From a bacterium (lineage in GTDB: Bacteria > Verrucomicrobiota > Verrucomicrobiia > Limisphaerales > UBA11358), in NCBI GenBank assembly GCA_021813325.1, contig JAKALA010000035.1, positions 1-41,243 of the forward strand: DNA of 41,243 nucleotides, given 5' to 3'. Of this stretch, positions 1 to 41,243 are shown one piece after another (position 1 is the first letter of the stretch; the number at the start of each line of letters is the position of its first letter). The position numbers and the translations under genes were made by a program. The notes under the pieces were generated by a model. The model saw only the letters and a list, made by a program, of their open reading frames with translations, did no database searches and was not told the DNA's origin.

Positions 1-320
1 AGTAATTCATCATATCGGTTTCACGATGGGTTGATGCCGACAGGCGCGGCTCCGGCGTCCGGTTTGCCACCAACACAGCCGCTGAAATTCATTTCCGGTT
101 TGGGGCGCTCTCTTACGGTTAGCGACGTCAGCGCAACTCCGGAACCTCTGGTGGCTTCGTCATTTTTTATGTTTGCGTTCAAATAGACCCAGGCATGGTC
201 AAACATTACTGGCATTGGCGATGGTGGAATTTGGGCGTGTTGTATCAAATGCGTTTTGCCCTGTATATCGTCCAAACCGATGAAGCGCTTCCAAGCTCTT
301 TGTTCGAAACCGAAATTAGT
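1..320. other. Stretch without a supported gene
   Basis: No convincing gene was found. An open frame on the minus strand (about 275 to 21) would need a TTG start, lies beyond the terminator of the neighbouring operon, and resembles no family I know. Its translation is rich in Pro and Gly in its second half. It could be the end of a decayed gene, but nothing in the sequence decides this. Confidence 0.4.
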
Positions 321-355
321 AAAAAAGCCTTGCTGAATTTAGTTCAGCAAAGCTT
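321..355 (-). terminator. Rho-independent terminator of the sugar operon
   Basis: Read on the minus strand, the arms AAGCTTTGCTGAA and TTCAGCAAGGCTT enclose the 5-base loop CTAAA. They pair along their whole length with one U-G wobble and are followed directly by a run of T. It lies 18 bases past the stop of the last gene of the minus-strand sugar operon, as expected for its terminator. Confidence 0.85.
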
Positions 356-372
356 AAAATCGAACCTAAAAT

Positions 373-1341
373 TTAAATGCCGAACTTCCTGCGCAACATT
401 TCAATGCTTTGGGCGACCGCTTTATCGGCATCCTCTTTGCCTTCCATTTCCAGGGAAATCCAGCCGGTATAATTGGCGTCGGCTAGAATCCGGGCGATGC
501 GGTCGTAATCGAGGTCGAGGGTATACCAGACACCGCCGCCGGGATAGGTCTTGGCCTGCACGTAAACGGTCTTCGGCGCGATGAGTTTGAGCTGGTCATA
601 CGGATTTTCCAGGAAATTGCCGGTGTCCATCAAGGCTCCGAGCCACGGCGACGGAATGCTGTTGAGGATTCGTAATTGTCCTTCTGGTGTGCGCGCCAAG
701 CCCCAGTGATTTTCCAGCGCCAGGACCACACCACATTGTTCCGCCTTGGCCAGACAACGCGAAATGCCGTCGATCACCCACTTGAATCCCTCCTCCTCGG
801 TGTGCCCGGGAAGAATCGGCTCGATGCCGCGATCTTTCATGAGCTGGTCAAAATCCTCCGTGGTGCCCCAGCGACCGGTGTTGATGCGCATGGATGGAAT
901 GCCCATTTCGTAGCAGATTTCGATGCATTTCTCGGTGTGCTCCACATTCGCGGTCACCACTGCCGGGTCTGGATTCAAAAACGTCTGGTGCGTGGAAAGA
1001 CAAACCGGCGCCACGCCGCAATGAAAACCGTGCCGCTTGAGCTGGCGCAAATAAACCCGATGCTCCGCCGTGAGCGGTTCCCGCTCGGGCAATTCCATTT
1101 GCCGGTGCAAAATGTCCACGCCCGCCACGCCCAGCGCCGCCGCCTTGTCCATGACCGTGGCGATGGGAACTTTCGGTCCTTCCAAATGCCAATAGGAATA
1201 GGTGCAGACACCCAACTGAATGCGCGGGGCCGGCTTCTTGGGCGCCTCCGCTAGGACCGACGTGGAAACGCCGCCGGTCGCAAGCGCCGTGGCGCCCAGA
1301 ATTCCGGTGGTGTTGAGAAAATCGCGACGCGATAATTTCAT
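373..1341 (-). CDS. Tat-exported sugar phosphate isomerase/epimerase (TIM barrel)
   Basis: Predicted 322-residue xylose-isomerase-like TIM-barrel protein. The N-terminus carries a twin-arginine signal (SRRDFL at residues 4-9, hydrophobic stretch about 13-30), so it is probably exported folded to the periplasm. By analogy with this family, metal ligands are Glu210 (in LALENH), Asp239 (MDTGN) and Glu298/300 (LEMEG). The usual His is replaced by Gln262 (VQAK), so activity may differ from classical isomerases. It is the last gene of a minus-strand operon after an MFS permease (12-base gap) and before the terminator. Proteins of this kind often accompany Gfo/Idh/MocA oxidoreductases in Verrucomicrobiota and Planctomycetota; the substrate cannot be named. 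Confidence 0.88.
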   Translation of the reverse strand: MKLSRRDFLNTTGILGATALATGGVSTSVLAEAPKKPAPRIQLGVCTYSYWHLEGPKVPIATVMDKAAALGVAGVDILHRQMELPEREPLTAEHRVYLRQLKRHGFHCGVAPVCLSTHQTFLNPDPAVVTANVEHTEKCIEICYEMGIPSMRINTGRWGTTEDFDQLMKDRGIEPILPGHTEEEGFKWVIDGISRCLAKAEQCGVVLALENHWGLARTPEGQLRILNSIPSPWLGALMDTGNFLENPYDQLKLIAPKTVYVQAKTYPGGGVWYTLDLDYDRIARILADANYTGWISLEMEGKEDADKAVAQSIEMLRRKFGI

Positions 1342-1353
1342 GCTGTTTGGGGG

Positions 1354-2664
1354 TTAAGGATTTGCTTTTACTGATGCCAGCTTCGGCGGATGGAAGAATA
1401 ATGCCAGCACCACCGCGGACGCCAGCGCGGAGAACATCGGCACCAGGAAGAGTCCGTGGAAATCGGTGTGACCATCGTGGGTGAACACTTTTTGCAGCAG
1501 CCAGGGACAGCTGGAATTGGCCAGCATGGTGCCCACGCCCAGGATCATCACGTTGAACAAGCCCTGCGCGCTGGCTCGCACATCCTTCGGGAAATATTCA
1601 TCCGCAAAAATATAAACGGTGGCAAAGAAGAACGCGTAGCACATGCCGTGCAGCGCCTGCACGATGATGATCAGCCACTGATGCTGCGGCAGAAATGCCC
1701 ACACCGCAAAGCGGACGGGATATGCCAGAATGCCGATGATCATGGTTGCCCGCCAGCCCAGGCGTTTCAGCGTCAGGCCCAGAATCAGCATCGTCAGGAT
1801 TTCCGCGATCTGGCCCACGCTCATCACCGGCATGATCCAGTTGCCGGGAATGCCCACGCCGCCATCGGCGGTGGCCGTTCCCAGGAATGTGCCGGCCCAG
1901 TTGAAATAGGCGTTGTGCACGGTGGCATCGACGCACGTCACCAGCCAGAGCACCAAAACGAAGGGCAACTTGAGCAGCTTGACAGCTTCCAACCAGGCGA
2001 AACGGTCTTCACCGGCGACCACTTTCTTGGGCGGTGTATGCGGCAAAAACAAGCTGAACAACGCCAAGGCCAGGGCGGCCACTCCCGCCACGACATACGT
2101 CCAGCGCGTGCCCTGTTGCAGCGCGGCGCCGGTGAGGCCGGAACTCAAAACGGTTTCGAGCCATTGGATCAAGCCTTGCGGATTAGCCGCGTGAACCTTG
2201 TCCCAATCCACCAAAATGAATGTGAACGGCCACGCCGCCAGAATCCAGCCGAGCGTGCCACCCATGCGCACCAGGCCAAATTCCTTTTGCGGATCCTTCA
2301 TGTTCGCAAACGCCACGGAATTGGTGATGGAAAGCGTGGGCACATAAAGCAGGCAATGCACCAGCATCAACCCAAAAAACGGCCAGAAACTTTTGGTGAA
2401 CGCGAGGCCGATCATGGCCAGTCCGCCGATGAGATGGCTGAAAGCCAGAAATTTTTCCGCGGCGAAATGGCGGTCCGCGTATTGATTGCTGAAAAACATG
2501 CCGACGATGGCGGCGATGGGAAAGGCGTTTAAAATCCAGGACTGTTCGGCCGGCGAGAAGCCCAGGCTTGGCAGATAGCCAAAGATGAGCGGGAGCCAGG
2601 CTCCCCAGATGAAAAATTCCAGCACCATCATGACGAACAGTTTGAAGCGATGTGATTGACTCAT
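1354..2664 (-). CDS. MFS permease, nucleoside:H+ symporter type
   Basis: Predicted 436-residue polytopic inner-membrane transporter of the major facilitator superfamily. The N-terminal style (FKLFVMMVLEFFIWGAWLP) and about 12 hydrophobic segments match the NupG/XapB nucleoside symporter branch, which in this phylum commonly sits in sugar-catabolic operons. The start was set at the ATG at 2664 (MSQSHRF), because a longer open frame to 2874 runs into the preceding oxidoreductase gene with Arg/His-rich, shadow-like residues. It lies between a Gfo/Idh/MocA oxidoreductase (44-base gap) and an exported isomerase, so it probably imports the sugar or derivative that these enzymes process. Family call firm, substrate unknown. 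Confidence 0.88.
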   Translation of the reverse strand: MSQSHRFKLFVMMVLEFFIWGAWLPLIFGYLPSLGFSPAEQSWILNAFPIAAIVGMFFSNQYADRHFAAEKFLAFSHLIGGLAMIGLAFTKSFWPFFGLMLVHCLLYVPTLSITNSVAFANMKDPQKEFGLVRMGGTLGWILAAWPFTFILVDWDKVHAANPQGLIQWLETVLSSGLTGAALQQGTRWTYVVAGVAALALALFSLFLPHTPPKKVVAGEDRFAWLEAVKLLKLPFVLVLWLVTCVDATVHNAYFNWAGTFLGTATADGGVGIPGNWIMPVMSVGQIAEILTMLILGLTLKRLGWRATMIIGILAYPVRFAVWAFLPQHQWLIIIVQALHGMCYAFFFATVYIFADEYFPKDVRASAQGLFNVMILGVGTMLANSSCPWLLQKVFTHDGHTDFHGLFLVPMFSALASAVVLALFFHPPKLASVKANP

Positions 2665-2708
2665 TGAAGTTATGGGAGTTTTGGGGGATTGAGGTTTGGG
2701 GGAAAAGT

Positions 2709-3755
2709 TTAGAGTTGAATCGGCGTTCGGTTGCGGATGGATCTTTCTTCCGCCTCGCAAATCTCCAAGGCGGTCATGCCATCGCGTGCGGTGACGGTGG
2801 TTGGCGGCGTTTGCCCGGCGATACATTGGAGCAGATAGTTGATTTCTCCGGCGTAACCGTCGGTGCCGTCGCATTTGATCACTTGGGGAGGCTGGCCCGA
2901 CTGGCTGACCACCAACGCATCGGCCCCGCGCGCCAAATCAAAATCCACAGTGGCGCGTTCGCAGTGCAGTGTGTAGGACATGTTGAAACCGCGAGCCTGC
3001 AACCAACTGCCTTCGGCGTGGACCACTAGCCCGGCGCCGTAATCGTATTGCGTCACCACATGATCAATGCTGTCAGCCGACCCAACAACTCCAGCGGAAG
3101 ACACCCCCGCAGGCCGGCCGAAAAGGTAGTTCACGAAATCAACGTCGTGGATGTGGAGATCAAACAACGCCCCGCCCATCTCGCTGCCGGCATAAGTGCC
3201 TTGCCGGCTCCACGCCGGCATCTCGGAAACGCGCCGAAAGCGCGCCGCCTGCACTTTGCCGTAAGTTTGCCCGGTGACAACCTGTTTGAGCCAGGCCCAG
3301 CCGGGCCAGAACCGCATACACATGGCCGGCATCAGAAAACCGGGGGAATTTTCCGCCAACGCCACCACTTCGCGGGCGGCGGACGATGTGCGGGCCAATG
3401 GCTTTTCGCAAAGCACGTGTTTGCCCGCCCGCAGCGCCGCCATGACTTGGGCCGGATGCAGTGCCGTGGGCGTGCAAATGTCCACGAGGTCCACCGAGGC
3501 ATCCGCCAGCACTTCCGCGATGGCACGATAGACTTTTACGTCCGGCCCCAGATCGATGTCGTCGGTTTTTTGGATGTTGCCGGCCACGCCGGATAAAACC
3601 CCATTGACCGGCAGACGGCTGGCATCGCACACGGCGGCGACCCGGGCCAGGGGATTTTTCAAATAGGCACGCAAATGTGTCACGCCCATGAAACCCAAGC
3701 CCACCACCGCCACATTGACCGGCCGGACCGTGAGTGTATTTGATGAATGGGCCAT
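2709..3755 (-). CDS. Gfo/Idh/MocA family oxidoreductase
   Basis: Predicted 348-residue NAD(P)-dependent dehydrogenase. The N-terminal Rossmann fold has the dinucleotide motif VVGLGFMG (about residues 17-24), and the family's EKP motif is at 117-119 (VLCEKPLA), whose Lys is catalytic in this family. The C-terminal alpha/beta half contains LHIHDVDF, the usual His/Asp substrate region. Such enzymes oxidise sugars, inositols or their derivatives, or act in glycoside cleavage by oxidation-elimination. It follows an isomerase by 5 bases and precedes a permease in one minus-strand operon, suggesting an oxidation step after import. Reaction and substrate remain unknown. Confidence 0.9.
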   Translation of the reverse strand: MAHSSNTLTVRPVNVAVVGLGFMGVTHLRAYLKNPLARVAAVCDASRLPVNGVLSGVAGNIQKTDDIDLGPDVKVYRAIAEVLADASVDLVDICTPTALHPAQVMAALRAGKHVLCEKPLARTSSAAREVVALAENSPGFLMPAMCMRFWPGWAWLKQVVTGQTYGKVQAARFRRVSEMPAWSRQGTYAGSEMGGALFDLHIHDVDFVNYLFGRPAGVSSAGVVGSADSIDHVVTQYDYGAGLVVHAEGSWLQARGFNMSYTLHCERATVDFDLARGADALVVSQSGQPPQVIKCDGTDGYAGEINYLLQCIAGQTPPTTVTARDGMTALEICEAEERSIRNRTPIQL

Positions 3756-3760
3756 GCGTG

Positions 3761-4654
3761 TTAAATCAAGTTCAGCACGATCTCACGCGCCCGGCAAATA
3801 TCGGCGATGCGTTGAGCGCCGGCTTCACGTTCGATCACGAAATGGCCGGTGTAACCCAGTTGCTTCAGGGTGGCAAAAAAGGCGTTCCAATTGACCTGGC
3901 CATCGCCCACCGCAACCTCCTCGCCCCAGGTTCCCGGCTGCAACGTGCGCTTGGCATCTTTGAGGTGAACCTGGCGAATCCATGGTCCCAAGATCCGCAG
4001 GGCTTCAACGGGATCGCCCTTGTCATACAAAATCATGTTGGCCGGATCAAAATTCACGCCGAGGTTGGGCAAGCGGAGTTGTTGCAGGAGATCCGCCAGC
4101 ACCGGCGCGGATTCCTGACCGGTTTCCAAAGCCAGATTAATGTTTTTTTCGGCGAACAATTCCGCCACCTGCGTGAGCCGATCCAACATTTTCCGATGGT
4201 TGGGATCGGCTGGATCTTCCGGCAAAAAGCCCGCGTGAAACGTGACCAATTTTAATCCGAAATCGGCGGCGAGTTGGGCGTTCAATCGGATGTTTTGCAG
4301 ATTCCGGCCCCAAGTGGAATCGGGTGCCACACCGCCGGTGAGGCGGATGGATTCCAGGGTCGAATAATCTTCGCCGATGCAGCCAAACATTCCGGATACC
4401 AGCGTAAGCTCACTGGCATTCAAAGCATGGGAAACCTGGTGCCAGGCTTCGGGAGCTTCGCGCAAGGGATCAAGCGCCAGTTGAACATGATTCAGCCCGG
4501 TGGGTTTCAGTTTGGCGAGCAGATCCGTGAGATTGTCCGGTTGCAGCGACCAACTGCAAACTGCCAGCCGGCGGCCGCGCATTGCACTTGGGGCGTCTGG
4601 CTCGCCCGCTGGCGATTGGGCGGACACAGATGAATTGATTGTGGGGGCACGCAT
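3761..4654 (-). CDS. Sugar phosphate isomerase/epimerase (AP-endonuclease-2-like TIM barrel)
   Basis: Predicted 297-residue cytoplasmic xylose-isomerase-like barrel without an obvious signal peptide. The four expected metal ligands are visible: Glu177 (LALETG), Asp203 (NFDPAN), His230 (QVHLKD) and Glu275 (VIEREAG). The first roughly 24 residues look unstructured, so an internal ATG at 4582 (MRGRRLAVCSW) is a credible alternative start. It is the promoter-proximal gene of the four-gene minus-strand sugar operon, 5 bases ahead of the oxidoreductase. It probably interconverts the keto/aldose or epimer forms of the sugar handled by the operon. The upstream 233 bases hold no gene and should contain the operon promoter. 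Confidence 0.88.
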   Translation of the reverse strand: MRAPTINSSVSAQSPAGEPDAPSAMRGRRLAVCSWSLQPDNLTDLLAKLKPTGLNHVQLALDPLREAPEAWHQVSHALNASELTLVSGMFGCIGEDYSTLESIRLTGGVAPDSTWGRNLQNIRLNAQLAADFGLKLVTFHAGFLPEDPADPNHRKMLDRLTQVAELFAEKNINLALETGQESAPVLADLLQQLRLPNLGVNFDPANMILYDKGDPVEALRILGPWIRQVHLKDAKRTLQPGTWGEEVAVGDGQVNWNAFFATLKQLGYTGHFVIEREAGAQRIADICRAREIVLNLI

Positions 4655-4887
4655 TCCGATCGGCGGCTGAAATAAAGTTTAAACGGTTTTCGTGATCAGA
4701 GTCAGCGGTAAACTATTGATAACCACTGGCAAATTACAATCACAATTCATCAAGGTGCGCGCATTTCACCTAATCGGTGAACCTGGTTGAGCCGGGTGAA
4801 CCGTGTGAAAACTTTTTCAGTTTGCAAATTTCGTGTGGTTCGCGGTTCATCTCAACTGCGGAGTTTAGGATTAATTTTCCAAGCCAC

Positions 4888-5517
4888 TTATTCTACGGGC
4901 GCAGTTTCCACCTTCTCGCCGGCTTTGGCTCTTTTTACAAAATCCCGCAAGGTGGCAATCTGGCTTTCAAATTGGGGATCTTTCTGGCGCTCCGGTTGAT
5001 ACCGGTCCACTTCCTTCAATACCTGCTCGGCCTGGGCAGTGATGTCTGCCAGGGAAAGTTTTCCGTTTTTATAATCAGCCATCATCGATTGGTAGCGGGC
5101 CGTGGCCTTGCCATAGCCTGGATCGCTCGAATATTTCCCCAGGACCAGTTGCTGGACCTCCGCCTGCAGGTTATCGAGATCAGACCCGGCAGCCGGTTTT
5201 ATTTCCGGCTGGGACGGCGGGCCCACCGCGCGTTGGGCGGAAACTTCCAGCGCAGTGGGAGCAACTGCGGTAAGTTCGGCCCCGGCTTTGTTGATCACCA
5301 AGCGTTCGCCTTTGGATTCCACGACGAGGTTGCTGACATTGATTTCGCGCAAAATGGCGCGGTTGAGGAGAATCAATGGGCGATCCACATGCACCTGCAC
5401 GACCGCCCCAACCGGAAAACCTTGAAAGGTTGGAGGCTGATTGGTCTGAGCTTGCACGGTGAGTGCCCAGGCAAAAACCAGGCCCATAGTGATCAGGAAT
5501 TTCGAGTGAAGTTTCAT
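4888..5517 (-). CDS. Exported protein of unknown function
   Basis: Predicted 209-residue protein starting at the ATG at 5517 (MKLHSKFLITMG); a second in-frame ATG five codons upstream is also possible. Residues 1-24 form a typical Sec signal peptide ending near VQAQ, so it is probably periplasmic or secreted. Positions roughly 35-90 are beta-rich (VGAVVQVHVDRPLILL), reminiscent of small periplasmic regulators of flux. The last 100 residues are charged and probably helical. No family was recognised. It stands alone between two minus-strand units, with no functional hint from its neighbours. Confidence 0.65.
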   Translation of the reverse strand: MKLHSKFLITMGLVFAWALTVQAQTNQPPTFQGFPVGAVVQVHVDRPLILLNRAILREINVSNLVVESKGERLVINKAGAELTAVAPTALEVSAQRAVGPPSQPEIKPAAGSDLDNLQAEVQQLVLGKYSSDPGYGKATARYQSMMADYKNGKLSLADITAQAEQVLKEVDRYQPERQKDPQFESQIATLRDFVKRAKAGEKVETAPVE

Positions 5518-5800
5518 GAGATTTTCGCGCATAAAATTTGGGGGATTGCCGCCAGATTCGCCGCCCGGTTTCCCGCAACACCCGGAGGTTAAGAAGCAAT
5601 CATCAGACCATTATGCAGACTCGGATCTGACTTCGTAAAACTGGCAGTTTTCGCCCAATGTCAGTTAAAGCTGTCCCATGGCTGGATTTTTCCCGTCTCA
5701 AAAGGCGACGCGGCTTCAACCCTTGATGCTTCCTGGGGGGGGATTTTGAACCCGCAATATCATCCCGGATCGCCAACCCTGCCCAGGCGTGCCCGCCATG

Positions 5801-7192
5801 TCACCAGCGGGATTGCGGAGGGGAATGGCGGTTCCGCCAAGCAGCCAGCCGGGCTTTGGCTTCCTGCAGTTGCTCCGGTTGAAAGAAACCGGAATGCTCC
5901 ATGCGATCAATGATCTTCTCAGCCTTGGAAAGATTGCCAACATGCAGGCCATGGACCTCCGCGTAACGCAGCCAAAGCTCAAAATTCCGCGGCTGGGCCT
6001 CTGCCAGTTGCTGCAAACGCTCCACCGCCGTGCCCAATCGGCGCGCCAACAACAACCGCTCCACCGGATCTTGCACTGTGGAAAGATCCGGCTCCTTGGG
6101 TTTGGCTTCACGAACGAGCTGCAAATATTCATCCAGCGGATCCACAGCCTCCTTGGCCGGCTCGGGTGCTTTGCCAAAGGTGATGACCAGCTTCTGAGGT
6201 GAATCGGGCACGGCGGGCTTTCTCCGCATCCGATCCAGCCAGCCGCCCGTTTGCCCATGACTTCGCAGCGGCAACCGCATCCATTCATCCAGCGACTGGC
6301 TAAGAAAATTCAACAAATTTGAACTGAACGTGTCCTGGGCCTTGGCGATCAAGCTGACCGCCAGGTCCCTTTTTTTCATGTCCTGGCAATACAAGCGCAC
6401 GAGCTGGGTGAAGGCTTGCTCATTGAGCGAATCTTCCGCCAGCACGCCGCGCAAAATCTCTTCGGCCTGGCTGAACCGTCCTTCGCGGCACTTTTGTTCC
6501 ACCGCCACACTCCAGCCGGCGGGCACAAACTCCGGTCGCTTGACGGTGAAGGTGGCGGGATCGAAAGCGAAGCCCGCCGCTTCCATCCACCCATGCGTCC
6601 GGTTGACTAGCGTCAGGCGATGATCATAGGAAAATGCCTGGTTATGGCAGAGCCGCTTCAGGAGTTTTAGTCCCACGGAAGGCTTGCGCAAATAAAGCAC
6701 CGCCGTCTCGATGGCGAAACTCCAGACCGGCAACGCGCGCGGCTCATTAAACAGGTGGCTTTTGGCGGTGCGCCAAGCCTTGCGCACCCGCCCCGTATCC
6801 CGCCAGTGCTGCAGCAGGGAGATTTCCGGCAGATGCCGTCGCCGTCCCGGCGTCATGGCAAAGTGACCTTCAAAAAAAATAAAATCAAAGATCAAGCTCC
6901 CGAAATATTGACCGGAAACCCGCTTGTTCCACCGGTAAAAATAATAAAACAGCGGCACATTCAACGCCGTTGCGCAAGTGATCATGGGATGCCAAGGACT
7001 GCCCTTCCCGTTGTAATGCGACCAGAACAGGTAACCGACAACCGCGCCAAGCGCGCCACAGGCTCCAAAGCCCCAGACAAAAAATACAATTCCTTGCGAT
7101 GTTGGGCCAGTTCCTCGCTGTTGTAAAATTGACTGAAGATGATCGCTGTCAGCGCCAGGCCCACCCAGCCTGCCACCTGCGGACGAGCCCAA
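5801..7192 (-). CDS. C-terminal part of a frame-split membrane/helical-repeat protein
   Basis: Downstream portion of what appears to be one roughly 640-residue protein. It begins inside the preceding minus-strand frame, and the coding pattern switches into this frame at the A-run at 7079-7084. From there it has two more membrane segments (VFFVWGFGACGALGAVVGYL and a segment ending VPLFYYFYRW), then about 350 soluble residues rich in helices and Ala/Leu, resembling TPR-like repeats (for example CREGRFSQAEEILRGVLAED). The open frame extends upstream to 7192, but those first codons are out of frame with the obvious membrane sequence. No family was recognised; the membrane part does not match rhomboid signatures convincingly. 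Confidence 0.6.
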   Translation of the reverse strand: MGSSAGGRLGGPGADSDHLQSILQQRGTGPTSQGIVFFVWGFGACGALGAVVGYLFWSHYNGKGSPWHPMITCATALNVPLFYYFYRWNKRVSGQYFGSLIFDFIFFEGHFAMTPGRRRHLPEISLLQHWRDTGRVRKAWRTAKSHLFNEPRALPVWSFAIETAVLYLRKPSVGLKLLKRLCHNQAFSYDHRLTLVNRTHGWMEAAGFAFDPATFTVKRPEFVPAGWSVAVEQKCREGRFSQAEEILRGVLAEDSLNEQAFTQLVRLYCQDMKKRDLAVSLIAKAQDTFSSNLLNFLSQSLDEWMRLPLRSHGQTGGWLDRMRRKPAVPDSPQKLVITFGKAPEPAKEAVDPLDEYLQLVREAKPKEPDLSTVQDPVERLLLARRLGTAVERLQQLAEAQPRNFELWLRYAEVHGLHVGNLSKAEKIIDRMEHSGFFQPEQLQEAKARLAAWRNRHSPPQSRW

Positions 7193-7728
7193 ACGTGGGG
7201 ATTAGCCAGATAGCTGCCCGGACCCAGCACCCATCCCCAACCGATCAACAGACATCGCAACAGCCAATGCACCTTTTTGGCCTTGGGATGGCTCGCAAAA
7301 TCTCCTTCGCAAAAGTAGCGGCGCAGGGAAAGCGCCAAGGCCAAGAGTCCCAGCATATTGCCGATTTGCAGCAACTCGCAGGTCACCGTGGCCAGCAGCA
7401 GCCCAAGATATGCCGCAAAAGCCCAGTGATGACGGGGCGCCAGGGTGACCAGGCGATTGGCAAAATCATCATCGTCGGCGACTTCATGGAAATAACGCCA
7501 GACCGCTCTGCCGAGTATCAATCCCGCAATCGCAACCAGAAACCAACGTTGAAAAAAATCCGGCTGCGAAGCCACGGACGCGGCGGACGGAGTGGAAATC
7601 CTCACCGGCAGGTTGCTTTGGGCCTGCAATTCCACCGCCAACAAGGTGAAGCCCGCAAACCAAAGACAGGTTTGCCCACGGCGGATTAACCCGATAATCC
7701 CATTGTGTTCCTGGAACATAAAACGCAT
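6982..7728 (-). CDS. N-terminal part of a frame-split membrane protein
   Basis: Upstream portion of the same protein as the overlapping minus-strand frame. Its first 37 residues include a hydrophobic segment ending ELQAQ, likely a signal peptide or anchor. About five membrane spans follow (for example WFLVAIAGLILGRAVW and VAGWVGLALTAIIFSQFY). Good coding character ends at about residue 215 (AQHRKELYF); the last 33 residues to the stop at 6982 look like out-of-frame sequence. A shift of -1 at the T TTT TTG heptamer (7084 to 7078) joins it to the downstream frame. This is either a homopolymer sequencing error, a real mutation, or programmed frameshifting. Confidence 0.6.
   Translation of the reverse strand: MRFMFQEHNGIIGLIRRGQTCLWFAGFTLLAVELQAQSNLPVRISTPSAASVASQPDFFQRWFLVAIAGLILGRAVWRYFHEVADDDDFANRLVTLAPRHHWAFAAYLGLLLATVTCELLQIGNMLGLLALALSLRRYFCEGDFASHPKAKKVHWLLRCLLIGWGWVLGPGSYLANPHVWARPQVAGWVGLALTAIIFSQFYNSEELAQHRKELYFLSGALEPVARLARLSVTCSGRITTGRAVLGIP
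7078..7084 (-). other. T TTT TTG slippery heptamer at a -1 frame junction
   Basis: On the minus strand the zero-frame codons TAT TTT TTG contain the X XXY YYZ pattern T TTT TTG exactly where the two coding frames of the split membrane protein must be joined by -1. Six T in a row are also the commonest place for an undercalled base. Confidence 0.5.
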
Positions 7729-7895
7729 TGATCAACAGGCCAGCCTATGAATCGCCCGTCGCTGCTGAGTGCCGGATTTTGGCTGCGCGCCAAGGCGCGA
7801 GTCAAAAGGAAAACAAGGAATACCAAATAACTTTTAACCTTTGGCAAAAAATGTCAGCCCCGCGTTCCGCAACGTCAGCGGCGGCCCGGCGGGCA

Positions 7896-8966
7896 TCACC
7901 TAGCCACATCGTCCACCCCGGCGGGCAGCCAGTTATGGCCGCCGCTGATAAAGGCCGCCGCGCGGTCATCGGAGACCACCATCCGGCTCACGCCGCCAAT
8001 GAGGTTGCCGGAAATTTCCGCGCGCATGCGGGAACCGTCGCGATTGACCAGATGCAGCAAGCTCGAATGAACATTGGCGCCGATGAAGAGGTTGTGCCTG
8101 ATGCGCACCGTGAAGGTCAGGTGGCTTCGTCCGCTGTCATTGGCCACCGCGCAGAGTTGCGCATGGTTGACGGGCGCCGGATTTTGCACAAAGACGTTGC
8201 CCCGTAGCGTCAGGCTCTGCGTGAACGGTCCGGCGCCGGTAAAATCAATGTCCGTCATCAAATCGCCCTCGTAATTGCGCGCCCGGGCGAAGCAGTTGTA
8301 TTCCAGCACCGCCCGGCGGCAACGCAGATGGAAGTTTTCCCCCTGCACGCTGTCATGGACATAACAGGAACGCAGGGTCAATTCGCCGCCATAAATGTAA
8401 AGATTGTGCGTCGGCGCGACGGCATGGGGGTTGCCGTTGGCATTAAACTCGCAAGCTGCCACCACCGCTTCGCTATCCTCCGAGCCGCCGGTCAAACCGT
8501 TGTCGTTCTCCTCAAACCGGCAATGCGCGAGGTAAAGATTTTTCGTGCCGTTATAATACCGGACGCCGCCGGCATTGCCCTCGGCATTGTGGCAGTGGCG
8601 AAAAACGATGCCGCTGACGCGATAATGTTGCGCGCCGCTGAACTGCCAGCCTCCCCGCCCGCGATCGCCCGCCGTGTGGCTGCCGGGCGCGTCCTCCACC
8701 AGGCCATCCCCAAAATCCCAAACCGGGCGATGGACCAGATCGAGGGCACGAATGGTGATCGGAGCGGCAGCCGTCCCGGGTTGGGTGAGAAAAACGCGAT
8801 ACGAATAATTGCCGGGCGCGATGAGCACCGTATCCCCGGCCCGCGCCATTTCAATTTTCGCGAAGGTGTCGTTGGTGGTGACCAAAATCGTGGCGGCTGA
8901 CGCCCGCAGCCACAGCCCGGGCAACGAGCACCACAGGCCAAATGCGAGCAGGCGACAAAAGCTCAT
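7896..8966 (-). CDS. Secreted right-handed beta-helix protein, polysaccharide-lyase-like
   Basis: Predicted 356-residue exported protein with a Sec signal (residues 1-24, cut near ASAA). The next stretch has the pattern 'AGDTVLIAPGNYS...APITIRAL', typical of chondroitinase-B/PL6-like and pectate-lyase-like right-handed beta-helices. Repeating Asn/Asp-containing coils follow (HCRFEENDNGLTGG, SCYVHDSVQGENFHLRC, RIRHNLFIG). It is probably a polysaccharide lyase or a carbohydrate-binding beta-helix acting outside the cell. It fits with the carbohydrate-active enzymes further along the window but is transcribed alone. Catalytic residues could not be assigned, so lyase activity is an inference from fold. 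Confidence 0.72.
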   Translation of the reverse strand: MSFCRLLAFGLWCSLPGLWLRASAATILVTTNDTFAKIEMARAGDTVLIAPGNYSYRVFLTQPGTAAAPITIRALDLVHRPVWDFGDGLVEDAPGSHTAGDRGRGGWQFSGAQHYRVSGIVFRHCHNAEGNAGGVRYYNGTKNLYLAHCRFEENDNGLTGGSEDSEAVVAACEFNANGNPHAVAPTHNLYIYGGELTLRSCYVHDSVQGENFHLRCRRAVLEYNCFARARNYEGDLMTDIDFTGAGPFTQSLTLRGNVFVQNPAPVNHAQLCAVANDSGRSHLTFTVRIRHNLFIGANVHSSLLHLVNRDGSRMRAEISGNLIGGVSRMVVSDDRAAAFISGGHNWLPAGVDDVAR

Positions 8967-9081
8967 ACGCAGGGTGGTTGATCAATGACTTGGAAGTTTC
9001 CCACCGGCCGGGTGCGTGTAAAGCTTTTCCCCTGGCGCCGGATTTTCCGAACCGCCCAAGCCGGTGGAAAAGACCGGGAAG

Positions 9082-9095
9082 TTGATTTAGGTCAA
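9082..9095 (+). promoter_or_regulatory. FNR/CRP-family operator-like dyad
   Basis: TTGATTTAGGTCAA matches the FNR/DNR pattern TTGAT-N4-ATCAA with one change. Its centre (9088.5) lies about 43 bases before the ATG at 9132. A GATAAA hexamer at 9116-9121 could be a -10, which would put the dyad near -41.5, the class II activator position. If so, transcription would start almost at the ATG. The match is by eye only. Confidence 0.4.
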
Positions 9096-9131
9096 ATCCT
9101 TTCCACCCGGATGCGGATAAAGTCGGCGGGT

Positions 9132-9554
9132 ATGGAAAGCATCGTTCAAAACACTCAAGCCGTGAAAAAAACAGTCGTTTACGCCTGCTCCGGCTGCTCG
9201 GATGCCGGCGAGTTGAGCGACCGCATCGCCCGGGGACTGGCCCGCGCAGGGGTGGCCGAAATGTCTTGCCTGGCCGGCATCGGGGGACGCGTCAAACCCC
9301 TGATGAACCAGGCGGCGGGCGCGGAACGCATCCTTGCCATTGACGGTTGCCCGCTCAACTGCGCGCGCCACACGCTGGAACTCGCGGGGTTCCAGAATTT
9401 CAAGCATCTCGAACTGCACCAGCTGGGCTGGCGCAAACATGCGTGCCCGGTGACGGCGGAAAACATCGAAGCCGGCGTGCAGGCCGCGAAGGAAATCCTG
9501 TCAGCGGGAACGACGGTGAAAAGCCCGAGGGAGTTTGCGGATCAACCATCTTGA
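9132..9554 (+). CDS. DGC-domain putative zinc-binding protein
   Basis: Predicted 140-residue cytoplasmic protein. The family signature is clear: VVYACSGCSDAGEL near the start, SCLAGIGG in the middle, and IDGCPLNCARHTLE, followed by a Cys in HACPVT. The conserved Cys residues are thought to bind zinc or another cofactor in this family (PF08859, 'DGC'); the biochemical role is not established. The start at 9132 was preferred because upstream in-frame codons look non-coding. ATG at 9111 is an alternative. A FNR/CRP-like dyad just upstream suggests redox or oxygen control. The gene is divergent from the beta-helix gene and has no operon partner. Confidence 0.82.
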   Translation: MESIVQNTQAVKKTVVYACSGCSDAGELSDRIARGLARAGVAEMSCLAGIGGRVKPLMNQAAGAERILAIDGCPLNCARHTLELAGFQNFKHLELHQLGWRKHACPVTAENIEAGVQAAKEILSAGTTVKSPREFADQPS

Positions 9555-9717
9555 ATCGGAAGCCACTCTTCATAAGCAGGAACTTGTTACATGCCACAGT
9601 GCCGTCGTAAAACATTCTGTAAATGCGCTGCATGGAGCCTGAGTGAATAAAACGGACAGGCGAGGCACCAAATCTCAGGCACCCCGATGCGACCAACGCC
9701 TGATGGCAAGGGCGATC

Positions 9718-11742
9718 TCATTTCGACGTGGTTTGCACGGTCACATGATCGAACACGCTGGTGTTGAGAATCCTGGTTCTCCCTGCCGTGAGGGCGAAGC
9801 CGACCAGGCAAGGGTTCTTCAAGGACACTAGACTGGAACCGGCCAGAAACCAATGGGTGCCGTCCACGGATTGATACCCGGCCACCCGGTTGGCGTTCCG
9901 CTCCAGCTTAAACCACACCGGCGCCAGCGTGTAATCATTGCCGGCCTGCCACGTCATCGGCGCCGAACTTTCCGGGCGGGTTCCGAAACGGCACTGGCGA
10001 TTCCCGAGTTCCCCCAAAGTCAAGGCCACCGTCTTGGCGCCCGGATCAAGCGACTCGCGAATCATGATTCCAATCTTATCGCGACCGCTCCAATGCGCAT
10101 CCAGCAATCGTGCGGTAAAAATAAAATCGCCCGCCACACCACAGTGGATGAAACTCAGCGCATCCGTTTTGGCTCCAATGTTGCCGCCGCCGGCTTGGGC
10201 GATAAACGTATTTTCTCCAACGCGGGCAAATGTCGCACCGCCCGTTACCCCCGCGCCGCCAATTTCAGCGTTCGCCCAACCGGCAGGCAACGGCCCCGCG
10301 GCGACCGGTTGCGCGTGAGCTTCCGGGGAATCCGCACTGGTCCCGGCTTGGTTGGTCGCCGCGATGACGTAATAATAAGTCACGCCATTGGCGACGGAAT
10401 GATCGATGAACTCCGTCGCGGTGCGGTTGTTCCATGCGGCCACCGGCGCGAACGGACCGCCGATGTCGGTGGCACGGCGCACAATATAACCTTGGGCATA
10501 ATCATTCGCGGCTTTTTCCCAGTGCAATAAAACCTGCCCCACGCCCGCTTCGGCCGTCAATCCCGTCGGCACCGAGGGAATGGGATTGGGCGGAAACGGC
10601 GACGTTTTCGCAGCCAGCGTAAAAGCCAGCGTGCCATAACCAAAGTGATCGGCACTGCCGCCCTCGGGACGAATGAGCTGGGCCATCGCCTGGGAATACG
10701 GAGCCGGCAGGCCGCGCAAAACCGCATAGTGATTGTAAATCAACTCCCAGACCGGGCGATCGTCCGTCCGGCCAATTTGATTCAAGGACAGGTAACATTG
10801 GCGGGCGTTGGCACAATTGTCGTAAAACGTGTAGGGAATGGTGGCTGGCGGATACGACAAGTTGCATTTGGCAACGTATTCCGCGCCGGCCAGCAAACGA
10901 TTGTCAGCGTAGCCAAACAAATCGACGCCCTGGTTCCACGCCACCTGACAGGCACTCCCCAGCAACCCGATGCCGAGCTGCGCGTGCTCCTGATCACGCC
11001 CGCTCTCCTGCCACTGGCCGAGGCCCCCCGAATACAAGAACGGAACCGCGTTGGAAATGCTGCCCATCCCCGCGCCGTGTTCGAAATATTCCACGCCTTC
11101 GTTGAAAATGTTCGTGTGGTCGCACAACACGCCCATGGCGATCAAGGCTCCGATGTTGCCGGCATCCCAATTGGCCCAATAGGCGCTGATGCACGCGCCA
11201 TTATGATGCGCCAGAAAGCGGTGGCACACGGGATAGCAATAGCGCACCAGCATGTTGGTGTAGCGATCAAAACCACCGGTCTTCCATCCCGGATACAAAC
11301 GCAGCAACTCACCGGCCAGGGCGAAATCAAAAATGGGAATACCGCTCAAACCGGGCGTGTCATTCCATGTCGGCGGACCTTGCATGTCGGCGGACCACGC
11401 GTTGCAGATCCGCGCGGCGCACTCCGCATGATTTGTGTCGCCCGAAATATACCAGCGCAAGGCGTTCAAATAAGCCGCATGCGCATCCAAGTCGGCACGT
11501 TGCCGGCTGCCCGTCCGGGGATCGGGCCGCCAGTTCGCCTGCGCCTGGGGATTTTTCAGTAATTTTTGCCAGTCATCAATCCACGGATGGTTTCCGGCCA
11601 GCACGTTGGTGCGCATCCGCTCCAAATCAGCGAGGGTGTGCAGGCCGCCGGGATGCTCAAACGCACGGGCGGACGGGACGGACAAAATCAACCACAGCGC
11701 CAGCGCGTTCAGCCAAATCAGGGTTGCAGGTTGGCGATGCAT
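9718..11742 (-). CDS. Secreted alginate-lyase-family protein with FnIII domain
   Basis: Predicted 674-residue exported protein starting at ATG 11742 (the adjacent ATG at 11745 is equivalent). Residues 1-27 form a Sec signal. The catalytic region (about 28-380) begins with the alginate-lyase-type pattern HPGGLHTLADLERMR and has the family's Asn/Trp-rich core YWANWDAGNIGALIAMG plus His/Tyr residues typical of alpha/alpha-toroid lyases. A fibronectin type III domain follows at about 385-478. The last 190 residues form a concanavalin-like beta domain (FIFTARLLDAHWSGRDKIGIM; HWFLAGSS) resembling laminin-G/DUF1349 modules. It probably cleaves an acidic polysaccharide outside the cell. The substrate may not be alginate. 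Confidence 0.8.
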   Translation of the reverse strand: MHRQPATLIWLNALALWLILSVPSARAFEHPGGLHTLADLERMRTNVLAGNHPWIDDWQKLLKNPQAQANWRPDPRTGSRQRADLDAHAAYLNALRWYISGDTNHAECAARICNAWSADMQGPPTWNDTPGLSGIPIFDFALAGELLRLYPGWKTGGFDRYTNMLVRYCYPVCHRFLAHHNGACISAYWANWDAGNIGALIAMGVLCDHTNIFNEGVEYFEHGAGMGSISNAVPFLYSGGLGQWQESGRDQEHAQLGIGLLGSACQVAWNQGVDLFGYADNRLLAGAEYVAKCNLSYPPATIPYTFYDNCANARQCYLSLNQIGRTDDRPVWELIYNHYAVLRGLPAPYSQAMAQLIRPEGGSADHFGYGTLAFTLAAKTSPFPPNPIPSVPTGLTAEAGVGQVLLHWEKAANDYAQGYIVRRATDIGGPFAPVAAWNNRTATEFIDHSVANGVTYYYVIAATNQAGTSADSPEAHAQPVAAGPLPAGWANAEIGGAGVTGGATFARVGENTFIAQAGGGNIGAKTDALSFIHCGVAGDFIFTARLLDAHWSGRDKIGIMIRESLDPGAKTVALTLGELGNRQCRFGTRPESSAPMTWQAGNDYTLAPVWFKLERNANRVAGYQSVDGTHWFLAGSSLVSLKNPCLVGFALTAGRTRILNTSVFDHVTVQTTSK

Positions 11743-12165
11743 CATTTTAGGAAACAGGGCAGGGCAATTTTCATTGGTTGTCAATGCCGGTTTGCGTTTG
11801 CCGCCTCATTAAGTTCGGTTTAACGATGTCGGCGGCCGGTTGGGACCATCGCATTGCGGCTTGCTGGCGACAGTCCAGAATCCCACATCAAAACACCTTC
11901 TGCGATTGAAAAGTCCCCAAGCGTATCACCGCTATCGTTGACGACTCAAGTGTCCGAATCACCGGCGCGTCCGCATCCGACGCCAGGGCGGAGCGATGCC
12001 TGGGATTTATGTTGCATTCACTTTAAAAATAACGACTTAAACTACTCCGCTTAACCCAGAAAACTTGACTGTGCCATCAACGTTTTTTGCGGCTCCTCAA
12101 CCGGCCTTCACTGAAACTGATAAAAGCAGTTTGACTTGCGCCAAAGCCGTGTCATCTTTTTAGGC
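11743..12165. other. Divergent intergenic region
   Basis: About 420 bases between the lyase gene (leftward) and the response-regulator gene (rightward). No gene is supported here. TTGACT occurs at 12065 and 12131, but neither has a good -10 at 16-18 bases. The 3' half is AT-richer than the flanks, consistent with promoters for both directions, though none can be assigned with confidence. Confidence 0.4.
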
Positions 12166-12669
12166 ATGCAAAGGGAACTAGATCATGGGAACGCATCCGT
12201 TGCGACCGATCCAATGTTAACGCTGCAACGCAAACTTAAAGTGTTCATCGTGGAAGATGAACTGCTGAACATTGAACTTTATCATTCGTTGCTCGCCACC
12301 TTGTCGGATCGTTTTCAAATTTGCGCGTTTCGCGACGGCGATTCGGCGTGGGAAGAATTGTCAAAGGCGGATCCTGACATTCTGATCACAGATATGTTGC
12401 ATCCGGGCCTGGACGGGTGGGAGTTGTTGGAATTGCTGGCCGCTGAAAAGGTTAGCTACCCCATTCTGGTCATCAGCGGCGACCATCAAGGCGTGGATTT
12501 TTTAAAAAGCTGTCATCCCAATCTGAGTTTGCATTTTCTCGGCAAACCGTTTCAGTTGTCCGCGCTCCACCGGCACTTGGTCTCCCTGCTGGAACGGGGC
12601 GATGCCACCATGGTTCCGCCCATGAATCGCCAGGAATTCAGTCCCGCCGCCGCCCACCAATTGACCTGA
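12166..12669 (+). CDS. Single-domain response regulator
   Basis: Predicted 167-residue CheY-like receiver protein with no output domain. Counting from ATG 12166, the acidic pocket is Glu30-Asp31 (FIVEDE), the phospho-acceptor is Asp76 (ILITDMLHPGLDG), the switch Ser is at 104 (LVISGD) and the conserved Lys is 127 (LGKPF). All key residues are present, so it should be phosphorylatable. ATG 12214 would give a shorter protein starting right before the domain; an upstream TTG is less likely. About 28 residues after the domain are Pro/Ala-rich and probably disordered. No histidine kinase is nearby. It converges on the beta-helix enzyme gene. Confidence 0.88.
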   Translation: MQRELDHGNASVATDPMLTLQRKLKVFIVEDELLNIELYHSLLATLSDRFQICAFRDGDSAWEELSKADPDILITDMLHPGLDGWELLELLAAEKVSYPILVISGDHQGVDFLKSCHPNLSLHFLGKPFQLSALHRHLVSLLERGDATMVPPMNRQEFSPAAAHQLT

Positions 12670-12696
12670 ACCCCGCATCGCCCGGTCAGGAAAACG

Positions 12697-15474
12697 CTAA
12701 GGCTCGCGGGACAAGGCGTCTGTTAAATCAAAGTCGTCCAAATAGAACACGGTCTTGGCGTTGGCGTCGCTCGTAAAGCCAATCCAAGTGAGCAGTTGGA
12801 ATTTCGAGTTCGCAAACGGGAGGTCCGAAAACTCTTTCGCCGGCTGCCCAGGCAAAAACACCTTCAGCGTCCATTTGCCCGTGTTGGCAGAACCAATCCC
12901 TGCCGCGACCTCAAAGCGAATCCACTGGTCCAGTGGCACCTCCATTAAACTCTTGCCGTTCACCCACAATTTGCCCGCATTGAGCCGGAATTGCGGGCCA
13001 GTGCGATATTCGGATTGGCTCCAATCACGCCATTCAAAGTTCACATTAGCGCCCGGCCCCAAACGCAGCGCGAAAGAATTATGCACCAACCCTTCCCGGC
13101 AATCGGTGCGCGCACACAGGTGCGGCAGCCAAACCTCCCGAAGTCCCGGCGCATCCGTAAATTTGACGCTGTGGCGGCCGGTCGCCGCCGTTTCATCCGT
13201 GACCGCCAGCGAATCGCCGTGCCCGTCCACATACACTTCAAAATCCTTTGGCGCCTTGCCCACGGCCTCGTGTTCGAAGCCGGCATGAATCGGCGCAAAC
13301 GGAGCCGGCGGGCTAACTTCCAGTGGCGGATACGTGACACGGCGGGCCAGCGCCCGCCACGCCGCATCGCCATACACACCCGCCTGGGAATAATCAAACG
13401 GCTTAAAACCCAGCGCCAGGGCGGGCGAACCAGGTTTTAATTGAAAATTATTTTGGGCGGGATTCACGAACTGCGGATCGGCGATGATACTGCCCAGTTC
13501 GCGGCCCGACCCCGCCCACGCCGGCTTTGCCACCGCTGAATTCGTCGGCGGTTTTACGGCGGTGCGCTGCCATTCCGCCAGCGATTTGCCCAGAAACGTG
13601 ATGGGAAATCCGCCGGCATTCCAATAGCAATTACTCCGCGTCAATTGCCGTCCGTCGAGCCAGGCGCCCGCCAAAGTCGGACTATTGTTCGTCCAATAGA
13701 TAATGTTGCGTTCGAAGGTAAATGAAAGGTGATCTTCCGCGCGCGTCGCTTGCAGTTGTTGCTCCAAGCTGTCGGCCAAAATATTGTTTCGCAAAATATT
13801 TCCCTCGCCGTAGTGCTGATGGAAACTGCCGGTCTTGGTGTGGTAAACCAAATTGTCCTCAAACAAAATGCCACTGCTCCCCTCGTCGGTGTAAAGCCCC
13901 CAGCCGCCATAAGAATGGGAGTAAATGTCGTGAAACACGTTGCCGCGCACCACGGTTCCCTCGGAAAGCCCCAGCGTATAAATACCGCCCATGTCGCTCA
14001 ACAATCCCCAGCCCAGATGATGCACGTCGTTATAAGCGATCTCATTGCGTTTGCAGTTGCTTTGGCCATAGCCCCACGACCAGCCGGCGCTGATTCCGGT
14101 GTAGAAGAAATCCGCAATTTCATTGTGCGTAATGTGATTCTCCGGGCTGAACCCAATCCAGACCCCCACCGCGCAGGCAAAAATCCTTCCGCCGTGGCGC
14201 AGGATGCAATTATCCACCGTGTTGCGCGCCGTCTCCGTTGCGGCAGCATTTGGCATGGCCATCGGCCCAAGGCGCACACCGCCGGCACCGAGATCTTCAA
14301 TCTGACAATGACGGATCGCGTTATCCTGACAAGCGTCGCGCAACCAGATGCCGTAAGTTCCGATGTGCTGAATTTGGCAATGGTCGAACACCACGTGCCG
14401 CGCGCCGTCAGCCATGACCACCGCATCAATCGTGGCCGCGGCCTGCGACGGCTCAAAGCCACCCGGCGGCGTCAGCCATTGGGCATGTTGAAATGACAAT
14501 CCTTGAAACTGAATGTGCTGAACAAACTTCCCGGCGGCCAAATCGCCTCTGATGACAATGAATTTATCGGTCTTCGGCGCCACCACCGTTGCGTTCGCCA
14601 TGGATTCTCCCGGCAAGGGCTGGTAGTAAAGCGTGCCCGTGCGGCTCAAAAACCATTCGCCCGGACTGTCCAAAAAGCTCAAGGCGTTTTCGAGCATGAA
14701 CCGGGAATTCTTCACCCACGGATTCCAGGGTGGAAGGGCGGCACCGCTGGTAATGATGGATTGCTCTTCCGGATCAATCCGGTCAATCAAACGCCGCGTG
14801 ACGTCCCAGTGTTGATAGACCACCAGATTCAAATCCTTCAAATCCGCCGCGCTCAAGTTTGCGATGACTTTAAAATCATCGGGGCGCAGCCGCACCGTCT
14901 GACGCGCCGCATGCCCGGCATCTTTCCCGAGCATTTCCTGATCAACATCCAGCAGGTAGTAACAAAACTTGTTCGGTGTGCGGGCGCGAATGGCCCGGTG
15001 TCCATTGACCCAAAGCTGTTCAAAATACCAACGCCCGGCAGCCACGTCGGGAATCTCCGCATGCCAGAGGCCGTTGGAACCCGGCTGCCAGCCTTTGATC
15101 GCAATTCCGCCGGTGAAAATGGGATGAGCGCGTTTGGCCGCCCGGTAAGAAATCGGGGCCTGCGCCGTGCCCGAATCTTCCGGCCCCAGTTCCAACGGAG
15201 CTTCCATTGGGTAAGTGCCATCCGCCACCAGCACATTCACAGGCCCGGTGAGCTGGCCGCGTGCTTTCAACCGGCGAATCGCGTTGCGCGCTCCCGTCAG
15301 CGTGGCCAGCGGACCGTCGTTGCGGGCTGCATTCGGTCGGGCCAGCGTGCCGCTCCAGGCGTCGTTGCCATTGGGCGCCACATGCAATTCCACCCCCAGC
15401 CCATTGAGGACCGCGCCCCCACCGATCATGCCTGCCAACAGAAGACATTTAAAAATCTGTCGATACGTTTGCAT
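12697..15474 (-). CDS. Large secreted right-handed beta-helix enzyme (GH141-like)
   Basis: Predicted 925-residue exported protein from ATG 15474 (MQTYRQIFKC), with a Sec signal over residues 1-28. The N-terminal part (ELHVAPNGNDAWSGT; PLATLTGARNAIRRLK) is the classic entry to a large parallel beta-helix glycoside hydrolase of the kind grouped around GH141. Right-handed helix coils occupy about 330-620, with repeated N/H/G turns (NHITHNEIADFFYTGIS; VRGNVFHDIYSHSYGGWG). The last about 185 residues (from about 740) form a separate beta-sandwich similar to concanavalin-like carbohydrate-binding modules. It is likely to act on fucosylated or pectic/xylan-type polysaccharide, but the substrate is inferred only from family resemblance. 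Confidence 0.78.
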   Translation of the reverse strand: MQTYRQIFKCLLLAGMIGGGAVLNGLGVELHVAPNGNDAWSGTLARPNAARNDGPLATLTGARNAIRRLKARGQLTGPVNVLVADGTYPMEAPLELGPEDSGTAQAPISYRAAKRAHPIFTGGIAIKGWQPGSNGLWHAEIPDVAAGRWYFEQLWVNGHRAIRARTPNKFCYYLLDVDQEMLGKDAGHAARQTVRLRPDDFKVIANLSAADLKDLNLVVYQHWDVTRRLIDRIDPEEQSIITSGAALPPWNPWVKNSRFMLENALSFLDSPGEWFLSRTGTLYYQPLPGESMANATVVAPKTDKFIVIRGDLAAGKFVQHIQFQGLSFQHAQWLTPPGGFEPSQAAATIDAVVMADGARHVVFDHCQIQHIGTYGIWLRDACQDNAIRHCQIEDLGAGGVRLGPMAMPNAAATETARNTVDNCILRHGGRIFACAVGVWIGFSPENHITHNEIADFFYTGISAGWSWGYGQSNCKRNEIAYNDVHHLGWGLLSDMGGIYTLGLSEGTVVRGNVFHDIYSHSYGGWGLYTDEGSSGILFEDNLVYHTKTGSFHQHYGEGNILRNNILADSLEQQLQATRAEDHLSFTFERNIIYWTNNSPTLAGAWLDGRQLTRSNCYWNAGGFPITFLGKSLAEWQRTAVKPPTNSAVAKPAWAGSGRELGSIIADPQFVNPAQNNFQLKPGSPALALGFKPFDYSQAGVYGDAAWRALARRVTYPPLEVSPPAPFAPIHAGFEHEAVGKAPKDFEVYVDGHGDSLAVTDETAATGRHSVKFTDAPGLREVWLPHLCARTDCREGLVHNSFALRLGPGANVNFEWRDWSQSEYRTGPQFRLNAGKLWVNGKSLMEVPLDQWIRFEVAAGIGSANTGKWTLKVFLPGQPAKEFSDLPFANSKFQLLTWIGFTSDANAKTVFYLDDFDLTDALSREP

Positions 15475-15571
15475 GAACTTAAATCCAGGTTGATTCCGCA
15501 TTGCAGCCCTTGTTCACACACGAAGGACACAACCGGAAAACCTTTCAGACGCGCGCGGAATTGATCTGGTT

Positions 15572-17413
15572 TCAGCGACTGATAATCGGATCAAGCCACA
15601 AGCCCCAGTCGTTGTGATTTCCGTCGGCCGTGGGCTCCACGATCAATTCCAGTTTCCGCACGCCTTGGACATTGACCTGAAAGTTTGCGTGCGTGCGCTG
15701 GCGGATTTCGTTGGATCGAAAAACTTCTTTGTCATCGGCCTTGATGACAAACACCACGGAACCATAGGGCTGTTGGAGCGTATGCAGCCCGGCCTGACCC
15801 GCGAATTCCTTCCATTTCCCGCCCAAATCAAACACGTAGCTCGACGGCGCGTGCGCAAAAAGGCCCGTGGCATAAATCCGCCCCGACTCCAATATCGGCG
15901 AGCGCACACCGGGATCCAGCGGAACCCGGTTGGCCATCGGTTGCAACCAGCCCACTTTGGCGCTCTCCGGACGCGCATCGCCCAATGACAAATGGGTAAC
16001 GCTGTCTTCGACCTCGGCGGGACTTGGCTTGCGGGTTTGGTCCAAGGTTGCCACCAGGTTGCGCCCGACGGTTTTTGTAAATTCCGTCGCGTCGCTGGCT
16101 TCAAGGGATTGCAATGCTTTATCCGCAGTGGCTTTCTCATTTGCCGCGACTGCCTCCGCCACCGGCGCCAAATCGCGACGCATTTGCCATTCTGAAAGAT
16201 CCACCCGACCGGCATCATCAACCCGAAACGTCAATTGCCGTTCTGACGCCGCGCCATTGGCATGACAAAATTGCACCCGCAGTTCACCATGCTCGCAAGG
16301 CTCAAGATCGCTCACTTCTATGGCGAAATGGCCCGACGCATCCGGCACGCTCGTGGCGCTGGGCGAAAAATAGCCGTCATCTCCACGCGAATTGAAATAG
16401 GCAATCACGCCATACACCGGCGGGGTCCCGCGCACCACCCCCTCGACGCGCAAGGCGGCCCGCCGATTTTTCAAGTCCGGCCGGGTAAGATTGGTGGTAA
16501 GCAACAAATCACATTCCTGCAAAACCGGTTCGGTTTTAAAACCCTTGTCCGCCCCGCAAAACAGCGGCCGCCCCGCCAGCCGCATGGCACTGCCCATGGT
16601 CAGGAACGTGCCTTTCCCCTGGCCACGCCGCTCTTCGCGGTAAGTGTGGTTGCCAACGCCCATCAGCGATGTGCCCAGCGCTTTTTCATCCCATCGCTCG
16701 CCACAGTGCGGCAAAGCCAGGGCATGGCCCAATTCGTGCGCGATGCCGCCGATAAAGATCGTATTGAACTTGCCGAGCGTCATGTTGCCATATTCGTCAT
16801 CATTCAACTGCGGCTCGTTTTTGGTGAGATCGTCAATATTCTGAATGACGGCATCCACTACAAAACAGAGACCGCCGGTCTGGTTCCACATGCCGTAATA
16901 CGGTGAATGATGCGAGAAGACATGGGCTTTTTCGTCCCAGTCCGCGAGGTTGCAAAATATGAGAATCGTCTCGTCGTCGAAGGAAATGCCAGCGGCCTGC
17001 AAAACCGGACGGCATTCATCAACGACTTTATCGCCGTCCGGCTTGCGATAATCTTGCGCCGGCTCGCGGCCTTTCACGAGATGAATGACCAGATTGCCTT
17101 GCGCATCTTTCACCAGGGGAAACGTTCTGGGGCCAAAACCATTTCGCATCATGCCGTCGCGATAAAAGCTTTGGATGTCGTTCATGATGGCCGTCAGCCG
17201 CTGTTCGTAGCCTGCCGCCGGATCGCGGTCAGCCGGCGTGAAATAAACGACGTGGAGTTTTTTCGGCGGCATGGCCGGGCGCGGATTTTGCCAGGCGTCG
17301 ACAATGGCCAGAGCGCGGGCCGCCTGCTCGGATTCCGGCACGGGAATGATTTCCGCAAAAACTGAGAGGCAGCCCAACCAACAGAAAATCAAGACGACTT
17401 GAATGCGGTGCAT
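15572..17413 (-). CDS. Secreted zinc metalloprotease with C-terminal NPCBM domain
   Basis: Predicted 613-residue exported protein; ATG 17413 (MHRIQVVLIF) opens a good signal peptide. The zinc site is HELGHALALPH (His226, His230, His236), a metzincin-like HExxHxxxxxH with Leu in place of the usual Gly. A following Met in SLMGVGNH may be the Met-turn. The middle is a beta-rich linker. The last about 120 residues match the NPCBM/NEW2 carbohydrate-binding module (IYATGLFAHAPSSYVFDLGG; KLELIVEPTADGN). A protease with a sugar-binding domain points to glycoprotein or mucin-like substrates, or to a structural role on glycans. It diverges from an esterase gene, with 105 bases between the starts. Confidence 0.8.
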   Translation of the reverse strand: MHRIQVVLIFCWLGCLSVFAEIIPVPESEQAARALAIVDAWQNPRPAMPPKKLHVVYFTPADRDPAAGYEQRLTAIMNDIQSFYRDGMMRNGFGPRTFPLVKDAQGNLVIHLVKGREPAQDYRKPDGDKVVDECRPVLQAAGISFDDETILIFCNLADWDEKAHVFSHHSPYYGMWNQTGGLCFVVDAVIQNIDDLTKNEPQLNDDEYGNMTLGKFNTIFIGGIAHELGHALALPHCGERWDEKALGTSLMGVGNHTYREERRGQGKGTFLTMGSAMRLAGRPLFCGADKGFKTEPVLQECDLLLTTNLTRPDLKNRRAALRVEGVVRGTPPVYGVIAYFNSRGDDGYFSPSATSVPDASGHFAIEVSDLEPCEHGELRVQFCHANGAASERQLTFRVDDAGRVDLSEWQMRRDLAPVAEAVAANEKATADKALQSLEASDATEFTKTVGRNLVATLDQTRKPSPAEVEDSVTHLSLGDARPESAKVGWLQPMANRVPLDPGVRSPILESGRIYATGLFAHAPSSYVFDLGGKWKEFAGQAGLHTLQQPYGSVVFVIKADDKEVFRSNEIRQRTHANFQVNVQGVRKLELIVEPTADGNHNDWGLWLDPIISR

Positions 17414-17518
17414 AATTGCGATTGTGCGTCGGCAAGAGCCAATTGCAAGCTGACTTTGTGGCGGCACGTTTTTGACATTGAATTTCCGCCGTCAAAGCGG
17501 GATGCTGGCCGCTCTCCC

Positions 17519-18622
17519 ATGAAAACCATACTGCTCGCTGTATTGCTGGCGGCCGCACCCGCGTTTGCCCAGCAATTCACCTCCCCGGAAGTTCACACCA
17601 ACGGCCAGGTCACTTTTCGCCTGTGGGCGCCAAACGCCAAGGAAGTTCAATTGCATTGCGAAGGTGTGAAGAACACCGCCATGCAAAAAGATGACCACGG
17701 GGTGTGGAGCGCCACCACCGATTCCTTGGCGCCGGACCTCTATGTGTATTCGTTCAATGTCGATGGACTTCACGTGCTCGATCCGCGCAACCCGCTGTTG
17801 AAATACAACCTACTCAACACCGAAAATCAGGTGCATGTGCCCGGGCCGAAATCGTTGCTTTGGGAACTCAACGACGTGCCGCACGGCGTGTTGCATCATC
17901 ATTTCTATCACTCGGCGGTCGCGGGGGATGACCGGGACTTCGTGGTTTACACGCCGCCGGGATACGATCCTTCAGCCCGCAAGCGGTATCCCGTGCTTTA
18001 CCTGCTGCATGGCTACAGCGACGACGCCACCGCGTGGTCCACGGTTGGCTGCGCCAACATTATTCTGGATAATTTGATCGCGCGCGGTCAGGCCAAGCCC
18101 ATGATCATCGTCATGCCGCTCGGCTATGGCACCATGGACGTTGTCCGGGGCGGCTGGGCGCGGGTGCGCAGCCCGGATCTGTGGCAGCAAAACGTGGACA
18201 AATTCAGTGAGGCCTTGCTGACGGAGGTGCTGCCGCAAGTGGAGAAATCCTATCGCGTTTTGAAAAACCGCAGTTCGCGGGCGATTGCCGGACTTTCCAT
18301 GGGCGGAACCGAATCGCTGGTGACGGGCTTGAACCATCTGGATCGCTTCGCCTGGGTGGGCGCGTTCAGCTCGGGTGGATTGAACACCAACTACGTTGCG
18401 CAATTTCCACAGTTGGAGAAGCAAGCCAACGCCAAGCTGCGCTTGCTCTGGATCGCTTGCGGCAAGGATGACGGCTTGCTCAAAAATAACCTCCAGTTCT
18501 GCGACTGGTTGACCTCCAAAGACATTCGCTACACCTGGGTGGAATCACCCGGCTGGCATACGTTCCTGGTCTGGCGCCGTTACCTGGGCGAATTCGCCCC
18601 CCTGCTATTTCAAGACAAGTAA
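17519..18622 (+). CDS. Secreted CE1-type esterase with N-terminal immunoglobulin-like (CBM48/E-set) domain
   Basis: Predicted 367-residue exported esterase. The ATG at 17519 starts a clear signal peptide (MKTILLAVLLAAAPAFAQQ); open frame upstream of it lies in the opposing gene. Residues 28-110 form an E-set domain (VTFRLWAPNAKEVQLH), and 125-367 form an alpha/beta hydrolase of the esterase-D/feruloyl-esterase type. The catalytic Ser260 is in GLSMGG, the likely acid is Asp317 (CGKDD) and the His is 347 (GWHTF). The oxyanion strand is YLLHGYSDD. It probably removes acyl groups (acetyl or feruloyl) from plant-type polysaccharide, in keeping with the surrounding hydrolases. Confidence 0.87.
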   Translation: MKTILLAVLLAAAPAFAQQFTSPEVHTNGQVTFRLWAPNAKEVQLHCEGVKNTAMQKDDHGVWSATTDSLAPDLYVYSFNVDGLHVLDPRNPLLKYNLLNTENQVHVPGPKSLLWELNDVPHGVLHHHFYHSAVAGDDRDFVVYTPPGYDPSARKRYPVLYLLHGYSDDATAWSTVGCANIILDNLIARGQAKPMIIVMPLGYGTMDVVRGGWARVRSPDLWQQNVDKFSEALLTEVLPQVEKSYRVLKNRSSRAIAGLSMGGTESLVTGLNHLDRFAWVGAFSSGGLNTNYVAQFPQLEKQANAKLRLLWIACGKDDGLLKNNLQFCDWLTSKDIRYTWVESPGWHTFLVWRRYLGEFAPLLFQDK

Positions 18623-18654
18623 CAGCATAAACTGGCGAGGGCAATCGGCTGGCA

Positions 18655-19809
18655 TCAGTTGGCTTTGAATTCTGCCGCCTGATCTGGAGTCGGCTGCCAT
18701 TCGGCCACGCCCACCAGCGAATCCGCGCAGCCGTAGTAGAGAAACCAGTTGCCTTGATACAACACCAAGCCTTCGGCAAAGGTCGTGCCGCTGGCGTATT
18801 GACCGGTGCGTTCAAACGGCGCTTCCGGCTTGTAAAACGGCTCATCCAAACGGGCCAGCAACCGGGCCGGATCTTGCGCATCAAACAAGGCCTGTCCCAC
18901 GGCATAAGCGCCGGCGCCGATCTTGGGATCGCCGCCGTGCTGGCTGTTTTTGCCGTTGTAAAGCAGCACAATGCCCTTGGCGGTCAGCACTGCGGGCGGG
19001 CCGGCCTCGGCTAAATTGCTGTCAAACTTGCCCGGGCGCGTCTTCAATACCGGTGCGCCCTGCGTCCAGTGAATCAGATCGTCGGACGAGGCGCAGGCAA
19101 TGGCGCCTTCCCCCCAATACATCCAGTATTTGCCGTTGATTTTGGCCGCTTTCAGCCGGCCATCCACCACGCGACACACAATGCTCGCCGACTTGCTCCA
19201 TTTGAGATTCGGGAAAATCGGACCCTGCTTTTCCCATTGCAGCAAATTTCTGGAAGTGGCCACGGCCAGCCGGGCCACCTTCTGATTCCATTGCGTGTAA
19301 AGAATCACGAACGTGCCATCCTCGGCTTCCACCAAACGCGGGTCCTCACAACCGCCCACCCATTCATTTTCCTTTTGGGAATCATTGGCCGGATAAAACA
19401 CCGGCGCGGGTTGGGATTGAAAATGGATGCCGTCATCGCTGATTCCCAAGCCCAGCCGCGAAGTGTGCTGGCCAATGTTCATCTCGCCGGAATCATCCTC
19501 GGAACGATACAACATCCAGACCTGGCCGTCCTTGATCACCGCCGACGGGTTGAACGTATGCAATGCAGCCCAGTGAACCGGCCTTTGCCGCATGGGACAA
19601 AAGAAAACGGCGTTGGGGTCCGGCCGCATGACCGGATTGGCATTTTTCGGACGCACGAACGGTCCCAGCGCCCAGTCCGGCAACAAAGTTGACTGGGCCG
19701 ATCCAACCGTGACGCCGGCGAACAGCAACAAGCCAAAGAGCAATTTTTTTGTCGCCACGAAACCAGTTTGCAGGGTGCGCCCCAACGAGACTTTCAATGA
19801 AGTTTGCAT
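18655..19809 (-). CDS. GH130-like glycoside phosphorylase/hydrolase, exported
   Basis: Predicted 384-residue protein from ATG 19809 (MQTSLKVSLG); longer frames run into the upstream GH97 gene. A hydrophobic segment at 21-39 ending GSAQS suggests export. The five-bladed propeller signatures of GH130 are visible: LHTFNPSAV (84-92), GGCEDPRLV (152-160), and YYGCADSLVGVAE near the C-terminus. GH130 enzymes phosphorolyse or hydrolyse beta-mannosides. A secreted member would more probably hydrolyse, since phosphate is scarce outside, but this is inference. It follows the GH97 gene by 14 bases in the same minus-strand operon. Confidence 0.82.
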   Translation of the reverse strand: MQTSLKVSLGRTLQTGFVATKKLLFGLLLFAGVTVGSAQSTLLPDWALGPFVRPKNANPVMRPDPNAVFFCPMRQRPVHWAALHTFNPSAVIKDGQVWMLYRSEDDSGEMNIGQHTSRLGLGISDDGIHFQSQPAPVFYPANDSQKENEWVGGCEDPRLVEAEDGTFVILYTQWNQKVARLAVATSRNLLQWEKQGPIFPNLKWSKSASIVCRVVDGRLKAAKINGKYWMYWGEGAIACASSDDLIHWTQGAPVLKTRPGKFDSNLAEAGPPAVLTAKGIVLLYNGKNSQHGGDPKIGAGAYAVGQALFDAQDPARLLARLDEPFYKPEAPFERTGQYASGTTFAEGLVLYQGNWFLYYGCADSLVGVAEWQPTPDQAAEFKAN

Positions 19810-19823
19810 GATGAAGATGCCGG

Positions 19824-21686
19824 TTAGTTTTTGGCCGGACGCAACCAGGCCACGTAGCCACCGTCCTTGCGCAACGGCAAGGTCAGCGTGTCCTTGGAAG
19901 TCACCAAACGCTCGGAGCGGACGAAGGCGTCGTTGCGCTCCCCGCTGTCCGCCAGTTCCACCAATTTGTATTGGCCCCGTCCGAGAAAATTCAGCGCCAC
20001 CTCCAGGCGGCGCGGCGTGGTATCGTTGATCACGCCGATGAACCACGCATCGCCCTGGCGCCGGGCAAAACCCGCCACTTCGCCGATTTCACTCCCGGGC
20101 AGCACCCGGGTTTCATCCCAGACGGACGGCAGGGCCTTCAAAACATCCGCCGCGGCACTTTGCAGATAATTTGTGGGATTATCGCCCATGCAGAGAAACG
20201 GCGAAGTGAATACCACCGCCATCGCCAGTTCATGCGCAAACGACGAACCATCAAGCCGGCTGGGAATCAGCAGGGTCGGGGTGTAATCCGCGTGGCCCTG
20301 CACATAGCGCAGGAACGGCAGGGTGGTGTCATGCAACGACGGATTCTTGCCCTGTTCGCGGCCGGCCACCGCTTCCCGCGTGAGTTCATTGGGCCAGGTG
20401 CGCTCGCGCCCGGTCGGTTTCACCGCCCCATGAAAATCAATCATCAACTGATGCGCCGCCGCGTCGCGCAACACATCGTCATACCACTGGACCCACTCGG
20501 CATTGGCCGGCTGCGGAAAATCCACCTTCAACCCCGCCAGGCCAATCTGTTTGGCTTTGGTAAAATACGCTTCGCGTTCCGCCGGCGAATAAACGTATTT
20601 CGCATTGACCCATGCCCAGAGCGTGACGCCCTGGCTCCGGGCGTATTTCGACAGTTCAGCCAAAGCGGCCCAGGCGTTGTAGCCGCCGCCGTTCCAGTCG
20701 CGCCAACCGTCATCGACAAGATAATATTCATAGCCCATGGCTTTGGTGCCATCGATCCACGTTTTCTGTTCCTCCAGTTTCGGGCCGCCGCCGGTCAACC
20801 AATGCCAGATGGAACGACCCGGTTTGATCCAAGCGGCATTGGCCAGATCAGGTGAAGGCGGCGGACACAGATTTTTAATCAGGTCGCTGTTCACCAGCGT
20901 GTTCAAATCTTTCGCCAGCAGGGTCACGCGCCACGGCGAAACCACGTCGCCATCCTGATCCCATCCCTTGGGATCGTCATGAAACACGGCTTTGAAACCC
21001 ACAGGCCCGCGCGCATACAGCGCCATGTCGCTGTAATGAATCAAATTGGCCTCGGTCATCAGCCCGTAGCCGGTGTTCCCGGTGAACTTCAAGGCCGCGG
21101 GGGCCATCAAACGATGGCTGGCGCCCATCTGACCGACGATGTCTATTTCATAGCGGGCTTCGTAGGAACGGTTGTCGGCGCTTTGATGCCAGATCGTCGT
21201 GCCAATCGGGAGCTGCCATTCCGTGCTCTCGCCATTGATGTGATGCGGGCCACTCTCAGCCACATGATACCGATACGCCACGCCGTCGTTGTAAGCGCGC
21301 ACCTCCAACTGCCACGGGGCCGCCGCCGCCCCCCCGGTCAAGGGTATGACGGCCGCCGCATAATGATTGATCGCATTCGTGTGAACACCGATGGTCAGGT
21401 AATGCTCGTTGACCTTGGTCCGTTCCAGTTTGCCATTGACGGCCGTATGGTCACCCAGATCTACCCCATCGATGATAATGCCCATCCGCGAGGGATTCAC
21501 CACAGCGGCGTGATTGAATTGCACGGAATAAGTCAGATGATCGCCCGGCTGGATTTGAATTACCACCCGGCCATCCGGGCTTTTAACTTTGATGGTTTCA
21601 GCGGCGCTGGCAGTGAAAGCCGTCCACGCCACGACCGCCAGAAGGGCGAACTCGGTTTTGGAAATGCAACGTTTGGGGGAAAACAT
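19824..21686 (-). CDS. GH97 family glycoside hydrolase (retaining-type alpha-galactosidase-like)
   Basis: Predicted 620-residue exported enzyme with a signal peptide over residues 1-29. The three GH97 parts are present: an N-terminal beta-supersandwich (30-280), a TIM barrel (about 285-540) and a C-terminal beta domain. Calcium/catalytic surroundings include EYYLVDDGW (about 320-328), GLKVDF with Asp389, and PNELTREAV with Glu434/Glu437. In GH97, an Asp at the KVDF position marks the retaining (alpha-galactosidase-like, BtGH97b-type) subgroup, whereas SusB-type inverting enzymes lack it, so retention is predicted. It leads a two-gene operon with the GH130-like gene. Confidence 0.88.
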   Translation of the reverse strand: MFSPKRCISKTEFALLAVVAWTAFTASAAETIKVKSPDGRVVIQIQPGDHLTYSVQFNHAAVVNPSRMGIIIDGVDLGDHTAVNGKLERTKVNEHYLTIGVHTNAINHYAAAVIPLTGGAAAAPWQLEVRAYNDGVAYRYHVAESGPHHINGESTEWQLPIGTTIWHQSADNRSYEARYEIDIVGQMGASHRLMAPAALKFTGNTGYGLMTEANLIHYSDMALYARGPVGFKAVFHDDPKGWDQDGDVVSPWRVTLLAKDLNTLVNSDLIKNLCPPPSPDLANAAWIKPGRSIWHWLTGGGPKLEEQKTWIDGTKAMGYEYYLVDDGWRDWNGGGYNAWAALAELSKYARSQGVTLWAWVNAKYVYSPAEREAYFTKAKQIGLAGLKVDFPQPANAEWVQWYDDVLRDAAAHQLMIDFHGAVKPTGRERTWPNELTREAVAGREQGKNPSLHDTTLPFLRYVQGHADYTPTLLIPSRLDGSSFAHELAMAVVFTSPFLCMGDNPTNYLQSAAADVLKALPSVWDETRVLPGSEIGEVAGFARRQGDAWFIGVINDTTPRRLEVALNFLGRGQYKLVELADSGERNDAFVRSERLVTSKDTLTLPLRKDGGYVAWLRPAKN

Positions 21687-21860
21687 GGCTGGAACTTACC
21701 GAATTTTCCATTCCATTCGCAAGTTCCGTCCGAATATAAACTCAATTCCGTCTGCCGGTTATGGCGCCGCGATCCGATCGGACTTGGTGGGTGGTCCAAG
21801 CTTGTTGTGGCGATTTTCCCCGATTGAATCCCGCCGGCGTTTGCGGTTTACTCCCGCCGG

Positions 21861-22598
21861 ATGATTTCTGAAATATTTTTTCCCAGCACCTTGCAGGTTA
21901 CCGAGCAGACCATCGACATCTCGGGTTTCACGGCCGCGCACAAGCAGTTTTACCTGAATCTCTTTTGGAAAACCGTGGAGATCTACAATTCCCGCCCAAA
22001 ACCGCGGGTGACGATTGGATTTGCCGGCCCCACGGGCGCGGGCAAATCCGTCGTCGCCGTGCTGTTCAAGGAACTCGCCCGACAGGCGGGGCTTCCGTTT
22101 GCCTTTGAATCCATCACGATTGACGCCTACCATTTTCCCAATAGTTATCTCTACACGCACTTCGCCGACGGCCTTCCGCTCAAACAAGTCAAAGGCCGCT
22201 TCGACACCTATGACGTCGCCGGTTTGGTGCGCGATTTGGAATCCTACCAGGCGGGTGAACCCGTGACGTTTCCCATTTACTCCCGCAAGTTGCATGACCC
22301 GGTGCCCCACCGCATCTCAGTTAATGCCAAGAAATCCTTGCTGATCGTCGAAGGTCTCTGGCTGCTCTATGACCAGGCCGGCTGGCAAAATGTGCGGCCG
22401 CTGCTGGATTTTTCCTTTTTCATCGATTCCGACAAGGAACGCACCCGGGAGGCGGTGGTCAAACGCCACATGACCGGCGGACGCACTGTTGAAGACGCCC
22501 TGCGCCATTATGATGCCGTGGACGGGCGCAATGCTGATTTGGTTCAATTGACCAAAGCCAAAGCCAACCAGGTGATTCCGCCTTATTACTTGATTTAG
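21861..22598 (+). CDS. P-loop nucleoside/sugar kinase (CoaA/uridine-kinase-like)
   Basis: Predicted 245-residue cytoplasmic kinase. The Walker A motif is GPTGAGKS (56-63). Asp in TIDAYHF (following the FAFESI strand) and the LIVEGLWLL strand match the uridine-kinase/pantothenate-kinase fold, and DKERTREAVVKRHMTGG resembles the lid/arginine region. NCBI-type annotation would be 'nucleoside/nucleotide kinase family' or fructose-transport kinase-like. It probably phosphorylates a small metabolite such as a nucleoside, sugar or vitamin. It is transcribed alone on the plus strand, divergent from the GH97 operon. About 58 bases after its stop, a structured region with a terminator begins. Confidence 0.82.
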   Translation: MISEIFFPSTLQVTEQTIDISGFTAAHKQFYLNLFWKTVEIYNSRPKPRVTIGFAGPTGAGKSVVAVLFKELARQAGLPFAFESITIDAYHFPNSYLYTHFADGLPLKQVKGRFDTYDVAGLVRDLESYQAGEPVTFPIYSRKLHDPVPHRISVNAKKSLLIVEGLWLLYDQAGWQNVRPLLDFSFFIDSDKERTREAVVKRHMTGGRTVEDALRHYDAVDGRNADLVQLTKAKANQVIPPYYLI

Positions 22599-22655
22599 AA
22601 GTGTTTCAGTCGATTCTAAAGCGCCGGGAAACGGCCACGAAAACTTGCGCTTCAC

Positions 22656-22887
22656 GGACCCGTTCCCGAAAACCGAAATGGCGGCAACGCGGACGCCGCC
22701 TCCACGCGCGCCTTCGGTTTTGGGGATAAATCCGCGGGTTGTCCCCCATGTCACCACAACTGGTGACATGCAGAAAAATAGGGCTGGGTTATGCTGTCCT
22801 CAGTTGGAAGTTGTGAGCCAACTGAAAGATTTTAGAGTGTGTTGTGTTCTTATGGAGGCCGGAGTAGTGTCCGGCCTCTTTTCTTTT
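22656..22887 (+). ncRNA. Candidate structured RNA with kissing-loop hairpins
   Basis: No gene lies here, but several inverted repeats follow each other. A nested stem pairs AAAACCGAA (22669-22677) with TTCGGTTTT (22713-22721), capped by GGCGGC/GCCGCC (22680-22685, 22695-22700). A perfect 9-bp hairpin is CATGTCACC/GGTGACATG (22747-22755, 22762-22770) with loop ACAACT. A 7-bp hairpin is CAGTTGG/CCAACTG (22801-22807, 22818-22824). The last loop contains AGTTGT (22809-22814), exactly complementary to the loop ACAACT. A terminator closes the unit. It may be an independent small RNA or a structured 3' UTR of the kinase gene. No known RNA family was recognised. Confidence 0.5.
22855..22887 (+). terminator. 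Perfect Rho-independent terminator
   Basis: GAGGCCGG and CCGGCCTC form a perfect 8-bp GC-rich stem around the loop AGTAGTGT, followed by TTTTCTTTT. It ends the structured region after the kinase gene. A second small hairpin, CGCATG/CATGCG with loop ATTT, lies at 22905-22920. The remaining bases up to 23131 show no gene. Confidence 0.88.
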
Positions 22888-23131
22888 GCCTACGGGCTGA
22901 TTATCGCATGATTTCATGCGGCTTTCCGAAGGTTTCTGCGAACAAATTGCGGTAACTAGGGGTAACAAAACCTTACTCACAAACCACTTTTACCGGCCGT
23001 CAAAAAGCCCGGGCCGGCTCGCCGGCGGCGGACGGGAGCGGAACGTAATGGCCGGTCAAACCGCGTTTCATGGAATGAAACAACTTTTAAAACCCGGTGA
23101 ATGATTTAATGGATGCCGATGCGGTCCACCT

Positions 23132-23332
23132 TCACGCGGCTTGAAATTGCAATTCCCGCAAATCCCGTTTCGGCGTGCGTTGGGAGAGCTTCAGCATTTC
23201 CACGCCCACCACCTGATTGCGTTCGTTGAAATCCAGCGCCACGCCCGGCGACACCTCTTCCGATTCGACAATTTTGGAATCATCGAGCCGCCGGTAAAGC
23301 GCGTCCGCTTCTTTGTCCACGTGCCGTCTCAT
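23132..23332 (-). CDS. DUF2283 small protein, antitoxin-like
   Basis: Predicted 66-residue protein with the DUF2283 pattern: DKEADALYRRL, then SKIVESEEVSPGVALDF and QVVGVEML. Members often lie beside DUF4258-type small proteins in toxin-antitoxin-like pairs. Its ATG overlaps the stop of the preceding 52-residue DUF4258-like gene by 4 bases (ATGA at 23329-23332), so the two are translationally coupled. It is the last gene of the long minus-strand chain that starts at the PLD-helicase. Confidence 0.8.
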   Translation of the reverse strand: MRRHVDKEADALYRRLDDSKIVESEEVSPGVALDFNERNQVVGVEMLKLSQRTPKRDLRELQFQAA

Positions 23333-23487
23333 AGCTGGCCTTTCATTTTCCGGTCAAAGAATATACTCACCACCCGGTTCGGTTCAACTGCCGGGTTCAC
23401 CGCCACCCGCGGCACCCGCCCGCCAAATTCGGGAATCTTCCGGAAATACCGCTCCACCGCCGCGTGCCGGGTCAATTCCGATTTCAT
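23329..23487 (-). CDS. Short DUF4258-like protein, toxin-like, probably truncated
   Basis: A 52-residue frame starting MKSELTRHAAVERYFRKIP and ending VVSIFFDRKMKGQL. The second half (GRVPRVAVNPAVEPNRVVSIFFD) looks like the C-terminal strand pair of DUF4258 proteins, which are usually 80-100 residues, so the N-terminal helix region may be shortened. ATGA overlaps join it on both sides: its ATG (23485-23487) overlaps the stop of a methyltransferase-tail fragment and its stop overlaps the start of the DUF2283 gene. It probably forms a toxin/antitoxin-like pair with the latter. Function inferred only from family context. Confidence 0.6.
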   Translation of the reverse strand: MKSELTRHAAVERYFRKIPEFGGRVPRVAVNPAVEPNRVVSIFFDRKMKGQL

Positions 23488-23705
23488 TTGGCGGACTCCA
23501 CCCGTTGAACTTCTTCCGGCGTGAGGTGGTAGAGCGCATAGACCAGTTGGTCTATCTCGGCTTCAAGCTGAGACACAGACATTCCTGTCTGGGCGTCAAT
23601 TGGATCAGCTTCACAGGCAGGAATGCCTGTGCCACTTTGGGCTTTGGCGGCGAGGATGCGGTCAACCAAACGCGCCCCGGACTTTTGCTGGTCCGGCGTC
23701 GCGGA
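23484..23705 (-). pseudogene. Third copy of the methyltransferase 3' end
   Basis: The minus-strand translation reads DQQKSGARLVDRILAAKA, then an inserted stretch, then SQLEAEIDQLVYALYHLTPE and EEVQRVESAK. The intact methyltransferase ends SEQQKSVERLVDRILAAKA ... SQLEAEIDQLVYALYHLTPE ... EIQLVEAAK, so this is a copy of its last roughly 50 codons. A palindromic repeat interrupts it in frame at 23571-23635. It starts in another frame inside a DUF2283 remnant and ends by ATGA overlap with the DUF4258-like gene. It has no domain of its own and may be translated from a TTG at 23669 as a coupling leader. Confidence 0.75.
23571..23635. repeat. Double-hairpin palindromic repeat inserted in frame
   Basis: Two hairpins, CAGACA-TTCC-TGTCTG (23576-23591) and CACAGGCA-GGAA-TGCCTGTG (23612-23631), are separated by about 20 bases in the manner of REP/BIME elements. 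Relative to the other two copies of the methyltransferase tail this stretch is an insertion, yet the reading frame is kept. Confidence 0.75.
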
Positions 23706-23751
23706 GCGTGATCGTGAGCGAATCCGTTTCTTTGTCGTATTCGATTCTCAT
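23662..23751 (-). pseudogene. Truncated DUF2283 gene
   Basis: ATG at 23751 begins MRIEYDKETDSLTITLRD, a standard DUF2283 N-terminus. After about 19 residues the reading runs out of frame into the third methyltransferase-tail copy (GPAKVRGAFG, stop). The recombination point therefore lies near 23695-23705. It probably was the partner of the YgiT-type/DUF4258 genes just upstream, or of an older pair. Confidence 0.7.
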
Positions 23752-23764
23752 TGGTTTGGAAAAC

Positions 23765-23998
23765 TCACGCCATCGCAAACACATCCAGCGGCACGGTTTT
23801 GGCCGGGCGCGCGTCGTGAACCAGCCGCCGGACGCGCTCGGTTGTCTCACGGGAAAAAACCGCCTCGCCGCAATGCTCGCACACTTGCGCGGGAATATGC
23901 TCCACCAATACGCGACGTCCGGCAATCGTGAAGACCTCGCTCACGAATTCATTTTTCGCGGCGGTGTGGCCGCAGACATGGCATTTGAACATAATCAT
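23765..23998 (-). CDS. YgiT-type zinc-finger protein, antitoxin-like
   Basis: Predicted 77-residue protein with two Cys pairs: Cys6/Cys9 (FKCHVCG) and Cys40/Cys43 (VCEHCGEAVF). This is the N-terminal zinc-binding module of MqsA/YgiT-type antitoxins, here without a DNA-binding helix-turn-helix. Proteins like this usually follow a DUF4258 gene, as here: its ATG overlaps that gene's stop by ATGA (23995-23998). Predicted to neutralise or regulate the DUF4258 partner. The pairing is known from genome context; activity is not shown by the sequence. Confidence 0.82.
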   Translation of the reverse strand: MIMFKCHVCGHTAAKNEFVSEVFTIAGRRVLVEHIPAQVCEHCGEAVFSRETTERVRRLVHDARPAKTVPLDVFAMA

Positions 23999-24303
23999 CT
24001 CCGGTTTCGATTTTCAATCCACTCATTCGGATCCGGTTCGTAAATCGTGATAATTTTTACAACGTCCGACTCCGCCAAAGATACCTGAAAATGCAATGGC
24101 CGTCCAGCGGCGGTGAATCCCAGCAGCAACGCGCTCGGCGAATACTTGTCCTGCGGGTAATCCTCAATCATTTCCACCTGGCCGCCGGCCTCGCGGATTT
24201 CACGCTCGCCGGTGTTTCGTTCAACCACGCGCCGGAAGGCGTGGCGGCTGAACTCGAATTCTCCCGCCGCCAGTTGCCGTTGAATTTGCGAAAGCGTTTT
24301 CAT
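23995..24303 (-). CDS. DUF4258 small protein, toxin-like
   Basis: Predicted 102-residue protein of the DUF4258 family: an N-terminal helix with FEFSRHAFRRVVERN, then GQVEMIEDYPQDKYSPSALLLG, then a strand ending VVKIITIYEPDPNEW. DUF4258 proteins resemble RelE-like folds and are usually paired with a YgiT-type zinc-finger gene, the next gene here. ATG at 24303 overlaps the stop of a methyltransferase-tail fragment by ATGA, so translation should be coupled to whatever reads through that fragment. Confidence 0.82.
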   Translation of the reverse strand: MKTLSQIQRQLAAGEFEFSRHAFRRVVERNTGEREIREAGGQVEMIEDYPQDKYSPSALLLGFTAAGRPLHFQVSLAESDVVKIITIYEPDPNEWIENRNRR

Positions 24304-24441
24304 GGGGCGGCCTCCACCAATTGGATTTCTTCCGGCGTGAGGTGGTAGAGCGCATAGACGAGTTGGTCTATCTTGGCTTCCAGCGGGCTACCATCGGCGC
24401 GGGCGGCTTGGGCTTTGGCCGCGAGGAGGCGGTCCGCCGTC
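24300..24441 (-). pseudogene. Second copy of the methyltransferase 3' end
   Basis: The minus-strand frame reads DRLLAAKAQAARADGSPLEA and then KIDQLVYALYHLTPEEIQLV before EAAP and a stop. This repeats the last roughly 45 codons of the methyltransferase. It begins directly at the stop of the DUF4926 gene and ends in an ATGA overlap with the DUF4258 gene. No start codon or upstream domain remains, so it is a fragment rather than a gene; its survival with an intact frame suggests recent duplication or use in translational coupling. Confidence 0.78.
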
Positions 24442-24673
24442 AAGCCGTCTGCAATTCGCGGATGTGATTCACGTCACGCCGGCCCACGGGACGGGCATTG
24501 CGCGCATCCACCGTGGCTACGGCGATGGTCTCACCCGCCAGCGTGACAAATTCCACCTCATAAGCCGCGCCGCCCGGGTGGATGTGAACGACCGTGCCGA
24601 CATCGCCCGCTTCCAAGCCCTCGGCGGGCAAACCGGCGGTCAACACCACGCAATCATGCTCTTTGATTTTCAT
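24440..24673 (-). CDS. DUF4926 small protein
   Basis: Predicted 77-residue protein from ATG 24673 (MKIKEHDCVVLTAGLP). The pattern GLEAGDVGTVVHIHPGGAAYEVEFV is typical of DUF4926, a small SH3-like beta-barrel. It is commonly found just after a DUF6883 gene, as here, with an ATGA overlap (24670-24673). The pair behaves in genomes like a toxin-antitoxin or accessory module, but no activity is established. The stop abuts the second methyltransferase-tail fragment. Confidence 0.82.
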   Translation of the reverse strand: MKIKEHDCVVLTAGLPAEGLEAGDVGTVVHIHPGGAAYEVEFVTLAGETIAVATVDARNARPVGRRDVNHIRELQTA

Positions 24674-25011
24674 AAAGCTTCCAGAGGATACGCCGTTATC
24701 AACCGGGGCGCAACCGCCCCGCGATCCCACTGCCAGACCGTTCGCACATGCGGCGAACGGCCATTCGCCGCGCGCAATGTTCCCGTCACCTCAAAACGCG
24801 GGCCGAAGCCGGTTTCATGCACACGCTTCACCACTTGCGTCCGGCCATGCACCAGCAATGCGTCCGCCAAAATTTCCCATTGCTCCGCACGGAACCCGAA
24901 TTTCAAAAAGAACCGGGCTTTGCTCGCGCCGTAACGATGCGCCGGATTCAGTAAATAATCCGCGATCTTCTCGCGCTCCACGATCAGCTTGTCTGCGTTG
25001 GGCAATTTCAT
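24670..25011 (-). CDS. DUF6883 small protein
   Basis: Predicted 113-residue protein: MKLPNADKLIVEREKIADYL, LNPAHRYGASKARFFLKFGF, and a C-terminal WQWDRGAVAPRLITAYPL. These are the hallmarks of DUF6883, a family usually partnered with DUF4926. ATG at 25011 overlaps the stop of the methyltransferase gene by ATGA, so it is coupled to the restriction-modification gene. Function unknown; toxin-like activity is suggested by context only. Confidence 0.8.
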   Translation of the reverse strand: MKLPNADKLIVEREKIADYLLNPAHRYGASKARFFLKFGFRAEQWEILADALLVHGRTQVVKRVHETGFGPRFEVTGTLRAANGRSPHVRTVWQWDRGAVAPRLITAYPLEAL

Positions 25012-28000
25012 TTGGCGGCCTCCACCAATTGAATTTCTTCCGGCGTCAGGTGGTAAAGCGCATAGACGAGTTGGTCGATTTCGGCTTCAAGCTGGCTGAC
25101 ATCGGCGCTGGCATCTTTTGCTTTGGCGGCGAGGATGCGGTCAACCAATCGCTCCACTGACTTTTGCTGCTCCGAAGTAGCGGCGGGGATTGGAAACTCA
25201 CGAAGGAACTTGGCACCTGGTTCAAAGAAATCATTTTGCAGACGTGGGATGAGCCGCCAAAATAGCCACGTTACAACGGTCGAATTTAGAATCCCCAAAA
25301 GAAATTTATTGCCGCCAGTGATTATGAAAGTCTTCTGATTGGCGTAAAATTTTGAATCATCCCATGCAAAATCATTTCGGTCACATATATTGGGATAGAT
25401 AATTTTGGGCTGTTCAAACGCCCCTCGGTAGTCTGCACCCCATCGTTGAAGCGCATACCATTCATAGCGAATTCCTGTTTCCGCTGCATTCCGCGCTGAC
25501 AAACTGTTCTTGAATCCCAAAAGATGACGATAAACAGCAGGAAATCGCTTCTTAAATTCGAATTCCGACTTCTCAGAAGCTCCCGTGATCTTTGGATCAT
25601 CATGCAATGGAAAATGCCAAGGCACAAAAATCAACCATAGGTCTTCCGGTTCAACTCTCCACCGTTTGACATCCCTTCCGCGTAGAAATGGTTTTAGAAT
25701 TTCTTCGGAGGATTTGTGCTCCTGAATCAGCCTATCCCGCGTTGCGCGGTCAACCACAAACGCTTCGTTCAATCCAGTTTTCAAGCCATAGTAGAATTGC
25801 CCATTGACATACTCGCCGAGCGATTTTGCATTCCTCCGCAACTTGTCGAGCAGGCGAAGCGCCGATGGAGATTCAAGCCGCCAACAATCGGGCTTTAATT
25901 CATCCTGCCTGATTTTCTGGCCTCGTTCTGGAATAACTTGTGCGATGTGGTCGAAATCAATTTCTTTGTCCCAAGTATAGCCAAGAGCGGCAGAATCTTT
26001 CACGGGCGTTTGCCTTGTGCCGGTAATTATTGAGGCATAAGCAATGGCCTCGAACACCGGCGCGTCGCCAAAATCAATGAGTTGTTGTAGCGTGAGTTCG
26101 CGCGTCAAAAAGCCGCGCAGTTTTTCGCCGTAGCCGGCGCGGTAGTATTTATTGGAGGTGATGAGCGCCATTGCGCCGCCAGCGCGCAACAACTTCACGG
26201 AGCGTTCGTAAAAATAGACGAACAAATCCGCCGTGCCGGTGAAACATTCAAAACTCCGCTTCAACGCCGGCTTGAATTCCTTGATTTCCTCCTGCCGGAC
26301 GTAGGGCGGATTGGCAATGACGACATCGAAGCCGCCGCGTTGCTGGAACACTTCGCCAAACTGTAGCCGCCAGAGGAAAAACGGTTTGCGGTGCGTGGCG
26401 CTGGCGCGCTTCAATTCTGCCAGAGCTTCCTGCCGGCCCTGCTCGCGCAAGGTGGCTTCCATGAAATGCCATTCCAGCCGGTCGAGTTCACGGCGCAGCT
26501 TATCCTTTTCCGCGCGGGTGTTTTCATCAAAAAATTGCGCGTGCAATTCCTGAATGCGCTTGAGGCTGGCCCAACTGGTCTGCTGGGTGAGTTCGCCCTG
26601 GGCGGAAGTGGACTTATCCGACGGATGGGACAAATCTTTCAGACGTTTGTTCAGACGGTGGACTTCCTGTGTGATGGCGAGGCGCTGGGCCTTGCGCTGG
26701 GTGCTGATGCCCTGGCCGGCTTCGAGCGCAAACAGCTCCTGGGACTTGGCCACGATGCGGGCTTTGATCTCGCTGATCTCCTCCTCGCGGGAAACCGCCG
26801 GCGGCTGCAACAATTTTTCATCCAGCAGCCGCACGCCGTCGAATTCTTCCAGCAGGGAATTGCCCTGCATGATTTTGTAATCGAGGTTCGGCAACGGCTG
26901 GATTTCGGTGATGTTGTCCTCGTCCACGACCATGGAAAGCCAGAGGCGGAGCTTGGCGATTTCCACCGCGCCGGGGTCGAGATCCACGCCGTAGAGCGAG
27001 TGCTGAATGGCGTGGCGTTTGAGATGGTAGGGGGAACGGTCGTTGGAATTTGCCGACTGCGGATTGCGGAGTTCATCCAGTGAAGCACACCTCACCCCGG
27101 CCCTCTCCCCATTTGGCCCCTCCGCCCCGGCCAAACGCGGAGAGGGAGAAACGCTCCCACCGTTCAGGCAGGGTGTCAGGGCGACGCGGGCGCGGACGAT
27201 CTCGTGCATCATGCCGACAGGAAACGCGCCGGAGCCGATGGCGGGATCGCAGACGGCGATGGTGGCAAGCAATTCATCCAGCCGGGCGGCATTGGCACTG
27301 ATGCTGTCGGGCAGGCGTTTGTCGGCGTGCTTCTTGGTTTCCTTGGCTTGAAAATCGGTGAACCGTTCCGCCAACCGCAGGAACAAGGCGAGGTCTTTTT
27401 TAGTTATTGTCGCTGACGAGACGAGGCGTTGATTTGATTTTTCCCCATGTCCCTCATCCGGCCTGCGGCCACCTTCTCCCACTCCCGTGGGCGAAGGAAC
27501 TGCCTCGTCGTCCACCGCGCCGGTGCGGACGGTGAGATAATGCAGCAACGCCTGCTGGCACATGTAGTGGACGATGACGCGCGGCGTGTAGTAGGTGCCG
27601 CTGGAATGGCGGATGTTTTCCGGCAGCAAATTCTCGAACACCAAACCGAGCATTTCCGGGTCAACGGCCACTTCCTTTTCCAGCGGCTCGGCTTCGTTGA
27701 CGGTGAAATTGTAGCGGTCGAAAATATCGAGGATGCCGGTGCCGGTTTCATCGCCTTCGCCGGTCGGCTCGGCATTGGCAAACAGCGTATCGGGCAGCAG
27801 GATCTCCGTCTCGACCCAATTATAGCCGTAAAGCGGCTCGAACAGCCCGCCATTCAGGAACGGGATTTTGCAATCGAACCGGGAATAATAATGGTCTTCG
27901 TCCGTGCGGGGCGCGGCGATGGCCTCGTAAAACAGCGGCTCCAAAATGTCGTTGAAGAAATTGACCGGCCGTTTGCGCTGGCCGGGACCATGGGCGTAGT

Positions 28001-28856
28001 CGGCGCGATGGGTGAACAGGTGGCGGATGAAATCCTTGCGGCCGCTACCCCATTTATGCCCGCGCTCGACGCCAAACCAGCCTTTCTTTTGCAGAAAATA
28101 GAGGAAGACGATTTGACCGAGCAATTTCTTGGCGAAATCGTCGCATTCAATGCCGCGCTCGGCAAAGTGCGCCTTGATCTTGGGCGCGGCATTGAGGAAC
28201 GCGGCGAGCGCGTCGCGCGTCTGCTCATACAGGTCTTTATACTGGTCGTAAAATTCCTTGGTGACTTTCTCGACGCTGAACGCGGCTTCCAACTGCGCCA
28301 CCGTGGGGTTGACCTCCCGCATCTGGAGCAGGGCCAGAAATTGTTTTTGCGCGGTGTGGCAATTTTCATGCTTGCCGACGAGGTAGCTGTAACGCCGCGC
28401 GGGCGTGAGCTGAATGCGCTCGTTGACGAAGCCAAGTTCAGATTTCTCGAAGGTGAAATCCAATTTGACGAAGGAAAAACGCCAGTCATCTTCGGTGGGC
28501 GAGACGAACGCGGCCATGACGGCGGCCTTGCCCTGGCCGTGACCGGTGGCGAGATAATCCGCGACGAAATTGCGCAACGTCACGCGCCCGCGCGCCAGTG
28601 TGGTTTCCTTGCGGAGATAAATCACCAGAATGTCCACCAGTTCCCCGGCGGGATCAGCATAGGTGCCGATGCGGGTGAAGTGATTGACGTAATCCTGAAA
28701 TGCCGCCTTGATGAACTGTTTCGTCCAAGTCTTTTTTCGATCTTCTGATTCGTCGAGGTGGTTGACGAGGTTGCGGATGAAATAGAGAAAACGGGCGTCG
28801 TCGAACTTCTGGCGAAAAGTTTCGACGATGGTTTTACGCGCGAGTTCGGGGTTCAT
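25008..28856 (-). CDS. Eco57I/type IIG-like adenine-specific DNA methyltransferase
   Basis: Predicted 1282-residue restriction-modification protein. The AdoMet-binding motif DPAIGSGAFPVG is near residue 540 and the catalytic NPPYV of N6-adenine methyltransferases near 848. A TaqI-like specificity domain covers about 990-1230, with the recurring tail DRILAAKA ... YALYHLTPEE at the end. The large N-terminal half resembles Eco57I/PglX-type proteins; no clear nuclease motif could be picked out. Two palindromic repeats are inserted in frame (about residues 452-468 and 569-588). The codons of the specificity domain (about 25260-25700) are visibly AT-richer than the rest. It lies downstream of a zinc-finger gene and a PLD-helicase in one unit, so it probably modifies host DNA while the helicase/nuclease restricts invaders. 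Confidence 0.88.
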   Translation of the reverse strand: MNPELARKTIVETFRQKFDDARFLYFIRNLVNHLDESEDRKKTWTKQFIKAAFQDYVNHFTRIGTYADPAGELVDILVIYLRKETTLARGRVTLRNFVADYLATGHGQGKAAVMAAFVSPTEDDWRFSFVKLDFTFEKSELGFVNERIQLTPARRYSYLVGKHENCHTAQKQFLALLQMREVNPTVAQLEAAFSVEKVTKEFYDQYKDLYEQTRDALAAFLNAAPKIKAHFAERGIECDDFAKKLLGQIVFLYFLQKKGWFGVERGHKWGSGRKDFIRHLFTHRADYAHGPGQRKRPVNFFNDILEPLFYEAIAAPRTDEDHYYSRFDCKIPFLNGGLFEPLYGYNWVETEILLPDTLFANAEPTGEGDETGTGILDIFDRYNFTVNEAEPLEKEVAVDPEMLGLVFENLLPENIRHSSGTYYTPRVIVHYMCQQALLHYLTVRTGAVDDEAVPSPTGVGEGGRRPDEGHGEKSNQRLVSSATITKKDLALFLRLAERFTDFQAKETKKHADKRLPDSISANAARLDELLATIAVCDPAIGSGAFPVGMMHEIVRARVALTPCLNGGSVSPSPRLAGAEGPNGERAGVRCASLDELRNPQSANSNDRSPYHLKRHAIQHSLYGVDLDPGAVEIAKLRLWLSMVVDEDNITEIQPLPNLDYKIMQGNSLLEEFDGVRLLDEKLLQPPAVSREEEISEIKARIVAKSQELFALEAGQGISTQRKAQRLAITQEVHRLNKRLKDLSHPSDKSTSAQGELTQQTSWASLKRIQELHAQFFDENTRAEKDKLRRELDRLEWHFMEATLREQGRQEALAELKRASATHRKPFFLWRLQFGEVFQQRGGFDVVIANPPYVRQEEIKEFKPALKRSFECFTGTADLFVYFYERSVKLLRAGGAMALITSNKYYRAGYGEKLRGFLTRELTLQQLIDFGDAPVFEAIAYASIITGTRQTPVKDSAALGYTWDKEIDFDHIAQVIPERGQKIRQDELKPDCWRLESPSALRLLDKLRRNAKSLGEYVNGQFYYGLKTGLNEAFVVDRATRDRLIQEHKSSEEILKPFLRGRDVKRWRVEPEDLWLIFVPWHFPLHDDPKITGASEKSEFEFKKRFPAVYRHLLGFKNSLSARNAAETGIRYEWYALQRWGADYRGAFEQPKIIYPNICDRNDFAWDDSKFYANQKTFIITGGNKFLLGILNSTVVTWLFWRLIPRLQNDFFEPGAKFLREFPIPAATSEQQKSVERLVDRILAAKAKDASADVSQLEAEIDQLVYALYHLTPEEIQLVEAAK
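27091..27150. repeat. Palindromic repeat inserted in frame in the methyltransferase gene
   Basis: A long interrupted hairpin: CCCTCTCC (27101-27108) pairs with GGAGAGGG (27139-27146), and TTTGGCC (27112-27118) with GGCCAAA (27129-27135). Read on the coding strand it adds low-complexity residues (SPSPRLAGAEGPNGERAG) between conserved methyltransferase motifs. The frame is intact. A shorter relative occurs at 35044-35079. Confidence 0.75.
27451..27498. repeat. 47-bp palindromic repeat, copy 1 (in the methyltransferase gene)
   Basis: Begins CCCTCATCCGG and ends GTGGGCGAAGG, with two hairpins (GGCC-TGC-GGCC and CCTTCTCCCAC/GTGGGCGAAGG). A near-identical copy sits in the helicase gene at 30264-30310. 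On the coding strand it is read PSPTGVGEGGRRPDEG and keeps the frame. Confidence 0.82.
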
Positions 28857-28893
28857 GGCGTTTGCCTCGGGCGGATTGAGCGCAGCAGTCGGA

Positions 28894-29628
28894 TCATAGG
28901 TTTAGCACTCCTTTGCAAGCCGGATAAGCAGAGCAGCCCCAGAACTGCTGGCCGGCATTCTGGCCGGTCTTGGCGGTGCGAAGAACGGTGGGTTTGCCGC
29001 ACTGCGGACAAGCGGGAATATCAGCGGGTGGATTGGGCGAATCCTGTTTGCGCTGGCGTTCGGCCAGGCGGGCGGTGGCGAGTTGTTCGCTGTAGCCGCC
29101 GTGCTCGATGAAGGCCTTTTCGAGGGCGGCAATCTGCTGGTCGAGCAGGTAGTTGGCCTGGTGGATGAGGCAAATGGCGGCGTTGGCGCGGACGGCGGGA
29201 TCCGCGTGGTCGAGCCATTGAGAGTATAGCATCCAACGTTGTTGATCGGTCAAATCAGTCAGATCGGACGAATCGTTTTTGCGCTGCTGGGGCACGCGGC
29301 GGACGGCCAGGGCTTCCGGGGAATCCGGCAGCCATTGCGTGAGGCGGCGGTGGCGCAGAAAGTCTTCGTAGTCGAGCAGCAGTTCCTCCAGGCTGGCGCG
29401 GGCGACGTTGAGCAGGCGCAGCTCGGTTTGCGAAGAAGTGGCGGCGGCGCGGCTGCCTTCGGCAATGTTTTGGCGGCCGGAGCGCGCGGCTTGCACCATC
29501 TGGTCCACCGTGCGGCTGCGCGAATCAAGAAATTTTTCGCAGAACCAATAGGTGGCGTCGTAGATGAGGGTGGCTGTTTGAAAGCTACAGGTGGCGCGAT
29601 AGCCTCCGCTAGGTCGAATCTTACTCAT
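28894..29628 (-). CDS. Four-helix-bundle protein with C4 topoisomerase-type zinc finger
   Basis: Predicted 244-residue protein. Residues 5-95 resemble the four-helix-bundle (S23/IVP-like) fold (CSFQTATLIYDATYWFCEKF; QNIAEGSR), as in the 'four helix bundle suffix domain' family. The C-terminus is a topoisomerase-type zinc ribbon with Cys207, Cys210, Cys232 and Cys238 (PACPQCGK ... FWGCSAYPACKG). The ATG at 29628 overlaps the helicase stop by 8 bases. Such proteins can bind nucleic acid; here it may be an accessory DNA-binding subunit of the restriction system. The Asp/Leu/Thr stretch DSSDLTDLTDQQ comes from a short direct repeat. Confidence 0.78.
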   Translation of the reverse strand: MSKIRPSGGYRATCSFQTATLIYDATYWFCEKFLDSRSRTVDQMVQAARSGRQNIAEGSRAAATSSQTELRLLNVARASLEELLLDYEDFLRHRRLTQWLPDSPEALAVRRVPQQRKNDSSDLTDLTDQQRWMLYSQWLDHADPAVRANAAICLIHQANYLLDQQIAALEKAFIEHGGYSEQLATARLAERQRKQDSPNPPADIPACPQCGKPTVLRTAKTGQNAGQQFWGCSAYPACKGVLNL

Positions 29629-32600
29629 GCTTTTTACTTTGATCTGGCGAATCAGACGGATTTGACCGATCCGCAGTCAGCCAAGACGACAGGATGACTT
29701 CACGCGGCGCGCCGTCATGGGCGGCGGTCGAAATGTGCGCCCGCAGGAATTCGCGCGCGACGCATCGACGCAAAATCCGCAGGATGTTCAACGGCTGCAA
29801 CTCGGTTTTGAGGGCGTCGGCGATTTTCTGCGTGGTGCGCTTGGGCAATGCGCCTTCCTCCAGCAACCGGATCACCTTGCCGACAAATTCCTCGTCATCG
29901 TCCGTGAACTGCTGGCAACGGCGAACTTCCCTGGCGCGCAGTCGTTTCAAGACCGTGGCGGTCACGCGGTCGCCGCGCGGCGCGGCTTCGTCCGGCCCGC
30001 CGTCGCCGGTAGTGGCCGTCAAAAAGTTCGCCTTGTTCCGCTCCAACAAATCATAGAACCCGCGCGGGATGGTCTGGCGCGGTTCGGTGGCGTCGGCGGG
30101 TTTCAACATTTTGGCGGCGGTGAAGAAATCCACTTCGGCGGCATCGGCGCTGGGCGGCGGCGTGAGAAAAAATTTGTCGAGTTTGCCGCGACGGAAATAG
30201 GTGAGCAACGCGGGAAGTTTGGGAACTGGGGCCGCCGCGCTTAATTGGTTTTCTCCCGGACGCCCCTCATCCGCCCTGCGGGGACCTTCTCCCACTCCCG
30301 TGGGCGAAGGGTATGCGGCGGGAAGCAGGCGGGTGGAGCGGGCTTTTTTGGGCAGGCGTTTAATGCGGTCGAACAGTTCGGGCGTTTTGTCCCGCACTTC
30401 ACGAATTTCCGCGAGGTATTTCAGCTCGCTTTCCTCATCGGCGTTTTCACCGGTGATGGTTTCCTTGGAATTCAACCGCGTGAACAGGCTTTGCGATTTG
30501 ATGTCTTCGCCATCGGTCAACAGTTTGGCATCCGCGCCCAGCATTTCGATGAAGGCGTGAATCTTGGCCTCGGCGGCTTCGCGGAGCTTGATGATGTCGT
30601 TGCTCTTGGTGGTTGGGAAAAAATTGAACGTGTAGATTTTTTCAAACTTGGTGTCCACGCGGTTGACGCGCCCGACACGCTGAATCAGCCGCGTGGGATT
30701 CCAAGGGATGTCGTAATTGATAACGACGTGCGAGCGGTGCAAGTTCACGCCTTCGGCCAAAACCTCGGTGGCGACGAGGATGCGGTAATCGTCCTTGGGG
30801 TGACGCACTTTGGCGTCGAAATTGGAAATGACCTCGGCGCGCACGCTTTCATGCGACATGCCGGTAAAGACGAGCACCTTCGGGTCCACCTCTTTGGCAA
30901 TCTGTCCGGCGAGATAGTCGGCGGTTTCCTTGGACTCGGTGAAGATGATGATTTTCCCCTTTTTGAGATGCGCCTTGGATTTCAGGACGGCGGCAAATTC
31001 CTCCCACTTGGGATCGTGGGTGATTTTTTTCCAAAGGTCGCGAATGGTGTGAAGGATTTGCCGGTCGCTTTTCAGGTCGGCGATAAACGTCGGCCGAAAA
31101 TCACCAGCACCCAATTTTTCCGCCTTGTCCTCATCAATGAGCCGCTGCAGCGCCTCGGTGTCGTCGGATTCCAACAATTCAAACACCTTGGCGATATGCT
31201 TCTTGCTGATGAAAACCTGGCCTTTGCCGAATTCCTCAATGACGCGCTCGTAGGTGGCGATGAAGCGCCCCAACGTCTGGCGGAAGGCGGTGAAACTGCT
31301 TTCGAGGCGTTTCACCGTGAGGATTTTCATGAACTTGGCAAGGTTCACCTGGCTCTGGACTTCCTGCTTGGCGCGCTCGCCCTGAAAATATTCAAGCGGT
31401 TTATAGCGGGCGTATTTGAACTCCAGCGTCAGCAGGCGGACGGTTTCGTCGAAAATTCGATTCTCGGATTCGTCCAGCTTGTAAAAAAGAGGGTCTGGAT
31501 CGGCAACCTCCGGGAATTTCAACCCCTGCCGGGCGAGGTCTTCCCCGTAAAATTCTTTGATCTCATTCCGCGTCCGCCGAATCATCAGGTGCTTGAGAAT
31601 TTTTTCCCGCGTGGCGCGGGCGTTGTCCTGCACGGCCTGAAAATACTGGTCGCGGTCGTCCTGCCGGTCGAGGCCGTTGATATTACGGCGCAAGCCGGCG
31701 AAAAACGCCTCCAGATTGCGGACGCCGGGAATGGTGCTATTCTTGGCCGGCTGAAACAGCTTGATCTGGCTCAAGATGTCCTGCGGCGAATTGTTCAACG
31801 GCGTGGCCGAGACGAGCACGACCTTCTTGCCGCTGCAAATCTGCGCGAGCAATTCATAGCTCTGCGTGTCCTCGGTGCGAAACCGGTGCGATTCATCAAT
31901 GAAGACATATTGATAATTGTCGAGGTCTTCACGTTCCAACAGCGACGCCAGCTTGCCGATGGATTCAAACTCCGCGCCGCGCACGCCGAAATCGCGGAAG
32001 ACGTTCGGCCACGAGCCGGGATTGTGCTTGTCCAGCAGGTGCGGCGGCGCGATGACAATGGAGCGTCCGTCCAAGTGCCGGGCCAGCAACGCCGACATGA
32101 AGGTTTTGCCCAGGCCGACGACATCCGCCAGAAACACGCCCTTGAATTCATCGAGGACGCGGGCGGCATTCAACACGGCATCCTCTTGATATTTCAATTT
32201 CTTGAAATCGGTGGGCAGATAGGAATCATCCAACTCATCGGGCTGGTTGAGTTCGCTGCGGAAATATTCGTAAAGGAATTTCAGATACAGCTCGTGTGGC
32301 GTGAATTGGGAATAGGGCGACTGGGTTTCGATAACCTGGACGAAATCCTGGGAGACCTCGACGGCCTGCGCCCACAACGCATTGAACTTGCCGAGGGCGA
32401 ATTCGTAGTCAGAACGATTTTTCAACTCGACGTTGAATTCCAAATTGTCCACCAGGCCGGCGGCGGTGAAATTACTGGAACCGGTGATGACGCGGCCCTG
32501 GTCAATGTGACCGTCCACAAACGTCATGACATACAGTTTGGCGTGAATCCGTTCGGACGGGTAAGCTTTGATTTCCAGTTTGCCGGACGCGATCCACTCG

Positions 32601-32950
32601 ACGAATTTGCGGACGCCTTCCTCGACGCTGGCGGTGTCGTCGGATTTTTCCAGTTCACCGCGCAACGCGCCGGTGGCCGCCGCCCGCGCCTGCGCGTGGG
32701 ATTCCAAAACCAATTCCTGCTGCCGCGCCTCCTGGATAAGCTCGAAGGTTTTGCCGTCGGTCTCGATGCCGATGAGAATCCGGATTTTTTCCGTCGGCGC
32801 GAGCGCCGGATACAGCTTGTAAAACCCGCTGATGAAAAAGTAGCCGACCAGACAATCAAAAAAACGAGTGTTGCGTCCAAGCAGGACGGCGAAGCGGTCG
32901 CGCAGGCTTTGGCCGGCCTCGTTGGTGATGAACGTCAGGTCAGAGGACAT
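29621..32950 (-). CDS. PLD-like nuclease fused to SNF2/superfamily-2 helicase
   Basis: Predicted 1109-residue protein from ATG 32950 (MSSDLTFITNE). Order: an N-terminal phospholipase-D-like domain with HxK-type HAKLYV near residue 135 and GSSNFTAAG, Walker A VVGLGKTF near 275, DESH box (FIDESHRF) near 350, and helicase C motif region ATEVLAEGVNLHRS with QRVGRVNRVD near 740-770. The C-terminal 300 residues are less conserved and carry an in-frame palindromic repeat at 30264-30310. Combined PLD nuclease and ATP-driven translocase suggests the restriction arm of a phage-defence system together with the methyltransferase downstream. The frame stays open upstream to 33427 and beyond, so a longer fusion is possible. 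Confidence 0.85.
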   Translation of the reverse strand: MSSDLTFITNEAGQSLRDRFAVLLGRNTRFFDCLVGYFFISGFYKLYPALAPTEKIRILIGIETDGKTFELIQEARQQELVLESHAQARAAATGALRGELEKSDDTASVEEGVRKFVEWIASGKLEIKAYPSERIHAKLYVMTFVDGHIDQGRVITGSSNFTAAGLVDNLEFNVELKNRSDYEFALGKFNALWAQAVEVSQDFVQVIETQSPYSQFTPHELYLKFLYEYFRSELNQPDELDDSYLPTDFKKLKYQEDAVLNAARVLDEFKGVFLADVVGLGKTFMSALLARHLDGRSIVIAPPHLLDKHNPGSWPNVFRDFGVRGAEFESIGKLASLLEREDLDNYQYVFIDESHRFRTEDTQSYELLAQICSGKKVVLVSATPLNNSPQDILSQIKLFQPAKNSTIPGVRNLEAFFAGLRRNINGLDRQDDRDQYFQAVQDNARATREKILKHLMIRRTRNEIKEFYGEDLARQGLKFPEVADPDPLFYKLDESENRIFDETVRLLTLEFKYARYKPLEYFQGERAKQEVQSQVNLAKFMKILTVKRLESSFTAFRQTLGRFIATYERVIEEFGKGQVFISKKHIAKVFELLESDDTEALQRLIDEDKAEKLGAGDFRPTFIADLKSDRQILHTIRDLWKKITHDPKWEEFAAVLKSKAHLKKGKIIIFTESKETADYLAGQIAKEVDPKVLVFTGMSHESVRAEVISNFDAKVRHPKDDYRILVATEVLAEGVNLHRSHVVINYDIPWNPTRLIQRVGRVNRVDTKFEKIYTFNFFPTTKSNDIIKLREAAEAKIHAFIEMLGADAKLLTDGEDIKSQSLFTRLNSKETITGENADEESELKYLAEIREVRDKTPELFDRIKRLPKKARSTRLLPAAYPSPTGVGEGPRRADEGRPGENQLSAAAPVPKLPALLTYFRRGKLDKFFLTPPPSADAAEVDFFTAAKMLKPADATEPRQTIPRGFYDLLERNKANFLTATTGDGGPDEAAPRGDRVTATVLKRLRAREVRRCQQFTDDDEEFVGKVIRLLEEGALPKRTTQKIADALKTELQPLNILRILRRCVAREFLRAHISTAAHDGAPREVILSSWLTADRSNPSDSPDQSKKHE
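30264..30310. repeat. 47-bp palindromic repeat, copy 2 (in the helicase gene)
   Basis: Differs from copy 1 at three positions by eye. In the first hairpin GGCC/GGCC is replaced by CCC/GGG, so pairing is kept. Read on the coding strand as PSPTGVGEGPRRADEG, in frame inside the helicase C-terminal region. Confidence 0.82.
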
Positions 32951-33427
32951 AGAAACCCATGACGGCGCCACCTCGGTGGCGGCCCCTTGTGCTGAAGCTG
33001 GTTGCCGGATTCCGCATCGTGAAGGACGCATGATGCACCCCGGCGGGAAAACTGCACAGAAAATTTTCCAGGCCGATTGGCCGTTCCGAGTTCCCCGGCA
33101 GTTGGGAAAACGCGAGCAGCCCCAAAATTGCGCGCCGGCACTGGCGCCTTTCTTGGCGATGCGAAGTTTCATCGGGCTGCTGCATACCGGACAGGCGGGG
33201 ATTTCCGATTGTGGATTTCCGATTGCGGATTGCAAATTTGTGGCGGGCGGCTCAACCGGGGTGTAACCGTAGGGCTGTTGCCGGTCGCGCTGGAACTGGT
33301 GAACGAGGCGCAAAAACCCGTCGCGGTCAATCAACTCAATGGGTTTGCCGGCGGCAAAGCGACGGGCCTCGGCGTCGCGGCCAAAACGGCTTGGCGGGGT
33401 TTTACGTGAGCTAGTGCGCTGTAACAT
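32951..33427 (-). pseudogene. Remnant of an Mrr-like nuclease end plus zinc finger, in frame with the helicase
   Basis: From ATG 33427 the frame reads RFGRDAEARRFAAGKPIELI and then DRDGFLRLV, the usual C-terminal end of Mrr-type restriction endonucleases. It continues into a topoisomerase C4 zinc ribbon (PACPVCSSPMKL ... FWGCSRFPNCRGTR). The nuclease core is missing. After GTR the translation is low in coding character and crosses a hairpin (GCCACC/GGTGGC at 32967-32980) to reach the helicase ATG without a stop. It is most simply a decayed fragment, but a chimeric zinc finger-PLD-helicase protein starting at 33427 cannot be excluded. An in-frame NLQSAIGNPQSEIP stretch also stems from a short repeat. 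Confidence 0.6.
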
Positions 33428-33483
33428 TGAGATAACACACGTGTCGCGAGGAGGTCGGGAACTCCAGCCGCTCGTGGGTTGAA

Positions 33484-33499
33484 GCGGCCTGAAGGCCGC
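33484..33499. repeat. Short perfect hairpin (REP-like)
   Basis: GCGGCCT and AGGCCGC flank GA in the 130-base gap between the nuclease remnant (leftward) and a toxin-antitoxin pair (rightward). There is no T-run, so it is not an obvious terminator. Confidence 0.5.
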
Positions 33500-33556
33500 G
33501 CGCCGGGCGTTTAACTTTTTATTCGCAATCGAAAGGTAAAACCGTAAATTGGAGCC

Positions 33557-33820
33557 ATGAGCGTCGAGCAAATTGGAAAAACCTTGTTGCCATTGCCGCG
33601 CGAGGAACGCCGCCAGTTCGCCGACTGGTTTTATCAACACGAAAACCAAATCGTGGAGCCTCACGACGGCGAAATTCACCCCGAGGTCCGCGCGGAATCA
33701 GAACGCCGGTTCAAGGAAATCGAGGCGCATCCCGAATTGCTTGAACCGTGGGCGGCCACGACGGCCCGGATTCGGGCGCACCTTCATGAAAAATGTTGTC
33801 AGAAAAACCGCCGCCGCTGA
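33557..33820 (+). CDS. Antitoxin-like small protein
   Basis: Predicted 87-residue, highly charged helical protein (MSVEQIGKTLLPLPREERRQ; WFYQHENQI). The N-terminus resembles RelB/ParD-side 'addiction module' proteins that begin with a similar 'SVEQI...LP.EER' helix. A GGAG ribosome site lies just before the ATG. The next gene, a ParE-like toxin, starts 34 bases before this one ends, the usual compact antitoxin-toxin order. Antitoxin role inferred from context; no DNA-binding motif is evident. Confidence 0.65.
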   Translation: MSVEQIGKTLLPLPREERRQFADWFYQHENQIVEPHDGEIHPEVRAESERRFKEIEAHPELLEPWAATTARIRAHLHEKCCQKNRRR

Positions 33821-34097
33821 ACCGGACGCCACAGAAATCGCGGATGGGTATGAACAGCCGGAAGCCGGTCGGGGGCCGCGATTTCCCGATGCGCCGAATG
33901 AAGCGGCGGCCTACATCATTCGCAATCCCGAAATTCCGGCGATTCAGTTTCGCCGCGCCCGCCGCGCGCGCGCACACACTTTTGAGGCTTGCTCCGTTTT
34001 TTACATTTTGCGCCGCGAAGGAATCGTGATTTTGACCGCCAGCACCGGGCGTCGTAATCCCCGATGGATCAAACAACGCAGGCGTCAACTTGGCTGA
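33786..34097 (+). CDS. RelE/ParE-like toxin
   Basis: Predicted 103-residue basic protein from ATG 33786. AEPDATEIADGYEQPEAGRG and PRFPDAPNEAAAYIIRNPE match the helical hairpin that opens ParE-type toxins ('AEAEL..AIAWYEE..PGLG..F'). FRRARRARAHTFEACSVFYI and EGIVILTASTGRRNP match the C-terminal sheet. It overlaps the antitoxin-like gene by 35 bases. Probably a gyrase or ribosome-directed growth inhibitor. The N-terminus is slightly longer than usual, so a later start is possible. Confidence 0.72.
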   Translation: MKNVVRKTAAAEPDATEIADGYEQPEAGRGPRFPDAPNEAAAYIIRNPEIPAIQFRRARRARAHTFEACSVFYILRREGIVILTASTGRRNPRWIKQRRRQLG

Positions 34098-34101
34098 AAG
34101 C

Positions 34102-35025
34102 ATGAATTCGGATTTCGCCATTGACGTGCGTGACGTCACGAAGAAATTCGGGACGCGCGCGGTCGTCAATCACATCGCCATGCAGGTGCGGCCCGGCGAA
34201 ATTTACGGCTTCCTTGGCCCGAATGGCAGCGGCAAAACCACGTTTCTGCGGATGCTGTGCGGCCTGCTCCGGCCCGATGCCGGCAGCGGCCACTGCCTCG
34301 GACTGGATTTTCGGACGGAATCCGCCGAAATCAAAAAGCGCGTCGGTTACATGACGCAAAAATTTTCGTTCTACGAGGATCTGACCATTGAGGAAAATCT
34401 GGATTTCATCGCGCGCATTTACGCGGTGCCGCAGCGCCAGGCGGCGGTCGAAAAAAGTTTGACCCGTCTCGGCATGATCGAACGCCGGCGCCAACTGGCC
34501 GGCACGCTTTCCGGCGGATGGAAACAGCGCCTGGCGCTCGCCGCCTGCCTGATTCACGAGCCGCAACTGCTGCTGCTCGACGAACCGACCGCCGGCGTGG
34601 ACCCCAAGGCGCGCCGCGATTTCTGGGAGGAAATCCATCAACTCGCCGCCACCGGCCTGACCTTTCTCATCACCACGCATTACATGGATGAGGCGGAGCG
34701 CTGTCACCGGCTCGGCTACATTGCTTACGGCAACCTGCTCGCGCGCGGCACGGTGGATGAAGTTGTGAAAGCCGGCGGACTGACGACCTGGGAAGTCACG
34801 GGCGCCAGCCTCTCCAGGCTCGCTGAACAAATCCGCGGGCGGCCGGGCGTGGAACAGGTGGTGGCGTTCGGCACGGCGCTGCATGTCAGCGGACGCGACG
34901 CGGAAACGCTGCGCTCTTCGCTGGCGCCGTTTATGAACCACGAACATCGCTGGACGCAGATTGAATCGGGTTTGGAAGATGTGTTCATCAGCCTGATGGA
35001 AACCGCGAAGGATAATTTTGCATGA
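34102..35025 (+). CDS. ABC transporter ATP-binding protein (DrrA/CcmA-like), orphaned
   Basis: Predicted 307-residue ATPase from ATG 34102 (a TTG four codons earlier also opens the frame). Walker A GPNGSGKT (39-46), signature LSGGWKQRLALA, Walker B LLLLDEPTAGVD and the switch His in ITTHYMDE are all intact. The C-terminal extension with a DUF4162-like domain is typical of drug/lipid exporters of the ABC-2 type. Its stop overlaps an ATG by ATGA, where an ABC-2 permease would start, but that frame is broken after a few codons by a palindromic repeat. Without a permease nearby its function is doubtful. Confidence 0.9.
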   Translation: MNSDFAIDVRDVTKKFGTRAVVNHIAMQVRPGEIYGFLGPNGSGKTTFLRMLCGLLRPDAGSGHCLGLDFRTESAEIKKRVGYMTQKFSFYEDLTIEENLDFIARIYAVPQRQAAVEKSLTRLGMIERRRQLAGTLSGGWKQRLALAACLIHEPQLLLLDEPTAGVDPKARRDFWEEIHQLAATGLTFLITTHYMDEAERCHRLGYIAYGNLLARGTVDEVVKAGGLTTWEVTGASLSRLAEQIRGRPGVEQVVAFGTALHVSGRDAETLRSSLAPFMNHEHRWTQIESGLEDVFISLMETAKDNFA

Positions 35026-35044
35026 CAACCCGGCGTGCCTTCGC
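35022..35044 (+). pseudogene. Start of a lost ABC permease gene
   Basis: ATG at 35022 overlaps the ATPase stop (ATGA) and reads MTTRRAFA, a plausible ABC-2 permease N-terminus. It then runs into a GC-rich palindromic repeat at 35044, after which no membrane protein is seen. The rest of the permease is absent from the window. Confidence 0.5.
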
Positions 35045-35079
35045 CCTCACCCTGCCCCTCCCCGCTGGGAGGGGGAGAA
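35044..35079. repeat. Palindromic repeat at the permease break
   Basis: Starts CCCTCACCC and has the hairpin CCCCTCCCC/GGGAGGGGG around a short loop. It resembles the CTCACCCCGGCCCTCTCC element at 27091-27150. It sits exactly where permease coding stops. Confidence 0.65.
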
Positions 35080-35104
35080 TCGCGCGCAGCCGCGTGGCGA
35101 GTCC

Positions 35105-35160
35105 GCCCGCGAGAACGGCGACGTGGATTTGGGAAAGCGCAAGGCTCATGGAGCTTCTGA
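35105..35160. repeat. Direct repeat, left copy, beside a toxin-antitoxin pair
   Basis: Begins GCCCGCGAGAACGGCGACG and continues through GGGAAAGCGCAAGGCTCATGG. A related copy lies at 35728-35783, so the RelE/ParE pair between them is bracketed by imperfect direct repeats of about 55 bases. Confidence 0.6.
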
Positions 35161-35470
35161 TGATTTTTGGGATGTTTTCTTTAATGACTCGTGGGTTTTG
35201 TTCGGATTCTGGCGGCAATCCAGCACGCGATAGACGATTACCTCGTTACCGGCTTCCATCCGGTAGTAAATCGCGTAGGGAAACCGTTTGGACAATAGCC
35301 GGTGAAAACCAAAAACTTTCCGCTGAATCCCCGCATACAGCATCAGTGAATCAATGTCCGAGAAAAGCGAATCCAGAAAATAACGGCCCAGACCTTCGCT
35401 CTGCTGCTCGTAAAAATCCCGGCGTGCGCGCCAGATCATTGAAGGCGGAGGAAAGCCGCCTGATTTTCAT
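35146..35470 (-). pseudogene. RelE/ParE-family toxin with a +1 frameshift
   Basis: The C-terminal frame (35439 to 35146) reads RARRDFYEQQSEGLGRYFLD, KRFPYAIYYRM and VIVYRVLDCRQNP, a standard ParE-type toxin. It lacks the first strand, which is found in another frame from ATG 35470 (MKIRRLSSAFNDLA). That ATG overlaps the antitoxin stop by ATGA, so 35470 is the ancestral start and one extra base near 35425-35435 breaks the gene. It is probably inactive, unless this is a sequencing error. The shorter frame from 35439 would lack the first beta strand and helix turn. Confidence 0.72.
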
Positions 35471-35679
35471 TGGTTCGCCCGCAATTTTGCCTTGGCCAGT
35501 TCCCAGTCCAGCACGGGTTCCTCGCCGCGCGCACGGCGTTCGGCGGTTTCCCGCAGGGCGTCCGCGTGCCACCCGGGCGATGCCAGTTCTGCCTCGTCCC
35601 GGCTCAAATCCGCCCACAGCATTTCCATGAGCTTCAATTTTTCCCGCCGGGGCAACTGCTGGATTTCAAGCGCACTCAT
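35467..35679 (-). CDS. Addiction-module antitoxin (PF09720-like)
   Basis: Predicted 70-residue protein: LEIQQLPRREKLKLMEMLWA, then RGEEPVLDWELAKAKLR. This is the familiar 'addiction module protein' family that pairs with RelE/ParE toxins. Its stop overlaps the toxin's ancestral ATG (ATGA at 35467-35470). With the toxin frameshifted, the antitoxin may be a leftover. Confidence 0.82.
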   Translation of the reverse strand: MSALEIQQLPRREKLKLMEMLWADLSRDEAELASPGWHADALRETAERRARGEEPVLDWELAKAKLRANQ

Positions 35680-35977
35680 GCCGGAAGCTTACACCCGCGG
35701 TTTTCGTCCGCAAGGGCGAAGCCAACTGCCCGCGAGAATGGCGACGGGAATTGGGGAAAGAGAAAAGCACATGGAATTGCTATAACCTATGCACTTTCAA
35801 AATGGCAGACATGGAGGAGAAAGTAGCCGTCCGCGAACCGCCAATTCAACTGTCAACATGGCCGAAGCCGGTGGCAGACACGCCAAGTCTCATCCACGGA
35901 TTGCCGTCCGCGAACTAAGCGGCCTTTTTTGAATGGTGGATAAGAATTTTTCCAATTTCAAAGCCGGTCAAAGTTAC
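35680..35977. other. Gap with a direct repeat and no gene
   Basis: About 300 bases without a supported gene between the antitoxin start and the kinase stop. It contains the right copy of the direct repeat (35728-35783) and two GCCGTCCGCGAAC motifs about 80 bases apart (near 35827 and 35904). The rest shows no recognisable signal. Confidence 0.5.
35728..35783. repeat. Direct repeat, right copy
   Basis: GCCCGCGAGAATGGCGACGG and GGGAAAGAGAAAAGCACATGG align with the left copy at 35105-35160 over most of about 55 bases. Together they bracket the RelE/ParE module. Confidence 0.6.
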
Positions 35978-36958
35978 TCACGAGATAACCAGCTTGGTGC
36001 CCTCAAAATCGAACCGGAAGCGCACTTCCTTCAGGCCCGCCGTGCGCATGGCGTGGCGCAGCTTGGCCTTGTCCTCCGCGTAAAACATCAGGAAGCCGCC
36101 GCCGCCCGCGCCGATGAGCTTGCCGCCGAGCGCGCCGCTGGCCATCGCCAGGTCATACCATTCGTTGATCTTGGGGTTGCTCATGCCGCCGCTGCGCTGT
36201 TTCTTGCGCTGCCAATGCACATCCATTAGCCGCGCGAACTCTTGCAAGTTTCCGGATTCCAGCGCCGCCTGGCTTTGCAGGCCGAGGTCTTTGACGAAGT
36301 GCAGGTTCTCGATCATGGACTTGTCGTCGGACTTCGATTTCACGTCCTGCTCCTTCAAAATCGCCGATGCGCTGCGCGAATAGCCAGTGAAGAAGAGCAG
36401 GAGATTATCTTCAAGATTGTCGCGCGTTTCCTCAGACGTCTTCAACGGCCACGCCTCGACTTTGCCGCCGGGCAAAAACTTGAAACACGTCAAACCGCCG
36501 TAGGCCGCGATATATTGATCCTGCTTGCCAATGGGTTCGTGCAGGCGGTTCAACTCGATGTCGCACGCCTGCTCGGCGAGTTCGGCGGGATGAACCAGAT
36601 TTTTTTTGTAGGCGTGCAACGCCTTGAGCAGCGCCGTGGTGAAACTGCCGGAGGAACCCAGCCCGGTGCCGGCGGGAATGTCCGCCATCGAAGTCAGTTC
36701 GAGCGAATGGCCGTTGACCCCCACCAACGCCATCGCTTCGCGGATGATCGGATGTTTTAATTGCGAAGCCTCCGGCACGCGCTCCAACTCGGAATACTTC
36801 ACAATCAAATCCGGCACGAAGGTTTCGTGGAGCGTGATATAAACGTAGCGGTCAATCGCGCCGGCGATGAGGAAGCCGCCGAACTTTTCGTAATACGACG
36901 GCAAATCGGTGCCGCCGCCGCCGAGAGAAATGCGAAGAGGAGAACGGGCAATAATCAT
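35978..36958 (-). CDS. GHMP-family sugar kinase (HddA-like heptose 7-phosphate kinase)
   Basis: Predicted 326-residue cytoplasmic kinase. ATG 36958 (MIIARSPLRISL) is the natural start; the longer frame reads through a tandem repeat. Motifs: GGGGTDLP (13-20), the ATP-binding PAGTGLGSSGS (95-105) and a C-terminal LIGAGGGGFLMFY, as in D-glycero-D-manno-heptose 7-phosphate kinase and related sugar kinases. Probable role: phosphorylating a heptose or other sugar at C1 for nucleotide-sugar synthesis for surface polysaccharide. It is the last gene of the minus-strand sugar cluster, separated from the next gene by a four-helix-bundle cassette. Confidence 0.85.
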   Translation of the reverse strand: MIIARSPLRISLGGGGTDLPSYYEKFGGFLIAGAIDRYVYITLHETFVPDLIVKYSELERVPEASQLKHPIIREAMALVGVNGHSLELTSMADIPAGTGLGSSGSFTTALLKALHAYKKNLVHPAELAEQACDIELNRLHEPIGKQDQYIAAYGGLTCFKFLPGGKVEAWPLKTSEETRDNLEDNLLLFFTGYSRSASAILKEQDVKSKSDDKSMIENLHFVKDLGLQSQAALESGNLQEFARLMDVHWQRKKQRSGGMSNPKINEWYDLAMASGALGGKLIGAGGGGFLMFYAEDKAKLRHAMRTAGLKEVRFRFDFEGTKLVIS

Positions 36959-36963
36959 AAGCA

Positions 36964-36996
36964 AAAGCGGAAAGCGGAAAGCGGAAAGCGGAAACT
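36964..36996. repeat. Inverted repeat, left arm (AAAGCGG x4)
   Basis: Four AAAGCGG units followed by AAACT. It is the exact reverse complement of 37396-37428. The 33-bp arms enclose the four-helix-bundle gene. Confidence 0.92.
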
Positions 36997-37022
36997 TTCC
37001 CCGCGCTGGTTGGTTGAAAATT

Positions 37023-37373
37023 TCATGGTTCGGTTTTTGCCTTGCGGCCAATGGTAATCAGAATCGCCAGCAACTGGCCAGCTTCGTTCAAAAGTTCGGC
37101 AATCTGCTTGTCGGAGCCAAGTTTTGTGTCCTTGCAAATCTCCAGCCAGTAAATCGTTTCGGCGGCTTCCTTTTCCGCGATGCCGGTTTTGTGGATGAAA
37201 TCGCTTTTGGATTCGGCGCGGTTGGCCTCGCGGTAATTTGCGCCGATGGAAGTTCCGGCGCGCAACAACTGCCGGCCGATGATCTCTCCTTCGGCGCTTT
37301 TCGGAAAAGCAGCAACCGTCTTCACCACCATCACGGCAAATTTTTTCGTCCGCTCCTCCAATTCCGTTTTCAT
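37023..37373 (-). CDS. Four-helix-bundle protein (S23/IVP type), cassette 1
   Basis: Predicted 116-residue all-helical protein: MKTELEERTKKFAVMVVKTV, then GRQLLRAGTSIGANYREANR, then KEAAETIYWLEICK. This is the four-helix-bundle family first known from intervening sequences in 23S rRNA genes and related to the Avd accessory protein of retroelements. It is bracketed by a perfect 33-bp inverted repeat of AAAGCGG units that could form a long stem in the mRNA. A sister copy lies at 40641-41081. Function unknown; RNA or nucleic-acid binding is likely. Confidence 0.88.
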   Translation of the reverse strand: MKTELEERTKKFAVMVVKTVAAFPKSAEGEIIGRQLLRAGTSIGANYREANRAESKSDFIHKTGIAEKEAAETIYWLEICKDTKLGSDKQIAELLNEAGQLLAILITIGRKAKTEP

Positions 37374-37393
37374 TTGTGGTGAGGCGGGGCAGT

Positions 37394-38392
37394 TTAGTTT
37401 CCGCTTTCCGCTTTCCGCTTTCCGCTTTGGTAAATCTGCTCCACGACATTCAAAGCTGCTTTTGCCTCACGCAAGCCTGGAACCGGACGACGTTTCACGC
37501 GGATGTCTTCAAAAAATTCCGACATCTCGATTTTCCACGACTCGTCACCACGCGGAAATTCCCAGATGGTCGTGTCCGGCGGTCCCATTTGCGGGAGCAT
37601 TTTGTAATACGTCAGCCGCTCGACACCGTAGCTGCCGCCGAGTCCTTCCCAGTGGAGCTTGGCGTCTCGCCCGTAGATTTCGAGGCTGAACAAATTTTTC
37701 CATTCGCTGCAACTGACGTGCAGCCACGCGGTGTGGCCGGCGGCATTGCGCAACGAGAGAAACGCGTTGTCGTCCACCGGCATTTTCCAGAAATACGTCG
37801 TCGCGTGGCCTTCCACCGTGGTGAAGTCGCCGAGAAAAATTCCCGCGAGGTCAATCAGGTGGACGCCCTGATCAATCAATTCGCCGCCGCCGGAGAGTTT
37901 CGGATCTGCGCGCCATTCCCTCTCGTAACCGACGCGTCCGCCTTGGCCGTAGCGTCCGCGCACAAACATCATCGGGCCGAGCACACCGCTTTTGAATAGT
38001 TCGACTGCCTTCAACGCGGCTGGATGAAAACGATGATTGTAGCCGACACGGACCAGCGCACCGGTTTTCTTCGCGGCGGCTTCGAGTTCGTCGAGTTCCT
38101 TCACGGAAATCGCCGCCGGTTTTTCGACGAGAACGTGCTTGCCCTTTTTCACCGCCGCCAGTGCAATCGGCTGCAAGGTGGAATTGAGCGTGGCGATGAA
38201 AACCACTTCCACTTGCGGATCAGAAACGGCGTCTTTGAAATCCGCGCAGGCGCGGCCGCTCTTGGCAAGCTTCACCAATTCCTCGGCGCGCGACAGGTTT
38301 GTGTCGCAGGCGACGACTAGCTTCGCGCCAGCGGGCATTCCCGTGACGCGTTTTTTTCCGATGAGGCCGCAACCGATGATGGCGTAGTTCAT
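37394..38392 (-). CDS. Gfo/Idh/MocA oxidoreductase of the sugar cluster
   Basis: Predicted 332-residue NAD(P)-dependent oxidoreductase; ATG 38392 (MNYAIIGCGLIGKK) is preferred over a TTG two codons earlier. The Rossmann motif IGCGLIG is at the start, VLVEKPA gives the EKP signature, and GGGELIDQGVHLID is the C-terminal catalytic region. It probably oxidises or dehydrates a nucleotide-activated or free sugar on the way to an unusual surface sugar. The last residues (QSGKRKAESGN) come from the right arm of the tandem-repeat array, so the repeat has become the C-terminus. Confidence 0.88.
   Translation of the reverse strand: MNYAIIGCGLIGKKRVTGMPAGAKLVVACDTNLSRAEELVKLAKSGRACADFKDAVSDPQVEVVFIATLNSTLQPIALAAVKKGKHVLVEKPAAISVKELDELEAAAKKTGALVRVGYNHRFHPAALKAVELFKSGVLGPMMFVRGRYGQGGRVGYEREWRADPKLSGGGELIDQGVHLIDLAGIFLGDFTTVEGHATTYFWKMPVDDNAFLSLRNAAGHTAWLHVSCSEWKNLFSLEIYGRDAKLHWEGLGGSYGVERLTYYKMLPQMGPPDTTIWEFPRGDESWKIEMSEFFEDIRVKRRPVPGLREAKAALNVVEQIYQSGKRKAESGN
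37396..37428. repeat. Inverted repeat, right arm (CCGCTTT x4)
   Basis: AGTTT followed by four CCGCTTT units, the exact reverse complement of 36964-36996. It overlaps the last codons of the oxidoreductase gene. Confidence 0.92.
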
Positions 38393-38403
38393 GTTCAATA
38401 AAC

Positions 38404-38471
38404 CTCACGCAAAGGCATAAAGGTGCAAAGCATATCTTTCCCAGTTTTGCGGCTTGGCGTCTTTGCGTGAG
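38404..38471. repeat. Inverted repeat between two sugar genes
   Basis: CTCACGCAAAG (38404-38414) and CTTTGCGTGAG (38461-38471) are perfect 11-base inverted arms about 46 bases apart in the 88-base gap. No T-run follows either arm. Possibly a small dispersed palindromic element. Confidence 0.6.
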
Positions 38472-38480
38472 AAAATCATT

Positions 38481-39374
38481 TTAGCTCCACTTTTTGCCGC
38501 GATCTTCCGGCACGATGCGGCGCAGACAATAAACGTCCGACTTCGCGAGTTCGTCGCGGTGCTGCTGCAAATCTTTCCACGGATCCCATTGCGCGCTGAT
38601 GAGCTTGCCGGTAATACCATCACTCTCGGCACTGGCGAGATACACGGCCAGGTTCGCGCCGAGTTCAAGCGGCACCGCGCCCTTTGCTTTCCAGCCTTTG
38701 TTTTTCTCAAAAAACGCCGCGCCGACTTTTTCCGGACCGGCGGCCAAAACTTCATCCACCAGCCGCGTCGCGAGCGCGCCGGGCGCAATCATGTTCACGT
38801 CCACGTGAAACGGCCTTAATTCCTCGGCCAGCGTTTCGCCGAGCCGGACCACCGCCGCCTTTGACGCCGCGTAAGAACTGATGTTCGGCAGCGGATTCGT
38901 CGCGCCGCCGCCGCTTAAGACGATGATTTTTTTGTTCGCGCCATTTTGTTTTCCGCTTTCCGCTTTCCGCTTTCCGCTTTTGAAGTGCGGAATCACCGCG
39001 CGGCACGGCAGCAACACACCGAACAAATTGATGTCAATCGCCCGCCGCCATTCGGTGATGGAAACCGATTCAGTCGGCCCCATCGGCCCGTAAATGCCGG
39101 CGTTCAAAACCAGCGCGTCGAGCGAACCAAGCTCCTTGAGCGCAAAAGCGATAAGCGCACCGACCTGTGTTTCATCGGCGACGTCACAAGTTTTGGCGGC
39201 GATTTTTTGCGACGGAAATTTCTGCGCCAGCTCGGCGCGCGTGACGGACAAGTCCTTTTCGCTGCGGGCGCACAGCACGACATTCGCGCCTTCGCGCAAA
39301 AAGTGTTCGGCGATGACCTTGCCGAGTCCCTGGCTGCCGCCGGTGATGAGTGCGTTAAGATTCTTGAGTTTCAT
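38481..39374 (-). CDS. Short-chain dehydrogenase/reductase
   Basis: Predicted 297-residue SDR. TGGSQGLG (11-18) binds the nucleotide, NAG is at 91-93, Ser154 is the likely catalytic Ser, and Tyr168/Lys172 lie in YAASK. The family is usually about 250 residues; here a stretch SGKRKAESGKQNGAN (133-147), encoded by a CCGCTTT array, enlarges the protein just before the catalytic Ser strand. The C-terminus (KLISAQWDPWKDL) resembles sugar-nucleotide and lipid-modifying SDRs. It lies 1 base after the dehydrogenase-like gene, so the two are coupled in the surface-sugar cluster. Confidence 0.87.
   Translation of the reverse strand: MKLKNLNALITGGSQGLGKVIAEHFLREGANVVLCARSEKDLSVTRAELAQKFPSQKIAAKTCDVADETQVGALIAFALKELGSLDALVLNAGIYGPMGPTESVSITEWRRAIDINLFGVLLPCRAVIPHFKSGKRKAESGKQNGANKKIIVLSGGGATNPLPNISSYAASKAAVVRLGETLAEELRPFHVDVNMIAPGALATRLVDEVLAAGPEKVGAAFFEKNKGWKAKGAVPLELGANLAVYLASAESDGITGKLISAQWDPWKDLQQHRDELAKSDVYCLRRIVPEDRGKKWS
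38950..38980. repeat. Solo CCGCTTT array inside the SDR gene
   Basis: Four CCGCTTT units, the same array as the arms that bracket the four-helix-bundle gene but with no partner arm nearby. It is read in frame as KRKAESG-type residues. Confidence 0.85.
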
Positions 39375-39375
39375 T

Positions 39376-40644
39376 TTAGGCGCGACCGACGGAAAGATGC
39401 TCGACGCCGGCGATGGATTTCAATTCCTTTTCGAGAAAACGGTTTGCGTCCACGAATGTTTTACCGCGCATTTGCGGAACGATGTTCGGCCAGTCGGCCT
39501 GCCGGAACTGCGGCCATTCGGTGCAAACGGCGGCGGCATCCGCACCGGCCAGCGCGGCGGAAATTTCATTCGCCAGCGAAACGGATTTCAATTCCGCCGG
39601 CAAGCTTTTCACCGCCGGATCAAAGGCGGAAACTTGTGCGCCCGCCTGCAAAAGCTGCTGGCACAATTCCACCGCCGCGCTGCGCCGCAGCGTGTCGGTG
39701 TTCGTCGTGTAAGTCAGGCCAAGCACGGCAATTTTTTTGCCACGCAAAGCGCCGAGCCGCGATAGCAACCGGCGGAACGCCCAGCCGCGATGCAGGTCGT
39801 TGCTCTGCTTGATGGCCGGAATGACGGAAATTTTTTCGCCGTTCGCCTCGGCCAGTTTGGACAGCGTGACGACATCACGCGCCAACGTGCCGCCGGCGAA
39901 CGGTCCGCCCGGTCCAAGATACGCCTTCGGTCCGATGCGTGGCTCGCTTTTCAAGCCGATGGAAACTTCCTTGGCATCCGCGCCGGTGTGTTCGCAGAGG
40001 CGCGCGACTTCGTTGATGAAGGTAATCGAAAGCGCGAGAAAGGAATTCAGCGCGTGCTTGACCATTTCGGCCGATTCGGTGCGCATGAAAATCACCTGCG
40101 CGGCGAATGGCTTGAACAATTCTTCGAGCAGTGTTTTTTTTGCGTCGGTGCGGATGCCGACGACGGCGCGCTCGGCTTTTTCAAACGCGTCAATCGCCTT
40201 GCCGAGCCGCAAGTTTTCCGGCGAACACGCGAAATGAAATTGCGGAAGTTCCCTTTCTAGTTTGGCGCAGGTGCCGACCGGCAGTTGCGCGGAAATCAAC
40301 ACCAGCGCGTCGTTTGGCAAACTCGGCAGCGCGCGGCGCAAGTTTCCCAGAACGAAATTCACGTCGGATTCATCGTTGTCATTAACAGGTGTGTCGTATG
40401 CGACCCATAGGACGTTTGCTTTTGCGCACGCAATTTTGGGGTCGGTCGTGAACGAAAGTTTTTTGGCGGCAATGCCGGCTGCGAGCAAATTGTCCAGGCC
40501 CGGTTCAAACAGCGGCGCCATGCCGGAATTTAATTTCGCCACGTTCGCGGCGTCGAAATCCAATCCAACGACCTGAAAATGCCTCGCGCAACACGCCGCC
40601 GTGACGGTGCCGAGATGCCACAAGCCTTGAACGACGATCTTCAT
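39376..40644 (-). CDS. UDP-glucose/GDP-mannose dehydrogenase homologue lacking the catalytic Cys
   Basis: Predicted 422-residue protein from ATG 40644 (MKIVVQGLWHLGTVTAACC). The N-terminal NAD-binding domain, the central helix and the C-terminal substrate domain (KIAVLGLTYTTNTDTLRRS) are those of nucleotide-sugar 6-dehydrogenases. The motif that should read GG-S-C-F-P-K-D reads FAGGTLARDV, so Thr occupies the Cys position. Without the Cys the normal four-electron oxidation to a uronic acid is unlikely. The protein may do a different reaction on a nucleotide sugar or be a paralogue with a changed role. It is coupled by ATGA to the upstream four-helix-bundle gene. Confidence 0.83.
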   Translation of the reverse strand: MKIVVQGLWHLGTVTAACCARHFQVVGLDFDAANVAKLNSGMAPLFEPGLDNLLAAGIAAKKLSFTTDPKIACAKANVLWVAYDTPVNDNDESDVNFVLGNLRRALPSLPNDALVLISAQLPVGTCAKLERELPQFHFACSPENLRLGKAIDAFEKAERAVVGIRTDAKKTLLEELFKPFAAQVIFMRTESAEMVKHALNSFLALSITFINEVARLCEHTGADAKEVSIGLKSEPRIGPKAYLGPGGPFAGGTLARDVVTLSKLAEANGEKISVIPAIKQSNDLHRGWAFRRLLSRLGALRGKKIAVLGLTYTTNTDTLRRSAAVELCQQLLQAGAQVSAFDPAVKSLPAELKSVSLANEISAALAGADAAAVCTEWPQFRQADWPNIVPQMRGKTFVDANRFLEKELKSIAGVEHLSVGRA

Positions 40645-41081
40645 AGGCAAAAGCGGAAAGCGGGAAAGCGGAAAAGCGGAAAAGCAAAACAAAGGACCGC
40701 ACCGGCGGCGGTTATTGCCGAACTTATTTGCCGTGACTTGCCTTTGGCTTTGCGACCAATGGTGGTGATGATGGCCAGCAATTCACCGGCTTCCGCGCTA
40801 AACGTTTTCACGTCCGCAGTTTTGCCAAGTGCCGTTGACTCACAAATTTCCAGCCAATAAACGGTTTCCGAAGCCTCCTTCTCCGCAATTCCAACCTTGT
40901 GAATAAAATCGCCTTTTGATTCAGCGCGGTTTGCCTCGCGATAATTTGCGCCGATGGAAATTCCGGATCTCAACAATTGCCGCCCGACCTCGATGCCGTC
41001 AACCGTTTTGGGAAATGTCCGCACCAGTTTGACAATGCCAACCGCAAACCTTTGGGTTCTGCCTTCCAGTTCGGTTTTCAT
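40641..41081 (-). CDS. Four-helix-bundle protein (S23/IVP type), cassette 2
   Basis: Predicted 146-residue protein from ATG 41081. Residues 1-115 closely match the copy at 37023-37373 (GRQLLRSGISIGANYREANR; KEASETVYWLEICE). Beyond GRKAKG the reading continues about 30 residues, the last part through the left AAAGCGG array (FPLFRFPAFRF), to a stop that overlaps the dehydrogenase-like ATG (ATGA). The natural end was probably near residue 115; the extension looks acquired from repeat sequence. Like cassette 1, it has inverted arrays on both sides, here degenerate. Confidence 0.85.
   Translation of the reverse strand: MKTELEGRTQRFAVGIVKLVRTFPKTVDGIEVGRQLLRSGISIGANYREANRAESKGDFIHKVGIAEKEASETVYWLEICESTALGKTADVKTFSAEAGELLAIITTIGRKAKGKSRQISSAITAAGAVLCFAFPLFRFPAFRFCL
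40649..40685. repeat. Degenerate AAAGCGG array, left of cassette 2
   Basis: Units AAAGCGG with one-base insertions (AAAGCGGG, GAAAAGCGG). Fourteen bases (AAAGCGGAAAGCGG) are the exact inverse of part of 41104-41120, on the other side of the four-helix-bundle gene. Confidence 0.8.
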
Positions 41082-41103
41082 GCGTTTGTTTTCGCTTTCT
41101 CGA

Positions 41104-41120
41104 TTTTCCGCTTTCCGCTT
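41104..41120. repeat. Degenerate CCGCTTT array, right of cassette 2
   Basis: TTTTCCGCTTTCCGCTT, two units, the inverted partner of the array at 40649-40685. It lies in the gap between the epimerase stop and the four-helix-bundle start, touching the stop codon. Confidence 0.8.
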
Positions 41121-41243
41121 TATTTTCGCGAGTCGTAAACCCACTGGTTTTGCTGGAGCCATTGCAGCGTGCGGACGATGCCTTGCTCGATGGTCAGCGT
41201 GGTTTTCCAGCCGGTGCTTTGGATTTTTTTCGTTTCAAGATCG
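41120..41243 (-). CDS. C-terminal end of an NAD-dependent sugar epimerase/dehydratase (partial)
   Basis: The last 40 codons of a gene that continues beyond the window. DLETKKIQSTGWKTTLTIEQ and GIVRTLQWL match the conserved end of nucleotide-sugar epimerases ('D.S....LGW.P..SLEEGI..T..W'). It is the most upstream gene seen of the minus-strand surface-sugar cluster. The enzyme subtype cannot be told from this piece. Confidence 0.78.
   Translation of the reverse strand, partial: DLETKKIQSTGWKTTLTIEQGIVRTLQWLQQNQWVYDSRK

What the first reader, a model, noticed from the sequence alone, without database searches (positions are those of the whole stretch)
36964..37428. Four-helix-bundle gene enclosed by a perfect 33-bp inverted repeat
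Four AAAGCGG units plus AAACT (36964-36996) are the exact inverse of 37396-37428, with a single four-helix-bundle gene between. In the transcript the arms would form a long uninterrupted stem with the gene in its loop. Genes of this family were first found in 23S rRNA intervening sequences, which are likewise small inserts closed by a terminal helix and cut out by RNase III. I infer that this 465-bp unit is a related mobile cassette living between protein genes.
Basis: partly seen in the sequence, partly recalled or inferred. Interest (0 to 1): 0.8.

Follow-up and report, generated by a model that had tools for sequence, protein, structure and literature searches.

The report
Gene cassette closed by heptamer arms
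A small gene of the family first found inside bacterial ribosomal-RNA genes sits here between two ordinary genes, closed by two mirror-image stretches of a 7-letter repeat; related species have the same spot empty, and the same 7-letter signature flanks this gene family in many bacterial phyla, which offers a first lead on why 7-letter repeats are so common in bacteria.

Summary
In detail: a perfect 33-bp inverted repeat (36964-36996 / 37396-37428) encloses one PF05635 (S23/IVP) gene, 37023-37373 minus; shuffled windows never exceed 18 bp. At this junction five congeners are filled and at least eight cleanly empty, scattered on the tree. The metK-ahcY junction shows the same, with species-specific heptamers matching between arms. 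Exact period-7 arrays flank PF05635 genes in the order (64/116 loci) and in many phyla (31/80, versus 3/80 in far flanks). The published Coxiella 23S IVS also has a terminal stem and tandem heptamers.

(2) Arrays of many heptamers share a preferred length, 31-34 nt: five anchors spaced 7 nt; PF05635/Avd proteins are homopentamers. (3) Arms are 60/60 identical among species whose enclosed gene is 70-79% identical.

No reverse transcriptase is detected in this genome or several PF05635-rich relatives, so DGR-like retrohoming is unlikely. How the cassette moves, and whether the pentamer binds the array, are untested.

The parts
36964..36996 (+). Arm 1: (AAAGCGG)4AAA plus CT; adjoins the GHMP-kinase start
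   Evidence: 33-nt perfect inverted repeat; same 31-bp array in five congeners at this site
37396..37428 (-). Arm 2: exact inverse of arm 1; encodes the last codons of Gfo/Idh
37023..37373 (-). PF05635 (S23/IVP) four-helix-bundle gene, 116 aa
   Evidence: PF05635 E=7e-23; model pLDDT 95.8, PDB match 2rld/2gsc/4dwl; dN/dS 0.05-0.10 among orthologues
37394..38398 (-). Upstream host gene, Gfo/Idh/MocA oxidoreductase
   Evidence: Pfam
35978..36958 (-). Downstream host gene, GHMP kinase
   Evidence: Pfam; orthologues used for the empty-site test
38950..38980 (-). Solo 31-bp AAAGCGG array inserted in frame in the SDR gene 38481-39374; absent from 23 orthologues
40649..40685 (+). Arm of the second unit, imperfect AAAGCGG/AAAAGCGG array
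40725..41084 (-). Second PF05635 gene (66% identical protein, 65% DNA)
   Evidence: PF05635 E=6e-20; identities
41105..41121 (-). Other arm of the second unit, short TTTCCGC array

Best explanation
The 465-bp unit is an intergenic relative of the 23S rRNA intervening sequence (IVS): a presence/absence-variable cassette made of one PF05635 gene closed by two inverted heptamer arrays of preferred length. Shown here: filled and empty orthologous sites; inverted period-7 arms as a recurrent signature of PF05635 genes across phyla; a preferred array length of 31-34 nt (five anchors of 3-6 nt spaced 7 nt) whatever the heptamer; arms that stay identical, or change together, while the rest diverges; solo arrays elsewhere in the same genomes. 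Inferred: the homopentameric PF05635 ring recognises the array, one anchor per protomer, as single-stranded RNA or DNA; the transcript's terminal stem is a double-strand RNase substrate, as in rRNA IVSs, so insertion costs the host operon little; array copies are spread and homogenised in trans by a route that does not need a reverse transcriptase (template switching in replication or repair at bound arrays is the likeliest). The chemistry of movement is unknown.
For: Empty/filled sites at two junctions, scattered on the tree. Period-7 arrays near PF05635 genes: 64/116 loci in the order and 31/80 across phyla, not seen for other periods, 1.91/kb versus 0.31/kb in other noncoding DNA. Arms inverted within a locus, not direct. 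Arms covary by species at metK-ahcY and are 60/60 identical at the GHMP site over 70-79% identical interiors. Length peak at 30-34 nt, 24 observed versus 5.2 expected over 17 heptamers, and no AAAGCGG array of 35 bp or more among 43. Pentamers: five chains each in 2rld, 2gsc, 4dwl and PMC4990558. Arrays track PF05635 between genomes. Coxiella IVS has the same parts.
Against: No movement has been seen and no target-site duplication is visible. Solo AAAGCGG arrays are common in genomes where no AAAGCGG-armed gene was found (those genomes are incomplete). About half of PF05635 genes lack a detectable exact array nearby. Binding, cutting and copying are untested. Genome-level correlations are not corrected for phylogeny. 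Two orthologous sites stay occupied by diverged, purified genes (dN/dS 0.05-0.10), which also fits long vertical residence with loss.
Confidence: 0.58

Rival explanations
1. Fixed regulatory cassette: the arms are an RNA or DNA operator for autoregulation of the PF05635 gene and its operon; the unit is vertically inherited and patchily lost, not mobile. Solo arrays are operators of the same protein at other genes.
For: Gene under purifying selection; arms hyper-conserved; same junctions reused in several species; arms abut start and stop codons.
Against: Many empty sites are exact and scattered on the tree. Solo arrays lie inside stop-free frames of unrelated genes, on either strand relative to the contig, an odd place for operators.
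Confidence: 0.22
2. Neutral slippage: heptamer arrays arise by polymerase slippage and are perfected as inverted repeats by template switching; their association with PF05635 is indirect.
For: Slippage was proposed for bacterial heptamers in the literature quoted by PMC4692102. Template switching is known (my knowledge) to perfect inverted repeats, which could give concerted arms.
Against: Length peaks again at 31-34 nt and stops, unlike a decaying slippage spectrum. Enrichment beside PF05635 genes across phyla and near absence in PF05635-free genomes sampled. Exact identity over diverged flanks.
Confidence: 0.12
3. DGR-like retroelement: the Avd-like protein works with a reverse transcriptase that copies array RNA into new sites.
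For: Fold match to Avd and to the DGR ribonucleoprotein (4dwl, 8ub7); PF05635-Avd homology noted in PMC10053308.
Against: No RVT_1 (PF00078) in this 95%-complete genome or in PF05635-rich G001 (97%, 14 genes), G005 (96%, 11) and G024 (90%, 10), nor in G017; present in PF05635-free G010.
Confidence: 0.04

Closest known systems
[quoted passage not shown]
   Same: S23/PF05635 ORF, 428 nt against 465 bp, inverted terminal stem (28 bp against 33 bp), tandem heptamers next to the ORF.
   Different: Lies in rRNA helix 45 and is shown to be cut by RNase III in vitro; here the unit lies between protein genes, the heptamers form the arms themselves, and processing is untested.
Dispersed heptameric repeats of Xanthomonas (GGGAATC) and other bacteria (PMC4692102, PMC6344855)
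   Same: Period 7, mostly four units, dispersed, 70-75 convergent inverted pairs per genome; X. campestris also supplies a PF05635 structure, 2gsc.
   Different: Mostly intergenic there and discussed as G-quadruplexes or slippage products; no link to PF05635 drawn; many different heptamers here, not G-rich as a rule.
Diversity-generating retroelement accessory protein Avd (4dwl)
   Same: Same four-helix pentamer fold, TM 0.72-0.78.
   Different: No RVT_1 reverse transcriptase detected in the genome; no template/variable repeat pair sought.
MITEs and REP-type short dispersed repeats
   Same: Tiny repeats scattered singly, some paired in inverted orientation around a gene.
   Different: Unit is a period-7 array with variable sequence and preferred length; no transposase sought or seen inside; no target duplication visible.

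Membership tests
PF05635 / S23 (23S_rRNA_IVP) protein family | Profile match over the curated cut-off | tested here: met
   81.3 bits against 33.8
PF05635 / S23 (23S_rRNA_IVP) protein family | Four-helix-bundle fold like solved S23 proteins | tested here: met
   Model pLDDT 95.8; 2rld TM 0.84-0.87
PF05635 / S23 (23S_rRNA_IVP) protein family | Homopentamer | not tested
   Only the monomer was modelled; relatives have five chains
23S rRNA IVS | Located inside a 23S rRNA gene | tested here: not met
   Flanked by Gfo/Idh and GHMP genes; no Rfam match in the window
23S rRNA IVS | Inverted terminal repeats closing a stem | tested here: met
   33-nt perfect arms, stem in the fold
23S rRNA IVS | Excised from the transcript by RNase III | not testable with these tools
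   Needs RNA end mapping
Mobile element in general | Clean empty sites in close relatives | tested here: met
   scattered on the tree
Mobile element in general | Target-site duplication | tested here: inconclusive
   None visible, but flanks near the insertion have diverged
Diversity-generating retroelement | Reverse transcriptase encoded in the genome | tested here: not met
   No RVT_1 match in this genome

The most novel reading that the evidence does not exclude
Heptamer arrays, reported as the commonest intergenic tandem DNA repeats of prokaryotes with no known function, are five-site docking tracts for the pentameric PF05635 ring, one 7-nt step per protomer. They would be a class of tiny mobile DNA defined by geometry (5 x 7) rather than by sequence, with the S23 gene cassette and the rRNA IVS as its gene-bearing form.
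Probability: 0.33. Interest if true: 0.92.

Novelty: new variant of a known kind. Interest (0 to 1): 0.77.

Why it matters
A 2018 survey of 7006 prokaryotic genomes found tandem heptamers to be the most abundant repeats in intergenic DNA and said there was no clear clue to their function (PMC6344855). S23 proteins of IVS elements likewise have no known function (PMC4990558). The link found here joins the two puzzles and makes both testable: a named protein, a preferred array length and a predicted stoichiometry. If only the cassette part holds, it still shows that IVS-type elements live widely between protein genes with a diagnostic terminal structure. In the held open-access library I found no paper connecting PF05635 with heptamer arrays in general; the Coxiella IVS paper notes them at one locus. 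Subscription journals and preprints were not searchable.

Tried and rejected
(1) Reverse-transcriptase partner: rejected, no RVT_1 in the genome. (2) Solo arrays as footprints of cassettes with the same heptamer: not supported; G003, G009, G014, G020, G054, G060 and G062 carry many AAAGCGG arrays but no AAAGCGG-armed gene was found among the loci read. (3) Target-seed idea: AAAGCGG or a near match stands at some empty sites (G054, G008, and nearly G041 at GHMP; many SDR orthologues) but not at the closest empty GHMP site (G003), so only suggestive. (6) No 23S-embedded member turned up among the fetched loci by a scan for conserved 23S motifs. (7) Literature searches for PF05635 plus heptamers gave nothing general.

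Full report
WHAT IS THERE. The inverted repeat is real and exact: 36964-36996 against 37396-37428, 33 nt, 399 nt apart. In 50 shuffles of the window no inverted repeat within 500 bp exceeded 18 nt. Each arm is (AAAGCGG)4AAA plus two bases. The single gene inside, 37023-37373 minus, is PF05635, the 23S rRNA intervening-sequence (S23) family (E=7e-23). Its predicted structure (pLDDT 95.8) matches S23 proteins 2rld and 2gsc and more distantly the DGR accessory protein Avd, 4dwl. The unit sits between a Gfo/Idh oxidoreductase and a GHMP kinase read in the same direction. One arm forms the last codons of Gfo/Idh and the other ends 5 nt before the kinase start. The folded transcript closes on the arms (z=-5.6).

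MORE OF IT IN THE WINDOW. A second PF05635 gene (40725-41084 minus, 66% identical protein) has AAAGCGG arms at 40649-40685 and 41105-41121. A solo 31-bp array (38950-38980) lies in frame inside an SDR gene: own protein 297 aa, orthologues about 286 aa; all 23 orthologues whose junction was extracted lack it. The doubled heptamer occurs nowhere else in this genome.

EMPTY SITES. At the Gfo/Idh-GHMP junction, G000, G016, G063, G017 and G004 are filled, while G003, G055, G054, G060, G041, G052, G008 and G062 are clean, with the two genes abutting. On the GHMP tree the filled species are scattered: four changes, at least two forced. At metK-ahcY, eight species are filled, seven are clean and five carry only a terminator-like hairpin. 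There the heptamers differ by species (AGGTTTC, AGTGTTC, AGTTTCA/AAGTTGG, AGTTTTC), but arms pair well within a heptamer class and poorly between most classes, so the arms change in concert.

A FAMILY-WIDE SIGNATURE. In 116 PF05635 loci of this order, exact period-7 arrays of at least 16 nt lie within 200 bp of the gene in 64; periods 6 and 8 give 8 and 7; four times more far-flank sequence gives 16. Density near the gene is 1.91/kb, against 0.31/kb in other noncoding DNA and 0.06/kb in coding DNA of PF05635-bearing genomes. Same-locus flanks share inverted matches (many of 12-33 nt) and little excess of direct ones. In 80 loci from Verrucomicrobiota, Chloroflexota, Bacteroidota, Desulfobacterota, Acidobacteriota, Planctomycetota and others, 31 have near arrays and 3 have far ones. 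Four genomes without PF05635 had 1 array of at least 20 nt in 375 kb, seven with it 19 in 380 kb. Among 195 genomes of the phylum, all 16 with AATCSGC arrays carry PF05635 (median 8 genes versus 2.5). These genome-level comparisons are not corrected for phylogeny.

A LENGTH RULE. AAAGCGG arrays are dispersed: up to 98 hits of the 14-mer per genome. In G016, G017 and G063 none of 43 exact 28-mers belongs to an array of 35 bp or more. Of 30 loci read, 26 lack a PF05635 motif nearby, and all 16 solo arrays tested stand inside a stop-free frame of at least 374 codons. Arrays of other heptamers decay in number from 16 to 29 nt and then peak again (24 at 30-34 nt versus 5.2 expected, 17 heptamers), with few beyond. 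Such an array holds five copies of a 3-6-nt anchor at 7-nt steps: AAA x5, ATTG x5, GATG x5, AGAAT x5. PF05635 and Avd structures have five chains, and the X. campestris S23 protein is described as a homopentamer. The match of five to five is a hypothesis, not a result.

CONSERVATION. In the five filled GHMP sites the arms are 60/60 identical in every pair, although the inner DNA is 70-79% and the flanking genes 78-88% identical. For the three orthologues compared by codon, synonymous divergence runs from 0.9 to saturation and dN/dS is at most 0.10. Two orthologous pairs of solo arrays are also identical over flanks of 79% and 65%. So selection on exact sequence, copying between arrays, or repeated re-insertion at the same spots is needed; an RNA stem alone does not explain solo arrays.

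COMPARISON WITH THE KNOWN. But this unit is not in rRNA and its processing is untested, so it is a relative in form and gene and is not filed as an rRNA IVS. Heptamer repeats of Xanthomonas mostly have four units and form 70-75 convergent pairs (PMC4692102), and heptamers are reported as the commonest intergenic tandem repeats in prokaryotes, with no known role (PMC6344855). In the library searched, no paper links them to PF05635 in general.

MECHANISM. A reverse transcriptase is not required on this evidence: RVT_1 is undetected in this genome and in several PF05635-rich relatives, and present in a PF05635-free one. My best account is an IVS-type cassette whose pentameric product recognises five-anchor arrays, whose transcript stem is cut like an IVS, and whose arrays spread and are kept identical through replication or repair copying. 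Presence/absence, association, length preference and concert are shown; recognition, cutting and copying are inferred. The main points against are solo arrays in genomes where no cassette with the same heptamer was found, the lack of any observed movement or target duplication, and the possibility of old insertions with repeated loss.

Noticed in passing
window 33199-33233: A second solo-type heptamer array (GGATTTC/GGATTGC) in frame inside the long helicase-like ORF 29621-33679, encoding a linker (NLQSAIGNPQSEI).
   Followed up: partly
window 29380-29586: A weak PF05635 match (30.8 bits) within the ORF 28894-29628, which ends in a C4 zinc-ribbon-like motif, lying between a large methylase-like ORF (25008-28856) and a helicase-like ORF: possibly a defence locus.
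   Followed up: no
L203/L204 and L211/L216: Solo AAAGCGG arrays at orthologous positions in two species are identical although flanking DNA is only 79% and 65% identical.
   Followed up: partly
L020, L033, L106, L229: A variant architecture, array / inverted array / gene / inverted array, in one PF05635 subgroup, so the first array could pair with either of two partners.
   Followed up: partly
L306, L318, L336: PF05635 loci of Desulfobacterota and relatives show inverted AAAGTG..TAAAGT arms whose spacing looks like 9 rather than 7 nt.
   Followed up: no
L035 1089-1328: One locus (G037) has very long GGTCGGA arrays beside its PF05635 gene, breaking the usual length limit.
   Followed up: no
L046, L049, L056: Degenerate TTTCCGC-like repeats just before the GHMP start in G053, G020 and G058, where the upstream gene differs and no PF05635 gene lies nearby.
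   Followed up: no
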